64,000 nucleotides of DNA from Sulfolobus sp. S-194 (lineage in GTDB: Archaea > Thermoproteota > Thermoprotei_A > Sulfolobales > Sulfolobaceae). The translations under genes and the position numbers were made by a program. Numbering within the stretch: the stretch's first letter is position 1; each line of letters begins with the position of its first letter. The stretch spans positions 62,001 to 126,000 of the forward strand of contig NZ_CP035730.1 of NCBI RefSeq assembly GCF_012222305.1, read 5' to 3'. The notes beneath the pieces are model-generated. The model saw nothing but the letters and a program-made list of their open reading frames with translations. It had not been told where the DNA came from and ran no database searches. This document shows, piece after piece, positions 1 through 64,000 of the stretch.

Positions 1-346
1 TAGGATAACCTTGAAACTTTTTAAAAATTAACCAAATAAAATATCATATTAATAAAATCTCAATGAGACTGGAGTATTACGAAGCGTTTAGAAAAACAAG
101 CCAATACATATTTTAAAGTATTCCAATAATCCCTACATAATTACAATTTAACAGATATATGAACAACTTGTGGCGACATTAAAAGCATATTATAAGAGTG
201 GATTTGCTAAGCTGATAACATAATTCTCTCTAAAGGAGATTTAACGTTAATTCCATACAAGCTAGATGTATGACAAAAAGAAGCTAGCCTATCTCTCTTA
301 ATCATAATAAAGTCGATTTTTAAACTTTAAAAACTTTAATTGTCTT
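1..346. other. Intergenic region, no gene seen
   Basis: AT-rich sequence with no open frame that looks coding and no RNA gene. The last 35 nt carry a TATA-like stretch (TTTTTAAAC, about 315-322) at leaderless-promoter distance from the ATG at 347. Confidence 0.5.
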
Positions 347-769
347 ATGAGAAAAATATATTTTGCAATACCTATAGTTATTTTGATTGCTGGTCTTATT
401 CCATTGCTTATTACTCACGTTAAAGAAAGTAGCAGCGGAATTATATATGTAATAGGTAACGTGAAAATTGGATACTCAACAATTCCTATTGAGCAAAAGT
501 TAGATATAAATGCCACAGAATACATAAACTTAACGGTTAAAAATAGTGGGGACGAGGCTATTGCTATATGTTATATTAAGCAAGGAGATGTTACAATTCC
601 AGGTTACAATATTACTGCAATAGTTAACGGAATTACGGATTATGGCTCATCTATTCCACCTGGAATAAGTAACTTGACTTTACTAATCTCAGGATACAAA
701 ATAGAGGAGAATATTACTGCATATGTGTATTTAGGTAATGGTCAACTGCTAGAATTAAACTTTTCATAA
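347..769 (+). CDS. Small exported or membrane-anchored protein, function unknown
   Basis: A 140-residue protein. Residues 1-23 form one hydrophobic helix preceded by MRK, which reads as a signal peptide or N-terminal anchor. The rest is beta-rich with several N-x-S/T sequons (NATEY, NLTV, NITA), typical of the glycosylated extracytoplasmic proteins of Sulfolobales. A TATA-like box about 25-32 nt upstream and no Shine-Dalgarno suggest a leaderless transcript. The gene stands alone. No family is recognised; a small pilin-like or cell-surface beta protein is possible but not shown. Confidence 0.6.
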   Translation: MRKIYFAIPIVILIAGLIPLLITHVKESSSGIIYVIGNVKIGYSTIPIEQKLDINATEYINLTVKNSGDEAIAICYIKQGDVTIPGYNITAIVNGITDYGSSIPPGISNLTLLISGYKIEENITAYVYLGNGQLLELNFS

Positions 770-889
770 CATAAAAAGTGTGCTCAATCTGTCATATTCG
801 TCAAGATAATTGTTCAGGTTTAAAAAACAATAATATATACTACATATTATAAGTATATATTTTAGTGAACTTACTTATACTTGACCAAT

Positions 890-1936
890 ATGAGTTTAAA
901 CAAACAAGCAATTGCTTTTACATCAGTTATATCATACGCTTTAGCAACTTATGTATTAGTTGCACCGGCATTTACAGTAAATCAGTTTACTTTACCTCAA
1001 TGGTTATCATTTTTAATAGTCTCTATACCGTTTGGCGGAAGAGTAATGGGGGCATTATTATATCAGAGACTAGTTTCAATGCTTGGGTCTAGGTTAACTT
1101 ATTTAATATCAATCATTGCACTTGGACTTTTCTCTTTAGGTAGTAGCATTAACTTCTTAGGATTACTAATAACCTTGAGATTGTTAGTGGGAATTGCATT
1201 TGGAATAGCTACATCATTAGCTGTTGAGCAAGCAATGCGGAGTGGGAATAAGATAATAATTGCACTGACTATGAGTGGCTGGGCATTCGGATGGATAATG
1301 GGAGCATTTTCCTATTTAGAACTACAAAATTGGAGCTTAATTGCAATCTCTGGAGTAATCACCATACCTTTCTCGCTATTATATAAAGCTTTACTAAACT
1401 TTAAAGCAGAAGAAGTTGATTTCTCTTTACCTTCAATATCATCAATCTTAATTTTCTTCTTCTCCTTTGAACCAGCATTTGCATTACAATTAGCTCCTTC
1501 TATAGTTGAAGATGAAGGAGGAATTACTTGGTTAATTTTAGGATATATAATTTCAATACCAATGTATATATTAATGCCGACTATTTCGAGATTTTTAGGT
1601 GAAACAAGAACTGCTATAATATACACTTCAGTCTCAGCTATAAGCGGAATTCTATTCTTCATCACTTCATTGCCTTATATTTTAGTTATTTTCACGGCAT
1701 TCGGATTAGGAATGAATGCTATCGCTCCCAGATTAGCTTCGGTATATGGAGCAACTGCTAGGAGTGTAGGAATAGCACTAAACACAGCGGCATTAGGAGG
1801 AGTTGTTGTCCCAGTAATTGCATCGTTAAATATTAAAATTATAGCCTCACTATTCACGGCGATTTCAATGGTGATCTTACTAGTTATGGCTGTGAAAAAA
1901 AGGAATGCAATGTATGTTGAAGTTAGTTATAGATGA
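890..1936 (+). CDS. MFS family transporter
   Basis: About 348 residues, almost entirely hydrophobic with about 10-11 predicted membrane segments. The loop after the second helix (YQRLVSMLGSRLTYL) resembles the MFS motif A region. It is shorter than the usual 400-residue, 12-helix MFS protein, so it may lack a helix pair. The frame also allows a TTG start at 881. The ATG at 890 is preferred because the TATA-like AAGTATATATTTT at about 851-863 then lies 27-39 nt upstream. The substrate cannot be told. The gene is a single transcription unit facing the IS200/IS605 element. Confidence 0.7.
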   Translation: MSLNKQAIAFTSVISYALATYVLVAPAFTVNQFTLPQWLSFLIVSIPFGGRVMGALLYQRLVSMLGSRLTYLISIIALGLFSLGSSINFLGLLITLRLLVGIAFGIATSLAVEQAMRSGNKIIIALTMSGWAFGWIMGAFSYLELQNWSLIAISGVITIPFSLLYKALLNFKAEEVDFSLPSISSILIFFFSFEPAFALQLAPSIVEDEGGITWLILGYIISIPMYILMPTISRFLGETRTAIIYTSVSAISGILFFITSLPYILVIFTAFGLGMNAIAPRLASVYGATARSVGIALNTAALGGVVVPVIASLNIKIIASLFTAISMVILLVMAVKKRNAMYVEVSYR

Positions 1937-2026
1937 TAACATTTTACGCTAATTTATGATAAGATATATCTTAAGCTACTAGCCCTCATAATTAATATTC
2001 TATTTCTTACTGACCTCCTCCACGCC

Positions 2027-3229
2027 CTAAAGGGCAATGGTTCCCTTAGAGCGGTTCATAGGTTTGCGGTTTACCGCCTTCATTCTCATCACTTCATAGC
2101 TAGTGAGTGCTTTAGACACCCACCCCACTCTGTTCGTCCAGCGGTAGACCACGGGCTGGGTCTTCAGCCCAATTACCCCTATCCCTCTGTGGAAGTTGCC
2201 CTCGCTTCCTCGGGACTCGGGGATATGTAGAATATTTATTGCTCCGTTTAAGTCCGCATTTATAACTTTCCCCATGCGGGGACACTTAAACAAACCACGT
2301 TTAACACGCCCACCCTCGTGGGCTTCCCCGCATAGGGAACAAGTCGTAGAAGTATAAGATTCATCCACTTTAATAACCCTTATCCCTAGTTCCTCCCCAA
2401 TCTCCTCAAAGCGTTTAATGATATAACCATAGTTCCAGAAGTTCACAGTGAGTTTGTTACCGTGGTTTTGTGTTATCTCTTTAGGATAACCTACAACCAC
2501 CTCACTTATCCCCTTCAACTCCTCCATTATTTTCCTAACCATACTGTTCAAAGCATGCTTTAGAAACCTCTTCCTTTTATCATACAACAACTTCAATTTC
2601 CTACTCCTCCTTTGCCCATGCCTTGCTAAAACTTTTTGAATTTCACTTATCCTCTTGCTATAATACTCATAGTGAGAGAGTACACTACCACCTTTAAAAA
2701 TATACCAGCTACCGTCCTCAACATAGACAGTTGCCAAATTAACAATCCCTAAATCCACTGAAGCCCTTAAATTACCCTCAACTTTCACATTATTTTCTAC
2801 CTCCATTGGAATATGAGCATACCAACTCCTCCTAGCCTCATTATAAATTACCTCTAATCTACCTTGTTTCCCATGCCATTTGAGTTCTCCTTTGAACTTG
2901 AGGGATAGTTTGAAGTCCTTTAGGAAAATCACCCTTTCTTTCTCATTAACCTCGTAACGGTCTTTTCTAATGATTATTATCAGCTTGTATTTTCCAATTT
3001 TATCCTTCCAGTACCCTGGAGGTCTAGGTTTAAACCATCTTGGCAATTTACCCTTCTTCTTCTCCTCGATTAATGAGAAGAAACTCCTCCAGTTCTCAGC
3101 GTTCTTCCTAGCAACTTGTTGTGTGTTAACCTTTAATATTTGCTTGTACTTCTCGTATACATCCTTTTCTGTTTTAGAGAAATCGACCCTCTCGCCTTTC
3201 TTAAACTGTTGCATTCTTAACCAGTTCAC
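2027..3229 (-). CDS. tnpB: TnpB, RNA-guided RuvC-like nuclease of the IS200/IS605 element
   Basis: A 400-residue protein, a normal length for TnpB. The RuvC-I aspartate is in ASVDLGIVNLATV (about residue 157), the zinc-finger cysteines are in CSLCG (about 293) and CPRMG (about 311), and the RuvC-III aspartate is in NADLNGAINIL (about 324). The canonical RuvC-II position reads VVVGYPKEI with glycine where many TnpBs have glutamate; a glutamate is found later in VDESYTST (about 286), as in clades with a relocated catalytic residue. The second zinc-knuckle position reads C-x2-M. The family cleaves DNA guided by an RNA from the element's right end and helps the IS persist. The frame is intact, so the protein may be functional even though its tnpA is not. 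Confidence 0.88.
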   Translation of the reverse strand: MNWLRMQQFKKGERVDFSKTEKDVYEKYKQILKVNTQQVARKNAENWRSFFSLIEEKKKGKLPRWFKPRPPGYWKDKIGKYKLIIIIRKDRYEVNEKERVIFLKDFKLSLKFKGELKWHGKQGRLEVIYNEARRSWYAHIPMEVENNVKVEGNLRASVDLGIVNLATVYVEDGSWYIFKGGSVLSHYEYYSKRISEIQKVLARHGQRRSRKLKLLYDKRKRFLKHALNSMVRKIMEELKGISEVVVGYPKEITQNHGNKLTVNFWNYGYIIKRFEEIGEELGIRVIKVDESYTSTTCSLCGEAHEGGRVKRGLFKCPRMGKVINADLNGAINILHIPESRGSEGNFHRGIGVIGLKTQPVVYRWTNRVGWVSKALTSYEVMRMKAVNRKPMNRSKGTIAL

Positions 3230-3302
3230 TTCGTTCCAGCATTTTGCAGTAACGATTGCGAGTTCTTTGAGCTTCTCGTGTGTCTTCTTGTCTACGATTA
3301 GT

Positions 3303-3722
3303 TTAACTATGTTGGTCCTCTTCGCCTTCCTTCACCCACTGTTCCTCAATGTATTTTCTTATTGTCTCGCTTGATACGTTACCAGCTGTTGATACGAAGT
3401 AGCTTCTAGTCCAGAGTTTTCCTCCCGTATATTTTCTTAGCTCTGGGAATTTCTTCAAAACCAGTCTAGCTGATTTTCCTTTGAAGTAGTTTGCTAGATA
3501 TGATGGTGCGTATCTTGGTGGGCAGTTTACGAAGAGGTGTATGTGGTCTGGCATTACTTCAAGGGCTATTATTTCGCAACCGAGTTCTTCTGCAATTGAT
3601 TTCAAAACCTCTTTAGTGTATTCAGTAACATCTCCAACTAACACGTCTCTACGGTACTTAGGAATCCATACGAAATGGTAGTTGCATAGGTACTTTGTAT
3701 GTCTTGTAGATTTTTATTTCAC
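3303..3722 (-). pseudogene. tnpA: TnpA Y1 transposase with nonsense codon at position 3
   Basis: Read from GTG at 3722, the frame would give a 139-residue IS200 TnpA. It contains the HUH motif in PDHIHLFV and the catalytic tyrosine in IRKYIEEQ. Codon 3 is TAA (3714-3716). The remnant copy of the same family at 55984 reads GTG GAA TAC AAA where this one reads GTG AAA TAA AAA, so TAC to TAA is the simplest explanation. The next in-frame start is GTG at 3644, which would drop about 26 residues including the first beta strand (NYHFVWIPKYRR). Probably inactive, unless a different start or readthrough is used. Confidence 0.8.
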
Positions 3723-3759
3723 AATACTTTAAAGTATTCAGAATTTAAAAACTTTACCC

Positions 3760-3776
3760 CGCCCCTAGAAGGGGCG
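3760..3776. repeat. Subterminal hairpin of the IS200/IS605 left end
   Basis: CGCCCCTAGAAGGGGCG folds into a seven-base-pair stem, the kind of structure TnpA recognises at IS200/IS605 ends. An almost identical hairpin sits at about 56024-56040 in the remnant copy. Confidence 0.8.
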
Positions 3777-3787
3777 AGGCTTGTCGT

Positions 3788-4180
3788 TCATTTTGTTAAA
3801 ATTCTTTTATTATGGTTATGGAGTTCTAGATATGGAAACATTTGATAAAGTTCGTAAGCAAATGAAATTGATGAGAAAGTTAAATGCTGAAAATATTCTC
3901 TGCTTAATTCCAAATGAGAATCTAAAAAACCATCAGGGTAAATTCGGATATGAATTTCCCAAATTCCTATTTTCTTAGATAAAGAATACATCTCACCTTT
4001 TCTTATTTCTAGAAGAGTCTCCTTAAAACCGGCTCTTTTTAAGTCTCTTAAAAGTCTTTCAATCTCACTTGTATAAAGTCTTAAGTTACCCTCTACCTTT
4101 ACATACTCTTTAGGCAAAATTTCAGAAGTAAAATCATCATAAATTATCTTTTTAGGTAGCCTAATGTTTATTTCGTCCAT
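3788..4180 (-). pseudogene. Hypothetical protein, 3' end replaced by IS200/IS605 left end
   Basis: A 130-residue frame starting ATG at 4180 (MDEINIRLPKK). It is soluble, charged, and has no recognised domain; the segment IWEIHIRIYPDGFLDSHLELSRE suggests an alpha/beta fold. The stop codon (3788-3790) lies inside the ten bases TTCATTTTGT shared by the two IS200/IS605 copies. The last two codons and the stop are therefore probably supplied by the insertion sequence, and the original C-terminus is lost. Whether the truncated product still works is unknown. Confidence 0.5.
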
Positions 4181-4505
4181 ATATTTAAAAATTTGTATAT
4201 TTTATTTAAGTTATTCTTCAAAAGAACTATGTAGTGCCATTAATTAAGTATAAATTTTTCTAATCTCTAACACGGTATAAAAACATCGCTAGATTCTCTC
4301 TTTATAGGGATATCTTCCTAAAATTGATAAATTAATGCCTACACTATCAAGAAACTGAAAAAGTAGCTGTTGCATTTCTCAATAGCAAAATAGTCGAAGA
4401 ACGTATTATTTTCAAGGAAAATATAAGGTTTTGATATTAATTGAATAGTTGGAAGCAATGTATCTCTACATAAGGAGTTAAATAATATTCTATGAAGAAT
4501 TAAAG
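4181..4505. other. Intergenic region, no gene seen
   Basis: AT-rich. A short frame of about 28 codons (4348-4432) is open but has no start codon or context, so it is not called. Confidence 0.4.
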
Positions 4506-4919
4506 TTACTTGATAAGTTTTTTAACATACTCATAAACACTATCGCACATTTTAATAGCACTCTCTGCATCGAACTTCGAATACAATTCCTCTGGGGAAG
4601 CTCCCGTTTCCTCATCCCCATACATCGCAGGTTCTCTTTCATTTCTTAAAACTCTAGAATAATATGCAAGCTCATCTATTTTTTCTTGAAACCATTGCGG
4701 AAATCTGTTTTTTTCCCTCTTAAGTATGTATCCAACGTCATGAAGCTTAGGAGGTTCTATACCAACGTATCTTAATGATGCTTTAAGGAGCAATTCTACA
4801 GCTTCCTGGCATTGCCTAACAGTATAAGGATAATTTCCTTCATTAAATGCCTCTTTTGCGTGTTTTATCCTTTCTTCAGCTTGTCTAACATAGGATTTAG
4901 CGAGATTATCGTTATTCAA
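4506..4919 (-). CDS. HEPN domain protein, toxin half of an MNT-HEPN pair
   Basis: A 137-residue all-helical protein. The start LAKSYVRQAEERIKHAKEAFNEGNYPYTVRQCQEAVELLLKA (cut here at the domain core) is the usual HEPN four-helix signature. The catalytic-loop region reads RNEREPAMYGDEETG: the usual R-x4-6-H has a tyrosine in place of histidine, as in the HEPN partners of minimal nucleotidyltransferases. Six bases separate it from the upstream nucleotidyltransferase, so the two are cotranscribed. The family acts as an RNase or tRNA-targeting toxin controlled by its partner. The toxic activity is inferred from the family. Confidence 0.82.
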   Translation of the reverse strand: MNNDNLAKSYVRQAEERIKHAKEAFNEGNYPYTVRQCQEAVELLLKASLRYVGIEPPKLHDVGYILKREKNRFPQWFQEKIDELAYYSRVLRNEREPAMYGDEETGASPEELYSKFDAESAIKMCDSVYEYVKKLIK

Positions 4920-4925
4920 AAAATC

Positions 4926-5417
4926 TCACCCAAAATCAATTATTTCTCCAGGTTTGTAATCTTTTTTCCTCCAATACCATTTCTTCTTAGATAACCAGAC
5001 TCTTTCAAAACCTAGTTTCTGTAATTTTTGTTTAGTTTCCTCTAATATTTTTCTAAAAAAGTTATCCTTATCGTAAAGGATTACTGCATCTTCAGTCATA
5101 TCCATATAAAGAGGAGAAAATCTTATTGCCTCTTCTGGAGTTTTCATGATTGGAGAGAAAGCTACGTAGTACCCTTCATTCATGAGTCCTTCGATCTCGC
5201 TTTCAAGCTTATTCTCAACTTTCTCAAAAAGCATTATTCTCTCAGTTAAAGTCTTAGGTAAATCCCTTATGACTAACAGCAAATCTATATCACTATCCTT
5301 CCTACTATCTCCCCTAGCTACGCTACCGTAAACTACTACAGAAATTAATTTGTCTCCGAATTCTTGTAATAACAGAGTAGTTAGCTTTTCCAATAAGCTC
5401 TTATAAGGCTCGTTCAC
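4926..5417 (-). CDS. Minimal nucleotidyltransferase, antitoxin half of an MNT-HEPN pair
   Basis: A 163-residue protein with the pol-beta superfamily motif GSVARGDSRKDSDIDLLLV (about residues 32-50), giving the GS-x10-DxD metal-binding site. The C-terminal part is basic and unusual (LSKKKWYWRKKDYKPGE). It is the first gene of the pair, read toward the HEPN gene. In studied MNT-HEPN systems the nucleotidyltransferase modifies and silences the HEPN partner; here that is inferred from gene order and motifs. Confidence 0.82.
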   Translation of the reverse strand: MNEPYKSLLEKLTTLLLQEFGDKLISVVVYGSVARGDSRKDSDIDLLLVIRDLPKTLTERIMLFEKVENKLESEIEGLMNEGYYVAFSPIMKTPEEAIRFSPLYMDMTEDAVILYDKDNFFRKILEETKQKLQKLGFERVWLSKKKWYWRKKDYKPGEIIDFG

Positions 5418-6385
5418 ATATGAATATTGTTTAATTTAAGGTAAAAACTTTAACTTAAGTTAGAGAAGACGGAGTATATACAATCTTTCATGAAGAATAA
5501 GCAGACTCGCATATTTTGATAATAAGCTGAAAGAGAGCTAAGTGTATAGTAGTTACAGGCTGAATGTAGCAATAGGGAGCGTGGCAATATTGTTACCTAA
5601 ATTAAGAATATTAAAAAGATATTTTCTATGTTGTAATATTAATTTTAATACCCTAAATTGCTGATAGGATGAAAAAGTTTTTAGTATTTTTATGGTATTA
5701 TAATCATGGTTATATTATCATGGAAATATTGCGGAGAGAATACAAAGATGTAAAGAACTTCAACTCATGTAGCATTTATCGGAAAATCCTTGCCTTGAAT
5801 AATTATTTCAAAAGATATCATAGATATTTATACAATATTTCATCTCAAAGAGAATAAATTTATCAGTATTAGATGAAAATTTTATACAATAAAATCGTAT
5901 TCATTTAAAAACTATTTCAACGTAGGATTTTTACGTAAAATGCTAAAGAATATAGAATCCAACTTATCTTTTTTGAAAATTACTTAACAATTGGAAAATC
6001 AAAGATATGTGATAAGTAAACTTGAATTCTTAAAAATTTGGTACTTGAATTGAAACCTTTAATCTCATAAAATTAAAGGTTCAATTCATAAATTTTAGGT
6101 TCAATTTTTATAATAAGATGTTTACTAGTAAAAGTTTCTCACAGCACAGGTGAGTTTTAAGAAGACATTTCTCTTTAGACTTAGTAAATAAATTACGAGA
6201 AATAAATTTCAAAAGTTAGGAGTTTATTCTTAGCCTGATAATATGAATAATAAGCAAAATGCCTTTATCATTATTCGTACTATTTGTTCCGTCAAAAATT
6301 GTTTGAATTTAGATAATCAGTTTTCTCATATTATTTTTATTGTACAGCAACAGTGCATTACAAATGTATTATATAATTATTTAAA
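5418..6385. other. Long AT-rich intergenic region
   Basis: Nearly 970 nt with no convincing gene. A 62-codon frame at 5669-5857 has no family signal or promoter and is not called. The main structure is a long imperfect hairpin at 6047-6087, followed by another GGTTCAATT about 20 nt later. Immediately before the ATPase gene lies a TATA-like TATATAAT at about 6370-6377. Confidence 0.5.
6047..6087. repeat. Long hairpin upstream of the CDC48-type gene
   Basis: The left arm GAATTGAAACCTTTAAT and right arm ATTAAAGGTTCAATTC are complementary over 16 pairs with a single bulged A, separated by an 8-nt loop. The GGTTCAATT core recurs at about 6097. It could be an operator, a transcript hairpin or a decayed element end. 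Confidence 0.6.
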
Positions 6386-8518
6386 TTGTTAAGCGAGATA
6401 ATATTTAAAGATGCTATGATTTCGCATCAGTTTTTCTTCGTAAGAGTATATGAAGGAAGAGTTAAACAAGATGTCGCTTTAGTCAGTAGTAACATCATGC
6501 AATCTTACGGATTATTACCTGGTGATGTAATACTACTTTTGGGAAATAGGCAGATTCCCTTTTATATACAAGAAAATTCCGATAATAAAATAGATGGTAT
6601 TGTCATAAGCGAAAATAAGCTTAAACTCCTAGGGATAAGAAGTGGTGAAAGAATACCGGTTAGGAAAGTTTCTATCTCCTCTATAAAAGAAATAACTTTG
6701 GCCCCTTCAGAGCAAAAGAATTATGATCTAAGAAAATTAAACTTGGAGTTGAGAGGAAGATTAATTACCAGAGGTATAACTTTAGAATCAAAGGAGGGAA
6801 CTTTTGCGGTAATTTCTTATTCTCCACAAGTAGAGGTTGGCTATATTTCGAGCGACACTAAAATAAATATTGCTCCAGAATCAATCAGAATAGCTCAGAA
6901 AAATATTCCTTATGTAACCCTCGATGATGTTGGTGGTTTATCAAAGCAAATAAGGGAGTTACTTGAAATAGTAGAATTAGCTTTAACAAAAGTAGAAGTA
7001 GCTAGAATGTTAGGCTTAAGACCTCCTAAAGGGGTACTCCTTTATGGTCCTCCAGGTACTGGAAAGACTCTTATTGCAAAAGCAATCGCAAATACTATTA
7101 TGGCTAACTTCTTTTATATAAGCGGACCAGAAATAGGTTCTAAATATTATGGTGAAAGCGAGAAAAGGCTAAGGGATATATTTGAACAGGCTGAGAAAAA
7201 TGCTCCTTCAATAATTTTCATAGATGAAATTGATGCAATTGCACCAAATAGAGATACTACATCATCTGAAACTGAGAGAAGAATTGTAGCACAGTTATTA
7301 ACATTAATGGACGGTTTGACTAGTGGTAGCGGAGTAGTTGTTATAGGTGCAACAAATAGACCAAATGCTCTAGATCCAGCCCTAAGAAGACCTGGTAGAT
7401 TTGACAGAGAAATAGAAATTCCAGTTCCAGATAAACAAGGAAGATTGGAAATATTAAAAATTCATACTAGAAGAGTTCCTTTGTCACAAGAAGTAGACCT
7501 AGAAAAAATTGCTGATAGAACTCATGGTTTCGTGGGTGCCGATTTAGAAGCTCTAGTTAGAGAGGCTGTATTAAGTGCTTATCACAGATGCAATGGCAAT
7601 TTAGAATGTATGCAAGTCACCATGAGCGATTTTAATGAAGCGTTAAAGAATGTAGAACCATCAGCGTTAAGAGAATTCAGAATTGAAATACCTAATACCA
7701 CATGGGAGGACATTGTAGGTCTGGAAGATATTAAACTTGAACTAAAAGAAGTAGTAGAATGGCCATTAAAGGATCCAGGGTTATATGAGGAAATGAAGGC
7801 AGAGATACCTTCTGGAATTCTTCTTTATGGACCACCCGGTACTGGAAAGACTATGCTAGCTAGAGCTGTTGCACATGAAAGTGGTGCTAACTTTATTGCA
7901 ATAAACGGGCCAGAATTAATGAGTATGTGGGTAGGAGAGACTGAAAGGGCTATTAGAGAAGTGTTTAAGAAAGCTAGACAATCCTCACCTACTATTATAT
8001 TTTTTGACGAAATAGACGCAATAGCTGTTGCGAGAGGTGCGGATCCAAATAAAGTAACTGATAGGATTGTTAGCCAATTATTAACTGAAATGGATGGAAT
8101 AAGTAAAAGAAGAGAAAAAGTAGTTATTATAGCTGCAACTAACAGACCGGATATTATAGATCCCGCTTTATTAAGACCGGGAAGATTGGAGAAATTAATT
8201 TATGTTCCTCCACCAGACTACCAGACTAGAATAGCATTGTTTTCAAGGCTCATAAATAATAGACCTCATGAGGAAATTGACATTGAAAGATTAGCAAAAA
8301 TAACTGAAAATTATACACCGGCTGAGATTAAAGGAATAGTAAATAAGGCTGTATTATTAGCAATTAGGAGAGCTAAACTGAGCAATGAAAAACCTGAACT
8401 CACAATGAGTGATTTTGAAGAAGCGTTAAAAACTGTAAAACCTATTGTTACTCAGACTATGTTAGATTATTATATCTCATTCTATCAAAGAGTAAGGAGA
8501 GCAAGTGGGTATGCTTGA
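6386..8518 (+). CDS. CDC48/VAT-type AAA+ ATPase beside the oxidase cluster
   Basis: A 710-residue protein with an N-terminal substrate domain (about 1-180) and two AAA modules. Walker A motifs GPPGTGKT lie near residues 221 and 482, Walker B motifs are [12 protein letters not shown] and [12 protein letters not shown], and sensor and arginine-finger regions ([17 protein letters not shown]) are present. The family unfolds proteins as a hexamer. The N-domain is divergent from typical archaeal VAT, suggesting a specialised paralog. The called TTG start at 6386 is weak: a TATA-like box at 6370-6377 is too close for it, and ATG at 6416 (MISHQFFF) is an alternative. The next gene overlaps its end, so the three form one operon. 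A role in oxidase assembly or turnover is inferred only from position. Confidence 0.88.
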
Positions 8519-8801
8519 GCATTTCGTAATATTTGGACTAATGGCTTACTCTCTAGTATTTTCTGGGGTATTCACACTTATTTTACTTGGAATTAGTGAA
8601 AATGAGATCATTCAATCACTGAATATAGATCTAAACGTGATATCAAGAGAAGAATTAAGAGTGCTAACATTGATGATTATATATTTTATTGTAAATGGAG
8701 TTTTAGAAGCAATATTGGTTGCTCCTCCAGTAATTATTTTAAGCTTTGAAACTATACCATATATTATAGCATTAACTAGTGGAAATTGGGTGAAAAGATG
8801 A
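8511..8801 (+). CDS. Small membrane protein in the CDC48 operon
   Basis: About 96 residues starting at ATG 8511, which overlaps the ATPase stop codon region; GTG at 8505 is an alternative. There are three hydrophobic stretches ([41 protein letters not shown] and [18 protein letters not shown] are the segments seen), separated by one charged loop (SENEIIQ...SREELR). No family is recognised. Overlap with both neighbours indicates translational coupling. Confidence 0.65.
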
Positions 8802-8998
8802 AGATCGAACCATATAGAGCATTAGTACATATGGGAACTATAGGAATTGCGTTTGCAGCTGCAATATATTACCTTCAATACGTAAGACAACCTATGATGT
8901 ATTATACTTTATTTGGATTAACAATTGTAGGCTTTCTGGTATTAATTTACTACCTTATCTTTAAACCTATAGTTGATTCTGATTATTTTAACTTCTAA
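8798..8998 (+). CDS. Small membrane protein, last gene of the CDC48 operon
   Basis: A 66-residue protein with two membrane segments (VHMGTIGIAFAAAIYYL and YTLFGLTIVGFLVLIYYL). The ATG at 8798 is preferred over the upstream TTG at 8786 because GGTGA lies five bases before it, and ATGA overlaps the preceding stop. Its end overlaps by 11 bases the end of the convergent gene at 8988. Small two-helix proteins of this type are often accessory subunits of respiratory complexes; that is inference here. Confidence 0.65.
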   Translation: MKIEPYRALVHMGTIGIAFAAAIYYLQYVRQPMMYYTLFGLTIVGFLVLIYYLIFKPIVDSDYFNF

Positions 8999-9944
8999 TT
9001 TTTTTAATCAGAATTACAATGCCAATAACTACAATTATGGAGATAATAATGTAAAGCAAGGACGAGAACGAATAACTAGTAGCCTTTTGGGAATATAAAG
9101 AAATTTCATATGCATCATTGTTTGTAGTATCTATGAATATTCCGTAAGGTTTTCCATTTTCAAATATTATTGAAGTAGGAATATAGGCCCCTTGAAGAGT
9201 ACTTAGATATTTAACCTGGTATTCATTATCAATTTTTATAAGTTCTATCTCAGATTTATTTTGAAATATACTTGATACTATAACGTATAAGGAACCATTG
9301 TAATAATCTTCTTGTATATAATTGTCCCCTCCGCTAAATGCTTGAAGGGGAATAATCTCCTTTCCGATTACTATCTTACTATCATTAATTTCGATTAATG
9401 TACCATTAGGCGAGAAATTTATACCTTCTACCCTTCCTAAGTAAATTGATGTATTAGAGATTACATTATATTCATAAGCTTGAATACCATTACTTCCAAT
9501 GTAACCAGAAATAAGATAAGGATAATAAAAAGCGAAGGGTTCACCAAAATAGCTTTGATTAACGACAATTTTACCATTATATACGTTAAAAACTTGTAAA
9601 TATCCATTATTAATAATAGCTACAAAACCTAATGAGAATAACGGGACTCCTTCTATAAAGCCTTCGTTAACAAGTTTCTCCTCGTGAAAACTAATACCGT
9701 TATAAGATATGAACACATTCAAACTATTTCCATTATCATCAATTACGAAAAGTGAATTATTATATTCATATAGATACCCTATTCCTTGAAATGATAATAT
9801 AGGAGAAGAATTACGATACAATAAAGATGTAAAGGACTGATTAGTAACTATAAAGTAAACAGAGTTGTTATAGTTTATTCCTTGAACATAATATATGTTG
9901 TGAAAAAGGACTAAAAAAAGAAGAATATGTAACACTAATTTCAC
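8988..9944 (-). CDS. Exported membrane-anchored protein, probably beta-propeller-like
   Basis: A 318-residue protein with an N-terminal signal peptide (about 1-20), a long beta-rich extracytoplasmic part with many N-x-S/T sequons, and a C-terminal membrane helix (LLYIIISIIVVIGIVILI) ending in KKIRS. Repeating short strands with Tyr/Gly turns suggest a propeller, but no motif proves it. The GTG start overlaps the TGA of the preceding 619-residue gene, so the two are coupled. It is probably a surface component of the neighbouring respiratory module. Confidence 0.65.
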   Translation of the reverse strand: MKLVLHILLFLVLFHNIYYVQGINYNNSVYFIVTNQSFTSLLYRNSSPILSFQGIGYLYEYNNSLFVIDDNGNSLNVFISYNGISFHEEKLVNEGFIEGVPLFSLGFVAIINNGYLQVFNVYNGKIVVNQSYFGEPFAFYYPYLISGYIGSNGIQAYEYNVISNTSIYLGRVEGINFSPNGTLIEINDSKIVIGKEIIPLQAFSGGDNYIQEDYYNGSLYVIVSSIFQNKSEIELIKIDNEYQVKYLSTLQGAYIPTSIIFENGKPYGIFIDTTNNDAYEISLYSQKATSYSFSSLLYIIISIIVVIGIVILIKKIRS

Positions 9945-11800
9945 CTTGTAATTCTCAATTCTTTGGGTACAGATATTCTCTTTCTTGCTTTTATTCCAGT
10001 ATATATTAACAAAGCTAGGAGAATAGCTTCTGATGAGAATGAAAGAATTAACTGACCTTGTAAACTATTCACAAAGTTAGATACATAAGTAGAGGCTAAA
10101 GCTGATGCTAATATACTTAGTGAATATGCTGAAAAAGAAGACAGAGTACACGCTGGGCAAACAGCAACAGAGCCAATTATAGTTCCTAAAAGACCCTTTT
10201 TGCCAACTCTATTTTCGAAAGTATAAGATGCAATAGCACCGGCAAGCATTGAAGATGCTATTAGCTGTAAAATTTGTAAAGGATAGATTACAGCACCAAT
10301 AATATGAGGAATGTAAATTGTGATTACTGGTGCAAACATAGGTATACCGAATAGGCCTAATAATATTGGCGGATAAGGATAACCAGAAACTCCTACATGA
10401 ATTACTCCAGCAAGAAAAACATAGGCTACTGCAAAAGGTACACTCCATTTAAACCAATTCTTCGGTCTAGGAATATGAAAGAATGTATTAATTAACTTTG
10501 CTACTCCGTAACCTAACGTTATACTTCCAATCGTTATTAGTAAAGTTGATACTCCAGTCATAACTGATAAAAATATCAAATCGTAACCGTTATAGTCAAT
10601 ATAGTAAGGAACATGGGTCAGAAAATATGCTACTTGTACTATAATCATAAATCCACCTATTGCTATCCAAGTTATACCACTCTCTCTACTTCTTGGTAAA
10701 CTTATCTTTATCTCAACTTGTTTAGTAGCCATAGTATCTCTAAGGTATTGCAGATAGTAAATACCAGCATACCAAGCTAATGGGGTTCCAATTATCCATG
10801 TAGTAATCCAGAGTAAAAGCGATTGAGATGGAGATAAATTATAAAATGGTATAGGATAACCTAAAATTAATGATATCGGCCCAGGCATAATCAAAGACCA
10901 AGCAATTACATGAAGTATTCCTAATCTGGCCCATGGTTTCAAAGTAGAATAACCGATTGCCCCTACTACTCCACTTATGAATGGTAAGATATAAACGAGT
11001 GCATTAGTGTATATATCTGGGTAAAGAGAGAAAATAACGATATTTAATATCACTGATAACAGAAATCCGTATTTCCATTTCCTCTGTAATGCTAATCCAA
11101 AAGCTCCTCCCGATGCTTCACTTAAAATAAATTTAGCTAAGGAAAATGAAGGATTCGAAGGTAATACCACAGAGATTACCATAAATATTATTACTGGAAT
11201 AAAACCTTTTACACCATTACTAATACCTTTGAGTAATCTTTTTCCGTTTAACTCATTATATAATACAAATGTAGAGATAAGTAATAAGGACAAGGCTAAA
11301 ATAACTAAGGTTTCGAAAAGGGTTGTCATGAAAGTAATGGATACAAGAAACGGTATATTAGCTGCTACACTACCAATTAGACCAGTAAATAACTCACAGC
11401 TACATGAAAGAGCTGTAGCTATAAGTCCTAATGACGAAAGAATTTGTGATGTCGCTTTTAATTTCATTGTCATATATAATGTAAGGTAAAGAGTCACGTT
11501 AAGTGCAACGAGCAAAGATAAAAATAGTGATATTCCTATAGAAAGTGGAGTCATTGCCCAGGTAAAGTAAGGAGTTGTTATCGAAAGAAAAGGTCCCCAG
11601 AGTGGGAATGGCATTTGCGATGGTGGTACTGGAGTAGAGGTGCTAACTACAAAGTATATTCCAGGCGGGAAAGAGATCTGAGTAATAATGATAAGCCTAG
11701 TTAGGAGTTGATATGCAAAAAAATAAAGAACAAAAATCGAAGAAAAAATTATTTTATATCTTCTTAATCTAAGAACCTCAAGTATATCCATACAACCCAC
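9941..11800 (-). CDS. Large polytopic membrane protein with paired cysteines, oxidase cluster
   Basis: A 619-residue protein with about 14-16 membrane segments and no recognised family. Two cysteine motifs lie near membrane segments: ALSCSCELFTGLIGSV in the first half and SVAVCPACTLSSFSAYS near the C-terminus. The surroundings of the two motifs (Gly/Ser-rich helices with similar spacing) hint at an internal duplication. Genes of this kind accompany fox oxidase clusters in Sulfolobales. The start may be GTG 11800, directly after the stop of the 52-residue gene, or ATG 11791. The cysteines could bind metal or heme or form a disulfide relay; none of this is shown. Confidence 0.7.
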   Translation of the reverse strand: MGCMDILEVLRLRRYKIIFSSIFVLYFFAYQLLTRLIIITQISFPPGIYFVVSTSTPVPPSQMPFPLWGPFLSITTPYFTWAMTPLSIGISLFLSLLVALNVTLYLTLYMTMKLKATSQILSSLGLIATALSCSCELFTGLIGSVAANIPFLVSITFMTTLFETLVILALSLLLISTFVLYNELNGKRLLKGISNGVKGFIPVIIFMVISVVLPSNPSFSLAKFILSEASGGAFGLALQRKWKYGFLLSVILNIVIFSLYPDIYTNALVYILPFISGVVGAIGYSTLKPWARLGILHVIAWSLIMPGPISLILGYPIPFYNLSPSQSLLLWITTWIIGTPLAWYAGIYYLQYLRDTMATKQVEIKISLPRSRESGITWIAIGGFMIIVQVAYFLTHVPYYIDYNGYDLIFLSVMTGVSTLLITIGSITLGYGVAKLINTFFHIPRPKNWFKWSVPFAVAYVFLAGVIHVGVSGYPYPPILLGLFGIPMFAPVITIYIPHIIGAVIYPLQILQLIASSMLAGAIASYTFENRVGKKGLLGTIIGSVAVCPACTLSSFSAYSLSILASALASTYVSNFVNSLQGQLILSFSSEAILLALLIYTGIKARKRISVPKELRITR

Positions 11801-11959
11801 TCAACTGTATGGACTCTCTTGTTTAGCAACCTCTACCGGATCTACTTGTTTATCCTTATCAGCAAATACAATTAATGAAATGTACCATATTGGATAAATT
11901 AACCCCAGTAGTATATAGCTCGCAATCCATAGCATTGCTTCGCTTTCGTAGAGTGCCAT
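11801..11959 (-). CDS. 52-residue single-helix membrane protein, too short for routine gene calling
   Basis: The frame ATG 11959 to TGA 11801 encodes MALYESEAMLWIASYILLG followed by LIYPIWYISLIVFADKDKQ and a polar tail ending in SPYS: one or two tight membrane segments and a charged C-terminus. The next gene starts on the base after its stop. A TATA-like box at 11991-12000 lies 32-41 nt upstream. The position at the head of the operon and the layout resemble the small subunits seen in terminal oxidases. Conservation cannot be tested here. Confidence 0.65.
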   Translation of the reverse strand: MALYESEAMLWIASYILLGLIYPIWYISLIVFADKDKQVDPVEVAKQESPYS

Positions 11960-11990
11960 TAAGATCACTCATAAAAACATTATTCTCCTA

Positions 11991-12000
11991 AATATATAAA
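11991..12000 (-). promoter_or_regulatory. TATA box of the 52/619/318-residue operon
   Basis: On the minus strand the sequence reads GAAAGTTTATATATTT: a purine-rich BRE-like stretch followed by a TATA box, 32-41 nt before the ATG at 11959. Confidence 0.5.
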
Positions 12001-12036
12001 CTTTCCTAAAATTTATTGAGAAAAAAATAAATTAAC

Positions 12037-12648
12037 TTAAAATAAGCCCAAATCTTTAAGTACTTTTACCATGTAGTAAGTTGATGGTACAGCAGCCATT
12101 ACAAACAACATATATGAGGTTTGAACAAGCTGATAGGTAGGATATACTGGATAATAATTGACAGAATAATAACCAGCCATCTCTAAGAATATTTCTGCGA
12201 TGGCAGCCATCATACTAAACATAGAGAAAAGCGTAAAACTTCTCATAGCCTTCCCTAAAGCCTCCCAGCCAATACCGCCAAAAATGCCTGCTACAATAAA
12301 TGAGATTATTTGTAGAAATCTATACTCCGTTGAGATTACGCTCAAATCGAAAAAGTTAGGAAGATACCATAAAGTTAGTAACGCACCGCCAATACCCCAA
12401 CTATATAGTATTCCTTTTGTCCTATAATTTAGAGACAATATACTTTTACTTATTTCATCGCCTTTAGCATACATTAATTTTGCTAAATACACTCCTATTA
12501 ATCCAGCTCCCCATACTAATAGCATGTCAAAAGAAAATCTAGCTATTTCTAGTTGGTTAGCTATCATTAAGGATAATGGATTTATGGAAGCAACAATTAA
12601 AACTAAGCCAAAAACAAGATACCTTTTTTCTTCTGGGGTCAATTCCAT
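12037..12648 (-). CDS. Polytopic membrane protein of the oxidase cluster
   Basis: A 203-residue protein with about six membrane segments and a short charged N-terminus (MELTPEEKRYL). No heme or copper motif is obvious and the family is not recognised. It overlaps the upstream 65-residue gene by 10 bases, so both are read from one promoter at about 12858. It is probably an accessory subunit or assembly factor for the adjacent cytochromes. Confidence 0.65.
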   Translation of the reverse strand: MELTPEEKRYLVFGLVLIVASINPLSLMIANQLEIARFSFDMLLVWGAGLIGVYLAKLMYAKGDEISKSILSLNYRTKGILYSWGIGGALLTLWYLPNFFDLSVISTEYRFLQIISFIVAGIFGGIGWEALGKAMRSFTLFSMFSMMAAIAEIFLEMAGYYSVNYYPVYPTYQLVQTSYMLFVMAAVPSTYYMVKVLKDLGLF

Positions 12649-12836
12649 AACCCCATTAATAGTCCTCCAACTACTGTAACCACACCAGAGGCTACAACAG
12701 AAGCTACTAATGCGTCGTCTGCATACAGACTATATGGTAATGAAAAAACCATTATTACTGTTAGAACCCATCCAGCTATTCCTAATCCAGCTAATACGGC
12801 TCCTAATACTCTCCTTGATAAATTAACACCAGCCAT
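12639..12836 (-). CDS. 65-residue membrane protein, oxidase cluster
   Basis: Two membrane segments (VLAGLGIAGWVLTVIMVFSL and VASVVASGVVTVVGGLLMG). The ATG at 12836 is leaderless: a TATA-like box at 12858-12870 sits 22-34 nt upstream. It overlaps the following 203-residue gene. No family is recognised; the size and layout fit a small oxidase subunit. Confidence 0.65.
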   Translation of the reverse strand: MAGVNLSRRVLGAVLAGLGIAGWVLTVIMVFSLPYSLYADDALVASVVASGVVTVVGGLLMGLWN

Positions 12837-12857
12837 AATTAAAAATATAAAAAAGAT

Positions 12858-12870
12858 GTTTATAAAGTTT
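12858..12870 (-). promoter_or_regulatory. TATA box of the 65/203-residue operon
   Basis: The minus strand reads AAACTTTATAAAC, centred about 28 nt before the ATG at 12836, the spacing of a leaderless archaeal promoter. Confidence 0.55.
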
Positions 12871-12897
12871 ACCTAATATGAAGAAACAAACAAAAAA

Positions 12898-13863
12898 TCA
12901 AACTTTAATTTTTTCCTTGATTAAACTCCCTACTAAAGTTGCAATTAACGGAATTAGCATGTATGTTGTAGTTGTTACTGTATCAAAAATTAAAGCACCC
13001 CCAAATAAAGCTAAAGCTGTTAATGATACTTGCTGATTCTTTTTATATAAGCCTATAGCAGAAAATAAGGCTAAAACGGCTATAAGGAAGAAAATTGGTG
13101 GCATCCAGTTTCTTACTCCTAACATACCTAGCACGTACGGAAAAGTAAAACCTATAGCCATAGCTACCCCGGGAATTAGATTAAACCATGCTATAATGAA
13201 TACTGGAAGACCCACTACAATTCCTGGAATAATATATTTCCAACTTATCCTATTCCACATAGTATATCCTATGAATATAACACCAGAAATTAATACTAAA
13301 TAAGCTAAAGACTCGCCAGAAATAATATTAATAATATTAAAAGTTGAGGACTTACTCAGTTCTGTTAGCCAGCTCCCTATTAATACTAAATAGGCATCAA
13401 TATCTGGGACTAGCAAGAGAAGCATGATTATTTTATCATAAACCCTACTTGCCTGCATAATAACTAATATTGAAGCTACCAATATTATAACAGTATAAAC
13501 TAATGAAGAAATTATTGGTAAGTTAAAGCCAGTATAATTTACACCTAAAGCAATATGAATTAAATCAAAAAGTATTGTCAAATAAAGTATTGACCATAAA
13601 AAACCTTTAGTAAGTTTACTAAGATTACTAAAATAAGCTGAAAGGAAAAGAATTACAAATTGTAATATAAATACCATTCCAAATGAAAACGCACCTATAT
13701 AGAACATAATAAGAAATTGCAACGATGTTGATAAGTTAATACCAGCGTAACCTAATGGTAAAACTCCCATTAAAAATTCTCTATTAAATAAAAGTTCAAA
13801 GAATGAAAAAATAATATAACTTAAAAGAAAATATTTTAAATTCCTTTTGATTACATTACTCAT
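12898..13863 (-). CDS. CbsB-like polytopic membrane protein (fox-type cluster)
   Basis: A 321-residue protein with about ten membrane helices and few charged loops. It directly follows a CbsA-like cytochrome, overlapping it by ATGA (13860-13863), the arrangement of cbsA-cbsB in Sulfolobus and of the related pair in fox clusters. GGAGGCTTT lies just before its start. In the cbs system the B protein is the membrane partner of an extracytoplasmic heme protein. No histidine pair clearly marks a heme site here. The partner role is inferred from size, topology and context. Confidence 0.65.
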
Positions 13864-15560
13864 ATTGAAAGCCTCCTTATTGAGTCTATAACTGCATAAA
13901 TTCCATTAAAGATTGGTAAACTAACTAGCAGAATAAGTAGTAGCATAGATCTAATAAACTTTGGTAAACTCATGGAAATTCTATTTAGTTCACTCATCAT
14001 AGTATTTCTATTTATTATCGCTACTGCTACAATAGGAGATAGAATTGAATTAGTTATAATAAACAATGGTAAAACTGATTGTTGAGGATCAGCAGGCTGT
14101 ATATAAATCCTCCACCAGAATGATATTGACTTAAAGTCAACAGACTCACCAGCACCACCTTGGAATACTGCAAAAGCTACCCAATAAGTATGTCCAGGCT
14201 GTAATTGTACTTGATAATGAGATTCTCCTTGACCGTTAGATACCCCTACTGTACTAAATGTTCGCGCAAATTCTATAATCATCCATGGACCGGTTGGTGT
14301 ATTATAGAACTGAAATCCAGTAGCGACAACAGATGGGTCCCAGAGCAGTGACTTATTTACTAACCCGTTCCAAACTTCCCACGGGTTTATATGAGGATTA
14401 TCAATTGGTGGGAATGTTGATAGATAGTTTCCGCCAATATAATATATTGACGATCCATTAACATAAATATCAGCTATTAGACCTTGATTTGGTAGGTAAC
14501 CGAGATTTAATGGATCTTTATATGAAGGCCAGTGTATATACGGAGGCGGAGAAGTTCTACTAAAGAATGTAGGTCCAGGATAACCGGGATCTTGAGTGTT
14601 ATTACCTCTTGGGTTATCATTAAAGAACCATATTTCTGCTTGACCAGCAGATAAAGCTCCTGAAGTACCAGGCATCATGTGAGGCGTATAAGCTATTTGT
14701 GTCCAATCACTTGGAACACCACCTAATAGCCACATAATAGCAAACCTCTCTGGGTACATATAGGTACTGTTATAGAATAGTGAAACGTAACCTGCAGTAT
14801 CCTCTGGATAGAATAAATTATACGCATCTTGGAACCATGTAGTACCGTTTAGTCCTAGCTTTAAGAATTGCTCAAGTGATGTAACATTTATGCTACCATT
14901 AACAATTAAGTCTATAGAAGTTATGTTAATCGGCTGTCCATTGTTTAAAGGCACTCCTTGAGGATTAACAGCACCTACTATTTGCCCATACAGCTTTCCG
15001 CTAACATTGTATACGTATATTGTTATAGGATTAGTAAGTGCCTGATTAGGTGGGTATCCTATCTGTTCTGAAGTAGGTAATGTATAAACTGATGCTACAC
15101 CTTGGTCTGAGGCTTTATATGATACATTAACTACCCACCATCCTTTAGGTTCTGGAATTGGAAAAGGTGCCCATATTTGACCTTGAGGAGTCCTCTCTGG
15201 ACATGCTAACCATGATTCTTGTCCTACAACTGGTGCCTTCATATCAATTATTACGTATGGTACACCATCAACATATGTCCATGCCGCTCTTACATAAACG
15301 GTTTGAGTATGACCAGAAATTCCATCGGGAACTGGTACAGTTGGCACTAAGGGAACTGCAGTCCATGGAATTGACTGCCAGAATGGCTCTTGTCCAGGAG
15401 TTCCTAAATTAATTGTGGCATTAGGTACATAATACGCCGTAATAGTATCACTAGCTACTTCTGCAGAATTCAACATATAATCTACGCCATATGCTACTCC
15501 AACTATAACTAAAAAAACAATTAGACCTAGAACAATTAACGATATATATCCATTAGCCAT
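13860..15560 (-). CDS. CbsA-like extracytoplasmic cytochrome b (fox-type cluster)
   Basis: A 566-residue protein with an N-terminal anchor (about 8-30), a large outside domain rich in Trp, Pro and N-x-S/T sequons, and a C-terminal helix ([17 protein letters not shown]). The motif [17 protein letters not shown] near residue 60 is typical of the ethylbenzene-dehydrogenase-type heme domain found in CbsA (cytochrome b558/566). The start is supported by a GGGGTGA ribosome site nine bases upstream, and the preceding gene ends on the adjacent base. In fox clusters this protein is proposed to carry electrons from Fe(II) toward the oxidase. The heme ligands cannot be assigned by eye. Confidence 0.75.
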
Positions 15561-15818
15561 TTATCCTTTCACCCCTTTTCTATTTAACTCAAAATGCGAA
15601 ATTATGGAACCAATTCCGAATAGAAATATCGCTAAACCCACAAAATTCCAAAAATAATTTGGAGTCGTTGCCGGAGAACCAAGTGTCATCCCGTTAACGG
15701 TAAAAACTTCATGTTGGTAAGTAACTGTTGTTGTCCCTACTCCCATTAGTATAACACCTATTACAGCTAATATTATCCCTATGTAAAGGAAGTTTTTAGT
15801 AGGAGCTTTCCCTGCCAT
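15561..15818 (-). CDS. Small two-helix membrane protein between oxidase subunit II and CbsA-like gene
   Basis: An 85-residue protein with membrane segments FLYIGIILAVIGVILMGVG and YFWNFVGLAIFLFGIGSIISH. The ATG at 15818 overlaps the subunit II stop (TGATG) and has GGTGGT five bases upstream; the TTG at 15821 is a weaker start. It is likely a small subunit of the oxidase. No named family is recognised. Confidence 0.7.
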   Translation of the reverse strand: MAGKAPTKNFLYIGIILAVIGVILMGVGTTTVTYQHEVFTVNGMTLGSPATTPNYFWNFVGLAIFLFGIGSIISHFELNRKGVKG

Positions 15819-16420
15819 CAATAACCACCTACCCCAACACCACTTACACTATATGGGGACCAAACTCCTTGTGGTGGTACTCCACCGGTTAATTCTAAAG
15901 CATAAGTATAGTTTGCCGTAGCAACTATTGTTCCTACTAACCAAGAGTGACCTAATCCTACTGCTGCAGTACCGCAGTATTCCGCACAAGCTACATGATA
16001 TAAACCTGGCTGTGGAAATACTAACACGATATATGAATAGTAGCCTGGAACTGCTTCAGCACCAAAATTGAATAGAGTGAAATTACTTGTAGCACTCTGC
16101 ACGAAGAACTCGTGGAATACATCTATGCTATGAATAACAAAAACTACTGGTTCGTCCACTGGAACAACTGTTAGATTGGTATATATTTTGTCATGAGGAT
16201 AGAAATCCCAGTGCCATTGTTGACCAGTAACATATATTATGACATAAGGTCCTTTATATGATCCAAGAGCGTTTGCGAAAGAGGCATGAACTACTCCTAC
16301 ACCAGCATTGTTATTTGGATTATATCCTATATAGTCATATGAGTCGTATTGTACTTCTAACGAAATTACAGCTACAGTTACCAGAACTAAGAATAGGGCT
16401 ATAACTGTGGCTCGTTTCAT
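15818..16420 (-). CDS. Heme-copper oxidase subunit II with altered CuA motif (fox-type)
   Basis: A 200-residue protein with one N-terminal membrane helix (about 4-22) and a cupredoxin domain. The loop [10 protein letters not shown] supplies the first CuA histidine. The ligand loop reads [17 protein letters not shown]: both cysteines and the later histidine are present, but against the usual C-x3-C-G-x2-H-x2-M there are five extra residues before the histidine, and leucine stands at the methionine position. [10 protein letters not shown] is the usual aromatic electron-entry segment. The ATG at 16420 is preferred over an in-frame start at 16498 because it opens directly into the signal-anchor, and a TATA box sits 35-43 nt before it. 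It heads the subunit II/85-residue/CbsA/CbsB operon. Confidence 0.85.
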
Positions 16421-16454
16421 ATTTATCCCTTCTAAATAAAAATAAGCATAATGG

Positions 16455-16463
16455 TTTTTAAAG
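16455..16463 (-). promoter_or_regulatory. TATA box of the oxidase subunit II operon
   Basis: The minus strand reads GAAAACTTTAAAAACC, a BRE-like purine run plus TATA-like CTTTAAAAA, 35-43 nt before ATG 16420. This implies a short leader. Confidence 0.5.
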
Positions 16464-16520
16464 TTTTCTTTTACAACATTACTTAATACAATACACAATT
16501 AGAATTAGAAATCAGTTTAA

Positions 16521-16572
16521 ATGTTAATATACACAAAAAGTATTTTTTATAAAAATTTTAATAAAAAAAGAA
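16521..16572 (-). terminator. T-rich terminator after oxidase subunit I
   Basis: On the minus strand several T runs (CTTTTTTTATT, AATTTTTATAAAAAA) follow the subunit I stop codon within about 50 nt, the usual archaeal termination signal. No stem is needed. Confidence 0.4.
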
Positions 16573-16573
16573 T

Positions 16574-18346
16574 TTACTTATTTATTTTTAAATCTGTATC
16601 TGCTTTGCTTTCTGTTACCTTTGTAAATCCCTCTCCTTTAGCTTGAGTACCACTAGCTTGTACTCCACTACCAGAAGAAGCCCTCTCTGTTGCTCTAACA
16701 AATTCTTCAACCCTAACCATACCATCAGCTGGTAAAGCAACTGGTAACTCTTCTTCCTTATATCCCTCTCTTCTTAATCCATATCTTTCTAAGGCTATTG
16801 ATAACACGGCCCATAATGGTATATCAGTTTCTTTAACTTTTTCTCCATATAGTAGTGTGAGTACTAAGTTAAACGTGAATACTATCAAGGAGAAACCTGC
16901 AATCCATCCTCCAATCATAATAAGTTGATAATATGGCTCGTAGAACGCAGCCCAAGCTACTTCTCTTCTTATTAATCCATAGAAACCGCCGATAGCAGAA
17001 GCTGTAACGAATAATCCCATACCAGCGTTCCATCCCCAGAAATGTAACCATGATAATTTCTCACTATACCATTTTCTACCAAATAAATATGGTCCGGCTG
17101 CATAAACAGCACCAAAAACCCCACCAACTGAGTATAAGGCTAGCATAATATGAAAGTGAGAGAAAATCCAAGCGGTATTGTGGATTGTTGGATCGACAGC
17201 TTGAACTGGGTTAGTAGGTTCAGCTTGTATACCACCAATTATGTTCCATACTGCAGCAGCATACAAGAATGCTAGACCAGCATCCCATTTTAGCTTTCTT
17301 GGATCACCTAACGTTATAAAGAATAATAACCAAAACGCGGCAAAGGGTATTGCAATTAATGCTGTTGTAGTTTGAGCGAAAATATCTCTTAATACCAATG
17401 GCCATGGATCGTCTCCTAAATGATGAACGTAAACGCTGGAACCTAAAACAAACAATACTGGAATTAACCATCTCATAAACCTGTAACTGTATATGGGTCT
17501 TCTGGCATATAATGGTAATAATGCCACTGTTGCACCGCTTAGGGTGTATGGAACGAAATAAACTAATGGATGATCAGCAAACCAGAATAATCCTTTCCAT
17601 ACTTCTGCATTAGGAACACCGAAGAAGTTTATGCCTAATCCTCCTATGGGCGAGAATAATGACCACATATCAGCAATAAATACAGATACATTAGCTAATG
17701 CCATCATTATCATATCCATTACTATGAAACCTATAGCAGTTGGAACTAATTTACCTTTAACTCTACCGACAAACGATGTTCCTATGACAGAAGCTATTTC
17801 CATCCATTCTGCTACTACCATCAAACCATAACCGATATACCAAGTAGGAGAATCTTTTAGTGGATTTAAGAATGTGAACAGATATTGATTTTGTACTCCT
17901 CCAAAATTCATCATCAATAAAGCAAAATTATTTAACCAAAAGCCGGCATTAGCAATTTTAGGCCATTTTACTAGTCTAGTCCCGTTTAGCGCTGGTATCA
18001 TGTAGAAAGCTAATGCGAAAACAAATGTAAAAGCCATTCCAAATATCATGTCCATTACGTGATTAGTCATAGCTTGGAAATAATAGGACGGGGAAACTAC
18101 CATTGGAATTCCAGTTGATGCTAATCCTGCTTGTGACCTTAAGAATAGTGCAAAAGCTCCACCTATGAAGAACCAAACTAAGCCAGCTATTGCCAGCTTC
18201 AGTGAGAGAAATCTATAATCTTCTGTGTATAGCACTTTTATAAATGCACTTCTTTTTGCCTCCTTCTCTTGTATTCTCTTATATTCCATTGCCCATTCAG
18301 CGAGCCTTTCCATGTCTTGCCTTTTTAGTTCCTCCACTGACGCCAT
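16574..18346 (-). CDS. foxA: FoxA-like heme-copper oxidase subunit I
   Basis: A 590-residue protein with at least 12 membrane helices. Visible ligands are the low-spin heme histidine in MTNHVMDM, the CuB and cross-link region [13 protein letters not shown], the two CuB histidines in YVHHLGDDP, and the heme-ligand pair in [15 protein letters not shown]. The usual glutamate of HPEVY is leucine here. The ATG at 18346 is chosen over a longer frame (to 18418) because GGAGGAG lies just upstream and a TATA box at 18381-18390 fits a short leader. The C-terminal 60 residues are polar. Similarity of the whole neighbourhood to the fox clusters of Metallosphaera and Sulfolobus metallicus supports the name. 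The enzyme reduces O2 during iron or sulfur oxidation. Confidence 0.8.
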
Positions 18347-18380
18347 AACTCCTCCTACTGAATATTCTATTGATATATGG

Positions 18381-18390
18381 GATTTATAAG
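18381..18390 (-). promoter_or_regulatory. TATA box of oxidase subunit I
   Basis: The minus strand reads GATACTTATAAATC, 35-44 nt before ATG 18346. With the GGAGGAG ribosome site this predicts a leader of about 10-15 nt. Confidence 0.5.
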
Positions 18391-18632
18391 TATCTTTTTC
18401 TAAGATTTTTATTTTCACAAAATTTAATATAATAGGGTAACCCCTAATTTTTTATTGTTTTTGATTTAAGGAATTTTTTATACATAAAAGATTTTTTAAA
18501 AAGTAAATACTCATAAATTGTCTGAATTCGGAATTCACTTACTATTATCTTTTTAAGAAATAATTTCTCTCAGATAATTGAAAATAAAGAAAAGCTTATA
18601 AATCAGGGTTCAGTAGTTACCATGAAATTGAA

Positions 18633-18941
18633 ATGAATGATGTCAAAATATCTAAATTAGAGGAGATTATATCCAATTATTCTGACAAATTAGCGAATCT
18701 ATTTCCATCCTTTGCTAGGCAATCATTCTATGGTAAAAAGGAAATTCTTCTAGTTGTTCTTAAAGCTTTAATTGACAATCAATCAATAGAGAATGCTGTA
18801 AGAGAACTTAGAAAACAAAAGATTGATGTACCCTCAGCCAGTACAGTAAGAAGGAGATTAAAACAGATAGATGTCGAGAAGTTAAGGGAATTTGTAAGCA
18901 CCTTACCGGAATTAAAACACTGTGATAAAAACGTACACTAG
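18633..18941 (+). pseudogene. N-terminal fragment of a Sulfolobales transposase-like protein
   Basis: A 102-residue frame beginning MNDVKISKLEEII, helical, with a helix-turn-helix-like segment (VPSASTVRRRLKQIDVEKL). It resembles the DNA-binding N-terminal region found on some Sulfolobus IS transposases; no catalytic domain follows, and the frame ends in KNVH. No clear terminal repeats flank it. It is probably a decayed insertion sequence between subunit I and the exported-protein genes. A small DNA-binding regulator is an alternative. Confidence 0.45.
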
Positions 18942-19074
18942 GATTTTTTGTACGATTTTATTCCTATGGAATACAGCACTTTTACACTTTTTATAAATTT
19001 TATAATTATTAAATATTGCTAAGAAATATAGTAAAGTTTATATGCGCAATTGATAAAATATAATTCGATCTAAT

Positions 19075-19293
19075 ATGAATGTAAAAATGTGGGGGCTAAT
19101 ATTAGCAGGTGGTATAATAACAGCAATATCGATAGGATTAGAGGTTATGTATTCCTTCAGCTTACTTAAACCAAATCCAGCAGCATTCTACTATGTACCG
19201 GGTGGAATGGACTACGCAGGAGAATTCTTAGCCTTAATAGGATTAATTTTAATTTTAGCAGGAAGTTTATTTACGCGTGAAAGTGGTAAGTAA
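19075..19293 (+). CDS. Small two-helix membrane protein
   Basis: A 72-residue protein with segments LILAGGIITAISIGLEVMY and FLALIGLILILAGSLF. A TATA-like TTTATA at about 19037-19042 is 33 nt upstream of the ATG. The next gene starts 15 bases after its stop, so both are likely cotranscribed. No family is recognised. Its position beside the oxidase genes fits a respiratory accessory protein. Confidence 0.6.
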   Translation: MNVKMWGLILAGGIITAISIGLEVMYSFSLLKPNPAAFYYVPGGMDYAGEFLALIGLILILAGSLFTRESGK

Positions 19294-19307
19294 AAGTTGG
19301 TGGTTAA

Positions 19308-19772
19308 ATGATAATCAATAAAAAGGTAATAATTTTTCTTGTAATTATTAGTATAGTTGCAGTGCTTTTCTCTCTCTTTATTTTTGATCGAAGTTTTGCC
19401 TTTAGTATTATTTCATCTCAATCAAGTAATTATAATTATACTTATGGCACTTTTACAGTTTATGTATTCAACCCAGCTAACGGGACTGTTAAAAAAGAGA
19501 ATATTACTGGAATTTTACTTTTTATAGACAATGTAGACGTTCAAAACTTGCAAATAACCTCAATATCCAACTCAACTTTCTCGAAAGTTCCAATATATTA
19601 TGTTCAAGTTCCTGTGCCTTTGCCCAATGGAAGTATTGTTGAAGGTTTTCAAAAGAGTTATGAGATATACATCGGTTATGAACAGATTTTAATACCGACT
19701 ACTGGTTTGTCTCCAGGAAGCTATGTAATAGCATTGAGTGATGGAACTACAATATCAGTAGTAATAAGATAA
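19308..19772 (+). CDS. Exported anchored protein, function unknown
   Basis: A 154-residue protein with an N-terminal hydrophobic helix (about 6-26) and a beta-rich domain with several N-x-S/T sequons. GGTGGTT lies a few bases before the ATG at 19308, as expected for the second gene of an operon. No cysteine or histidine motif for metal binding is seen. Confidence 0.6.
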   Translation: MIINKKVIIFLVIISIVAVLFSLFIFDRSFAFSIISSQSSNYNYTYGTFTVYVFNPANGTVKKENITGILLFIDNVDVQNLQITSISNSTFSKVPIYYVQVPVPLPNGSIVEGFQKSYEIYIGYEQILIPTTGLSPGSYVIALSDGTTISVVIR

Positions 19773-19920
19773 AATGCCACTTCTTACATGTATCGTCTTA
19801 CAATTTAAATATATTAATCAAGTTTCTTACTTTATTATTTATTTCGAACTTGTTTATTACAACGTTCTTAATTCTTAGAAAGTTATAAAGCGGTCATAAA
19901 CAACAAAACCATATTTTATA

Positions 19921-19954
19921 AAATTCATTTTATAAAATTACGACTTGGCGTAAA
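19921..19954. repeat. 34-bp direct repeat, copy 1, with TTTACG-like palindrome
   Basis: The 34 bases are identical to 23571-23604. The core ATTACGACTTGGCGTAAA is a partial palindrome (TTACG / CGTAA around ACTTGG), preceded by a TTTTATAAAATT palindrome. It is about 230 nt upstream of the polyferredoxin start. Confidence 0.85.
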
Positions 19955-20122
19955 TGTAAAATTGAATGAAAGTATATATTTCTAAAATTACAAGAATAGG
20001 CATATACTTTTTGTACTTTATAATTCTTAGAAAAATTCTTTCACAGTTCTTTTTATGATTATAATTATAGTTTAACTTGCAATTATATTTAAATGCATTT
20101 TTTACCAAAAAATTTTTAAAGG

Positions 20123-20141
20123 AGTATTTATGATAAATACT
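20123..20141. promoter_or_regulatory. Perfect palindrome, candidate operator of the polyferredoxin operon
   Basis: AGTATTTATGATAAATACT has 8-bp perfect arms with a 3-nt centre and lies 45-63 nt before the ATG at 20186, overlapping or adjoining the expected promoter. Confidence 0.5.
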
Positions 20142-20185
20142 TTGACCATAAATGTGTATATTTGTGTGTAAAAATGGGTGATAAT

Positions 20186-22003
20186 ATGGAAGCCGTCAGC
20201 TATAAATACAAGGAAATAAAAATTACAGATTTTAATTTGAAATTGAATCTAGGTTTTTTACTAGCATCAATAGTATCTGGAATTCTACTTTGGTTAGGCG
20301 CTATGATAAAGAATATCTTTTTAGTAGAATTTAATTTATTATTTTTCACTACTTTTATCACTGTATTACTAACAAACTTAATTATTGATAAAATCCATAG
20401 AAAACCAAATAATGAATGGATTTATGTAGAATCTCCAAGAAAGAGAATTATACAAACAAGATGTGAACATAAACAGTCTATGTTTTCTACTGTTTTAATT
20501 TCTAAATTATTTAAAAAGAGTTGGGCACATTTCCTAATAATTTTGCCATCATTTCTTATATTTTACGTAGTTATGATAGCTGGGCTAATAGGTAATCAGA
20601 AACTTAACGATGTAGGATTGAGTTTAATTAATTTTGCTCCGGACATCAGTTGGTTCTTTTGGTTCCCATTACTTTGGTTACTGACGTGGATTGCAAATGG
20701 AAGAGTGTGGTGCCAAACTTGTCCATTTAGTGGACAAGCAGAATGGGTGCAAAGAAGGCATCCTTGGAAATTTATAAAGAATAAGTTAGGTTTAAAACTG
20801 AGGTGGCCTATAAAATATTCAACAATATTATATTCTGCAATAGGCTTCTCCGTCCTAACATGGGTTGAAGAATTTTATGGTATCGGTGGACCGGGTGTTC
20901 CACTATTGACTTCAGTAGTTTTGATTTATATTGCAGTATTAGAATTGGCTATAGCTCTTCTCTTTCAAGATAGGACATTCTGCAGAACTATTTGTCCATT
21001 AAGCGCTCCTTTGGCAATAAACACTATGATATCACCGTTAGGGACTTTTACCGCAAAAGATCCTAGTGTTTGTAAAAAATGCACTACTAAGGATTGTATG
21101 AAAGGAAATGATAAAACTCATGGATGCCCATGGTTTGCTTCACCAGTAAGCGTTTCATCTTCGCCATTCTGTGGATTAGCTAGCGATTGCTATAAGGCTT
21201 GCCCTCATGGAAATATAGATTGGCCCGTAAAGAGATTTCCATGGTTAGATGGACTGTTTACTACTAGGAAAAGATATGACGTAGCAGTGTCTGTACTCAT
21301 ACTTTTAGGAGTTGTGTTCTTTCAATTCTTTAATGCATTACCATTATACTCTATAATAGATTCTTGGTTAAACACTGTTACTGGTTGGATGAATATTGCT
21401 CAATCTCTCGGACCCGGACTAAGTAAATATGGTTGGAGTACTACTGGTTATCCAAATCCCCTTGATTACGCGTTTCTGAACGCGGTTCCATTCTTAATTG
21501 TTATTCCCATTGCTAAACTCACTGGGAAGTATAGGTTAGCTTTCACATCAATATCTTACTCACTAATACCATTGTTTGCAGCAACTATTCTGACAAGGAA
21601 TTTACCTAAATTGCTCGGAGGAGCGTTACTGATTCTTAACGAAATAACAAATCCAGTTGGAGTTGGAATGCGTAATTCTCAAATATATTCAACATTTTGG
21701 GGTCATGTCCTTCAAATATTGGGAAGTAATCCTACTGAAGCAACTGCTGAATGGTGGGTAATGTTAGTGATGGAAGTTGTAAATGCATTTGGCATTTACT
21801 TATCTTTAAGGGCTTCTAAAACGCTATCAGAAGTTGACGAAATTCCTAGGAAATACTATTATATTCCAATATTAGTGTTAGGAATTTCATTCATTTTAAT
21901 AACTTATTGGATGTCTAGCCCAGCTTCACCATCTCTGCCGTTGTACAATAAGTACTTAGGAAATCTAATTTATAACCCATTACAAGCACAGCCACCATTC
22001 TGA
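20186..22003 (+). CDS. Membrane polyferredoxin with NapH-like [4Fe-4S] motifs
   Basis: A 605-residue protein with about 10-12 membrane helices. Iron-sulfur motifs are in [14 protein letters not shown] and [11 protein letters not shown], characteristic of NapH/CcoG-type membrane proteins, followed by further cysteines in [23 protein letters not shown] and YKACPHGN. The ATG at 20186 is chosen over TTG 20162 because GGTGAT lies five bases upstream. It overlaps no neighbour but is 9 nt from the ferredoxin-CBS gene. A protein of this kind is found in fox clusters and is thought to pass electrons across or along the membrane, possibly to low-potential carriers. The direction of electron flow is not shown. 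Confidence 0.8.
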
Positions 22004-22012
22004 GGTGAGATA

Positions 22013-23011
22013 GTGGAGCCTACAGTTATAATTGATGTCGATAGATGCGTTGGTTGTTTTATGTGTGAAAAAGCATGCGCACTGGCAAAATGTATAGAAG
22101 TGGATGAAGTTGATAGGATAGCTAAAGTAGTTAGACCCTGGGACTGTACGGGATGTGGGGCATGTGAAAGAGTTTGCCCATATTCATGCATAATAGTAAT
22201 ATCTGATCCTGCGGAAGTCAGTATAAGAGCAAAGATAACAGTAAGTAGAGTAACAAGATATATGAATAAACCAGTAATTATGTGTAATGGGAATGAGAGA
22301 ATATTTGAAATAGCTAAGATAATGAGTAACTTTAATATAGCTTCTTTACCGTTCTACAGAGAAGAAAAACTTAACATTATCACAGAGAGTGATGTAGTAA
22401 AACTTTATTTAAATAGAAAGGATGATATATCTGAATTTGAAAATCTTGCCATAACTGTAATAGAGAAAGAGACAATATTCGATGCTATAAAGATAATGTT
22501 AGAGAAAGATATTGGACATCTTCCAGTAATATCTGTCAAAGGAGAGATTATTGGAATGTTATCTATAAGGGACTGTTTAAGGGGTATTAGTGTAACAGAT
22601 ATAATAAATACTAAATTATTGCCATTTAAAGGGACTGAATCTATAAGAGATGTGGTGAAAGATTTTAAACACATAGTAGTTGATGAAAATACTACTCTCA
22701 TAGATGCATTGCAAATAATGAGTAGGGAAAAAGTTAAAGCGCTTATTGTACAAGGAGAAAAAATAGGTATCTTTACTATTAGAGATGCTATCAAAATGAT
22801 CGGAAATAAGAGTAGGGAAGACGAGAAGATAAAGCCTAGAGAAGTACCTAAACTTTCTATTAATGATAAAATAAATAAAGCAGTAAGCATAATGTTACAG
22901 CATAATCTTAGGCATCTGATAATATCTGATGAAAATAGTAACTATTATCTGATGCAAGTTAAGGAATTAATAAAAGATATGATTTGGGTAGAGAAACCTA
23001 TTATAGACTAA
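22013..23011 (+). CDS. Two-cluster ferredoxin fused to CBS domains
   Basis: A 332-residue protein. The N-terminal 65 residues hold two [4Fe-4S] motifs: [12 protein letters not shown] and [16 protein letters not shown]. The remaining 260 residues read as two CBS pairs (repeats such as [25 protein letters not shown]). CBS domains bind adenine nucleotides, so the protein may sense energy charge and gate electron transfer with the preceding polyferredoxin. The GTG start has GAGGTGAG just upstream. It runs tail to tail with the ABM gene at 23016. Confidence 0.85.
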
Positions 23012-23015
23012 TTTT

Positions 23016-23327
23016 TTATGTGTTTATTTGTTGGAATACTTTGTGTGTTGGTCTTCCCTCAATAATCTTCTTACCGTATTCCACAGTCTCCCTATAAGCA
23101 GTACTATTAATAAAATTCTTATAAGACTCCAAATCCTCCCACTCACTATAAATCAAATACTCAGAAGGATCATCAACACTCCTATAAAGCCTAGCACCCC
23201 TAAAACCCTTAAAACCAGACAAAAAAGAAACAACATCACTAAACTTCCTCTCAAACTCACCCTCAAAACCCCTCTTAACCCTATAATAAAAACCAACACT
23301 AATCAAAAACAAAACACCCTTTAACAA
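23016..23327 (-). CDS. ABM-domain (antibiotic biosynthesis monooxygenase-like) protein
   Basis: A 103-residue ferredoxin-fold ABM protein with the usual signature: FLSGFKGFRGARLYRS then SEYLIYSEWEDLESYKNF and a short helix. Relatives include heme-degrading and quinol monooxygenases as well as proteins of unknown role. The TTG start at 23327 is uncertain. The coding strand between about 23100 and 23327 is almost without cytosine (about 9 in 228 bases), while the last 84 bases are normal. This composition differs sharply from all neighbours. Confidence 0.75.
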   Translation of the reverse strand: MLKGVLFLISVGFYYRVKRGFEGEFERKFSDVVSFLSGFKGFRGARLYRSVDDPSEYLIYSEWEDLESYKNFINSTAYRETVEYGKKIIEGRPTHKVFQQINT

Positions 23328-23769
23328 CTATCTCAATGTATTATAAAAAATTAATCACGCACGCATTACTAGTTTTAACATGTATTAATAGTAAATGATT
23401 TTTCTTTAATTTTGAAGTCTTAGAATATCTAAAGTAAACAGATGCATAGAAATTTAATAAGTTTACAGATTAATGTGAATATTGCAAAATTTTGGAATAA
23501 TTTTTTTAATTTCTAATAAATAAAATCATGGTTATGCTGTAGGTGGAATACAGCTCACTATAATTTTATGAAATTCATTTTATAAAATTACGACTTGGCG
23601 TAAAACAATTCATATCTTTACGACTTGGCGTAAAACTAAAATTGAACATGCTCTTTCAATTCTTAATAACTAATCTACACCTTATAATTAATTCTAAAGA
23701 TATTATCTACTATTTAAATAATTTTTGCCATAAATAAAAAAGGTAAATAAAGAAAATAGTTATTGTAAT
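23328..23769. other. Intergenic region with the second 34-bp repeat block
   Basis: No gene seen. It holds the repeat at 23571-23604 and an extra palindromic unit at 23617-23634; the rest is AT-rich. Confidence 0.55.
23571..23634. repeat. 34-bp direct repeat, copy 2, plus a second palindromic unit
   Basis: Bases 23571-23604 are identical to 19921-19954. A further unit TTTACGACTTGGCGTAAA follows at 23617-23634, 30 bp centre to centre from the first core, with perfect 6-bp arms TTTACG/CGTAAA. The block is upstream of the ABM gene (start 23327). Confidence 0.85.
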
Positions 23770-24540
23770 TTATGATACTGTTTTAGCTCCTAAAGTTATT
23801 GCTTTAGAATAATAGAAAATCATGGAAATTATTATCATCGCGTCATAAGGATATGGAGAAATAAAAACTAGGAGTGTGGTTAATGCTAATAAGCCATAAA
23901 TTATTTTCCAGGTTTTGTCCGAGTTTAAAATTCCTATTATAGAAAAAATAACGGAAAATCCAATACTTGTGTAAATCCATTCGTAAAAACTGAATATAGT
24001 TGGCGGAAAAGTAGCTACACCTATTAATGCAAAAAGATTTCTGAATACGTCCCCCTTAATAAAATGATAAAGATAAAGACCTAACATTTCAGCCATCATT
24101 GGATAGAAAAACCATAAACTATTCACAGAATAATAAGCCGATGATAAGACTGTAGTAAATAGCCCTCTTCCGTATTGTGCTAGTGTAAAAGTAGTACCCA
24201 TAAGGATCTCATTTATAACAACTAATATGCCTATTGCTGCTGAATGAAGTTTTAAGTTGTTAATTACTCTATTTGAGATATCTTCCGCGATCATAAAGTA
24301 ATATGCTAATACTATTATCATGTAAATCATATTTATTCCAAACGCTATTTCCAATGACTCTTGAGAAGGAGAAAGTAGATAAAGCACAGCCCCAATTAAC
24401 ATTAACATCATCATACCTAAAATGAAATATACGAAGAATACTCTGGTATAACTTCTTCCATTTATAGCAAAAATTAGTGTAGCAATTATTGCCATTACCA
24501 TTATACTAGCAAGAACAGATAATATAATGAGAGATGCCAT
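23770..24540 (-). CDS. Polytopic membrane protein, function unknown
   Basis: A 256-residue protein with about eight membrane helices. Short loops carry few charges; histidines occur in helix ends (LKLHSAAIG, LYLYHFIKG), which could suit a heme or be incidental. It stands alone between the repeat block and a divergent MFS gene. No family is recognised. Confidence 0.6.
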   Translation of the reverse strand: MASLIILSVLASIMVMAIIATLIFAINGRSYTRVFFVYFILGMMMLMLIGAVLYLLSPSQESLEIAFGINMIYMIIVLAYYFMIAEDISNRVINNLKLHSAAIGILVVINEILMGTTFTLAQYGRGLFTTVLSSAYYSVNSLWFFYPMMAEMLGLYLYHFIKGDVFRNLFALIGVATFPPTIFSFYEWIYTSIGFSVIFSIIGILNSDKTWKIIYGLLALTTLLVFISPYPYDAMIIISMIFYYSKAITLGAKTVS

Positions 24541-24784
24541 ATTTTAAATGACGAAAATAGATATAATAAGCTTTGTTACAATGTGTTTAATAAATATCTA
24601 AAAAATTAGTATAATAGACATACAGTTTTTAATCATTAACGATAAAAATGATAACTAAAGATAAGTTTATCACGGTATTATTTATATTGTTATTTAATTT
24701 TCTGCTTATATTCATAGATATTATTAATATTATTTCTCTTTATAAAGAGTAAAGATTTAGTAGTTTAAAGTAGATATATCTTTA

Positions 24785-26227
24785 ATGGAAAGGACTTTTT
24801 TAAGATATGTACCAATCCTTGCATTTATAACTATAATGACAATGTATGTGGAAATGGTAATTTTGCCTTCTTTACCAGAGATAGAGAACCAGTTTTCAAT
24901 AACGTCATCGGAAGCTTCATGGATATTATCTTCAGAAACATTAGCAGGAATGGCTCTTGCTCCTTTTCTCGGAAAATTAGCTGATAGCTACGGAAGGAAG
25001 AAAGTCCTAATTATTATTCTTATTGCGTATACAATTAGCGTATTTTTAACTGCGATCTCACCCAATTATCTTATTCTTATTCTTTCAAGAAGCATACAAG
25101 GAATAGGTTTAAGCATAAACCCGATAGCTTATACAATATTACGAGAAAGAATACCAGATAGAGAATTACCAATAGCCCAAGGAATTATCGCATCAACTTT
25201 TGCAATTGGTGCAGCAGTAGCAATCCCTATTGGGAGTTATCTCTCACAGTATTTCTCATGGGAGTTTGCATATGAGACAGCAATTCCATTATTAATTTTA
25301 TCAATCATTATAACTTATGCAATATTACCTTCTTCTGAAAGTAAAATTATTGGTAAAGAATTAGATACTTTAGGAATACTTCTTCTCTCCTTATCCTTCT
25401 TGGTATTAGGTGTTGGATTAACTGAAGCACCTACATGGGGATGGTTATCCTCGCAATTTTTTACATCACTCGCAATTTCCCTATTACTATTTTACATCTT
25501 CTCATTACATATAAGCAGAACTGATAATCCCGTAATAAACCCTCAGGATTTCAAGAATCCTAACATTGCAGTTCCTCTCATCTCATCATTTATAACTGGT
25601 TTCGGTTTATTCCTCACATTTCAGTCTCTAGTATTTATTTTTGAACTTCCTAGTCCAGTTGGTTATGGAATGGATATTTTGCAAACGGGTGAAACTATAG
25701 CACCTATTGCCTTAGTAATGCTGGTTGCTGGACCATTTTTTGGAAGTATAGTTACAAAAGTAGGTTATAAAAAAGTAATATTACTATCCTCTTCAGTCTC
25801 ATCTTTCCTTCTTCTTCTCCTTTCGTATGTTATTTCTATTAAAGTTTCACTAATAGCGCTCATGGGTTTCTTAGCTTTAATTTTATTTTTTATTTCTGGA
25901 ATGAATGTAACTAGAGTTACTTTACTTATAGCTTCTTCAGAAAGAGAAAGAATGAGTACTTTAACTGGTACTAATACTGCAATGAGATTAATGGGAAATA
26001 CTTTAGGACCAATAGTAGTTGGATCGTTAGAAGACACATTTAAAACACCAATATTTGAAGGTTATATAAATAATATTCCAATGTTTGCTTTTATTCCTTC
26101 AAGACTAGCCTTTGAGTACTCATTTTTAGTATCTATGGCTACAACTGTTTTAGTTTCTATATTAGCTACAAGAATAAAAGAAGAGATTCGTAATAGAAGA
26201 ACCAGCGTATCCATTGTAACCTCATAG
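24785..26227 (+). CDS. MFS drug/proton antiporter, DHA2-like (14 helices)
   Basis: A 480-residue protein with about 14 membrane segments. MFS motif A reads GKLADSYGRKKVL (about residues 60-72), and the helix-5 region GAAVAIPIGSYLSQYFSWEFAYET corresponds to the antiporter motif C. The length and 14-helix pattern fit DHA2-type multidrug exporters. The GATATATC sequence before the ATG may be part of the promoter. The substrate is unknown. Confidence 0.8.
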   Translation: MERTFLRYVPILAFITIMTMYVEMVILPSLPEIENQFSITSSEASWILSSETLAGMALAPFLGKLADSYGRKKVLIIILIAYTISVFLTAISPNYLILILSRSIQGIGLSINPIAYTILRERIPDRELPIAQGIIASTFAIGAAVAIPIGSYLSQYFSWEFAYETAIPLLILSIIITYAILPSSESKIIGKELDTLGILLLSLSFLVLGVGLTEAPTWGWLSSQFFTSLAISLLLFYIFSLHISRTDNPVINPQDFKNPNIAVPLISSFITGFGLFLTFQSLVFIFELPSPVGYGMDILQTGETIAPIALVMLVAGPFFGSIVTKVGYKKVILLSSSVSSFLLLLLSYVISIKVSLIALMGFLALILFFISGMNVTRVTLLIASSERERMSTLTGTNTAMRLMGNTLGPIVVGSLEDTFKTPIFEGYINNIPMFAFIPSRLAFEYSFLVSMATTVLVSILATRIKEEIRNRRTSVSIVTS

Positions 26228-26292
26228 CAATGCTTAAAAAATTTAATTCATCCTTCTAACATAAAAATTGATTTATAAAATATAAAAAAGAA

Positions 26293-26300
26293 AGTTTATA
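26293..26300 (+). promoter_or_regulatory. TATA box of the HMA-domain gene
   Basis: GAAAGTTTATAATTATT places TATA 24-31 nt before the ATG at 26324, giving a leaderless transcript. Confidence 0.55.
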
Positions 26301-26323
26301 ATTATTCTTGAGATATATATCTT

Positions 26324-26587
26324 ATGCAAGAAATTAGCTTTAAAGTATCTGGTATATACTGTGATAACTGCGTTAGAAGAGTACATAAAGCCCTTTCAAC
26401 GTTGAAAGGAGTAATTGATATTCAAATTCTCCCTAACTTTAATGAAGAATATGCTGAAGTATATTTGAAATGTGAAAGGAAAATACCTAGAGAAGAAATT
26501 GAAGATGTGATAAGTGAAGTTTCACAAGAAACTCCATATCATGAATATAGGGTTATTTGGGGAAAGCATAAACTATTCTTCAGTTAA
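26324..26587 (+). CDS. HMA-domain metal-binding protein
   Basis: An 87-residue protein with the heavy-metal-associated fold: motif GIYCDNCVRRVHKAL near residues 11-25 provides the CxxC metal site, followed by the expected beta-alpha-beta pattern. Such proteins carry Cu(I) or other soft metals to ATPases or enzymes. No metal ATPase lies next to it. The downstream alcohol dehydrogenase starts 30 nt later, so cotranscription is possible. Confidence 0.75.
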   Translation: MQEISFKVSGIYCDNCVRRVHKALSTLKGVIDIQILPNFNEEYAEVYLKCERKIPREEIEDVISEVSQETPYHEYRVIWGKHKLFFS

Positions 26588-26617
26588 ACATTTTATTGTT
26601 CGAAGTAAAACAAATGT

Positions 26618-27610
26618 GTGAAGGCATTAGTTTTTGATAAAAGTGGAATAGATAACCTTAAATATACAGATTATGAAGATCCAAAAATCGGTCCAAACGA
26701 CGTATTAATTAGAGTGAAATATGCTGGAGTAAACCCAGTAGATTATTATACTGTAACGAGACTAAATGTAAAACCGATTCCTCATATACCGGGTGTAGAG
26801 TTCGCTGGAGAAGTTGAGAAAGTAGGTGAAAAAGTAACTAAAGTTAAACCCGGTGACAAGGTTACCATTTACGGTAGAATTTTCGATGGAACTTGTGATA
26901 TGTGTATGGTCGGTTACGAGACTCTATGTAGAAATGGTGGAAGGATAGGAGTAGATACAAACGGTGGCTGGAGCGAGTACATTGCGGTTGAGGAAAAGTA
27001 TGTATTTAAATTACCTAATGAATTTTCATGGGAGTTAGGAAGTAGTATAACTGTATCAGCTTTAACTGCTTATCATGCATTAAAAGAGGCTAATTTAAAG
27101 CCTGGAGAGACTTTGGTAGTTTTTGGTGCATCTGGAAATACTGGAATGTTTGCAGTACAGTTAGGCAAGAAATTTGGTGCTAAAGTTATTGCTGTAAGTA
27201 GGAAGAGTTGGCTAAAGAATTTTGGTGCAGATATAGTTGTTGGATATGATGAAGTTGAAGAGAAGGTGAAAGAATTTACTAATGGAAAAATGGCTGATGT
27301 TGTAATTGATTCCTTAGGAGGGAAGTTATGGAATAAGGGATTTTCTGTTGTTGGTGTAAAAGGAAGAATAGTAACATTCGGGACTCTTTTAGGTGCAGAG
27401 GTTAGTTTAAATCTATCTGAACTTTATTCTAAGCATATTTCAATATTGGGAGTTAATAGAGGAAATAGGAAGGATTTCGTTGAGTTACTAGAATTATGTA
27501 AAGATTGTAAAGTGAAGACTCACAGGGTTTACAAACTCGAAGAAGGTAAAGAAGCCTTAAAAGAATTGTTTAACGAGAAGAGGGATGGAAGAATTTTCCT
27601 CTCAACTTAA
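26618..27610 (+). CDS. Medium-chain (zinc-type) alcohol dehydrogenase family protein
   Basis: A 330-residue MDR protein. It has the N-terminal GroES-like part with AGVNPVDYYTV and GVEFAGEVEKVGEKV, a lobe with CDMC and a single later cysteine (YETLCRNGG) in place of the full four-cysteine structural zinc site, and a Rossmann motif GASGNTGMFAVQLGKKFGA. It oxidises or reduces alcohol/aldehyde or quinone substrates with NAD(P)H; the substrate is unknown. The GTG start is the only good one near the promoter. It is probably related to the Sulfolobus ADH-like family. Confidence 0.82.
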   Translation: MKALVFDKSGIDNLKYTDYEDPKIGPNDVLIRVKYAGVNPVDYYTVTRLNVKPIPHIPGVEFAGEVEKVGEKVTKVKPGDKVTIYGRIFDGTCDMCMVGYETLCRNGGRIGVDTNGGWSEYIAVEEKYVFKLPNEFSWELGSSITVSALTAYHALKEANLKPGETLVVFGASGNTGMFAVQLGKKFGAKVIAVSRKSWLKNFGADIVVGYDEVEEKVKEFTNGKMADVVIDSLGGKLWNKGFSVVGVKGRIVTFGTLLGAEVSLNLSELYSKHISILGVNRGNRKDFVELLELCKDCKVKTHRVYKLEEGKEALKELFNEKRDGRIFLST

Positions 27611-27657
27611 TAGTTTTTTGAAACCATGTTTATTAACATAAAAATAAATAATAATTT

Positions 27658-28563
27658 ATGCCTATTTGTCCTTCATGTGAAGTTGTGTTTAACAGCTGGT
27701 ATGATGTTGCAGAGCATATAGATCTCATGGCTAATAAGAAGAGTGATAAGTCTCATGTTATGTGGCTTAATAGAAACTTAAGTATAAAGAGGCTTAGTAA
27801 AGAAGAGTTGGCAAAGAAATTAGAAGACTATTTCTCAACTCCAGATGGTTTAGGAATGTGGATAAGAAAAAGATTTATTGAAAAGTTCTATGGAGATAAC
27901 CCTCATCCTTTCATATTAGCAATGCAAAAACCAACTAAAGGTGTTCTTCTAGGATATGTTATAGAACATCAGCATTTCTTAAAGAATTGGGTTAGAGTAC
28001 TTTCTTCTATCGTGTTTAAGACTGACAAAGATGAAGTAATTGAATATGAGTTAGAAAATATAGCTGTTGAATTTATAGGATTTAAAGGAAGACCATCTCA
28101 CTATGAGCTTCTATTGAGAATGGGAGAATCACTCGGAATACCAAGAGAGAAAATCCTTAATATGCAACCATTACCAGATACACAGTTTGCTATTAACACT
28201 TGGAGAAGAATTGCTGAGGAAAAACACTGGCTAATTACTATGGCTTGCATGCATAGTTTAGAGCTAATTGCAGATCGTAGTTTGAGAAATTATGGTGCAA
28301 AACTACACTATTTTGATCCACAAATATTAACGTCTAATGAATACCCCAAGGCAGTTAAGGATTTTTTAAGAGAGGGTTATGAAGCTGATGTTTCACATGC
28401 TGGAGAGGCTTTACACCTAGTTGAAAAATACGCTAAGGGAATGGAAGAAGAAATCCAGGTAAATGTATTAAGATCATTTGATGCTTTTTCCAAGTATTTA
28501 TTTGCTAGATTGGAAAGGGGAATCGAATTAGAACCACAACTCATAAGGGTGATTACAAAATGA
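27658..28563 (+). CDS. Heme-oxygenase-like (TENA/PqqC-type) protein with N-terminal zinc finger
   Basis: A 301-residue protein. Residues 1-35 hold a small zinc-finger-like motif (CPSC, then H at about 20 and 33). The rest is all-helical, of the heme-oxygenase-like fold, with [11 protein letters not shown] and [19 protein letters not shown] at the positions of the possible metal ligands (E and H). The fold includes thiaminase/TenA, PqqC and diiron oxidases. It overlaps the Ta0938-like gene by ATGA, so the two products probably act together. The reaction is not known. Confidence 0.7.
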
Positions 28564-28877
28564 AAATAATAGTAAATGGAAAAGAAGCTGGAAGTAAAGA
28601 AACAGGATGTGCATTATGCGGAGCTACTTGGGGAGAATATTATGAAGACGTTGACGGTGATAGATTGTTCTTTTGCTGTGATTTTTGTGCATTAGAATTT
28701 AAGAATATGATTAACGAGGTTAAGAAGAGAACTGGATGGAGTAAGATAGATGAATTAACAATCAATGGTAATTATTATACGGGAAGAACTTGCGTAGCTA
28801 AATTGGGAGAAAAAGAGTATAAATTCTATGTGAAGTTTAACGAAGAGGGAGAAGTAGGAATATTTAAAGAAGTTTAG
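28560..28877 (+). CDS. Ta0938-like zinc-binding protein
   Basis: A 105-residue protein with cysteine pairs [13 protein letters not shown] and [14 protein letters not shown], matching the Ta0938 family, whose structure has a zinc site. The C-terminal half is a small beta domain. The gene overlaps the upstream heme-oxygenase-like gene. The function is not established; a role as a partner or metal donor is inferred from coupling. Confidence 0.72.
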
Positions 28878-29060
28878 ATAATATAAATTAATTTTATTGG
28901 GTAAGTTATATTCTTTTTAATAAATAATAGCTTCTCCTAATCTATATCTATTATCTATGCTACTTTTAAAGTATATATAAACATATATATAAAACTATAA
29001 TTAACTTATTATAAAAAACTTATTTGTATTATAATTAAAAAATTAGATGATAAAGAAAAA

Positions 29061-29333
29061 TTATTTACTTTGCTGCTGTTTCTTTAGTTCTTCAATTTGT
29101 TTTTGTAATTCTTCAATCTTTTTGACTAGCTCATCACTCTTGTTTTGTTGAGATAATTGTTGTTGCATTTGAGCTAATTCTAATTCCGCCTCAAGCTGTC
29201 CCTTCTTAAATTCGCCAGTAGCTCTCCCTAAGGATCTAAAAATCTCTGGTAACTTTGAAGCTCCGAAGAAGAGTAAAATTACTACAATAAGTAATACTGC
29301 TGTATCAGTTATAGTGGGAGCCATATTTATCAT
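29061..29333 (-). CDS. tatA: TatA-family twin-arginine translocase subunit
   Basis: A 90-residue protein with the TatA pattern: a short N-terminus, one helix (TAVLLIVVILLFFG), the FGASKLPE hinge, an amphipathic helix (IFRSLGRATGEFKKG) and a Gln/Lys-rich coiled tail. ATG 29333 is used; ATG 29324 (M4) is possible. TatA forms the pore for folded proteins with RR signals. No tatC is adjacent. It is read alone. Confidence 0.85.
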   Translation of the reverse strand: MINMAPTITDTAVLLIVVILLFFGASKLPEIFRSLGRATGEFKKGQLEAELELAQMQQQLSQQNKSDELVKKIEELQKQIEELKKQQQSK

Positions 29334-29494
29334 GTTAAATTCCTAACTTATGTTTATAAGTCTTTCTTTTGAATTTTAGTTTAATTAAAAATCTATATAT
29401 TAAAACAGAAATGAAATAGATTTAAATAAGGGAAAACACATTGAAATTCTTGTAATTATTTATATAAAATATGAAAAATCAAAATCTAGATCAT

Positions 29495-30142
29495 TTAGCT
29501 AATATCAGATATTAAGGACTCAACTTGTTGTAATGACGCTGAATAACCTGAGATTTTTATCTGTATTAGTTCATTACCTTTTACAGCAGTTACGAAAGTA
29601 TGGGGATAGGGAAATGTTGAAGAAACATAAAATATGGTGTATCCATCGTATGTTGTTATATCAGTATAGAACTGGTTAGTATTAAACTGAAAACCAAAAC
29701 CAAACATATGATGGAACATAGTTATGTTTGAAGTATAAATTATTACCTTAACTATCATAGTTACATTAGTTGAGTTCATCTTTCCCATTAGAACCTCATG
29801 AATATATGTCTTTATTTGATGAGGGTACGGAACTGTAACATTAGTACCGTTAGCGTATTCGATAGTTATTTGCTTTACTGGATATTTAGCTAAATAAGTT
29901 TCATTAGTTACTACAGACCATTTACCTCCTAATGTTGATTGAACAGAAGATGCTGAAAGAACTACTGGTGATGATTTTATAATTGCAAAGATAATTGGGA
30001 CTGAAGCAATTATAGCTATAGCAAGTATAACACCAACAATTATTGGAAGTAATTTTCTCTTTTTAGGAAATGGAGAACCACAATTCATACAAAATTTTGC
30101 ATCATCTGGATTCATATATCCACATTTAGGGCATTGCTTCAT
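29495..30142 (-). CDS. Zinc-ribbon membrane-anchored exported protein
   Basis: About 215 residues from ATG 30142 (MKQCPKCGYMNPDDAKFC); the frame is open from 30166. A zinc ribbon (CPKC..CMNC) is followed by KKRK and one membrane helix (LLPIIVGVILAIAIIASVPII), then an outside beta-rich domain with N-x-T sequons. The ribbon would stay in the cytoplasm. It overlaps the end of the upstream GH116 gene. The function is unknown. Confidence 0.65.
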   Translation of the reverse strand: MKQCPKCGYMNPDDAKFCMNCGSPFPKKRKLLPIIVGVILAIAIIASVPIIFAIIKSSPVVLSASSVQSTLGGKWSVVTNETYLAKYPVKQITIEYANGTNVTVPYPHQIKTYIHEVLMGKMNSTNVTMIVKVIIYTSNITMFHHMFGFGFQFNTNQFYTDITTYDGYTIFYVSSTFPYPHTFVTAVKGNELIQIKISGYSASLQQVESLISDIS

Positions 30143-32090
30143 GTTCCTTATTCTCTTTCTCTGCATTTATAAGCTTTTTCACAATAAAAGACCATAGAGA
30201 CGGGCTACCTATATAATGGTCTAAATAACTTACAACTGGGTCTGGTAAACCGTTAAATGCGTTTACTCTTGATGGCTGATCCCAAACAAGACCGTGAGAA
30301 ACTAAGTTTTGCCATTCTTTCTCACATAACTGTAAACCTTCAGAAATATTTTTCTCTATTGAGAGCCAACAAATCGCAAAGACTAGTCTAGGCCATGAAG
30401 AATATGTTTGAGGCGAAATTGAGGCAATTTTACCGTTTTCTCTAACTAGATTAGGAGTACAGTAACTTGATGCATTACCATTAACCTTTATTATCCATCT
30501 TAGAGCAGACTTTATTTTCTCCTCATCAGTTATAGGTTCTAAACCAAGTAAAGTTGTCCACCACTCACCAAAAACTTGTGCGAGAAATACCACATTTTCC
30601 ATTCCTTCCCAAGCGATAAAATATTTACCATTAAACATTTTCTCAAACAATTCTCTTGCTTCCTTTATCTTATCGTCCATATCTAGATTATCACCGACAG
30701 CTTTACTAATCTCTCTCATTGCAAGGAGTGATGCTATATACAACGACAATGTATAACTGTTAATCCCCTTTATTGGGGTTACATCAAATGCACTATCCAT
30801 TTTACCTTCTAAGCCATATCTAGAAAATTTAAGCTCCCACTCGAAAGCTTTTTTCACCTTATCATAAATCGATTTAAGGAACTCTATATCCCCCGAGAGT
30901 TTATAGTATCTGTAGATTAGCAGAATGTAAGTTGGGTTTAAGTCTTTCCATTTTGGTGGTGCTGTTGTTCCATCAGTTGGTGAGTCTAAAGAGCAATAAC
31001 CTAAATCATGAGGAACATAACCATCTTCTCTTATATAAGTAGAAAGTAAGCTTAGAAATGATTTCTCAAGTTCTGGAAAGAAGTAAAGTATTGGAAGAGA
31101 ACCAAACTCATAACAAGTCCCTATTGTTCCTTGATATGGAAAGTTAGTAGGAGCCTCAAATATGCTAAATCTCCCCTTTTCATCTAACCAGGTGCTCGTA
31201 GAAAGAATGTAAGCAGAATTAATTATTGCGTCTTCTAACCAACCATCAAAATCTATTTGATCTTGCCACTCCTTGGTCTTTCTCTCTAGGTAATCAAAGT
31301 TTTCTAGAAAATATTTTGCTACTTCTAAGGAATTACTGAAGAAATTTTGATAATAATGTCCGTAAGGATAGAAAACATGTTTACTAATGAAATACCATGA
31401 CAAAACAAACTTTACTTCTTTCTCGTATGTAGCAAAGACAATACTTGCTGGTATTTCTCTTAAACCACTTACTTCATGAGGGTTGTCCTTTACTTTGTCT
31501 AAATCAGTAATTATTTCATCAGCATCATATTGAACAATTATTTTATCAACTTCTTCCGAGATTAAAGTTACATCTCCTTTTGCCGGATCATAATCATTAG
31601 CCTTCATATTCTTAAAAATAACCCCATTTTTCACCCTTTCATTTATTCTCCCAATTTTAGTACTACCAACTATATTTGGCATTGAAATCGCTATATAGCC
31701 TTTTTTACTTCCATTAACGCTTATTTTAAATCCTACTGCTGGTAAAGCTGAGTTTCTCAAATCATGAGGAATAAGTGAGGAAAAAGCAGTAAGATTAACT
31801 TCAATATTTTTCCTTCTTCCTCTAATGAAAACAAAGGGATAAAGTCCTTCATATACAATTTGCTCTACCTGAGGAAACAATGAGACTACCTTTTGCAATA
31901 TGAAACCTTCTCCTTCCTCTGGTTTTATATAGATGAAAAAGTTCTTAAGTTCCTTAATTGGATTTGTCCAATTATTTGCAATTGTTACATTTATAATTCT
32001 AACTTTATTGTCAATTTCTATTTTCCCAGCACCAATCCCCCCTAAAGGTACTCCAGATGAAAGTTTATCTTTGTCAGTATAAGTAACCAT
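30126..32090 (-). CDS. GH116-type beta-glycosidase (glucosylceramidase-like)
   Basis: A 654-residue protein. The N-terminal beta domain opens with SSGVPLGGIGAGKIEI, the usual start of the family, and the C-terminal (alpha/alpha)6 barrel contains GTIGTCYEFGSLPILYFFPELE, YVPHDLGYCSLDSPTDGTT and a likely acid/base region MDSAFDVTPIKGINSY. Sulfolobus has characterised GH116 beta-glucosidase/xylosidases of this size. No signal peptide is seen, so it is cytoplasmic or exported by another route. The exact catalytic residues are not assigned by eye. Confidence 0.78.
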   Translation of the reverse strand: MVTYTDKDKLSSGVPLGGIGAGKIEIDNKVRIINVTIANNWTNPIKELKNFFIYIKPEEGEGFILQKVVSLFPQVEQIVYEGLYPFVFIRGRRKNIEVNLTAFSSLIPHDLRNSALPAVGFKISVNGSKKGYIAISMPNIVGSTKIGRINERVKNGVIFKNMKANDYDPAKGDVTLISEEVDKIIVQYDADEIITDLDKVKDNPHEVSGLREIPASIVFATYEKEVKFVLSWYFISKHVFYPYGHYYQNFFSNSLEVAKYFLENFDYLERKTKEWQDQIDFDGWLEDAIINSAYILSTSTWLDEKGRFSIFEAPTNFPYQGTIGTCYEFGSLPILYFFPELEKSFLSLLSTYIREDGYVPHDLGYCSLDSPTDGTTAPPKWKDLNPTYILLIYRYYKLSGDIEFLKSIYDKVKKAFEWELKFSRYGLEGKMDSAFDVTPIKGINSYTLSLYIASLLAMREISKAVGDNLDMDDKIKEARELFEKMFNGKYFIAWEGMENVVFLAQVFGEWWTTLLGLEPITDEEKIKSALRWIIKVNGNASSYCTPNLVRENGKIASISPQTYSSWPRLVFAICWLSIEKNISEGLQLCEKEWQNLVSHGLVWDQPSRVNAFNGLPDPVVSYLDHYIGSPSLWSFIVKKLINAEKENKEHEAMP

Positions 32091-32121
32091 GAAGGAAATA
32101 GTAATTTCCTTACGTATATTT

Positions 32122-33255
32122 TTACCTTCTTACAGTTTCCTTTATTTTAAGATATAATAAGGAAGAGAGAATTCTAAGAATACCTATAGTAATCATCATT
32201 AGGTTTATAGCCATTACTAAGTTAACTCTTGTCGATAGAATTCCTAAAATAAAGCTGGAAAATGTGGATCCAGATAGAGCTGAAATACCACTTATCATAT
32301 TATAAAGTGCAATATTTACTCTCTTTTCACTGTAACTTGAATTATCAAAAAGGAACGCTGTATAGGAAATTGAGGCTGAGTTCGTAAAACCAGACACAAT
32401 ATAGGCTAAGTAAATTTGATAAACTGATGTGCCTAAACCATAAACTAATGGGAAAGTAGCTAATCCTAATCTTCCTAAAAACATAACTAGCTTTTTTGAT
32501 TTATCTACTAACCTCCCAATTATTCTCTGCAATGAAAGAGTTGAAATTCCACTAATTAAATCAATGATTGCGATCTGCAGTTCGTTCATATGAAATTTAT
32601 AAACTTGTGCCAATGGAAATAAAGGCCATGCCATTGACCATATAAATGTAAATATAAATGTTACTACAAATAATTTCTTTATTTCCGGATTTCTAGTCAA
32701 AGTAATTTTACCCCCTTTATATTCTACGTCCACATCTGACCTAGAAATAATGAAGGAGTTAATAATATAAATTAAACCTGAAACTATAAAGAAATATCTC
32801 ATTATATAAAGGTTGTCTCTAACTATGAATCCTGTTATTAAAGTTGCGATAAAACCCCCAATTGTGGCGTAAAAAGAATAATAAGCTAATATTCTCCCTC
32901 TTTTCGTTTCACTAACCTTATCTAAAATTAATAACCAACCGAAGTTTGCAACTCCTAAACAGAGTGTAATTACCACGTAAAGAATTACAAAAAATGAGTT
33001 AAAAATTGCGAAAGAACCTATTAATACCCAGAATAAACCAGTTAAGAATTCTCCTAGTTCTATTATTCTTTTAGCCTTTATGAAAATCTTTGCTAAAATA
33101 AATTGTACCACACCTGGGAACGTTGTATTTGCTGAAGAGACAATTGCTAACAAAACTCCAGTAATTCCGTAAGATGCTGTGAAAAAAGAGATAAAGGGAT
33201 TTATTAGACTTGATGCAAGATTATTTAGTACAGCGTAAGTTCTTAGTGGCTTCAA
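32122..33255 (-). CDS. MFS family transporter
   Basis: A 377-residue protein with about 11-12 membrane helices. Loops contain RIIGRLVDKSKKLVMF, an MFS motif-A-like repeat in the second half, and SETKRGRILAYYSFYATIGGF. It starts 31 nt before the GH116 gene in the same direction, so a sugar or glycoside import role is possible, as inference from position. The first half is poorly conserved in motif A. Confidence 0.72.
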   Translation of the reverse strand: MKPLRTYAVLNNLASSLINPFISFFTASYGITGVLLAIVSSANTTFPGVVQFILAKIFIKAKRIIELGEFLTGLFWVLIGSFAIFNSFFVILYVVITLCLGVANFGWLLILDKVSETKRGRILAYYSFYATIGGFIATLITGFIVRDNLYIMRYFFIVSGLIYIINSFIISRSDVDVEYKGGKITLTRNPEIKKLFVVTFIFTFIWSMAWPLFPLAQVYKFHMNELQIAIIDLISGISTLSLQRIIGRLVDKSKKLVMFLGRLGLATFPLVYGLGTSVYQIYLAYIVSGFTNSASISYTAFLFDNSSYSEKRVNIALYNMISGISALSGSTFSSFILGILSTRVNLVMAINLMMITIGILRILSSLLYLKIKETVRR

Positions 33256-33584
33256 CAGTGAATATGTGGTAGTGTCGTATTAAAAAATTTTCCTATTAAA
33301 AAATTGAACTTTAGATTTTTAAAGGATTCTCATAGATAAAATGAAACTTATTAATTTATAGGAAGTAGATTCAATGAGTATGCAAACCTACTTCTTATAA
33401 ATGATGACTCTTCTTTATCGATATAGGCTATTTATAAAATTATGGAAAATAAAAAATGCGGAACCCACTAATTATGCATTAAGGATATAATATTCCAACT
33501 ACAGTAATGTTGAACAGATCTAAGTTCCTAGATCAATCAAAATAAAATAGAGACATATAAGAAAACGGAAGTTAAAAAAATATC
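33256..33584. other. Intergenic region, no gene seen
   Basis: AT-rich region between the sedolisin stop and the MFS start, both on the minus strand. It would hold the MFS promoter and the terminator-free upstream part; no repeat or RNA was identified. Confidence 0.4.
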
Positions 33585-35384
33585 TTAAACAGAATAACCA
33601 GAGTATAACAGAATATCGTAGACCATGGCATATGCATCATAAGTTCCAGGCCCAGTAACATAGTTCCATCCGTAATGTGCTGGTGTTGGATTATTTCCAG
33701 AAGTTACTGGAATCCATGCCATTAAACCTTGAAAAGTTCCAATTGGTGAAACCACTATCCCGTCATAGGATATATGATAAAGTGCATAGTTTAATGCACC
33801 AAATCTAACACCAGGTAATGAAATCATTGCAGCGGTCATTGGAGCAGCCCCACTAGTACCGTACCATAAAAATAGTTGTCCCTCAAAAACTAACGGCAAA
33901 CCAAATCCGAACTCTGGAATATTATACCCTCCAGCTGATACAAAAGCTATATCTGGGTATGTTCTTGCGTATGTAGGTGTAAATGGAATTAGTGATGTTA
34001 ACTCGTAGTACTGAGATGGGAATACTACACTATATCCGCCAGTACTATAATCCCAACCAGAGAAGCTAACAATACTTCCGTTAGATGATGCATTGATGAA
34101 TATTCCGCCCACAGAAGTTACATAAGGATCGCTTTCTGGATACCAAATAGTATTATAAATACCAATTCTGAAGTTAGGTGGTGGATGATCACTTTCAAAT
34201 CCCCAATCACCAGAAGCAGCTAAGACACTTATTCCTTCAGCAGCAGCTTGTAACATCATATTATGTATTAAATCTAGCATTGCCGGATAATATGCTGCTA
34301 AATATGATTCTGGTACACTAACAGATATTGAGATTACGTTAGGGTATAGATAGTTAACCATATAATAATACTCATACCAGTAGTTAAGTAAATTACCCAC
34401 TAAGTTCACACCACCTACATAGCCATCACTAAAAACTATTGTTACATTAGCTCCTGGTGCAAAAGCTCCACTCCATTCGGCATCTAACTCATTCTCAGCA
34501 GATTGCCCACCAGAGGTATCATTACCAAACATTATTACCGTTAAACTACCAGTTCTTGGAATGTTGTATAATTTCCAAAATGAATAAATGTCTGAAATAT
34601 TAACATAACATTCTGGGACTCCTTCAATTGCAATATCACTCCCTTTACCGGTTAAACCATGCTCATAAGCTAAAGTGAAGTTAAAATACTGCTGTATGGT
34701 TATTGGTGAAATTACTACCTTAGATATTAACCCTTGTCCTACTCTGGTTATATTTAATTTCCATGCATCTTGTTTAATTAAACTTACCACTTTAGGATCT
34801 AAACTATCTATTCCGACAATTCCTAACACATATTTACCAACATTGTAAGGTAATGATGGGGTAACGTTGTTAGAGAAGTAATAGAATGGCCCTATATCAG
34901 TTATCCCTATTTGTCCAAACCAATATAGGTCCTTAAACGGATAGTAATAGATATTTATATAAGTATTAAATGCCTTTTCAATTTCTCCGACATTTCCGTT
35001 AAAGATTAGTGCTAAACCGTATTGTCCATCATAATGTAATCCATAAGACTCCAGATAGCTAATTAAGGAGTTAATATAACTTTGAGAAGGATAGTAGTAT
35101 TCTCTAAATTGTTGAGGAGTTAGCCATTTATGAAATAATGAGGGTGAGAGATATATTTTGCCGAGATAATTAAGTAAGGATGAGTAATTAGTAAAGTTTA
35201 GCAGAACGGCTATATAAAGCTCCGTAGAAATATTTAACGGTTGTACAAATATTGATCCCGGGACTATCGAATATGTTGGTGATGATGTTTGAATATAATA
35301 CAATTGCTGTGATTGCTGAGCTATACTTACTACTCCGGAGATCATTAGTAAAATTAAAACTAAAATTCCAACAATTCTGAGCAT
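33585..35384 (-). CDS. Secreted sedolisin (peptidase family S53)
   Basis: A 599-residue protein with a signal peptide (about 1-22), a pro-kumamolisin-type activation domain (about 40-200) and the catalytic domain. The catalytic Glu and Asp are in SAENELDAEW (E-x3-D, about residues 295-300), the oxyanion Asp is in AASGDWGFE, and the nucleophile Ser is in YGTSGAAPMTAAM (about 508). Many N-x-S/T sequons are present. The C-terminus (THYGWNYVTGPGTY-like) lies where the family has a calcium site. It acts at acid pH outside the cell, so it fits an extracellular protein scavenger, like the thermopsin at 56196. Stands alone. Confidence 0.88.
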   Translation of the reverse strand: MLRIVGILVLILLMISGVVSIAQQSQQLYYIQTSSPTYSIVPGSIFVQPLNISTELYIAVLLNFTNYSSLLNYLGKIYLSPSLFHKWLTPQQFREYYYPSQSYINSLISYLESYGLHYDGQYGLALIFNGNVGEIEKAFNTYINIYYYPFKDLYWFGQIGITDIGPFYYFSNNVTPSLPYNVGKYVLGIVGIDSLDPKVVSLIKQDAWKLNITRVGQGLISKVVISPITIQQYFNFTLAYEHGLTGKGSDIAIEGVPECYVNISDIYSFWKLYNIPRTGSLTVIMFGNDTSGGQSAENELDAEWSGAFAPGANVTIVFSDGYVGGVNLVGNLLNYWYEYYYMVNYLYPNVISISVSVPESYLAAYYPAMLDLIHNMMLQAAAEGISVLAASGDWGFESDHPPPNFRIGIYNTIWYPESDPYVTSVGGIFINASSNGSIVSFSGWDYSTGGYSVVFPSQYYELTSLIPFTPTYARTYPDIAFVSAGGYNIPEFGFGLPLVFEGQLFLWYGTSGAAPMTAAMISLPGVRFGALNYALYHISYDGIVVSPIGTFQGLMAWIPVTSGNNPTPAHYGWNYVTGPGTYDAYAMVYDILLYSGYSV

Positions 35385-35629
35385 ATCTATAATCCTACAT
35401 AATAATTTATTAACTTTACTCTAATGTTTTTATAAGTTTAATTTAAATAGACTATTTAATAAAAAGATCTTAACTCAATTACTAATTATATCCTCTTTAT
35501 GAACATAGACACTACATTAAATCTATCATTTTATGCTCTTTTCTATTTCAGTGTATAATTATCTCTCTATAGATTCTTTTGAGTTACACGAATATCACAC
35601 TACTTATTGTTCTATAAAGTGCAACTATA

Positions 35630-36358
35630 TTATAATGGTTTAGCGTCAGTATTCACAGATACCCATAACCTTTTCCAATATTCATTAAATCCAATTTTCC
35701 TATAAACATGGATGGCTGAAGTATTATCTTCTCTTACGTAAAGAGATGCTATCTTACCTCTATTAACTATATCTTCAGCAAGTTCGGATACTACTGAAGA
35801 TGCAAAACCTCTATTCCTAAACTCTTCTCTAGTAAAAACCCCTCCTATAATGCCTACGTCCTTAGTTTCAATCCATGTATAAGCGGCTGAGACTAATTTG
35901 TTACCTAGAAATAGACCGTAGGCGGTTGTTTTATTATCCCTTAACATTTGCACTATAAGACCTCCTCTATCTTTTCCGTATAGCTCAATTATCTTATCAG
36001 AGTCTTCAGCTGTAAGTCTCCTTACATCTTCTCTTCTGAATACACTAGGAGATTTACAAATCATTATGATCTCCGGGTATATCTTCATATTGGAAAAGTT
36101 TAGTAAATATTTCCATTTAGGTTCTATGAATAGCACGAATTTATCCTCTTTTATTAATGAAAGTAATTTAGTTACGGTAGCTTCATTTTCTGCATAAAGT
36201 ATTATAATAACAGGGTTAAATTTTCTGTAAATCATAAAATATCCTTCATTTACTATTTTAAACTCCGAAAATTCGTAATCGATCTCAGAATCATAAATCT
36301 CAAAAGCAAATTTAATAGGGTCTCTTAAGAACAACTTCTTTAGTTGAATATCAATCAT
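35630..36358 (-). CDS. GNAT-family acetyltransferase
   Basis: A 242-residue protein. The C-terminal half has the GNAT acetyl-CoA motif: GGVFTREEFRNRGFASSVV (R-x2-G-x-A), followed by VREDNTSAIHVYRKIGF. The N-terminal 110 residues form an additional domain of unknown fold. The substrate is unknown. Alone, between the sedolisin and an IS element. Confidence 0.78.
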   Translation of the reverse strand: MIDIQLKKLFLRDPIKFAFEIYDSEIDYEFSEFKIVNEGYFMIYRKFNPVIIILYAENEATVTKLLSLIKEDKFVLFIEPKWKYLLNFSNMKIYPEIIMICKSPSVFRREDVRRLTAEDSDKIIELYGKDRGGLIVQMLRDNKTTAYGLFLGNKLVSAAYTWIETKDVGIIGGVFTREEFRNRGFASSVVSELAEDIVNRGKIASLYVREDNTSAIHVYRKIGFNEYWKRLWVSVNTDAKPL

Positions 36359-36536
36359 TATAAGAACTTTAATTAGCCTTAGCTAAAAAGTTAATTCAAT
36401 TCTCAGTCATTTTATCATTTAATATATAACGTATTATCCCGTCCACTCTTATCTCATCTTTATCTTATTACAGCTAGTATTTACTAGGATAATTCTTGCA
36501 CTCTTACGTTAAAATCATGGAGTGTGGACAACAATT

Positions 36537-37220
36537 TCACTCATTTGTAATATTTACATTTATTATCATCCCCTTGTCTAATAAATACGTCGGGACGTAA
36601 AGTATGTTGAAGATTAGGAAGAGTGTGGACAACCACCTCATTATCGTGTGCTTGTTTGTGTTCCAAGGGAAGTGGAAGTCCATTGGTGCAATTCTGTGTT
36701 TTAGGGTTCTGAAGCCTTGTTCTGCGTAATCCCTCTCATTAAATGTTACTCTTTTGTGTTCTATGTTGAACCACGAGAAGGCGTTATATACTGTTGCACC
36801 ATCATGTAAGTAAACTACCTTGTCTATCCTAGTTCTAAATACTCTCCTTGCTATTTCCTCAATTCCCCTCATGTTTACCAAGACTACTAGTATGTGTATA
36901 CCGCTTCTAACACTTGTTAGCATGAAGAAGGGTATGGCTTTTGTCTTCACGTCCCTGACAATCCATACGTAATAGTATTCTCCCTTGATTAGTTTCACCT
37001 TGGTCTCGTCTATTGCATATTTCCCGCTCAAGGGTACTGCATACCTCACGTAACTCAACCTTCTGTAGTAGTATAGTAGGGTGGAGTGTGGTATGGTGGT
37101 CCTCCAAGATGATAGTCCGCATAGGTAGCAGGCTAGGGCGAGGGCTACGTTTTCTACTGAGTGGAATCTCGGCTTAAGGTTAATATACTCCATTAGTATT
37201 AGTATTACTTGGGTGAGCAC
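36537..37220 (-). CDS. DDE transposase of the IS6-like element
   Basis: A 227-residue transposase. The catalytic triad is visible: D in KYAIDETKV, D in VYLHDGATVYNAF and E in RDYAEQGFRTLKHRI. This is the compact IS6/IS240 pattern. It starts at GTG 37220, with ATG at 37193 as a second possibility. An inverted repeat (37211-37224 / 37263-37276) surrounds the start. The frame is intact. Confidence 0.85.
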   Translation of the reverse strand: MLTQVILILMEYINLKPRFHSVENVALALACYLCGLSSWRTTIPHSTLLYYYRRLSYVRYAVPLSGKYAIDETKVKLIKGEYYYVWIVRDVKTKAIPFFMLTSVRSGIHILVVLVNMRGIEEIARRVFRTRIDKVVYLHDGATVYNAFSWFNIEHKRVTFNERDYAEQGFRTLKHRIAPMDFHFPWNTNKHTIMRWLSTLFLIFNILYVPTYLLDKGMIINVNITNE

Positions 37221-37276
37221 GGGGATTTTCCATCTTGTTCCCGTGGTCTCACCTGAGTATTACCCCGTGCTCACCC
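37211..37276. repeat. 14-bp inverted repeat around the transposase start
   Basis: GGGTGAGCACGGGG at 37211-37224 and its exact complement at 37263-37276, separated by 38 nt. In the transcript it could hide the start region; it may also be a transposase binding site inside the left end. Confidence 0.75.
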
Positions 37277-37396
37277 TAAAAAAGATTCATAATGTGATCA
37301 CTTGCGTGTAAATTGAAGCATTGTACAATTTGTTTTGTTCAAAGAGAGAAAATTCATATAATTTATACTAAATTAACAAAATTGTTGTCCACACTC

Positions 37397-37435
37397 GAAT
37401 TAGAAGTAGTTAAAAGTAAATATAAGTTACGTTAA
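37397..37435 (+). pseudogene. Tail of a tnpB-like gene beside the IS6-like element
   Basis: Bases 37397-37419 match the 3' end of the IS607 tnpB at 61384-61406 in 22 of 23 positions. In frame this reads ELEVVKSKYKLR before a stop, against ELEVIKSKEKLC. It looks like the last codons of an older tnpB cut by the IS6-like element. Confidence 0.5.
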
Positions 37436-37464
37436 GATAAACAATCTCGTAATAAAAATTTCAA

Positions 37465-38076
37465 CTAATGACTCAAAATCTTACGGATTAGTCCTAAAAT
37501 ATTAATTATGCCAGATAGGAAAAGGAAAATAGGACTTAATGGCCCTAAGATCGCTAAACTTGTTATAATTCCTCCCACTTTGAGTAAGGCACTTTTATAT
37601 CTTCTACCTAATCTGAAATAATCTATTCCGACAAGGAGTATACTAATTGCATATGCTGTGAACATTGCGGATATTAACTCTACGTATATTCTTGAGTTAT
37701 TACTAATGGTTAATGGCCCTAATCTAAAGGTATAAGGAGATACTATTATGTGTAGAGGAGCTATAATAGCAATGAGGACGAAGATTATAAGTAAGATTAC
37801 TCCTCCAATTATCCCGATATCTACATCTATGTTTGCCTCTCTCGTATAAATAAAACCGAGAATGAGAAAAATTGCAGAAATGAAGACGGGAATGAGCGAT
37901 ATTATAACTGTTGAAAATATTTGGTTAACAGTTTGTAGTGATGGGTTAAGAACACCGCCAAATCCTTCATAGCCGTATATAATGCTTATGTAAAGTGAAC
38001 CGCTAATTTGTCCTAGAATTTGAAATAGGTTGGCAAGGACTAGAAAAACTATACCTATCTTCTCTTTCCTATCCAT
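37465..38076 (-). CDS. Polytopic membrane protein
   Basis: A 203-residue protein with about five to six membrane helices and a short cytoplasmic N-terminus (MDRKEKI). Sulfolobales have many paralogs of this type with no known role (DUF973-like is possible). No catalytic motif is seen. Alone between an IS element and the divergent ATPase gene. Confidence 0.6.
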   Translation of the reverse strand: MDRKEKIGIVFLVLANLFQILGQISGSLYISIIYGYEGFGGVLNPSLQTVNQIFSTVIISLIPVFISAIFLILGFIYTREANIDVDIGIIGGVILLIIFVLIAIIAPLHIIVSPYTFRLGPLTISNNSRIYVELISAMFTAYAISILLVGIDYFRLGRRYKSALLKVGGIITSLAILGPLSPIFLFLSGIINILGLIRKILSH

Positions 38077-38331
38077 AATATTTTATTCATTCTTAAGATT
38101 TAAATTCTTTACGCAAGATAACTAATCTTCATTTCTATATATACTATATACAGAAGTATTAGTGGTTTAAAGGCTTTTAGATTATGCGGAAAATTTTCCT
38201 TCGTTAAGGAAATTTTACTTATAGTAACTCATCTAGTAAGTCCCTTTCCGTATATTTTCTAAATTAATAATTGTAATATGCAAAAACAATATTAATTTCG
38301 CTACTGTAACATCGACATGAAATCTTTATAA

Positions 38332-38359
38332 ACTAGTCTTATGAGACTAGTCTTATGAG
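38332..38359 (+). repeat. Tandem 14-bp duplication over the ATPase start codon
   Basis: ACTAGTCTTATGAG occurs twice in direct contact (38332-38345 and 38346-38359). The second copy holds the start ATG at 38355; the first holds an ATG at 38341 that is closed by TGA after five codons. Confidence 0.85.
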
Positions 38360-39530
38360 AATATATATCAGAAGACGGGAAGAGGAGAAAATAAGGAAAA
38401 TAAAGGGCTGGACTTTGATCTACGGGAGAAGAAAAACTGGTAAAACTACGTTGGTTAAGAACAACTTAAAAATAGATTTTTACACATTGATAGCAGACTC
38501 TAATAATGCAATAATACCGGAAGATAGAATAATGAAGATTGATGAAGTTTTAAAAGAGGTCAAATCTATAATATCTAAAGGCGGTACTGCAGTTATAGAT
38601 GAATTCCAGAGGTTGCCGGAAGTATACTGGAGTGTTATTAGTAGTTGGCCCAGGGAGGGAATCTTGGTCTTAGTAGCTTCCAGTTACGGGATTGTAAATA
38701 AGTTGTTTGACCGTAACAGTCCTTTACTTGGCTTATTTTTGCCTTTAGATATTGGAATAATATCATATGAAGACGTTTTGACTCAATTAAAAGACCCTAT
38801 CCTTTCCACACTCTATAGGGACCCTTGGATAATTCCATTTATTGATAACTATCAGGAATTTGTGACTAAGGTAAAGGAGATTTCTCTTATATCTAAAGGA
38901 CTTATAGGAGAGGTATTTAAAGAGGAAGAGAGACAACTAACTGATATATATTATAGAACACTTCTCCTTTTAGGAGAAGGAATATGGAAGACTTCTGAAA
39001 TTGCTGGGATTATTCAACCAAAAGGAGGGGAGAGCACAATTTCCTCAATGGTAAATAAGTTAGTAAAAATAGGATTGGTACAGAAAATACCTACACTTTC
39101 GAGAGAAAACTATTATAAGGTGTATTCGCCTCCCCTTTCTTTGGCATTATATGCAGAGGCTAAATATGCTGTGTCTGAGTTAGATATAAAAGTTAGTGAG
39201 CTACCGATAGGAAGAGAAGTCCAGTTCAGTGTAGGAGAACTGTTAGCAAAATACTTTAATGGTGTACTATACTACTCACCAAAAGAGGATATTGATGTTG
39301 TAATTATGAAAAAGAAAAAACCGGTTTGGGCATTTGAGGTTAAGATGGGCGAGATTAGTAGAGAAGAGGCTAAAGAGGCTATAAAGAGGATGAGTAGAGT
39401 AGCTGAAAAGGTAGGTTTGATAAGTTTAAAGGAAAAGCCGGAGGATTACGGTGACTTAAGTATTGGTCCTAAAGAACTACTAGAGATAGCTGAGGAGGTC
39501 CATAAAAGAGGTGAAAGTGATTCCCTCTAA
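38355..39530 (+). CDS. Archaeal ATPase with C-terminal nuclease-like domain (DUF234-type)
   Basis: A 391-residue protein of the archaeal ATPase family. Walker A is GRRKTGKTTLVKNN (near residue 25) and Walker B is TAVIDEFQRLPEVY. A winged-helix region (STISSMVNKLVKIGLVQK) is followed by a C-terminal part EDIDVVIMKKKKPVWAFEVKMG that matches the D-x-(D/E)xK pattern of restriction-like nucleases. Such proteins are frequent in archaea and linked to mobile or toxin-like elements, but no function is settled. Confidence 0.78.
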   Translation: MRIYIRRREEEKIRKIKGWTLIYGRRKTGKTTLVKNNLKIDFYTLIADSNNAIIPEDRIMKIDEVLKEVKSIISKGGTAVIDEFQRLPEVYWSVISSWPREGILVLVASSYGIVNKLFDRNSPLLGLFLPLDIGIISYEDVLTQLKDPILSTLYRDPWIIPFIDNYQEFVTKVKEISLISKGLIGEVFKEEERQLTDIYYRTLLLLGEGIWKTSEIAGIIQPKGGESTISSMVNKLVKIGLVQKIPTLSRENYYKVYSPPLSLALYAEAKYAVSELDIKVSELPIGREVQFSVGELLAKYFNGVLYYSPKEDIDVVIMKKKKPVWAFEVKMGEISREEAKEAIKRMSRVAEKVGLISLKEKPEDYGDLSIGPKELLEIAEEVHKRGESDSL

Positions 39531-39626
39531 ATTTTGGTTCAAGAATAGATTTATTCCTTTTAAGGATTTTATCCCCTAGTTTTTCATTCAAATTACTAAA
39601 AAGGTTTAATTTCCATTGACATTTGT

Positions 39627-39947
39627 CGGTAGACCAAAAATCATTTTACAAAAATAATTCTTGCGGAATGATACGGTTTATAGAAGATCACGGAATTTAT
39701 AACTACTTATGAAAACAATAAAATGAAGATTAGCAACTAAAAATATAAGGTTAGGAGGCCTATTGAGACACTTTAGGATAGTTAAATCTTTCTTGATTTT
39801 ACATCTTCGAAAACCTGGTTTTTGTTTGTTTATTATCATATTATTATTCGATAATATTAGTTCTTTACATGAATACTCATTTAATATATAAAAAATCACT
39901 TTTCAAATCTTTAGTTATTTTTAAGGAGGTGATTTTGGGGTCTACCG
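39627..39947. mobile_element. MITE-like element with imperfect terminal inverted repeats
   Basis: The ends are CGGTAGACCAAAAATCA (left) and, on the opposite strand, CGGTAGACCCCAAAATCA (right); similarity continues with A-rich bases for about 33 nt. The element is about 321 bp. A 73-codon minus-strand frame inside has no recognisable domain. No target duplication is obvious. Confidence 0.55.
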
Positions 39948-40014
39948 TATAGAGAGTCGGTCTTATTATCTACTATAAATAAAAAGAAAAAGAGATAGTA
40001 TCATAAAAATATTA

Positions 40015-40245
40015 TTAAGCAGCTTCTACTCTAATTGGATTGTTGGTTAGATGATGTAATCCTATATGGGTAAGGAGCGTAGGGAGCCTTTTCCTAGTTT
40101 CATGACATACCGGACATTCATAACTATCTCCTTTAACTATTGGCTTATATTCTGAGTGCTGTAAAACCTTATGCTGATAGTATAGTGAATTACTATTGAA
40201 GACTTCACCACATATTTCACATTTTAATAAAATCCGGGTAGGCAT
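40015..40245 (-). CDS. C2H2 zinc-finger DNA-binding protein
   Basis: A 76-residue protein with two C2H2 fingers: CEICGEVFNSNSLYYQHKVLQH and, after a linker, CPVCHETRKRLPTLLTHIGLHH (each trimmed to the core). Small C2H2 proteins like this act as regulators in Sulfolobales and their viruses. No phage genes are adjacent. A leaderless start at 40245 is likely. Confidence 0.75.
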   Translation of the reverse strand: MPTRILLKCEICGEVFNSNSLYYQHKVLQHSEYKPIVKGDSYECPVCHETRKRLPTLLTHIGLHHLTNNPIRVEAA

Positions 40246-40927
40246 TAGTTAAAAATATATTATATCTAATATTTAAGGATTATTAATACAATATACTCTA
40301 TTGAAGCATTTGATTTCCTTAAATGATGCTTCGCTAGTCTTTTGCAATTTCTATTTGTCTTAGTATTATGATGAAATTTTGGCCGCTAAATACATACTAA
40401 GTAATATTAACACGAGGAAGGAATAAAATATGTGATAAGGATGTTATAATTTAGATTACAAGAAAGTAGTTTCACGTAAATATTGTATTATTTGTGTATT
40501 GAATTATGTTAATTTAATTAGGAAAATTACAATTCATGATAAACCTTCTAACTACTAGACTCTTTAATTTCTCACAAATCTAAGTATTATTAAAATTCAT
40601 TCTAAATAAAAACTAGGACAATAACATAATGTCGCCATTTGTATATATACATTAATTTATCTGATCTCTATGAAGAGAAGATATTAAGATAAGTTCTTGT
40701 ATGTCTTATTTTAATATAGAAATATAAATATCTTAATAGTGATATTATGGATAATAATAAGGATTTCTATATGCATTCTTTTTCATAAATAAACCCTAAT
40801 ACGTAACTAAGAATTTATACACAGATTTATAATATCTAGATAGAATATACATCTAGCAATTTATATTTAAAATTCTAATAGAGTATGAAATAAGATAAAA
40901 AACCAAACTATCTTTTTATAAAAATCC
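40246..40927. other. Long intergenic region with a decayed MITE
   Basis: No gene. It contains a decayed relative (40627-40748) of the MITE at 61531-61655; the remainder is AT-rich and unstructured by eye. Confidence 0.5.
40627..40748. repeat. Decayed copy of a 125-bp MITE
   Basis: Similar along its whole length to 61531-61655, including an exact 23-nt block beginning ATGAAGAGAAGATATTAAG. The left end reads ATGTCGCCATTTG against AGTGTCGTCATTTG, and the right end has lost the GACGACA part. Confidence 0.75.
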
Positions 40928-41527
40928 CTATTGTTTTAAATCTACTTCTTGTATACCTTCCCTAGCTGCCCTCATTACTTTCTCGTGATCCTCTGCTGAA
41001 GGACTAGGAATAACTATATGAAGTGCTTCCATGTAAGTCTCTGCTTTTATTCCTCTTTTAACACCTTTAGGTACTATGATTATAGACCCTTCTCTTATCT
41101 CAAATTCTCTTTTATCAACGTAAGCCGTCCCTTTTCCTTGCAGCACATAGAATATTAGGTCAGAATCTGGAGCATGAATTGGAATATATTGCCCAGCTTT
41201 AAAGAATACTAAAATAACGCCGTATTCGTCCTTTCTTAATACTGGAATTGGCGTAAATGTATCTCCTATTTTCCTATATTCTGAAATATGAGCAACGATT
41301 GGCTTATAACCTTTCTTTGTAACTTTTAAAATGAAGTCTCCAGTTGCTGTCTGATCTATCTTATATTTTTCAATTTGTCCCGATAAAATTTGTAGCAAAT
41401 GGGCGGGATAATGATCTGCTATTACTACTAATTCCTCATCATTCTTCATCTTATTAAAAGCATCTAACACTAGTTTATGCCTATACTGCGGTTCCACATT
41501 TCTTAGATCCAGTTCCATAAATGGCAT
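40928..41527 (-). CDS. DUF2249-cupin fusion protein
   Basis: A 199-residue protein. The first 75 residues are a DUF2249-like (TusA/SirA-related) domain: MELDLRNVEPQYRHKLVLD then DEELVVIADHYPAHLLQIL. The C-terminal 90 residues form a cupin with IPIHAPDSDLIFYVLQGKG and EIREGSIIIVPKGVKRG; the usual HxH metal site is only partly kept (H in IHAP). DUF2249 proteins are often found with nitrate, NO and sulfur genes. It lies 0.6 kb from narK, with a small DUF2249-like gene between. Confidence 0.75.
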   Translation of the reverse strand: MPFMELDLRNVEPQYRHKLVLDAFNKMKNDEELVVIADHYPAHLLQILSGQIEKYKIDQTATGDFILKVTKKGYKPIVAHISEYRKIGDTFTPIPVLRKDEYGVILVFFKAGQYIPIHAPDSDLIFYVLQGKGTAYVDKREFEIREGSIIIVPKGVKRGIKAETYMEALHIVIPSPSAEDHEKVMRAAREGIQEVDLKQ

Positions 41528-41652
41528 TTATTTTACTACGTATAAAAAAGGGAACGCTAAAATATAAGGTGTAGTTTAGTTTGAAGTTTTCTCGCCTTAT
41601 AAGCTAAATATTTAGGGTAATGATATAAAACGGGTGTGAAGGAAAAGATAAT

Positions 41653-41904
41653 ATGAAGTTTTATGTGGTAGATATAAGAGTTCTAGGAGATTACACATTT
41701 AAAGTAATCGAAATGAAGCTCAATAAGATGAAAGAAGATGAGGTAGTGATATTATTTTCTAATAAAGATCCATCTAAAATATTAAGGAAAATAAAAACTA
41801 GACGAAATGTCGATATAATTGTAGAACAAAAAACTCCAAAAGAATGGATAGTGTATATAGTTGCACGGCCTTCAAGAATACAAAATTATATCATCTCTTC
41901 ATAG
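41653..41904 (+). CDS. Small DUF2249-like protein beside the nitrate genes
   Basis: An 83-residue protein with the pattern YVVDIRVLGDYTFKVIEM, DEVVILFSNKDPSKILRKI and a final beta strand WIVYIVARP, like the DUF2249 half of the neighbouring cupin protein. It lacks an obvious catalytic cysteine, unlike TusA. It is divergent from the DUF2249-cupin gene. Its role is unknown. Confidence 0.6.
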   Translation: MKFYVVDIRVLGDYTFKVIEMKLNKMKEDEVVILFSNKDPSKILRKIKTRRNVDIIVEQKTPKEWIVYIVARPSRIQNYIISS

Positions 41905-42136
41905 TATCATATATGTATGTAAATTAGAGCCCTATTATCCAAAGTTAAGATACATAGCTTTCTTTATAAATTTTATTCTTATGATAATATAAATATTTAT
42001 AACAATATTATTTCAAATAACATTATATATAACTAAAAACTAATTTAACATTAACTACATTTTCGAATTTTATTTTATTTTAAATTAAAAAAACATTAAT
42101 TGAGGTATAAAAATTGAATAGGATTATGAAAATAAA

Positions 42137-43444
42137 TTACTTTATGTGGGCTTCTTTGCGAGCTGGATTAGTTTCCTTATATTGTGCAACATGACTTTTT
42201 CCATACTTAATCCATAATATCATAGAAAGAATTGTTGAGACAGTACTAATTAATAAAAACACTGTAAAAGCTGTTGGGAAACCAAATATTGAAGCAATAT
42301 ATCCCATTGTTGGTGGAATCAACAGACCGCCAGCAGATCCTAGTCCTCCTACTAATCCAGATGCTCCGCTTACGGCGTCTGGTGAATATTTTGGAACAAG
42401 CTTATATACGGCTCCATTTGCAATACCCATTCCTAGCGCCATAATTATTTCAGCAAGTACTGAAGTTGGTAAGGCATATGAGATTATAAATATCAGACTT
42501 CCTATAATCATTATAAAATATGAAATCATCGAAACTAATTCTCCTCCAACCTTATCTGACATATAACCACCGTAAACTCTAATTAATGCAGTAATTAATG
42601 AATACAATACACCGGTTAATAATCCTGCTTCAATGGGAGTAACATGTAAGAACCCTTTCCAGTAAGTTGGTAACCACTCAGTTAATGCTTCAAAACCACC
42701 GAAAGACGTAAAGTACATGAATACTAACGCCCAAGTTATGAGGTTCTTGGAACTTCTCTTAAGTGATTCGGAAAGGGATTTCGATGGTACTACCTCATAA
42801 CCTTCCTTCAGAGCTAGAGCTTTAGCTTCTTCCCAACTTTTACCTTCTTTGATGTACTTAATAAAAGGCGGATTGATTGCGATTACATTATAAATAATAA
42901 TCATTATAAGTAGAAATATAGCCCAAGCAACATAGGCATAAATTAAACCTATAGATGTTAAAGCAAATGGAAGAATTACTGTAAATATTCCTGGTGCTGT
43001 ATTACCTAATCCAGCATAAATTCCTAAAGCGGTACCTTGTTTCTTTTGTGGGTAGAAATAAGAGACGTATGTTATGCCACTTGAAAACGTGGAAATTCCC
43101 GTACCTGCAAGTGCTCCAAAAAATAAGAGAAGATCATATATTGTACCGCTAGGAAGTGTTTTTATTTGCTCAAGAGTAAAGATTATACCAATCATTCCCA
43201 CTAGACCTATGACTAATTGAATAGTTAGAGTATGTTTTCCTAATTTATCTACTAAAAGTGAAAATGGAATCCTTAGAAACGCTCCTGTAACTAGTGGAAT
43301 AGCTACTAACCAAGAACTCTCTACTAATGTCAAATGAAGAATCGGACTAATCTTGAGTGTTGTTGTTCCAAATAAGGCAACAGCTGCAAATCCTGCGAAA
43401 AATGCCATTGTAGCTGCAGTTAATCCTCTACCTCTTACATCCAC
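42137..43444 (-). CDS. narK: NarK-type MFS nitrate/nitrite transporter
   Basis: A 435-residue MFS protein with 12 helices. It contains the nitrate-porter-like FSSGITYVSYFYPQKKQGTALG and GLGNTAPGIFTVILPF segments and a matching repeat in the second half (SGASGLVGGLGSAGGLLIPP), which are typical NNP-family glycine-rich signatures. It is divergent from narGHJI with a shared 274-nt control region. It would bring nitrate in, take nitrite out, or both. The start ATG 43444 has a TATA-like box 33-41 nt upstream. Confidence 0.82.
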   Translation of the reverse strand: MDVRGRGLTAATMAFFAGFAAVALFGTTTLKISPILHLTLVESSWLVAIPLVTGAFLRIPFSLLVDKLGKHTLTIQLVIGLVGMIGIIFTLEQIKTLPSGTIYDLLLFFGALAGTGISTFSSGITYVSYFYPQKKQGTALGIYAGLGNTAPGIFTVILPFALTSIGLIYAYVAWAIFLLIMIIIYNVIAINPPFIKYIKEGKSWEEAKALALKEGYEVVPSKSLSESLKRSSKNLITWALVFMYFTSFGGFEALTEWLPTYWKGFLHVTPIEAGLLTGVLYSLITALIRVYGGYMSDKVGGELVSMISYFIMIIGSLIFIISYALPTSVLAEIIMALGMGIANGAVYKLVPKYSPDAVSGASGLVGGLGSAGGLLIPPTMGYIASIFGFPTAFTVFLLISTVSTILSMILWIKYGKSHVAQYKETNPARKEAHIK

Positions 43445-43476
43445 ATTTTATCGCCAAGAAATAATTCTTTTTCTAC

Positions 43477-43485
43477 ATTTATATC
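43477..43485 (-). promoter_or_regulatory. TATA box of narK
   Basis: The minus strand reads GCATCGATATAAATG, 33-41 nt before the narK ATG. The palindrome at 43493-43506 sits just upstream of its BRE position. Confidence 0.5.
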
Positions 43486-43492
43486 GATGCTT

Positions 43493-43506
43493 CCTAATTA
43501 ATTAGG
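43493..43506. promoter_or_regulatory. Palindrome in the narK-narG control region, operator candidate
   Basis: CCTAATTAATTAGG is a perfect 14-bp palindrome just upstream of the narK BRE/TATA. Confidence 0.6.
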
Positions 43507-43538
43507 GAAAAAGTTTTTAAACAAGTTTCGTAATTTAT

Positions 43539-43557
43539 GATATAAAAAGTTTATATC
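43539..43557. promoter_or_regulatory. Second palindrome in the narK-narG control region
   Basis: GATATAAAAAGTTTATATC has perfect 8-bp arms around AAG. It may be an operator or a bidirectional TATA-like region. Confidence 0.55.
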
Positions 43558-43684
43558 TAAAAAAGTATATCTATTTGCGTATTTATGTACTTTCCCACAC
43601 ATTTATACATATTACTTATCCTTTGTAGATTATTAGTCTTTTTTATTCTTAATTAAAAATCTTTCTCCTCATACATTAGGATTT

Positions 43685-43696
43685 GTTTTTAATAAT
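43685..43696 (+). promoter_or_regulatory. TATA box of narGHJI
   Basis: GTTTTTAATAAT ends about 23 nt before the narG ATG at 43719, the spacing of a leaderless archaeal promoter. Confidence 0.45.
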
Positions 43697-43718
43697 TTAA
43701 GCGAGATTTTATTGATAA

Positions 43719-46700
43719 ATGGTGTGGCAGAAATTCAATTACGATAACAGAGGATGGGAGTCCTTTTATAGGAACAGATGGCAATATGATAAGGTAGTAA
43801 GAAGTACTCATGGCGTTAATTGTACTGGTTCTTGCAGTTGGATGATTTATGTTAAAGATGGCGTTATAATGACTGAAATGCAAGCTCTAGATTATCCTAT
43901 TATTAACCCTGAGATACCACCTTATGAGCCCAGAGGATGTCCTAGAGGAGCCAGCTTTTCATGGTATGAATATTCGCCACATAGGATAAAATATCCTTAT
44001 GTTAGAAGAGCATTACTTGAATTATGGAGAGAAGAGCTAAAAAAGACAAGTGATCCCATAAAGGCGTGGGAGGGCATCGTAGAAGATCCTAATAAGGCTA
44101 GGAAGTACAAGGTATTAAGAGGTAAAGGCGGATTTGTTAGAGCTTCGTGGGATGAAGTTTACGAAATAATTTCTGCAGCCTTAATATATACTATTAATAA
44201 ATACGGACCAGACAGAATATTTGGCTTCACACCCATTCCTGCAATGTCTATGGTAAGTTACGCTGCAGGAACAAGATTCTTGTCATTAATAGGAGGAGTA
44301 GTAATGAGTTTTTATGATTGGTATGCTGATTTACCCATTGCCTCACCTCAAGTATGGGGAGAACAAACTGATGTTCCAGAAAGTGCTGACTGGTTTAACG
44401 CTACATATATCATTGATTGGGGAACTAATATTCCACAAACTAGAACTCCAGATGCTCATTTCTATTCCGAGGTGAGATATAGAGGTGCTAAAGTAGTTGC
44501 CATAGCTCCAGATTATGCCGAATACGTAAAGTTTGCAGATTTATGGATTCATCCAAGACCAGGTACTGATGGAGCTCTTGCTTTAGCAATGGCTCATGTT
44601 ATTGCCAAAGAATTTCATGTAGACAGAGAAGTCGAATATTTCAAGAATTATATAAAGAAATATACTGATGCGCCATTTCTTGTAATCCTAAAAGAAGAGA
44701 ATAATAGATTATTGCCCGAAAGATATCTAAGAGCTTCAGATATATTTACTAATGTAGATAAAGCTGAGTGGAAATTAGTAGTATTTAACTTAAACACTAA
44801 TTCTCTCTCAATACCAAACGGTAGTATAGGTTTTAGATGGAGCAATGACAAGAAGTGGAATTTAAAACTCAAAGATAGCATAACTGAAAGAGATATTGAA
44901 CCTGCACTTACAATGTTAAATATACATGATAAAATAGTAAGTGTAAGCTTCCCAAGGTTTGATCAGAAAGGATATGTTGATAGAGAAGTCCCAGTAAAAA
45001 TAATCAAAACGATTGATGGAAGATCCGTTTACGTAACCACAGTTTACGATTTACTTCTAGCGAATTTAGGTGTTAAGAGGGAAGACTTGAAAGGGTATCC
45101 TAGTAGTTATGACGAAGATGAACCTTATACTCCAGCTTGGCAGGAGAAGATTACTGGAGTTAGGAAAGAACTAGTTATTCAAATAGCTAGAGAATTTGCC
45201 CAAAATGCTGAAGAAACCAAAGGTAAGTCACTAGTCTTAATGGGCGCTGGAGTTAATCACTGGTTTCATAGTGATTTAATTTATCGTGCAATTATAACAA
45301 TACTAATGCTGATTGGTGCTATTGGAGTTAACGGAGGAGGTTGGGCTCACTATGTAGGGCAAGAGAAGGTTAGGCCTTTTGAAGGTTGGAATACTATAGC
45401 TTTTGCAAAAGATTGGTTACCTGTTACTAGACTACAAAGCACTGGATTATGGGTTTATATGCACACTGATCAATGGAGATATGATGAGGTTACAATGGAT
45501 AAGATTACAGTAGGAAAAACTATGTATGATCATCCAGCAGATTATGCAGTAATGTCAGTGAAGAAGGGTTGGCAACCCTTTTATCCACAATTTAGCACAA
45601 ACCCGCTAAACCTCGGTAAAAGCGTAGACGATATAATAAATAAATTAGAGAACGGAGATACATCCTTCTCAATCTCAGATATTGATAATCCTATTAATTT
45701 CCCGAGGATATTATTTGTTTGGAGGAGCAATCTACTATTCTCAAGCGGTAAGGGTAGTGAATATTTCTTAAAGCACCTCTTAGGTACTGAAAATTCTGTG
45801 GAGAATAAAGATGAGGTTGCTAAGAACTACGTGAAAGAGATAAAGTGGGTAGAGTCAGCTCCAGAAGGTAAGCTAGATTTACTAATTGATATAAACTTTA
45901 GGATGGATAGTACTGCTTTATACTCAGATATAGTTCTACCTGCTGCTACATGGTATGAAAAATACGATATAAGCTCTACAGATATGCATACTTTTGTTCA
46001 TCCGTTTAATCCAGCCATTAACCCGCCATGGGAGGCTAGAAGTGATTGGAAAATTTTTGTGGGTTTAGCAAAGAAATTCTCTGAAATGGCCTCTAAGTAC
46101 TTACCAGATAAAGTTATAGATGCCGTATATGTTCCGTTTATGCACGATACACCAGGCGAACTTGCGAGTCCAGAAACAGAATTAGACACCGTAGATCCAC
46201 CAAGTAGTGGTGTAGTAGCAAGACGAGAAAAATTAATCCCCGGAAATAATATGGGTAATATAGTCTTAATAGAGAGACATTATTCCAAGATTTATGAAAT
46301 GATGATAACATTAGGGCCTTTAGTTAAAGACAAAAAATTATCATTCTTTGGTATAGAGGTTAACTACTCTAAAGAATATGAAGAGTTAAAAGAAGAACTA
46401 GGAAGTTTAGAAGAAAGGCCACTATTAGATGAGGATAAGAAAGTGGCTGAGACCATGTTGAGATTAAGTGGAGCTACCAATGGTGAAGTTTCTGTTAGAG
46501 AATATAAATATCTAGAGGATAAAACGGGACTTAACTTTGAAGATCTTAGAGAAGGGATAGAAGAGATAAAGATTACGTTTAATGATATTACAGCACAACC
46601 ACGTAGGGTAATAGATTCTCCAATAGAATCTGGGATAGTTAAAGGAGGTAGGACTTATTCGTCATTTGCGTTTAATGTTGAATATGAAGTTCCATGGAGG

Positions 46701-47255
46701 ACTTTATCTGGTAGACAACACTTTTATTTAGATCATCCATGGATTAGAGAACAAGGTGAACAATTACCGGTATATAAACCCCCATTAGACATTGTGAAAG
46801 TACCTCAATCTGAAGGGGTATTAATTGCTAGATATCTATCTCCTCACGGAAAGTGGCAGATCCACACTACCTTCATGGATAATCTAAGAATGCTTACTTT
46901 ATTCAGAGGAGGTCCGGTAATTTGGATAAATGAAGAAGATGCTAAGAGTATTGGAGTTAAAGATAATGACTGGGTAGAGGTATTTAACGAGAACGGAGTC
47001 ATAGTTATTAGGGCAGTAGTTACTAATAGAATCCCAAGAGGCACGGTTATAATATATCATGCACAAGAAAGGACAATATACGTTAAAGAGGCTAGAAACG
47101 GAAAAATGAGTGGATCACATAATGCAGTAACGAGAGTTCATATAAAGCCCACTTGGCTCATAGGAGGTTATGCACAGTTATCGTTCTTTTTAAATTATTA
47201 TGGTCCCGTTGGAACTCAAAGAGATACGATAGTCGCAATTAGGAGGTTGGGATAA
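43719..47255 (+). CDS. narG: Respiratory nitrate reductase alpha subunit NarG, no Tat signal
   Basis: An 1178-residue molybdopterin catalytic subunit. The FS0 cluster ligands are His31, Cys35, Cys39 and Cys74 (motifs HGVNCTGSCSW and PRGCPRGAS), with the same spacing as E. coli NarG. The Mo ligand is Asp204 in FYDWYADLP, followed by GEQTDVPESADW. It starts WQKFNYDNRGWESFY, the bacterial-type N-terminus, and a TAA stands directly before the ATG, so there is no twin-arginine signal. The product is therefore predicted to face the cytoplasm, unlike the Tat-exported NarG of several other archaea. It reduces nitrate to nitrite with electrons from NarH. First gene of narGHJI. Confidence 0.95.
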   Translation: MVWQKFNYDNRGWESFYRNRWQYDKVVRSTHGVNCTGSCSWMIYVKDGVIMTEMQALDYPIINPEIPPYEPRGCPRGASFSWYEYSPHRIKYPYVRRALLELWREELKKTSDPIKAWEGIVEDPNKARKYKVLRGKGGFVRASWDEVYEIISAALIYTINKYGPDRIFGFTPIPAMSMVSYAAGTRFLSLIGGVVMSFYDWYADLPIASPQVWGEQTDVPESADWFNATYIIDWGTNIPQTRTPDAHFYSEVRYRGAKVVAIAPDYAEYVKFADLWIHPRPGTDGALALAMAHVIAKEFHVDREVEYFKNYIKKYTDAPFLVILKEENNRLLPERYLRASDIFTNVDKAEWKLVVFNLNTNSLSIPNGSIGFRWSNDKKWNLKLKDSITERDIEPALTMLNIHDKIVSVSFPRFDQKGYVDREVPVKIIKTIDGRSVYVTTVYDLLLANLGVKREDLKGYPSSYDEDEPYTPAWQEKITGVRKELVIQIAREFAQNAEETKGKSLVLMGAGVNHWFHSDLIYRAIITILMLIGAIGVNGGGWAHYVGQEKVRPFEGWNTIAFAKDWLPVTRLQSTGLWVYMHTDQWRYDEVTMDKITVGKTMYDHPADYAVMSVKKGWQPFYPQFSTNPLNLGKSVDDIINKLENGDTSFSISDIDNPINFPRILFVWRSNLLFSSGKGSEYFLKHLLGTENSVENKDEVAKNYVKEIKWVESAPEGKLDLLIDINFRMDSTALYSDIVLPAATWYEKYDISSTDMHTFVHPFNPAINPPWEARSDWKIFVGLAKKFSEMASKYLPDKVIDAVYVPFMHDTPGELASPETELDTVDPPSSGVVARREKLIPGNNMGNIVLIERHYSKIYEMMITLGPLVKDKKLSFFGIEVNYSKEYEELKEELGSLEERPLLDEDKKVAETMLRLSGATNGEVSVREYKYLEDKTGLNFEDLREGIEEIKITFNDITAQPRRVIDSPIESGIVKGGRTYSSFAFNVEYEVPWRTLSGRQHFYLDHPWIREQGEQLPVYKPPLDIVKVPQSEGVLIARYLSPHGKWQIHTTFMDNLRMLTLFRGGPVIWINEEDAKSIGVKDNDWVEVFNENGVIVIRAVVTNRIPRGTVIIYHAQERTIYVKEARNGKMSGSHNAVTRVHIKPTWLIGGYAQLSFFLNYYGPVGTQRDTIVAIRRLG

Positions 47256-47256
47256 A

Positions 47257-48741
47257 ATGAAGGTATTAAGTCAATTTATGGGCGTATTTAATTTAGACAA
47301 ATGTTTAGGCTGTAATGCTTGTACCGTAGCATGTAAGAATTTGTGGACCAACAGAGAAGGAACGGAATATATGTACTGGAATAATGTAGAGACTAGACCT
47401 GGACCCGGATATCCATTAGAGTGGGAAGATCAAGAAAAATACAGAGGGGGTTGGATTTTAACTAAAGATGGCAAACTAAAATTAGCCATTGGAGGAAGAA
47501 TTGCAAGACTTTTAGAACTCTTCCACAATCCTTATCTACCTACTATTGATGATTATTTTGAACCCTTTACTTATACATACGAAAACTTGGTTAATGCTAA
47601 AGAGTCAAGTAAACAACCAGTAGCTGAACCCGTCTCACTGATAACTGGAAAAAGAATAGAACTGAGGTTAGGACCCAATTGGAATGATGATCTTGCGGGA
47701 GGTACAGAGGCAATATTAAAGGATCCTAATTTCAAGAAATTAGAAAATAAGATAAAGACAGATTTCGAAAATGCCTTTATGATGTATTTACCCAGAATAT
47801 GTAACCACTGTCTCAATCCTGCATGTGTTGCCGCTTGTCCAGCAGGAGCTATGTATAAGAGGGAAGAGGATGGTATAGTTCTGAATGATCAAAATAAGTG
47901 TCGTGGATGGAGATTCTGTATTGCAGCTTGTCCTTATAAGAAGGTTTATTATAACTGGGTTACTGGGAAGGCTGAAAAATGTATATTGTGCTATCCAAGA
48001 TTAGAAACTGGTCAGATTCCGGCTTGTTTTCATGAATGTGTTGGAAGAATTAGGTACTTAGGCGTAGTTCTTTACGATGCTGATAGAGTAGAATGGGCTG
48101 CCTCTGCAAGAGATCCTAAAGAAATAATAGATAGAATGCTCCAAATAATACTGAATCCCTTCGATGAAGAAGTTATAAAGAATGCTAAAGAAAATGGTGT
48201 TACAGATGATTTCATAGAAGCCGCACAGAGAACTCCCGTTTATAAGATGGTTAAGATCTGGAAAATAGCCTTACCATTGCATCCAGAATTCAGAACACTA
48301 CCGATGATATGGTATATACCACCTCTAAGTCCGCTAGTAGAAAACATTAAATTAAAAAGCGATGAGGAATTCTTCCCTATTGTAGACCATATGAGGATAC
48401 CGATAGAATATTTAGCTAGTATGTTTACGGCCGGTGATACTGAAAGGGTAAAGAATATATTAAAGAAATTAATTACATTAAGAATTTATATGAGACAAAA
48501 AAGACTAGGCAAAAAAGTTAATGAAGAGTTACTAAAAGAGGTCTCATTAACGGAAAAAGATCTTGAGGAGATGTACAGAGTTTTAGCTATAGCTAGGTTA
48601 GAAGACAGGTTTGTAATTCCGACAGCACATAAGGAAAAAGCTCTAAAGATGTTTGAAGAAAGTTTAGCACCAGAATATGTCCAAGGTAGTAGAGGATTAC
48701 AACAAACAATTAGAAGGGATTTGAGGTTGAAGAAAACATGA
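47257..48741 (+). CDS. narH: Nitrate reductase beta subunit NarH, four Fe-S clusters
   Basis: A 494-residue protein. The cysteine motifs are KCLGCNACTVAC, ICNHCLNPACVAACPAGA, KCRGWRFCIAACPYKK and KCILCYPR..ACFHECVGR. The tryptophan in CRGWRFC marks the [3Fe-4S] cluster, as in bacterial NarH. It passes electrons from NarI heme to NarG. It starts one base after narG ends. Confidence 0.94.
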   Translation: MKVLSQFMGVFNLDKCLGCNACTVACKNLWTNREGTEYMYWNNVETRPGPGYPLEWEDQEKYRGGWILTKDGKLKLAIGGRIARLLELFHNPYLPTIDDYFEPFTYTYENLVNAKESSKQPVAEPVSLITGKRIELRLGPNWNDDLAGGTEAILKDPNFKKLENKIKTDFENAFMMYLPRICNHCLNPACVAACPAGAMYKREEDGIVLNDQNKCRGWRFCIAACPYKKVYYNWVTGKAEKCILCYPRLETGQIPACFHECVGRIRYLGVVLYDADRVEWAASARDPKEIIDRMLQIILNPFDEEVIKNAKENGVTDDFIEAAQRTPVYKMVKIWKIALPLHPEFRTLPMIWYIPPLSPLVENIKLKSDEEFFPIVDHMRIPIEYLASMFTAGDTERVKNILKKLITLRIYMRQKRLGKKVNEELLKEVSLTEKDLEEMYRVLAIARLEDRFVIPTAHKEKALKMFEESLAPEYVQGSRGLQQTIRRDLRLKKT

Positions 48742-49238
48742 ACTTATTACAAGTTATAGGAGATCTTCTCGAATATCCTAGAGAATGGATAAAACAAAAA
48801 GAGACGATTATGAATCTAGTGAGTGAGTGTTTATCTCCTAACAAATATCTTATTATTGAATTCTTAAAGACTGCGTCAAATTACAAAGAGCTTGATCTCG
48901 AGGAGATTTATGTAAGTACTTTTGATAGTAATGATTATACAACACTCTATATGACCTATTATATAACTGGAGAGGAAAAGAGTAGGACAAAGACTCCTAA
49001 AAGAGGTTTTCTATTAGCTTGGCTAAAAAGTAGGACAAAGATCAACAGTAATGAGTTACCTGATTATTTACCCCTTTTGTTAAAATACCTAAGTAATACT
49101 GATGACGAGGAAGTCAAAAAATTAATACAAGAACCTATACAGATTCTTTCGGATAGACTTAAAGAAAAGAAGTCCATTTTTTATCCTCTCGTGCTTGCCG
49201 CATATTTAGAACTTTATGGGGGTGTAAATGGAGGATGA
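48738..49238 (+). CDS. narJ: Nitrate reductase assembly chaperone NarJ (short form)
   Basis: A 166-residue helical protein of the TorD/NarJ type: LLQVIGDLLEYPREWIKQ at the start, then DYTTLYMTYYITG and FLLAWLKSR. It is shorter than bacterial NarJ (about 236 residues). It overlaps narH by ATGA and narI by four bases. It would hold NarG during Mo-cofactor insertion and membrane docking. Confidence 0.82.
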   Translation: MNLLQVIGDLLEYPREWIKQKETIMNLVSECLSPNKYLIIEFLKTASNYKELDLEEIYVSTFDSNDYTTLYMTYYITGEEKSRTKTPKRGFLLAWLKSRTKINSNELPDYLPLLLKYLSNTDDEEVKKLIQEPIQILSDRLKEKKSIFYPLVLAAYLELYGGVNGG

Positions 49239-49909
49239 ATTACTTCTGGGTAATTTATCCTTATGTGGCTGTTACTATATTTTTCGGAGGATACATTTAT
49301 ACATATTTAACGAGGAGGTATTATTGGTCTGCGAGATCTTTTGAATTACTAGCAAAACGTACACATACATACGCATCAAACTTCTTTCACTACGGAATTG
49401 TTATAGTCTTATTAGGACATTTAGTAGGAATAGCAATACCAGCCTCAGTTCTACTAGCAATAGGTCTCACATATAGCCTTCACGAAGCAGTAGCATTCTA
49501 TTTGGGAGCTCTTTTCGGAATTATAGCAATAATCGGACTAGCTTGGCTGCTTGCACTATCGTATTTGACTAGAGCCTCTGCATCCCTCTCAGTTACCGAC
49601 CACTTAGTATATGGTGTATTAATCTTGGTGATAGCTACGGGGCTCTATAATACATTAATTGTTCACCCAGATTATATGAGTACAGTAGCACCGTGGTTCC
49701 AAGGATTAATAACATTTCACCCAAATGAATCTCTAATAGAGAAAGCACCTTTAAGCTTACAAGTTCACGTCGCGTTATCTTTTCTACTATATGCGTTATG
49801 GCCTTTCTCTAGATTAGTCCATGTATTCACATTCCCAATAACATACTTATGGAGACCTTACATAGTTTACAGAGGATATCGTTACTCTAGAGCCATTAAG
49901 AAAAGATAA
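49235..49909 (+). CDS. narI: Nitrate reductase gamma subunit NarI, diheme cytochrome b
   Basis: A 224-residue membrane protein with five helices. Heme ligand pairs are visible: H-x9-H in HYGIVIVLLGH and H-x17-H in VHVALSFLLYALWPFSRLVH, the same spacings as E. coli H56/H66 and H187/H205. It takes electrons from the quinol pool (caldariella-type quinone in this order) and passes them to NarH. Last gene of the operon. Confidence 0.93.
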   Translation: MNYFWVIYPYVAVTIFFGGYIYTYLTRRYYWSARSFELLAKRTHTYASNFFHYGIVIVLLGHLVGIAIPASVLLAIGLTYSLHEAVAFYLGALFGIIAIIGLAWLLALSYLTRASASLSVTDHLVYGVLILVIATGLYNTLIVHPDYMSTVAPWFQGLITFHPNESLIEKAPLSLQVHVALSFLLYALWPFSRLVHVFTFPITYLWRPYIVYRGYRYSRAIKKR

Positions 49910-50506
49910 ATTATTTTTTAATGCTTCTTTTTCATCTTATGAGCCGAATCTTTTGTCAACAGCAACTTTTTGTATCTATATTAAAATTATATGTCAAAAA
50001 TTTATTTATTCAAAGCTTTTTAACGATTAGCATTTATACGACAGACTCTAGAATCACTGAATCTAATGAATTAAAAAGTGATTTCAGAGTATTAAATGAA
50101 TATTCATAAAAAGAACTAAATACTACCAAACAAAAATAATAGGATAATGAATAAGTTAAAATCTTCTCTATAGAATTATCTCAGTTTTATCTACTAGACA
50201 GTGTATGCATGTTATTTTAGGTGTATTTTTAGCTTTATGAGATTGATAGAAGTAAAGATTATATCTTCTATGTTATTTTAGGTATATCTTTGTTTTTGTT
50301 CCCGTTTTTTCTCGGGATTTTCTTTCAATTTGTATTTGATTTTTTACAGTATCTTTATTGAGAATGTTTTATGTGTTTCTCTTTTTTGTATTCCCTATTT
50401 TTCTTAGGAATAAGAAGAATTCAGTAATGACAAATATGTAATAAATAGAAAAACTTATATAGTAGAAACAAAGAAAATAAGATAAATAGAAATATAAAAA
50501 CAATCA
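49910..50506 (+). promoter_or_regulatory. narI downstream region and CRISPR leader
   Basis: No gene; a 62-codon frame at 49921-50109 is not convincing. The part from about 50200 is the CRISPR leader. It contains a direct repeat TGTTATTTTAGGTRTAT (50210-50226 and 50271-50287) and a TATA-like CTTATATA at 50454-50461, about 45 nt before the first repeat, suited to start pre-crRNA. The leader side is inferred from the repeat orientation (GAATTGAAAG at the spacer-proximal 3' end) and from the younger, uniform repeats on this side. Confidence 0.6.
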
Positions 50507-53500
50507 CATAATCCTCAATGGAATTGAAAGCTTCTATCCATCCTAAAGGACCTGGAGGATTAGATACTGACCATAATCCTCAATGGAATTGAAAGAAAAA
50601 TTACGAGATTATTATAATTGGGGTGAGCTAAATGGACATAATCCTCAATGGAATTGAAAGACCTACGTAGTACGTCATGTTTTTTCACTATAAAAAACTT
50701 GTCATAATCCTCAATGGAATTGAAAGTTTTATCAAAATCGTATCTTATAAGACTCTTCGGAGATGACATAATCCTCAATGGAATTGAAAGTGTAACCTTG
50801 AACTTCTTAGCGACTTGATCAATTTCACTGACATAATCCTCAATGGAATTGAAAGTTATAAAAGATTAACGGCAAGCCTCGCCCTTCAGGGCCATAATCC
50901 TCAATGGAATTGAAAGAAATTATGTAGAAATAAGTGGCAACATTATAAGTGCTTTAACATAATCCTCAATGGAATTGAAAGGCACCAGAAGGTCCAACTA
51001 TTAATACGTGTACTCTGGATATTCCCATAATCCTCAATGGAATTGAAAGCGAGTATAAGGGGCATAGCCCCTTAACCCCATCTTACTACTTTAGCATAAT
51101 CCTCAATGGAATTGAAAGCCAGTACGCGTAATCGAGTAACTCATTTATGATAGTGTAGACCATAATCCTCAATGGAATTGAAAGCTCTTTCATGAACGGA
51201 ATGAATTATACAGTTTCTGTTTGTTCATAATCCTCAATGGAATTGAAAGTTAATTCACAGGCTTTCAGACAAAAACAAGTTTGTAGTAGCTGCATAATCC
51301 TCAATGGAATTGAAAGAGGAGCGATTGGACTAAGTTAAAAAAATTTTTAACTTAATCATAATCCTCAATGGAATTGAAAGACGATAGCAACTAAAGGTGG
51401 TGCATGGGAAGAATACTATCCACATAATCCTCAATGGAATTGAAAGTCTCACGATAAATTGTTACGAATGTGTAATATACTGGTGTTGCATAATCCTCAA
51501 TGGAATTGAAAGTAAAACGATAGACGGTGAAGAGTATGTCGAGTTCTTGTAACATAATCCTCAATGGAATTGAAAGTTATTTCCTTCAAGTGAGATATAT
51601 CACATATGACTAAATACATAATCCTCAATGGAATTGAAAGAGATATTGCTATATCCAAAATCCTACCACCTGATTGACTCCATAATCCTCAATGGAATTG
51701 AAAGAAATGTCGGATCAGGCGTTTGTCAAGATGCCCAGGGAAACATAATCCTCAATGGAATTGAAAGGTTAAACTTAAGGGGCTTGAGCAAGATGTGATA
51801 GAGCTTTCATAATCCTCAATGGAATTGAAAGAGTTTACTAAAGCAAAATTGTAAAAAGGATTAATGATCCAGCATAATCCTCAATGGAATTGAAAGACAA
51901 AAAGAAATCATTGTTCGATGAGCCCATTCTTTTTCAAACATAATCCTCAATGGAATTGAAAGATTTTAATTATTTTATGAACGTCTCGTCATTCAGAGAA
52001 TTCATAATCCTCAATGGAATTGAAAGCTTCCATTAATTCAGAAACTTTTGGTGCTGGCTTTATTTTAACATAATCCTCAATGGAATTGAAAGCCTCGAAG
52101 GTCATCTGCTTCTTAGCTACCGTCTCGACGACATAATCCTCAATGGAATTGAAAGGACAGAGACCACAACGACGAGACAACTCGACAGAGGTCCGGAGAC
52201 ATAATCCTCAATGGAATTGAAAGTGGATATTCGACACTCATCCGCCAGATTATATTCGTACAAAAGCATAATCCTCAATGGAATTGAAAGGCATTAAAGA
52301 ACGCAACTCCTGTCTTTCCGTATCTACATAACATAATCCTCAATGGAATTGAAAGGCAATCCCCGCACGTCGTGCCTTTGCCCACCTTAATAAGGTGGGC
52401 ATAATCCTCAATGGAATTGAAAGTTAGAGATCTCTATAGGATTATTTACAAGCTGAGGACGGGCATAATCCTCAATGGAATTGAAAGTCAGAAAGAGAAC
52501 CCCCGCAAAAGTTCTTAGAAACAACTTCACATAATCCTCAATGGAATTGAAAGATAGCTTTAGGACCTACTAACTGTAACTTCTAACTGAACCTCATAAT
52601 CCTCAATGGAATTGAAAGAGTGTGTAGCAAAAGCTTTTTTATCGTTATCATCAATTACACATAATCCTCAATGGAATTGAAAGTAGGGGAGATGACCCAT
52701 ACGGGGGCTGTCTGGGGCTCCGCCGGGGCATAATCCTCAATGGAATTGAAAGGTTCTAATACACGGCCAGTACTTAAAACAGCTCCTTTTCATAATCCTC
52801 AATGGAATTGAAAGTTACATCTGGTAGTTCATAAATCGTTCTGAATAACGATACATAATCCTCAATGGAATTGAAAGTCTCTGTTAAGAACAGAATTTTC
52901 CCATCTGGTGCTTCTTCTTCTCCATAATCCTCAATGGAATTGAAAGCAGATGGTTGGTTACCCTTTAACCCGTAAGTCCTATCGAGTGCATAATCCTCAA
53001 TGGAATTGAAAGATGATAAGTGAGAAAGAGATAATACTGAAGTTGATAGCCACATAATCCTCAATGGAATTGAAAGGGTCCGTGTGCTGGTGTGCAAGTA
53101 CTAAATGCATCCCGAACATAATCCTCAATGGAATTGAAAGTTCTATATACTTAAAAATAGGATTAACTAATGATAGGACGTCATCTTTCATAATCCTCAA
53201 TGGAATTGAAAGCTAAGCATGTTTTCTAATAATGTGTTTGCTGTACTGTTTTTACATAATCCTCAATGGAATTGAAAGTATCTCTCTTCAGATTCTTTAT
53301 CCGAATATTTACTTCCGGCATAATCCTCAATGGAATTGAAAGTCTTCATAATGAGTAACATAAATGTAACTCCTTCTGAAAGTCATAATCCTCAATGGAA
53401 TTGAAAGTTTATTCATAATAAGCAGCTTTAGGACCTGTGCTTTCTAACATAATCCTCAATGGAATTGAAAGGAAAGTTTAGTTGTAAAAGACCCTAAGTA

Positions 53501-55682
53501 CCTGGGCAAGTTTATCATAATCCTCAATGGAATTGAAAGTCTCATCTACCTTTAGTTTATTGATTGCTTGAGAAACGGCCACATAATCCTCAATGGAATT
53601 GAAAGCTTCTTAGTTTCTACATGGATAAATGAAATATAGGCCCTCTCATAATCCTCAATGGAATTGAAAGACCCTTTCGTCCCAATCTGGAAATATATCG
53701 CTTGGATCTACCATAATCCTCAATGGAATTGAAAGAAATATTAACGGATAAAGAAATTGAAGAGTTGAGAGATCACATAATCCTCAATGGAATTGAAAGC
53801 CTTAGGGTCAGAAACACCCTTCAACATCTCAGCCAAACCCCTCTCATAATCCTCAATGGAATTGAAAGTCCCATGTGAAGAATACTTTTCTATGAGGTTA
53901 TTCACAACATAATCCTCAATGGAATTGAAAGAATAAATAGGCCTCAAGGTCTTCCAAGTTTCTGTTTCTGACATAATCCTCAATGGAATTGAAAGATTCA
54001 GGTTGCTTAGCTATTTTCGAGTTTATAACAAAATTTACATAATCCTCAATGGAATTGAAAGGTTTTTTGAGGCTTAGGTTTAAGGAGTAAGTTTAGTAGG
54101 TCCCATAATCCTCAATGGAATTGAAAGAGCCCTCTCTTCCGTTCCCCCTTACTAGCTCAATAGCCGCACATAATCCACAATGGAATTGAAAGTACATTAG
54201 GGAGATCCAATTCGCGGATTTCGAGGGCGCCGCATAATCCACAATGGAATTGAAAGCAACAGATAGACCTGATCAAAGACAAAATCATACGGGCTCCCAT
54301 AATCCACAATGGAATTGAAAGAGCTTACTTAGCGGTATAGGTAATTTAATAGTATTTGCGCAACATAATCCACAATGGAATTGAAAGTCTCCTCCCTGAG
54401 ATAGGACCTCTACCGCCTTCAGGACCTCCCATAATCCACAATGGAATTGAAAGGCAACTCAGCAGTAGTAGTAAACATACTGACGGCTCCCCGCCATAAT
54501 CCACAATGGAATTGAAAGCATTTATCAGGCCTTGGACGGCCTCGTAGATCTCGGCAAACATAATCCACAATGGAATTGAAAGTTAACGCATATCGATGTG
54601 ATTTGGCTACCGTTCGGAAGGTACATAATCCACAATGGAATTGAAAGTTGAAGAGAATTTCAGAAATACTATTACAAGGGTGCATGACATAATCCACAAT
54701 GGAATTGAAAGTGGACTATTGTGCCGTTCGGCAATGTGTATGCTTCGCCTCATAATCCACAATGGAATTGAAAGAAAGAAAATTCCAATAAAATGATATT
54801 GATCTCAAGATCGAACATAATCCACAATGGAATTGAAAGATTGAGAGTGGCTCTAATAGAAGCCGTAAGAAGTGTCATTACCATAATCCACAATGGAATT
54901 GAAAGCATTAAGAATCTTAATGTACTTGAATGCGCTAAGTTTGAACATAATCCACAATGGAATTGAAAGCAGGAGCAGACAAGTATATTTTCCAGGGGAC
55001 GCCACCCAATTTCATAATCCACAATGGAATTGAAAGCTTCTACGGACATGAGCATTTGTTGTTATTAGCAGACATAATCCACAATGGAATTGAAAGACCT
55101 ATGAAGTTCTGTATACCCGTATTGGCTATAGCTCCCGCATAATCCACAATGGAATTGAAAGCTTGATGATACTTCTTAGCTATCTTTTTCAGCCAACTCA
55201 TTCATAATCCACAATGGAATTGAAAGTTCTTTCTTTCCTCTAACCCTTTAACCTATTTCTTAATTTCAACATAATCCACAATGGAATTGAAAGACCTCTT
55301 CTTCTACATAATGAAATAGAGGTAAGCTATCTTCATAATCCACAATGGAATTGAAAGTTCTTTGGTGGTAAGGAGCTGGTTTCTCTCTGTAGGCGGTAAC
55401 ATAATCCACAATGGAATTGAAAGAATATTCTACTACTATCTTAGCTACGAGGACATGGAAAAACATAATCCACAATGGAATTGAAAGACTGGGTGGGGAA
55501 AAACTAGGCTAGCAATCCATATAATGCATAATCCCCAATGGAATTGAAAGTGTTTTTCTACAGTCACTTCTTTTCCGAAATTTTCTTGGTATGTCATAAT
55601 CCCCAATGGAATTGAAAGTGATGTCCTATTGCGTTTATACTGTGCTTTACAATAGTACCATAATCCTCAATGGAATTGAAAG
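50507..55682 (+). CRISPR. CRISPR array: 80 repeats of 24 nt, 79 spacers, four repeat alleles
   Basis: I read 80 repeats starting at 50507 and ending at 55682. They begin CATAATCC, have one variable base, and end CAATGGAATTGAAAG. Repeats 1-56 have T at the variable ninth base, repeats 57-77 (from 54169) have A, repeats 78-79 (55527, 55595) have C, and repeat 80 (55659) has T again. Spacers are 37-48 nt. The repeat resembles subtype I-A arrays of Sulfolobales. No cas gene lies in the window. The leader is to the left. The distal end is followed by an IS200/IS605 remnant rather than a typical degenerate repeat. Confidence 0.97.
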
Positions 55683-55702
55683 GATATTGCACAATTTACA
55701 AA

Positions 55703-55984
55703 TCTAGGAATTTCTTCAAAACTAGTCTTGCGGATTTTCCTTTGAAGTAGTTTGCTAGGTATGATTATGAGTATCTTGGTGGACAGTTTACGGAGAGGCG
55801 TATGTGGTCTGGCATTACTTCTAAGGCTATTATTTCACAACCCAATTCCTCAGCGATTGACTTTAGCAACTCTTTAGTATATTCAGCTACTTCATTAACT
55901 AGCATGTCTTTATAGTATCTTGGTATTCATACAAAATGATAGTTGCATAAGTATTTTTACATGTCTCGTTGATTTGTATTCCAC
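55703..55984 (-). pseudogene. tnpA: Truncated, mutated tnpA
   Basis: Starts GTG at 55984 (GTG GAA TAC AAA TCA). It has a one-base insertion after about eight codons, TGA in place of Trp in the HFVW segment, another in-frame stop, and Arg in place of the second His of the HUH motif. It ends at about 55703, so the C-terminal part with the catalytic tyrosine is absent. Inactive. Confidence 0.85.
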
Positions 55985-56063
55985 AGTATACTTTAGAGTA
56001 TTCAGATATTTTTAAGCTACATCTCCGCCCCTAGAAGGGGCTAGGCTTAAACCTTCATTTTGT
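55703..56063 (-). mobile_element. IS200/IS605 remnant abutting the CRISPR array
   Basis: The left-end tip TTCATTTTGT (56054-56063), the hairpin CCGCCCCTAGAAGGGGC and the first two thirds of tnpA are kept; the rest of tnpA and all of tnpB are missing. Homology to the element at 2005-3797 begins at about 55703, 21 bases after the last CRISPR repeat. Confidence 0.85.
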
Positions 56064-56195
56064 CAGTAAGTAATTTATCTTTCGTCATTATACTACATGT
56101 TAACTTGAATCAGAAATGGAGGAGTCCAGGATAACTAAATTATATACACTATATATTAACAAAAATTTTATATATTAACATACATAAGTGTTCTT
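56064..56195. other. Upstream region of the thermopsin-like gene
   Basis: Short AT-rich region with TTTTATATATTAAC at about 56166-56179, which lies 17-30 nt before the ATG and may carry its TATA box. Confidence 0.4.
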
Positions 56196-59100
56196 ATGGA
56201 GAAGCTTCTTGTAATCTTTTTGCTCATTTCACTATTAAGTTATACAACACCTTTGTATACAACACATCAATCAGAAACAGCCTCAATACCAATTGCTGGT
56301 AAATATTATAGGAACGTCACTAATAACTATGGTTATGTAAACATACACACATTTTATTCCTCAGAACCGGCTCCCATGGGAATAGCTGATTACGGTATAG
56401 GTCCTAACGGACCTTATATATTAACTACTACACAGTTCCTAGGTTACATCAACATTTTAGATTTATCAGCGCAAACATTCAACGGGACACAATTGGTTAA
56501 TAACTGTGTTAGCTTCCAACTGAATGCCGTACTCACTTATACTCACAATGGAATAACCTACTCCTTGTGGGTTCAGAATGTGATAAGATTTGATACAGCA
56601 AGTAACGAAGTTTCCTTTTTAGACAACATATGGAATTATACACAAGTATATGCTAATGCCAGTGGATTATCTGGCAATGGACAAATAGGCATTACCTATT
56701 ATGGTTCCCATGCAGTCGAATTTTATTATGACTGGGCTTATAATTACCCCGGAAGTTTTGTAACAGTAACACTCCCTACTACGATCTTAGTCTTAGTAAA
56801 TGTATCAGTTAACAATCTAGGCCAACCAGTAATCAACTTCTGGTATAATGATGGCTATGGCTGGGTGAAATACGATAGCGTAACAGTTACTAACGTTGAA
56901 GGTGCCAGTAACGTTGAGTTCATGATAAACGGTAACGAATATACAGGCTGGGGAACATTTTACGATGCAGAACTAGTTTTAGGGGGAGCGTACGGAGGAC
57001 TTAACGCCTATGTTTACTCAGCAAACATATATATGACCCTTGAATACTGGAATGGACATAACTTTCAAACCGTAGAAAACGCATACAATTTCGGATCAGA
57101 TACCGCAGAGACCGTCCAAAATGTTGTAGTCACTTACACAGACATACCATTTAATGGCACACTAGAAGGCCATATAACTACTGGACCAGGAAGCCTCGGA
57201 ATGCTCTGGGAACAGAATAATATATTAAACCTAACTGTAGACACTGGAATAAGTAGTGGTTACATTTTAGTCTATAACATGAGTTACACATATTCACCAT
57301 CATATACACAATTCAAAATTCCGTTTAATGGCGGCGAGGCAATCTTATCCCTATATCCGACCAACTATGCAATTCTAGTATATGGTCCTAATGGTCAATT
57401 AATCGGAGAAGCAAACGTTTTGAAGACAGTTGGGAGTTACACTACTGGTGTTACACAGTTCGACATTATCGTATCGAATACTTCAATAGCCTTACACCCA
57501 AATTCTTCCACTTCAATAGATATTACAATAAATGCATACGGCGATGTCAATATTAATATCCTTACCCCCGCTGGTGTAACATATAGTATTAATAAAAATC
57601 CAATATATGTCAACGGTCAAGGGACAGATATATTAACAATATATACTAGTGGAAAACTGCTTGGTACTTATCCAATTATAATTAATGCCTCACTGTTCCC
57701 TGGATTCTATAAGATTATAAATATTACACTGAATATAATTCCAAAATATTATCTTGTAACCTTTGAGTATAATGTAATAGGTCAACCTTTACCTCAATCT
57801 CCTCAAATAACCCTAGAATTCCCCAACCAAACAATAATAACAATATACTTATCCCCTATAACTTCACTTAAATTGCCTCAAGGGACTATCTACGAAATTC
57901 AACAGATAATTTACACTAACACTGGAATTAGATGGGCTACAGATAACCAAACTGAGGGTCAAATAAATAGCTCTTCGACAATATTTTTTGTTTACTATGA
58001 ACAACTAATGGTTAACTTTGAGTATAAAGTACAAGGAGGAGTTGGTTATAGCTCTCCCCAAGTTAAATATTATTACTTCGGACTACCACAAACAATTACC
58101 GCGCCAAACACAGTTTGGGTAGATTATGACTCCACCTATGTATATTCACAAATCTTACCGGGTTCCAATTCACAAGAACGATGGATAGCCTATTCCTATT
58201 CCGGTACGATAACTGTACCTTCTACAATTACCATATATTATTATAATCAATACTATATCACAGTATCATCACCAATACCAATTCACGCAATAATCAACGG
58301 AACAAACACAACACTAACAACAGGATGGTATAACGAGGGAACTACAATTAAAGTGCTTAATATAACGTATTACCCAGCCTCTTATGAAAGATTCGTAATA
58401 GTATCAATATTACCTTCAGTTTCCTTTACGGTAAACTCATCAATAAACGTCACAATCTCAACAGTTAAACAATTCCTAGTTACACTATCATCACCAATTC
58501 CGGTTTATGCAATAATTAACGAGACAAACACAACACTAACAACAGGATGGTATAATGCAGGATCGAAAATATACGTAGAAAACATCACGTATTATCCTAA
58601 TCCATTTACTAGATATGTAATCACTAACATTACGCCCAAAGAGGTGACAGTAGAAAGCCCGCTAACGATAAAACTCTCAACATTAGAACAGTTCTACTTA
58701 AAGCTATCATCACCAATACCAATTCACGCAATAATCAACGGAACAAACACAACACTAACAACAGGATGGTATGACAAAGGGATAGAAATAAAAATTCTGA
58801 ATATCACTTACTATCCCACATCAGAATCAAGATATATAATTATTCAAATTTCACCATCGTCAGAGCTTACACTGAATAAACCGTATAACGTTACAATATA
58901 TGCAGTATTACAATACTATGTATCTGTATCATCGAAAATTCCAGTTAAGGCTTTGATTAACGGAACTGAGACAATCCTCAACTCCTCATGGATAAATAAA
59001 GGAACCACAATAGATATAATAAACTATACTTACTACGTTAATGCTGACGAAAGATATGTAATAACGAGTATCTCACCTAAGTCAATGACTGTGAAAAGTC

Positions 59101-59384
59101 CAACGAACATCACAATAAACGTAGTTAAACAATTCCTTGTTACAGTGAACGGAATATCAAACTGGTATAATAAAGGAACAATACTTGCTCTTAACGCATC
59201 AGTTCCGTTTTATCTTATAGGTAAATACGTAGGAACATATAATGTATCACCCGGAACAGTAATAACTGTTAACGGTCCAGTATACGAGAAGTTAGTAGAA
59301 ACTCCTAACTATCCAGTCATAATTATTATAGCAGCAGTAATGATTACAGCAGCAGTAATTGCTGTAGTTTTATTAAAAACATGA
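56196..59384 (+). CDS. Thermopsin-like acid protease with C-terminal tandem repeats and anchor
   Basis: A 1062-residue protein. It has a signal peptide (1-22); a thermopsin (peptidase A5) domain with SSEPAPMGIADYGIGPNG, the family signature, in the first third; a middle beta domain; then four to five repeats of about 73 residues (SSPIPIHAIINGTNTTLTT type); and a C-terminal membrane helix (PVIIIIAAVMITAAVIAVVLL). Thermopsin acts near pH 2 on proteins outside the cell, and its catalytic residues are not classically defined. The anchor would hold it at the surface. Repeats 1 and 3 are identical over 68 bp of DNA. Alone, between the IS remnant and IS607. Confidence 0.85.
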   Translation: MEKLLVIFLLISLLSYTTPLYTTHQSETASIPIAGKYYRNVTNNYGYVNIHTFYSSEPAPMGIADYGIGPNGPYILTTTQFLGYINILDLSAQTFNGTQLVNNCVSFQLNAVLTYTHNGITYSLWVQNVIRFDTASNEVSFLDNIWNYTQVYANASGLSGNGQIGITYYGSHAVEFYYDWAYNYPGSFVTVTLPTTILVLVNVSVNNLGQPVINFWYNDGYGWVKYDSVTVTNVEGASNVEFMINGNEYTGWGTFYDAELVLGGAYGGLNAYVYSANIYMTLEYWNGHNFQTVENAYNFGSDTAETVQNVVVTYTDIPFNGTLEGHITTGPGSLGMLWEQNNILNLTVDTGISSGYILVYNMSYTYSPSYTQFKIPFNGGEAILSLYPTNYAILVYGPNGQLIGEANVLKTVGSYTTGVTQFDIIVSNTSIALHPNSSTSIDITINAYGDVNINILTPAGVTYSINKNPIYVNGQGTDILTIYTSGKLLGTYPIIINASLFPGFYKIINITLNIIPKYYLVTFEYNVIGQPLPQSPQITLEFPNQTIITIYLSPITSLKLPQGTIYEIQQIIYTNTGIRWATDNQTEGQINSSSTIFFVYYEQLMVNFEYKVQGGVGYSSPQVKYYYFGLPQTITAPNTVWVDYDSTYVYSQILPGSNSQERWIAYSYSGTITVPSTITIYYYNQYYITVSSPIPIHAIINGTNTTLTTGWYNEGTTIKVLNITYYPASYERFVIVSILPSVSFTVNSSINVTISTVKQFLVTLSSPIPVYAIINETNTTLTTGWYNAGSKIYVENITYYPNPFTRYVITNITPKEVTVESPLTIKLSTLEQFYLKLSSPIPIHAIINGTNTTLTTGWYDKGIEIKILNITYYPTSESRYIIIQISPSSELTLNKPYNVTIYAVLQYYVSVSSKIPVKALINGTETILNSSWINKGTTIDIINYTYYVNADERYVITSISPKSMTVKSPTNITINVVKQFLVTVNGISNWYNKGTILALNASVPFYLIGKYVGTYNVSPGTVITVNGPVYEKLVETPNYPVIIIIAAVMITAAVIAVVLLKT
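58264..59190 (+). repeat. Tandem 220-bp repeats inside the thermopsin-like gene
   Basis: Units begin near 58264, 58485, 58705 and 58925, with a partial fifth near 59145. The first 68 bp of units 1 and 3 (58264-58331 and 58705-58772) are identical; unit 2 differs at several positions and unit 4 at more. Confidence 0.8.
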
Positions 59385-59521
59385 TAGCTTTCCCTTTTAA
59401 TATTATTATGTTTTTTATTATTTTCTTAAATACTGAATATTTAATTATATAATAAATCTAAAGATAAAGACTGTAACATTTCTGCGTAACTTTTAAATAT
59501 TTTTAAATACTTCTAATTACT

Positions 59522-60130
59522 GTGGAGAGGTACTTAACACCTAGCGAAGTTGCTGAGATCTTTGGAATGAGTAGGAGTGGTGTTATTAAGTGGATTAGGG
59601 AAGGGAAAATAAAGGCTATTGAGGTTAACGGTAGGTGGAGGATACCTTACAGTGAGGTTGAGAGGTTAATAACTAGAAAGGGAAGGGTTAAGCAAGTAGC
59701 GATTTACTCTAGAGTTTCATCAAACACACAGAAGGACGACTTAGAGAGACAATTAAACGCGTTGAAGGAATGGGTTAAGAAAACTTTCGGGGAAGTGAGT
59801 GTGATAGAAATTAAGGACATAGGTTCTGGGTTGAAAGAAGATAGAAGAGGGTTAAAGAAACTCATAGAGTTAGCCAAGAGGAGGCAGATCGATGTGGTAG
59901 TAGTAGCATACAAGGACAGGCTGACACGTTTCGGTTTCGAATACCTCGTAGAGTTATTCAAAGCTTACGGGGTAGATGTTATAGTAGCATTTCAAGATGA
60001 GCCAAAGGACTACATGCAAGAGCTAGTGGAGGACTTTGTAGAAATCGTAAAGTCCCTTGCTTCAAGAATTTACGGCCATAAGTACGAGAAGGTGGTTAAG
60101 TGTGTTGAAGACGTTGAAAAGGACAGTTAG
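59522..60130 (+). CDS. tnpA: IS607 TnpA serine recombinase
   Basis: A 202-residue protein. The N-terminal MerR-like helix-turn-helix is LTPSEVAEIFGMSRSGVIKW. The recombinase domain begins VAIYSRVSSN, with the catalytic serine in RVSS, and continues DLERQLNALKEW and AYKDRLTRFG. It starts at GTG 59522. The frame is intact. It catalyses element excision and insertion through a serine-DNA link. Confidence 0.9.
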   Translation: MERYLTPSEVAEIFGMSRSGVIKWIREGKIKAIEVNGRWRIPYSEVERLITRKGRVKQVAIYSRVSSNTQKDDLERQLNALKEWVKKTFGEVSVIEIKDIGSGLKEDRRGLKKLIELAKRRQIDVVVVAYKDRLTRFGFEYLVELFKAYGVDVIVAFQDEPKDYMQELVEDFVEIVKSLASRIYGHKYEKVVKCVEDVEKDS

Positions 60131-61428
60131 GATAGAAAGCGACCCTCTCAACTACTGGAAGTACCACGTTCTTAGAGAGATTGAGGGATACCAAAGAAAC
60201 ATGGTTAATGAAATGATTGACGTAATACTCTCAGAGGGCTTGCCCACAACAAGGAAGAAGTTGCACGAGAGGTTTTACAACTACTACAAGGAGAAGTACC
60301 CTTTCTTACCTTCAAGGGTAATTGAAGGTTCTTACATTGTAGCTGGCAGGATTGTTAAGAGCTTTAGGGAGAGGAGGAAGAAAGGGCTAACAAGGAAGGA
60401 TAAACCGGAGTACAAAAGGGTAATGATCACTATTCCTAACACGATTAATTGGAGGTTTAATAGAATTTCTGTTAGCGTTTTAACTCACAAGGGTTGGGTT
60501 GAGATCCCCCTCAAGTTCACTAAACAATTTACCCGCTACGTATATGAAGGTTGGAGGGTTTCGCAAGAGCTTAAGTTAAGGCTAGTGGGTATGAAAGTCC
60601 TAGTTTGGCTTACTTTTGAGAAGGAGGTTGAGGTTGAAACTAGGGAAGGTAATTATATTTCTATTGACGTTAACGAGAATAATGTTACTTTAGCAGTTTT
60701 TGAGGGTTTCAAGCTTAAGGAGTTGATGCGTTATGAGAGTGGTTTAGGGAGGATTATCGTTAATTACTCCATAAGAAGGGAAGAAATTACTAAAGGATAT
60801 TCAACTAAGGACGAGCTAATTAAGAAAAAGCTGAGGAGATTAAGGGAGAGGGAGAGAAAAATTGACGTGTTAAGGAAGACTGTTAAGAGGATTGTTGATT
60901 TGGCTAGAGATTTGAATGCCAAGATTGTGGTTGGTAAGTTTTCCTCTAAGACTAAGGATAGGATGGGAGGGTAATAAAAATAGTAAGCTTAGGCATAGGA
61001 TTCACCAATGGAGTGTGGTTAAATTCGTGGAGATGTTAAATACTCAGCCTATTGAGGTTGAGGCGGTCTCTGAATCATATACTTCCTCTCTTAACCCGTT
61101 CACTGGAGAGAAGTTAAAGAAAAGTAAGCAGTTCATTGAGAGAGTTGTCAAGGTTTTTAACCCCTACCTGATGACGAGCACTGCTCACGAGGGTAGGGGG
61201 ATTAAAGTTTTCAAGGTAAATGCTAGGTACTTGGAAAGCGGTGAAGTATTGTTAGAAAGGGATTCTATTGCACCTCTTAATCTCATAAAAAAGGTGGATG
61301 GGAGGGTAGTGGTGTTTCCCTCGACTAGCCCCAATGAGTTGAGGGTGAAGGTGTATAATCCCTTAATAGGGGTGCCCGTGGTGGAATTAGAAGTAATTAA
61401 AAGTAAGGAGAAGTTATGCCACGGGTAA
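60102..61428 (+). pseudogene. tnpB: IS607 tnpB, frameshifted near codon 288
   Basis: Reading from GTG 60102 the frame runs to a stop at 60974; the rest continues in another frame (NKNSKLRHRIHQWSVVKF onward) to 61428. A single missing or extra base in ATGGGAGGGTAATAAAA explains it. RuvC-I is in SIDVNENNVTLAVF (about residue 188), the RuvC-II site reads IVVGKFSSK (glycine, no glutamate) while a glutamate occurs in VSESYTSS, and RuvC-III is in ERDSIAPLNLI. No zinc-finger cysteines are present. Probably inactive unless the shift is decoded. Confidence 0.78.
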
Positions 61429-61889
61429 ACACTCTAATACCTTAATCTTTATAACTTAATTTACAGCATAATGACGATACTAAGAAATAGATTATTTCCA
61501 TAAGGTTAAAGTAATTTGAACACGTACAGATAGTGTCGTCATTTGCATATAAATTCATTAATTGAGGCTAATCTCCATGAAGAGAAGATATTAAGATAAA
61601 GTTATTGTATACTTTATTTTAATATAGAAATATAAATAGCTTAATGACGACACTATGCACATACAGTAGCTTAAGATATTACATTAATCATAAAAAATTA
61701 TAATATTCTTTCGAGAGTTAATAAATACTTGTAATTTATTTCCTTATCTTTATTACTTCTTATCAAAAATTTTTCAGTTAACAAGAGAATTTTCTCAAAT
61801 ACTTTTTAACGTAAAAAGTAACGATTTTCCTAAAAAGTCTCTTAGCGTGACTACCTATTATTCTAGTATGTTTATTAACATAGTGTAAA
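61429..61889. other. Intergenic region with a MITE
   Basis: No gene. It contains the MITE at 61531-61655; the remaining 230 nt are AT-rich with no structure seen. Confidence 0.5.
61531..61655. mobile_element. 125-bp MITE with 13-bp inverted repeats
   Basis: The ends TAGTGTCGTCATT (61531-61543) and AATGACGACACTA (61643-61655) are perfect inverted repeats. It has a decayed relative at 40627-40748. It has no coding capacity, so it is likely moved by an unlinked transposase. No clear target duplication. Confidence 0.85.
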
Positions 61890-62708
61890 TTAAAAGAAAC
61901 GGTGCACATCAGGATTAGACATTGCTTCTTGCTTGAACTGGTCATAATTATTATTAATACACTGGGACATTTGAGAGATCTGTGAAACTAAATCTGGAGA
62001 CAATAATTGATCTAAAGTAGCTTGTATTTCATTGCCGAAAGCGTTCTTAAAATCTTCCCTTAAGCTGTCAGCTAGCCTTTCTAAGAAATCAACTCTCCCT
62101 CCAGGAATAATTAGGATATCCCTATCAACATTAATGTTACCATTACCATCGTAATTAAATTGCTTGGAAACTTGAATTATAATATGGCCCTTATAAGTTT
62201 TAACATTAACTCCATCAACAGCATTCGGATCCTGACCCTTATAAGTTTGTATTAAAGTCTGTATAGCTTGAGGATTATACCATATTGCATCCACATAAGG
62301 ATTAAAAGCCGGAGGAGTAAAACATCTGGGACAGCTATAAGTCTGCGCGTGAAATACCATCCTCATATTGGTAATATACAAAGCACCGTAAATATACATT
62401 GAAACTGTGGTAGTCTGAGGATTATTATATTGTGGTTGTCCACCTATATTTATTATTCCTCCTATGTCAATTGATGGAGTTGATTGAGGATAATAAGTTT
62501 GCGATGCCACACTGTACTGTATATATCTCACAGCTGTAATTAATTGTTCTCCATAAAATGGAGTAAAAGGCAAATTAGATGGATCTAATTGTACTTGCTG
62601 TAACATGCTCATATCCGGCTGGTCTAAGACTTGTTGAAATTGATACCCACAATTAGGACACTGTACAATTCCGTCTGGAATTTCCATTCCACATGAAGGA
62701 CAAATCAT
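61890..62708 (-). CDS. Zinc-ribbon protein of unknown function
   Basis: A 272-residue protein. It starts MICPSCGMEIPDGIVQCPNC, a double CxxC zinc ribbon, followed by a Gln/Pro-rich linker and a beta-rich domain (GALYITNMRMVFHAQTYSCPRC, ILIIPGGRVDFLERLADSL). It lacks a signal or membrane segment. It resembles PH-like/GRAM-like Sulfolobales proteins only loosely, and no family is claimed. It is divergent from the Pro/Gln-rich gene at 62929 with a shared 220-nt control region. Confidence 0.65.
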   Translation of the reverse strand: MICPSCGMEIPDGIVQCPNCGYQFQQVLDQPDMSMLQQVQLDPSNLPFTPFYGEQLITAVRYIQYSVASQTYYPQSTPSIDIGGIINIGGQPQYNNPQTTTVSMYIYGALYITNMRMVFHAQTYSCPRCFTPPAFNPYVDAIWYNPQAIQTLIQTYKGQDPNAVDGVNVKTYKGHIIIQVSKQFNYDGNGNINVDRDILIIPGGRVDFLERLADSLREDFKNAFGNEIQATLDQLLSPDLVSQISQMSQCINNNYDQFKQEAMSNPDVHRFF

Positions 62709-62928
62709 AAAGAAAGAATTGTTTTAATTGTATTTAAAACTTTTTTTACACGAGCAAGTAATATTATTTCATTGATTAATTTATATCAATATTAATTACA
62801 TACACCGGCTTTTATAAAAACAAAACATATTCCTCTTAAGAATTAAAATTATTATTTTTTTAGCAAAATCTTGATACTATTTTCTAGGAAAATTTTTAAA
62901 TAATAAAGAGTAATAAAATTGAGGTCTC

Positions 62929-63519
62929 ATGGAAAAATTCTTCCAAATGGATAATGTAGATCTAAATGCAATACATGACAAATTATCGACAGAAATACAG
63001 AACCAAGGAATGGAAATTCATAGAGATGAACCCAGAGATAACGGCTTTAAACTATTTGTAAGAAGAGGAGAAGATCACGGAGTGCTTGAGGTTTTTAATG
63101 ATTGGGGAGGAGTAAAGGTGATAACTCATGGAATGTTAGAGTGGGATTTAATGAATATTGCAGAACAATCCATCCAACAATCTGCACCACAACCAACGCA
63201 ACAAACTATAATGCGTCAACCTACCATGCCTCAGCAGCCAGCACAACCTCCTCCCTATCAACCAGCGTTACAACAACCTCCTCGACCATCAATACCACCT
63301 CAACAACCCTCACAAATGACGTTTCAACCTATGCCACAAACACCTACTCAACAACCCCCGATGCAGATGGGTATCAACCCAGAACATCAACAGATTTTGA
63401 ATATTCTTATGCAAAACGGATATCAAATTATGGTAAATACCGTCAATCAGAATTACTTTTTCATAAGAGGTAGAAAAGGCAATTTCGTTATAGATATAGA
63501 GGGAAGACAACAACCTTAA
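62929..63519 (+). CDS. Two-domain protein with Pro/Gln-rich linker
   Basis: A 196-residue protein with a small alpha/beta domain (about 1-80), a low-complexity Pro/Gln/Met linker (about 85-148; PQPTQQTIMRQPTMPQQ) and a second small domain (GINPEHQQILNILMQNGYQ to the end). The two ends share the pattern of an I-x-N-Q-G-M/Y plus FxxRRG/FFIRGRKG motif, so they may be duplicated copies. No family is recognised. It is divergent from the zinc-ribbon gene. Confidence 0.6.
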   Translation: MEKFFQMDNVDLNAIHDKLSTEIQNQGMEIHRDEPRDNGFKLFVRRGEDHGVLEVFNDWGGVKVITHGMLEWDLMNIAEQSIQQSAPQPTQQTIMRQPTMPQQPAQPPPYQPALQQPPRPSIPPQQPSQMTFQPMPQTPTQQPPMQMGINPEHQQILNILMQNGYQIMVNTVNQNYFFIRGRKGNFVIDIEGRQQP

Positions 63520-64000
63520 TTTTTAAAACACAATATTCTAACTTTGTTTTTAGGTTTAGAATTATTAGAAAACTGATAAAACATTATGGTAAATAGAGTT
63601 ATGATTCAACCTCATCGAGATAGAAAGATACGATAAAGGTACTATTATCTTGCTCTACAAATTATTCCTATTCGATTAGATAGAGTTTATAACCTCATAT
63701 AGTATGCAGATATACCACTTCAATAGATTAAATCAATTGCAGTTTTGCCTATTCAAAGGGATTATGAAAACTTTCCAACAATATTCCCCTTTAAGCAGTT
63801 CTGTGTGCAAAAGTTCAACTTGATTAATAAGAGCAGTTAAACTGTATTAAGGACATTTTTAGGCTGGAGAGAAATTATTAATATGGTTAATGAAAACCCT
63901 ATTCTATGAGAGATATAACATATATATATTCATCAATAGCCAGAAATTAACGGTATCTTCAGCCTTAAGAAAAATATAACATATGTATTCTCTGATTTGA
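63520..64000. other. Right-hand end of the window, no gene seen
   Basis: AT-rich region with no open frame of interest and no repeat recognised. Confidence 0.4.

Follow-up and report, generated by a model that had tools for sequence, protein, structure and literature searches.

FoxB of a Sulfolobus fox cluster, a putative CuA subunit with an enlarged ligand loop that may be tuned for Fe(II)-derived electrons

The window analyzed here, a stretch of 64,000 nucleotides from Sulfolobus sp. S-194 (NZ_CP035730.1, positions 62,001 to 126,000), carries a fox gene cluster in which foxB lies directly downstream of foxA and is followed by a small membrane protein and, further downstream, by the FoxC-like and FoxD-like proteins (Table 1). 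Translation of foxB gives 200 amino acids and a stop codon. A longer TTG-started ORF reaching up to 16498 was set aside as mechanical, as the ATG at 16420 is where the orthologues begin to align. The protein belongs to the COX2 family through both its profile match (PF00116, COX2 periplasmic domain; E 4.6e-07, 30.2 bits, cut-off 22) and its predicted fold. FoxB orthologues show 67–99% identity in alignment A1, and because fox-gene relatives flank FoxB at other loci, the window gene can be identified as the FoxB of the fox cluster. The initial annotation had called this gene an oxidase subunit II, and its assignment to the fox cluster oxidase is upheld by orthology and by synteny with foxA, foxC, and foxD.

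Table 1. Genes of the fox cluster and copper-site features of foxB, in window coordinates (A2, the 89-row alignment)
Feature	Position	Strand	Remarks
foxB, heme-copper oxidase subunit II, 200 aa	15818..16420	-	one N-terminal helix and a cupredoxin domain
H103, first ligand His (DVFHEFF)	16112..16114	-	invariant, 89/89 rows of A2
Second insertion, ~A110-L116, 7 aa (8 in some orthologues), past the first ligand His	16073..16093	-	
C145-A-E147-Y-C149, bridging Cys pair and Glu	15974..15988	-	both Cys 89/89, E147 at least 90%
Five inserted residues T151-G155 (TAAVG), between C149-G150 and L156-G157-H158	15956..15970	-	
H158, second ligand His	15947..15949	-	invariant, 89/89 rows of A2
L161, axial Met position	15938..15940	-	FoxB: Leu 12/14, Met 2/14; other A2 rows: Met 75/75
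foxA, heme-copper oxidase subunit I	16574..18349	-	PF00115, E 1.6e-75; motifs DHPLVY, VHH, HFH, IRRE
Small conserved membrane protein, foxB-foxC interval	15561..15821	-	same place in L051–L053 and L211–L216
foxC-like protein	13860..15560	-	weak ethylbenzene-dehydrogenase-type match
foxD-like membrane protein	12898..13863	-	relatives in other fox loci
Iron-sulfur proteins, presumably foxG/foxF-like, 613 aa, and 332 aa with CBS domains	20162..23011	+	

Fox-gene relatives surround FoxB in Metallosphaera javensis (L052), M. yellowstonensis (L053), and Sulfolobus sp. UBA167 (L051), at five further loci (L212–L216), and, as part of the set, in a Marsarchaeota metagenome-assembled genome (MAG; L054), at which locus the small membrane protein was not found. 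Relatives of the two iron-sulfur proteins, for which the letter names foxG and foxF are our assumption, occur near some fox loci. Among 22 Sulfolobaceae genomes tested, foxC is present in 13, 12 of which have a full-length FoxB match, and a FoxB-level match is absent from all nine FoxC-less genomes. The remaining foxC genome (G066) holds only a C-terminal remnant of FoxB, and its partial fox set is an exception to an ‘all or none’ distribution. This genome is a congener of G096, one of the genomes whose FoxB bears an axial Met; its locus (L211, 9995–12931) retains the small protein, foxC, foxD, and ~35 C-terminal FoxB residues, with no foxA, foxG, or foxF within 16 kb, and is a decaying fox cluster.

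Several other features of these clusters were observed. In a genome of the same genus as the window (G078; L213, 4934–6699 and 11298–13135), foxC and foxG are each split over two frames, which is either real decay or sequence error; both genes are intact in the window. A 619-aa membrane protein (window 9941–11800, minus strand), itself conserved in fox clusters, carries SCSCE and CPAC motifs and has no Pfam match; it is a possible metal-handling partner. Between foxA and the foxG side, a 102-aa ORF (18633–18941, plus strand) has a helix-turn-helix-like, transposase-like look.

The ligand region of FoxB reads C145-AEY-C149-GTAAVGLG-H158-SW-L161, and the loop letters quoted in the initial annotation match the translated gene exactly. 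The complete motif is Hx41-Cx3C-x8-Hx2-L, compared to the canonical CuA motif printed in the available part of PMC6189053 as Hx34Cx3Cx3Hx2M. FoxB thus departs from the canonical spacing by five additional residues from the second Cys to the His, by seven earlier in the domain, and by a Leu in place of the axial Met, while the canonical ligand set of two Cys and two His is present at the conserved alignment positions. H158 is the sole His past C149, leaving no alternative reading of the loop. Both the five extra residues and the exchange of the Met ligand for Leu had been claimed at the outset, and both are borne out: all 14 FoxB sequences have x8 where the canonical motif has x3, and the axial position is Leu in the window protein and in most orthologues. 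An alternative Met that could take the ligand position, raised at the same time, is ruled out inside the window protein, where Met1 is the sole Met; among the other 13 orthologues, 10 carry a Met around position 182, which the window FoxB lacks. A frameshift or assembly error behind the loop was discarded, given the same loop in 13 other sequences. In known CuA sites, the Glu between the Cys pair supplies a backbone carbonyl. The second insertion is apparent in the distance from H103 to G126 (the glycine of a PG pair), which is 22–23 residues in the 14 FoxB and 15 in 65 of the 75 other sequences of A2. Within this insertion, an N-x-S/T sequon (SNFT, SNFS, or SNNS) can be read off alignment A1 for 13 of the 14 orthologues, and glycosylation near the copper site is possible.

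The enlarged loop is confined to FoxB among the sequences surveyed. The 170 distinct ORF sequences comprise 14 FoxB (from 13 Sulfolobaceae genomes and the Marsarchaeota MAG), 149 canonical subunits, and seven sequences without a complete motif, namely five ligand-less subunits, which we take to be SoxA-like, and two other cupredoxins. The x8 loop occurs in 14/14 FoxB, and the motif Cx3Cx3Hx2M in 149/149 of the other motif-bearing CuA-type subunits from the same phylum; because of this division, the loop length is neither chance nor sequencing error. The counts are of distinct stop-to-stop ORFs, some from near-identical species, and do not represent independent events. The survey combined loci from a FoxB search of the order, some weaker matches of which were left out, with a profile search of the phylum Thermoproteota, and its loop-length counts cover that phylum. 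A full-length close FoxB was recovered from 13 of the 197 genomes of the order. The profile search of 398 phylum genomes returned 10 matches at E < 1e-100, with the next match only at E 1.5e-16, and among the 196 genomes of the class that includes the Marsarchaeota bin, 13 matched FoxB at the E < 1e-100 level. These genome sets overlap and together hold 14 distinct FoxB proteins. For A2, 197 motif-bearing ORF matches were reduced to 90 without near-duplicates and then to 89 rows, omitting a short fragment (L164) and with the window copy standing in for the identical L001; the x3 spacing and the Met are found in 75/75 non-Fox rows. The axial Leu is not universal in FoxB (12 Leu, 2 Met), so it is the loop that sets these proteins apart.

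The predicted structure agrees with a CuA domain. AlphaFold run with the 89 sequences gave a metal-free model with a mean pLDDT of 80.1 (~81–88 over residues 141–160), and was used in place of a run with 14 close sequences (pLDDT 54). In the model, a strand extends to residue 145 and is followed by the loop, a short helical turn (157–160), and a strand from 162. The closest PDB structures are subunit II/CuA periplasmic domains, including Bradyrhizobium CoxB (4w9z; Z 14.2, rmsd 2.0, 116 residues) and Thermus CuA (2cua; Z 11.8, rmsd 2.1, 100 residues). Of the checks proposed in the initial annotation, modeling of the fold predicted a CuA cupredoxin fold in the metal-free model, and alignment with fox subunit II proteins showed the x8 loop in 14/14 alongside the retained main ligands. 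Further, FoxA keeps the HPxVY, HH, HFH, and RR motifs when aligned to solved subunit I sequences. The His and Tyr motifs form the oxygen site, the Arg pair sits between CuA and heme in solved enzymes, and, in known enzymes, the second ligand His borders the interface with subunit I.

It is very improbable that FoxB has lost or is losing its copper and works as the subunit II of a quinol oxidase. There are precedents nearby, in that Sulfolobaceae relatives did lose their ligands and G066 keeps a mere remnant of FoxB, and a FoxB model is said to resemble CyoA in the accessible part of PMC10654088. However, the CyoA structure named there, 1cyx, which is also the top CyoA structure for FoxB in Foldseek, is a version with an engineered CuA site. 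The truly CuA-less relatives, the five SoxA-like sequences, have lost the Cys and His, whereas each of the 14 FoxB retains the full set of four main ligands; FoxB accordingly does not show the ligand loss of a CyoA/SoxA-like quinol oxidase, and copper loss was not retained as the leading explanation. Weighing against a working CuA site, the organism’s own genome yielded no clear Sco copper chaperone, and the one match, G000:C1:2214099-2214293 (21.3 bits), falls below the Pfam cut-off of 22.8. A mononuclear site, type 1-like or of another geometry, in which C149 and H158 lie at the Cys-His distance of green nitrite reductases, would find some support in the type 1-like sites that form when type 1 loops are grafted on a CuA scaffold (excerpts of PMC7480511). 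We regard it as improbable, as FoxB keeps both Cys, both His, and the Glu, more than one copper needs, and the two invariant Cys and axial Leu do not fit the single Cys with His, His, and Met of type 1 copper. With the ligands, the Glu, the predicted fold, and the FoxA active site all kept, FoxB is taken to be a working CuA subunit. Combining the sequence comparisons and the model, our main reading, at a probability of roughly 0.62, is that FoxB would act as a working CuA entry subunit with an enlarged loop, tuned for Fe(II)-derived electrons.

The axial position varies within FoxB. In the phylogenetic tree FoxB forms a single clade (bootstrap 99), in which the Met-bearing L009 (= L051) and L012 are nested among Leu-bearing sequences and the Leu-bearing Marsarchaeota copy is nearest the root. 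This topology makes a return from Leu to Met within FoxB likely but not certain, with several deep nodes weak (44–77). Both Met-bearing copies are located in fox clusters and have the same x8 loop, from which it follows that the Leu is not indispensable to a fox oxidase. The Met-bearing orthologues offer a natural comparison for separating the effect of the loop from that of the ligand.

In the proposed mechanism, two coppers would bind in FoxB as in CuA, and electrons entering at this site would travel through H158 and the conserved Arg pair of FoxA to its heme. With a larger loop and no thioether, the copper site would differ in its surroundings and potential, and probably in its docking surface too, and could accept electrons from a high-potential Fe(II)-derived donor at the acidic cell surface. 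The initial annotation had expected a changed CuA redox potential that matters for such a donor; the fox subunit II, the ligand set, the longer loop, and the Met-to-Leu replacement all stand, while a strict reading in which the Leu is essential does not, given the Met in 2/14. By analogy with other copper sites, a raised FoxB potential, suited to Fe(II)-derived electrons, is plausible. A Met-to-Leu mutant of the Rhodobacter CuA reportedly had a raised potential. A natural axial Met-to-Leu replacement raises the potential in ceruloplasmin, and at low pH the Fe(III)/Fe(II) couple has a potential of about +770 mV (both from portions of PMC4059628). In the Thermus CuA scaffold, as described in part of PMC7480511, natural loop sequences shift the potential by no more than 50 mV; the reorganization energy tracks the length of the grafted loop with changes up to 2.3-fold and a longer loop results in less effective metal shielding; these grafts yield type 1-like sites, and the analogy to FoxB is partial. 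Given the small shift in potential relative to the change in reorganization energy, potential need not be the main property on which the loop acts. Additionally, the FoxB loop adjoins the His by the subunit I interface, so that it could influence docking or the exit of electrons in addition to potential. That FoxB constitutes a naturally loop-expanded, mostly thioether-free CuA subclass, with a potential well above that of ordinary CuA and feeding Fe(II)-derived electrons, is a tentative extension that we hold to be somewhat doubtful.

The insertion may instead serve mainly in docking or assembly, with FoxA, FoxC, a blue copper donor, or a copper chaperone as the partner, the CuA redox chemistry remaining ordinary, and the Leu representing neutral drift. 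The loop length is invariant while Leu and Met vary, a second insertion is present elsewhere in the domain, and copper-delivery proteins recognize ligand loops in other oxidases (from the part of PMC6696091 available), all of which would suit such a role. Drift at this position would nonetheless be unusual, since the Met is kept in 149/149 canonical subunits, and the Leu is present in both the Marsarchaeota copy and most of the Sulfolobaceae copies. On the whole, a mainly docking or assembly function appears unlikely, and a CuA entry subunit tuned for Fe(II)-derived electrons is the reading we carry forward.

Spectra from iron-respiring archaea weigh against this reading. According to the available sections of PMC5143472, no a583aa3-type oxidase signal is seen in iron-respiring M. 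sedula and S. metallicus. They instead have a 578/579 nm cytochrome, for which no gene is known there, together with a reduced species at 485 nm that lacks an explanation and for which no such prosthetic group is known there. The electron route proposed above is therefore provisional. The CuA center absorbs near 485 nm when oxidized and not when reduced, and the assignment of the 485 nm reduced species to CuA was set aside.

The FoxB loop expansion is not stated in the open-access papers examined; the main fox papers lie outside that scope. In the accessible text of PMC10654088, which models FoxB and likens it to CyoA, ‘CuA’ occurs only in a reference title, while the parts available of PMC8280799, PMC7325606, and PMC5461723 mention fox genes without the term CuA. 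As to FoxB in Fe(II) oxidation, the portion of PMC5461723 available offers published expression and distribution only. The CuA motif decay in the CyoA of Acidithiobacillia (excerpts of PMC8528912) is different from the change in FoxB. A native oxidase clade with five additional loop residues and mostly no axial Met would be nature’s equivalent of the loop and ligand exchanges made in the laboratory, and bears on how Fe(II)-respiring archaea pass electrons from a couple near +770 mV at low pH to oxygen. A longer loop combined with the usual swap of the weak ligand may tune the entry site of an oxidase for iron, a very weak reductant.

The closest counterparts of FoxB are the proteins of M. yellowstonensis (L053) and M. 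javensis (L052), close relatives that represent the same protein with the same x8 loop. The genome that carries the window also encodes two SoxH-like/canonical CuA subunits, CAEFCGPGHYTM (L031) and CAEYCGIGHSYM (L109), which share the family and ligands of FoxB but have the canonical spacing and the Met; L031 has one sulfocyanin gene and a further oxidase subunit I in its vicinity, and L109 has two sulfocyanin genes. The CuA of Thermus thermophilus ba3 (2cua, 1ehk) and other CuA subunits II have in common with FoxB the cupredoxin fold, the two Cys, the two His, and the Cys-x3-Cys spacing, and the LGH at the end of the FoxB loop resembles the Thermus CGLGH. Conversely, these subunits have x3 and not x8, Met and not Leu, and 34 residues from His to Cys (as printed for the canonical motif) and not 41. 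The CuA-like site of PmoD, in the part of PMC6189053 available, is likewise a non-canonical sequence for a CuA-type center, though it lies between two monomers, has a different ligand set, and is not an oxidase loop. AcoP from Acidithiobacillus ferrooxidans, as described in excerpts of PMC4059628, differs from FoxB as a green copper, separate single-domain protein with a six-residue Cys-His spacing and a Met ligand. Like FoxB, it is a cupredoxin that belongs to an Fe(II) respiratory chain under acidic conditions and has an atypical number of residues between Cys and His; its potential is high, at +566 mV.

Follow-up and report, generated by a model that had tools for sequence, protein, structure and literature searches.

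The window analysed here, a 64,000-nt stretch of the genome of Sulfolobus sp. S-194, holds a CRISPR array and an IS200/IS605 element with both of its ends. The features that concern us are as follows, in window coordinates.

50507–55682, plus strand: CRISPR array of 80 repeats, CATAATCC(T/A/C)CAATGGAATTGAAAG, from repeat and spacer parsing
50832–50855, plus strand: repeat 5′ of spacer 6, from array parsing
50856–50892, plus strand: spacer 6, very probably an IS200/IS605 left-end copy, from alignment to the left end (LE)
50893–50916, plus strand: repeat 3′ of spacer 6, from array parsing
2010–2045, minus strand: right-end (RE) hairpin GGGAACCATTGCCCTTTAGGGCGTGGAGGAGGTCAG, from sequence
2027–3229, minus strand: tnpB, RNA-guided nuclease family (NF040570, 150.3 bits, cut-off 100)
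3303–3644, minus strand: tnpA, Y1 transposase of the IS200 family (NF033573, 126.7 bits, cut-off 55)
3762–3801, minus strand: LE and hairpin of the IS200/IS605 element, from sequence and alignment to spacer 6

The array places 79 spacers of 36–48 nt each between its 80 regular repeats, a trait of type I-A CRISPR-Cas in Sulfolobales (CCN subfamily). Its leader probably lies on the left side, with repeat variants gathering at the right end. Spacer 6, TTATAAAAGATTAACGGCAAGCCTCGCCCTTCAGGGC (37 nt), lies exactly at 50856–50892, the position first given for it in the initial annotation, and its hairpin part, GCCCTTCAGGGC, occupies 50881–50892. The 5′ handle of the crRNA, ATTGAAAG, is presumably supplied by the repeat at 50832–50855, as in Sulfolobales crRNAs generally. 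An unusual structure of the spacer 6 crRNA was considered and rejected, as its fold energy ranks only 57th of 263. Spacers 14, 16, 31 and 43 of the array match viruses (SSeV, STIV2, SIRV9 and an SSV), and in each case CCA immediately precedes the protospacer on its 5′ side. Read from these sister spacers (CCA in all four, and CCT for one spacer of a sister array), the PAM of the array is CCN.

The array adjoins a narGHJI nitrate reductase operon with a NarK-type transporter (42137–49909), and its distal end, where the last repeat ends at 55682, is abutted by a decayed IS200/IS605 copy (55699–56060) that consists of a tnpA fragment (84% identity to the tnpA of the window) and an LE hairpin. Further on, at 59522–60974, an IS607-type serine transposase precedes a tnpB-like ORF that is divergent and scores weakly.

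The type I-A system of this genome is complete. Its cas set lies at G000:C1:140570-156901, 23–39 kb from the array, where Csa5, Cas7/Csa2, Cas5a, Cas3′, Cas3″, Cas4/Csa1, Cas1, Cas4 and Csa3 all score over their cut-offs; the same locus contains a Cas6-like gene, whose Cas6 match falls under its cut-off. More arrays with the same repeat are found around this locus.

Spacer 6 resembles the left end of the IS200/IS605 element in the window, whose reverse strand reads TTTTAACAAAATGAACGACAAGCCTCGCCCCTTCTAGGGGCGG. The stretch that the two had been claimed to share, CAAGCCTCGCCC, is indeed present in both, and the likeness runs longer than was claimed: TTATAA-AAGATTAACGGCAAGCCTCG-CCCTTC-AGGG in spacer 6 aligns with TTTTAACAAAATGAACGACAAGCCTCGCCCCTTCTAGGG in the LE, covering almost the whole length of the spacer. 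The local score of this alignment is 17, a value that no dinucleotide shuffle out of 20,000 attained (maximum 13), while the runner-up among the 79 spacers of the array scores 10. Outside the array, the LE at 3762–3801 is the best place for spacer 6 anywhere in the 64-kb window. The label ‘left end’ is also correct, with tnpA and then tnpB following on the minus strand and the RE hairpin at 2010–2045, and the proposed likeness in hairpin shape was borne out by GCCTCGCCCTTCAGGGC in spacer 6, which matches ends that lie beside tnpA or tnpB.

Relatives of the spacer are widespread. Its last 22 nt, with ≤3 mismatches, are present in 20 of the 31 family genomes, frequently in tens of copies and at up to 47 per genome, whereas a reversed-pattern control for the same core gave 0 occurrences. 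Several of the copies that we fetched adjoin tnpA or tnpB, and the hairpin is also found in mobile elements of Sulfolobales and other thermophiles, namely SMV1, HAV2, ATV, pNOB8, pHVE14 and pMGB1. Most IS ends match the first 14 nt of the spacer weakly. Over its full length, the spacer is matched best at 31/37 positions by a genome of another family in the same order (G055) and at 30/37 by virus SMV1, so that an IS end with >90% identity and a PAM, which the initial annotation had envisaged as support, was not reached. The exact donor was not found when phages, plasmids, IMG/VR, contigs of GTDB genomes and 229 genomes of the class were searched with the whole spacer and with parts of it. The observation that had been named as speaking against an IS origin, a better match to some unrelated gene of a virus or plasmid, was absent from phages, plasmids and IMG/VR.

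The left ends of tnpA+tnpB elements read (TTTAA or TTGAC)-AAAATGAACGRCAAGCCTCGCCC, and those of the solo-tnpB elements in genome G008 read about TTAT-AAAGATTCGGAAAACCTCGCCCTTCAGGGC; spacer 6 starts TTAT-AAAAGATT and continues with AACGGCAAGCC. Like the solo-tnpB (OrfB) left ends of G008 (L212, L231, L239-L242), spacer 6 has a TTAT-like start, AAAGATT, CGG and CCTCGCCCTTCAGGGC, the last in most of the copies. Unlike them, it carries additional bases in AAAAGATTAACGG and reads CAAG in place of their AAAA, and the G008 copies are therefore not its source. With the tnpA+tnpB left ends (the IS of the window, the SMV1 IS and ISSis2 of pHVE14) it shares AACGRCAAGCCTCGCCC and the hairpin, but these ends carry AAAATGAACG where spacer 6 carries AAAAGATTAACG, and their stem is usually longer (CCCCTTCTAGGGG). 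Thus, spacer 6 mixes features of both types of left end, which places its donor lineage outside those sampled. Published transposon-adjacent motifs (TAMs) in S. islandicus are TTTAA for tnpA+tnpB elements and TTTAT for solo-tnpB elements (PMC10640517). The TTAT start of spacer 6 agrees with this TTTAT and with the G008 copies, and by analogy with the published motifs TTAT at 50856–50859 is possibly the TAM.

The origin of spacer 6 in a related IS200/IS605 element, as first claimed, is well supported by its sequence, its hairpin, the multi-copy relatives and a published precedent. We consider it very probable that the type I-A system acquired the spacer from foreign DNA bearing an element of this family and that the spacer covers the left end of that element, even though no exact protospacer was found in the collections searched and identity to known ends is ≤31/37. 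The core of spacer 6 is a simple G+C-rich hairpin, and the likeness might therefore be a matter of chance, with a common hairpin motif derived from an unrelated virus or plasmid sequence; this is disfavoured by the shuffle tests and by the reversed-control count of 0, and the similarity continues 5′ of the hairpin through AACGRCAAGCC, making chance a highly improbable explanation. It is just as improbable that spacer 6 aims at an IS copy in the host chromosome itself, which would amount to autoimmunity. Related ends do occur in the host (C1:65772, 373706, 1215356, 1866225 and 1916944), but they match spacer 6 at 17–27 of 37 positions, with 3–5 matches in the 8-base seed, and lack CCN, so the guide should ignore them and the spacer is probably not self-targeting. 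In addition, a pattern search placed the first 23 nt of spacer 6 (≤3 mismatches) nowhere else in the chromosome, and on these grounds self-targeting was rejected for the assembled chromosome.

It is possible, though we favour it less, that the donor was a solo remnant or a tiny non-autonomous derivative, with the LE arm fused to the RE arm and neither tnpA nor tnpB. SMV1 48381–48408, among the closest relatives of the spacer (30/37), is such a solo LE-RE hairpin, and the best relative, in G055, likewise carries an RE-type tail, GGGGAGG.GGTCA. However, spacer 6 ends at GGGC, before intact left ends (GGGGTAAAG) and solo ends (GGGGAGGAGGTCAG) diverge, so that the two kinds of donor are not distinguishable.

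If spacer 6 was acquired from a foreign IS200/IS605 element, it probably begins in the end of the target-side motif (TTAT) and runs through the LE arm into the terminal hairpin, the greater part of which it includes, and the carrier of the donor element may have been a plasmid or virus. The spacer 6 crRNA would then guide the type I-A complex (Cas5a, Csa2, Csa5 and Cas3) to a copy with a flanking CCN. Should TTAT be the TAM, the PAM would fall in the flank of the donor element and the guide would read one specific insertion. With the PAM and the first seed bases on the junction of the insertion or beyond it, this insertion should be recognised by the guide, whose pairing with the host’s own diverged copies should fail. 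We raise, as a rather doubtful idea, that junction-spanning spacers (spacer 6 and A68p_53, described below) let the type I-A system attack one particular IS200/IS605 insertion, with PAM and seed in the flank or TAM and resident copies spared. The case suggests how a defence system might keep a record of elements whose family is also present in the host, yet not attack itself; insertion-specific reading, if shown, is what would be new here.

Other spacers are also linked to such elements. A sister array of the same genome contains spacer A68m_60 (G000:C1:157875-157916; L068:11875-11916, minus strand), which matches tnpB of the conjugative plasmid pNOB8 at 42/42 positions with a CCT PAM, has weaker matches to transposase genes of ATV, ATV2 and pHGQ25, and whose first 32 bases have no other place in the chromosome. 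Spacer A68p_53 (L068:3469-3508, same genome), TAAGATCGAAGCATTAGA-ATGACAAGATGGACAACAAGCC, apparently crosses the junction of a target flank and an IS200/IS605 LE arm; a search for its donor gave no match in phages or plasmids. Independent spacers on IS200/IS605 terminal hairpins occur in another genus (L217, G020:C1:1000641) and in the same genus (L237, G029:C1:2633566). The G020 spacer reads the opposite strand, and its CCC PAM would come from the hairpin’s own stem. When 645 spacers were scored, the three hairpin spacers reached 21–23.5 and shuffled sets never exceeded 13, while A68p_53 scored 13.5, barely over this limit. In all, four spacers in three Sulfolobaceae genomes document that type I-A systems in nature keep a record of IS200/IS605 ends, and a further spacer is exact against a plasmid tnpB.

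Uptake of this kind has a laboratory precedent, in which S. solfataricus P2 acquired 24 new spacers from the IS200/IS605 element ISC1467 of pMGB1 (with SMV1) upon infection (PMC3839810, Table 7). Our mapping of these spacers found CCN at 23/24; the LE hairpin is covered by 1C38, and the RE hairpin by 3E12 and 3E13. The terminal hairpins were rejected as an acquisition hotspot: 3 of the 24 spacers overlap them, against 11.4% expected from CCN positions (P(≥3) = 0.53), with no enrichment. Like the ISC1467 spacers, spacer 6 belongs to a type I-A system, with CCN as the PAM of its array, and very probably targets IS200/IS605. Unlike them, it comes from a natural array and had no donor found, whereas theirs is known; 1C38 and spacer 6 read opposite strands of the LE. 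We regard spacer 6 as a clear if ordinary instance, from nature, of an already known process (PMC3839810), and the known picture is left unchanged.

Solo hairpins that join an LE arm, AAAATGAACGACAAGCCTCGCCC, directly to an RE-type arm, GGGCGGGGAGGAGGTCAG, were seen in SMV1 (L012) and at L036, L039, L043 and L053. No transposase gene was detected beside these five, which are possibly minimal non-autonomous elements or scars. The hairpin is also strikingly conserved across domains, in that the exact 22-mer GGCAAGCCTCGCCCTTCAGGGC occurs at eight places (L001-L008) in Desulfurococcales, ANME archaea (Methanophagales) and bacteria (Betaproteobacteria and Chloroflexi), where the chance expectation, calculated from the size of the collection, is ~0.03 in 257 Gb.
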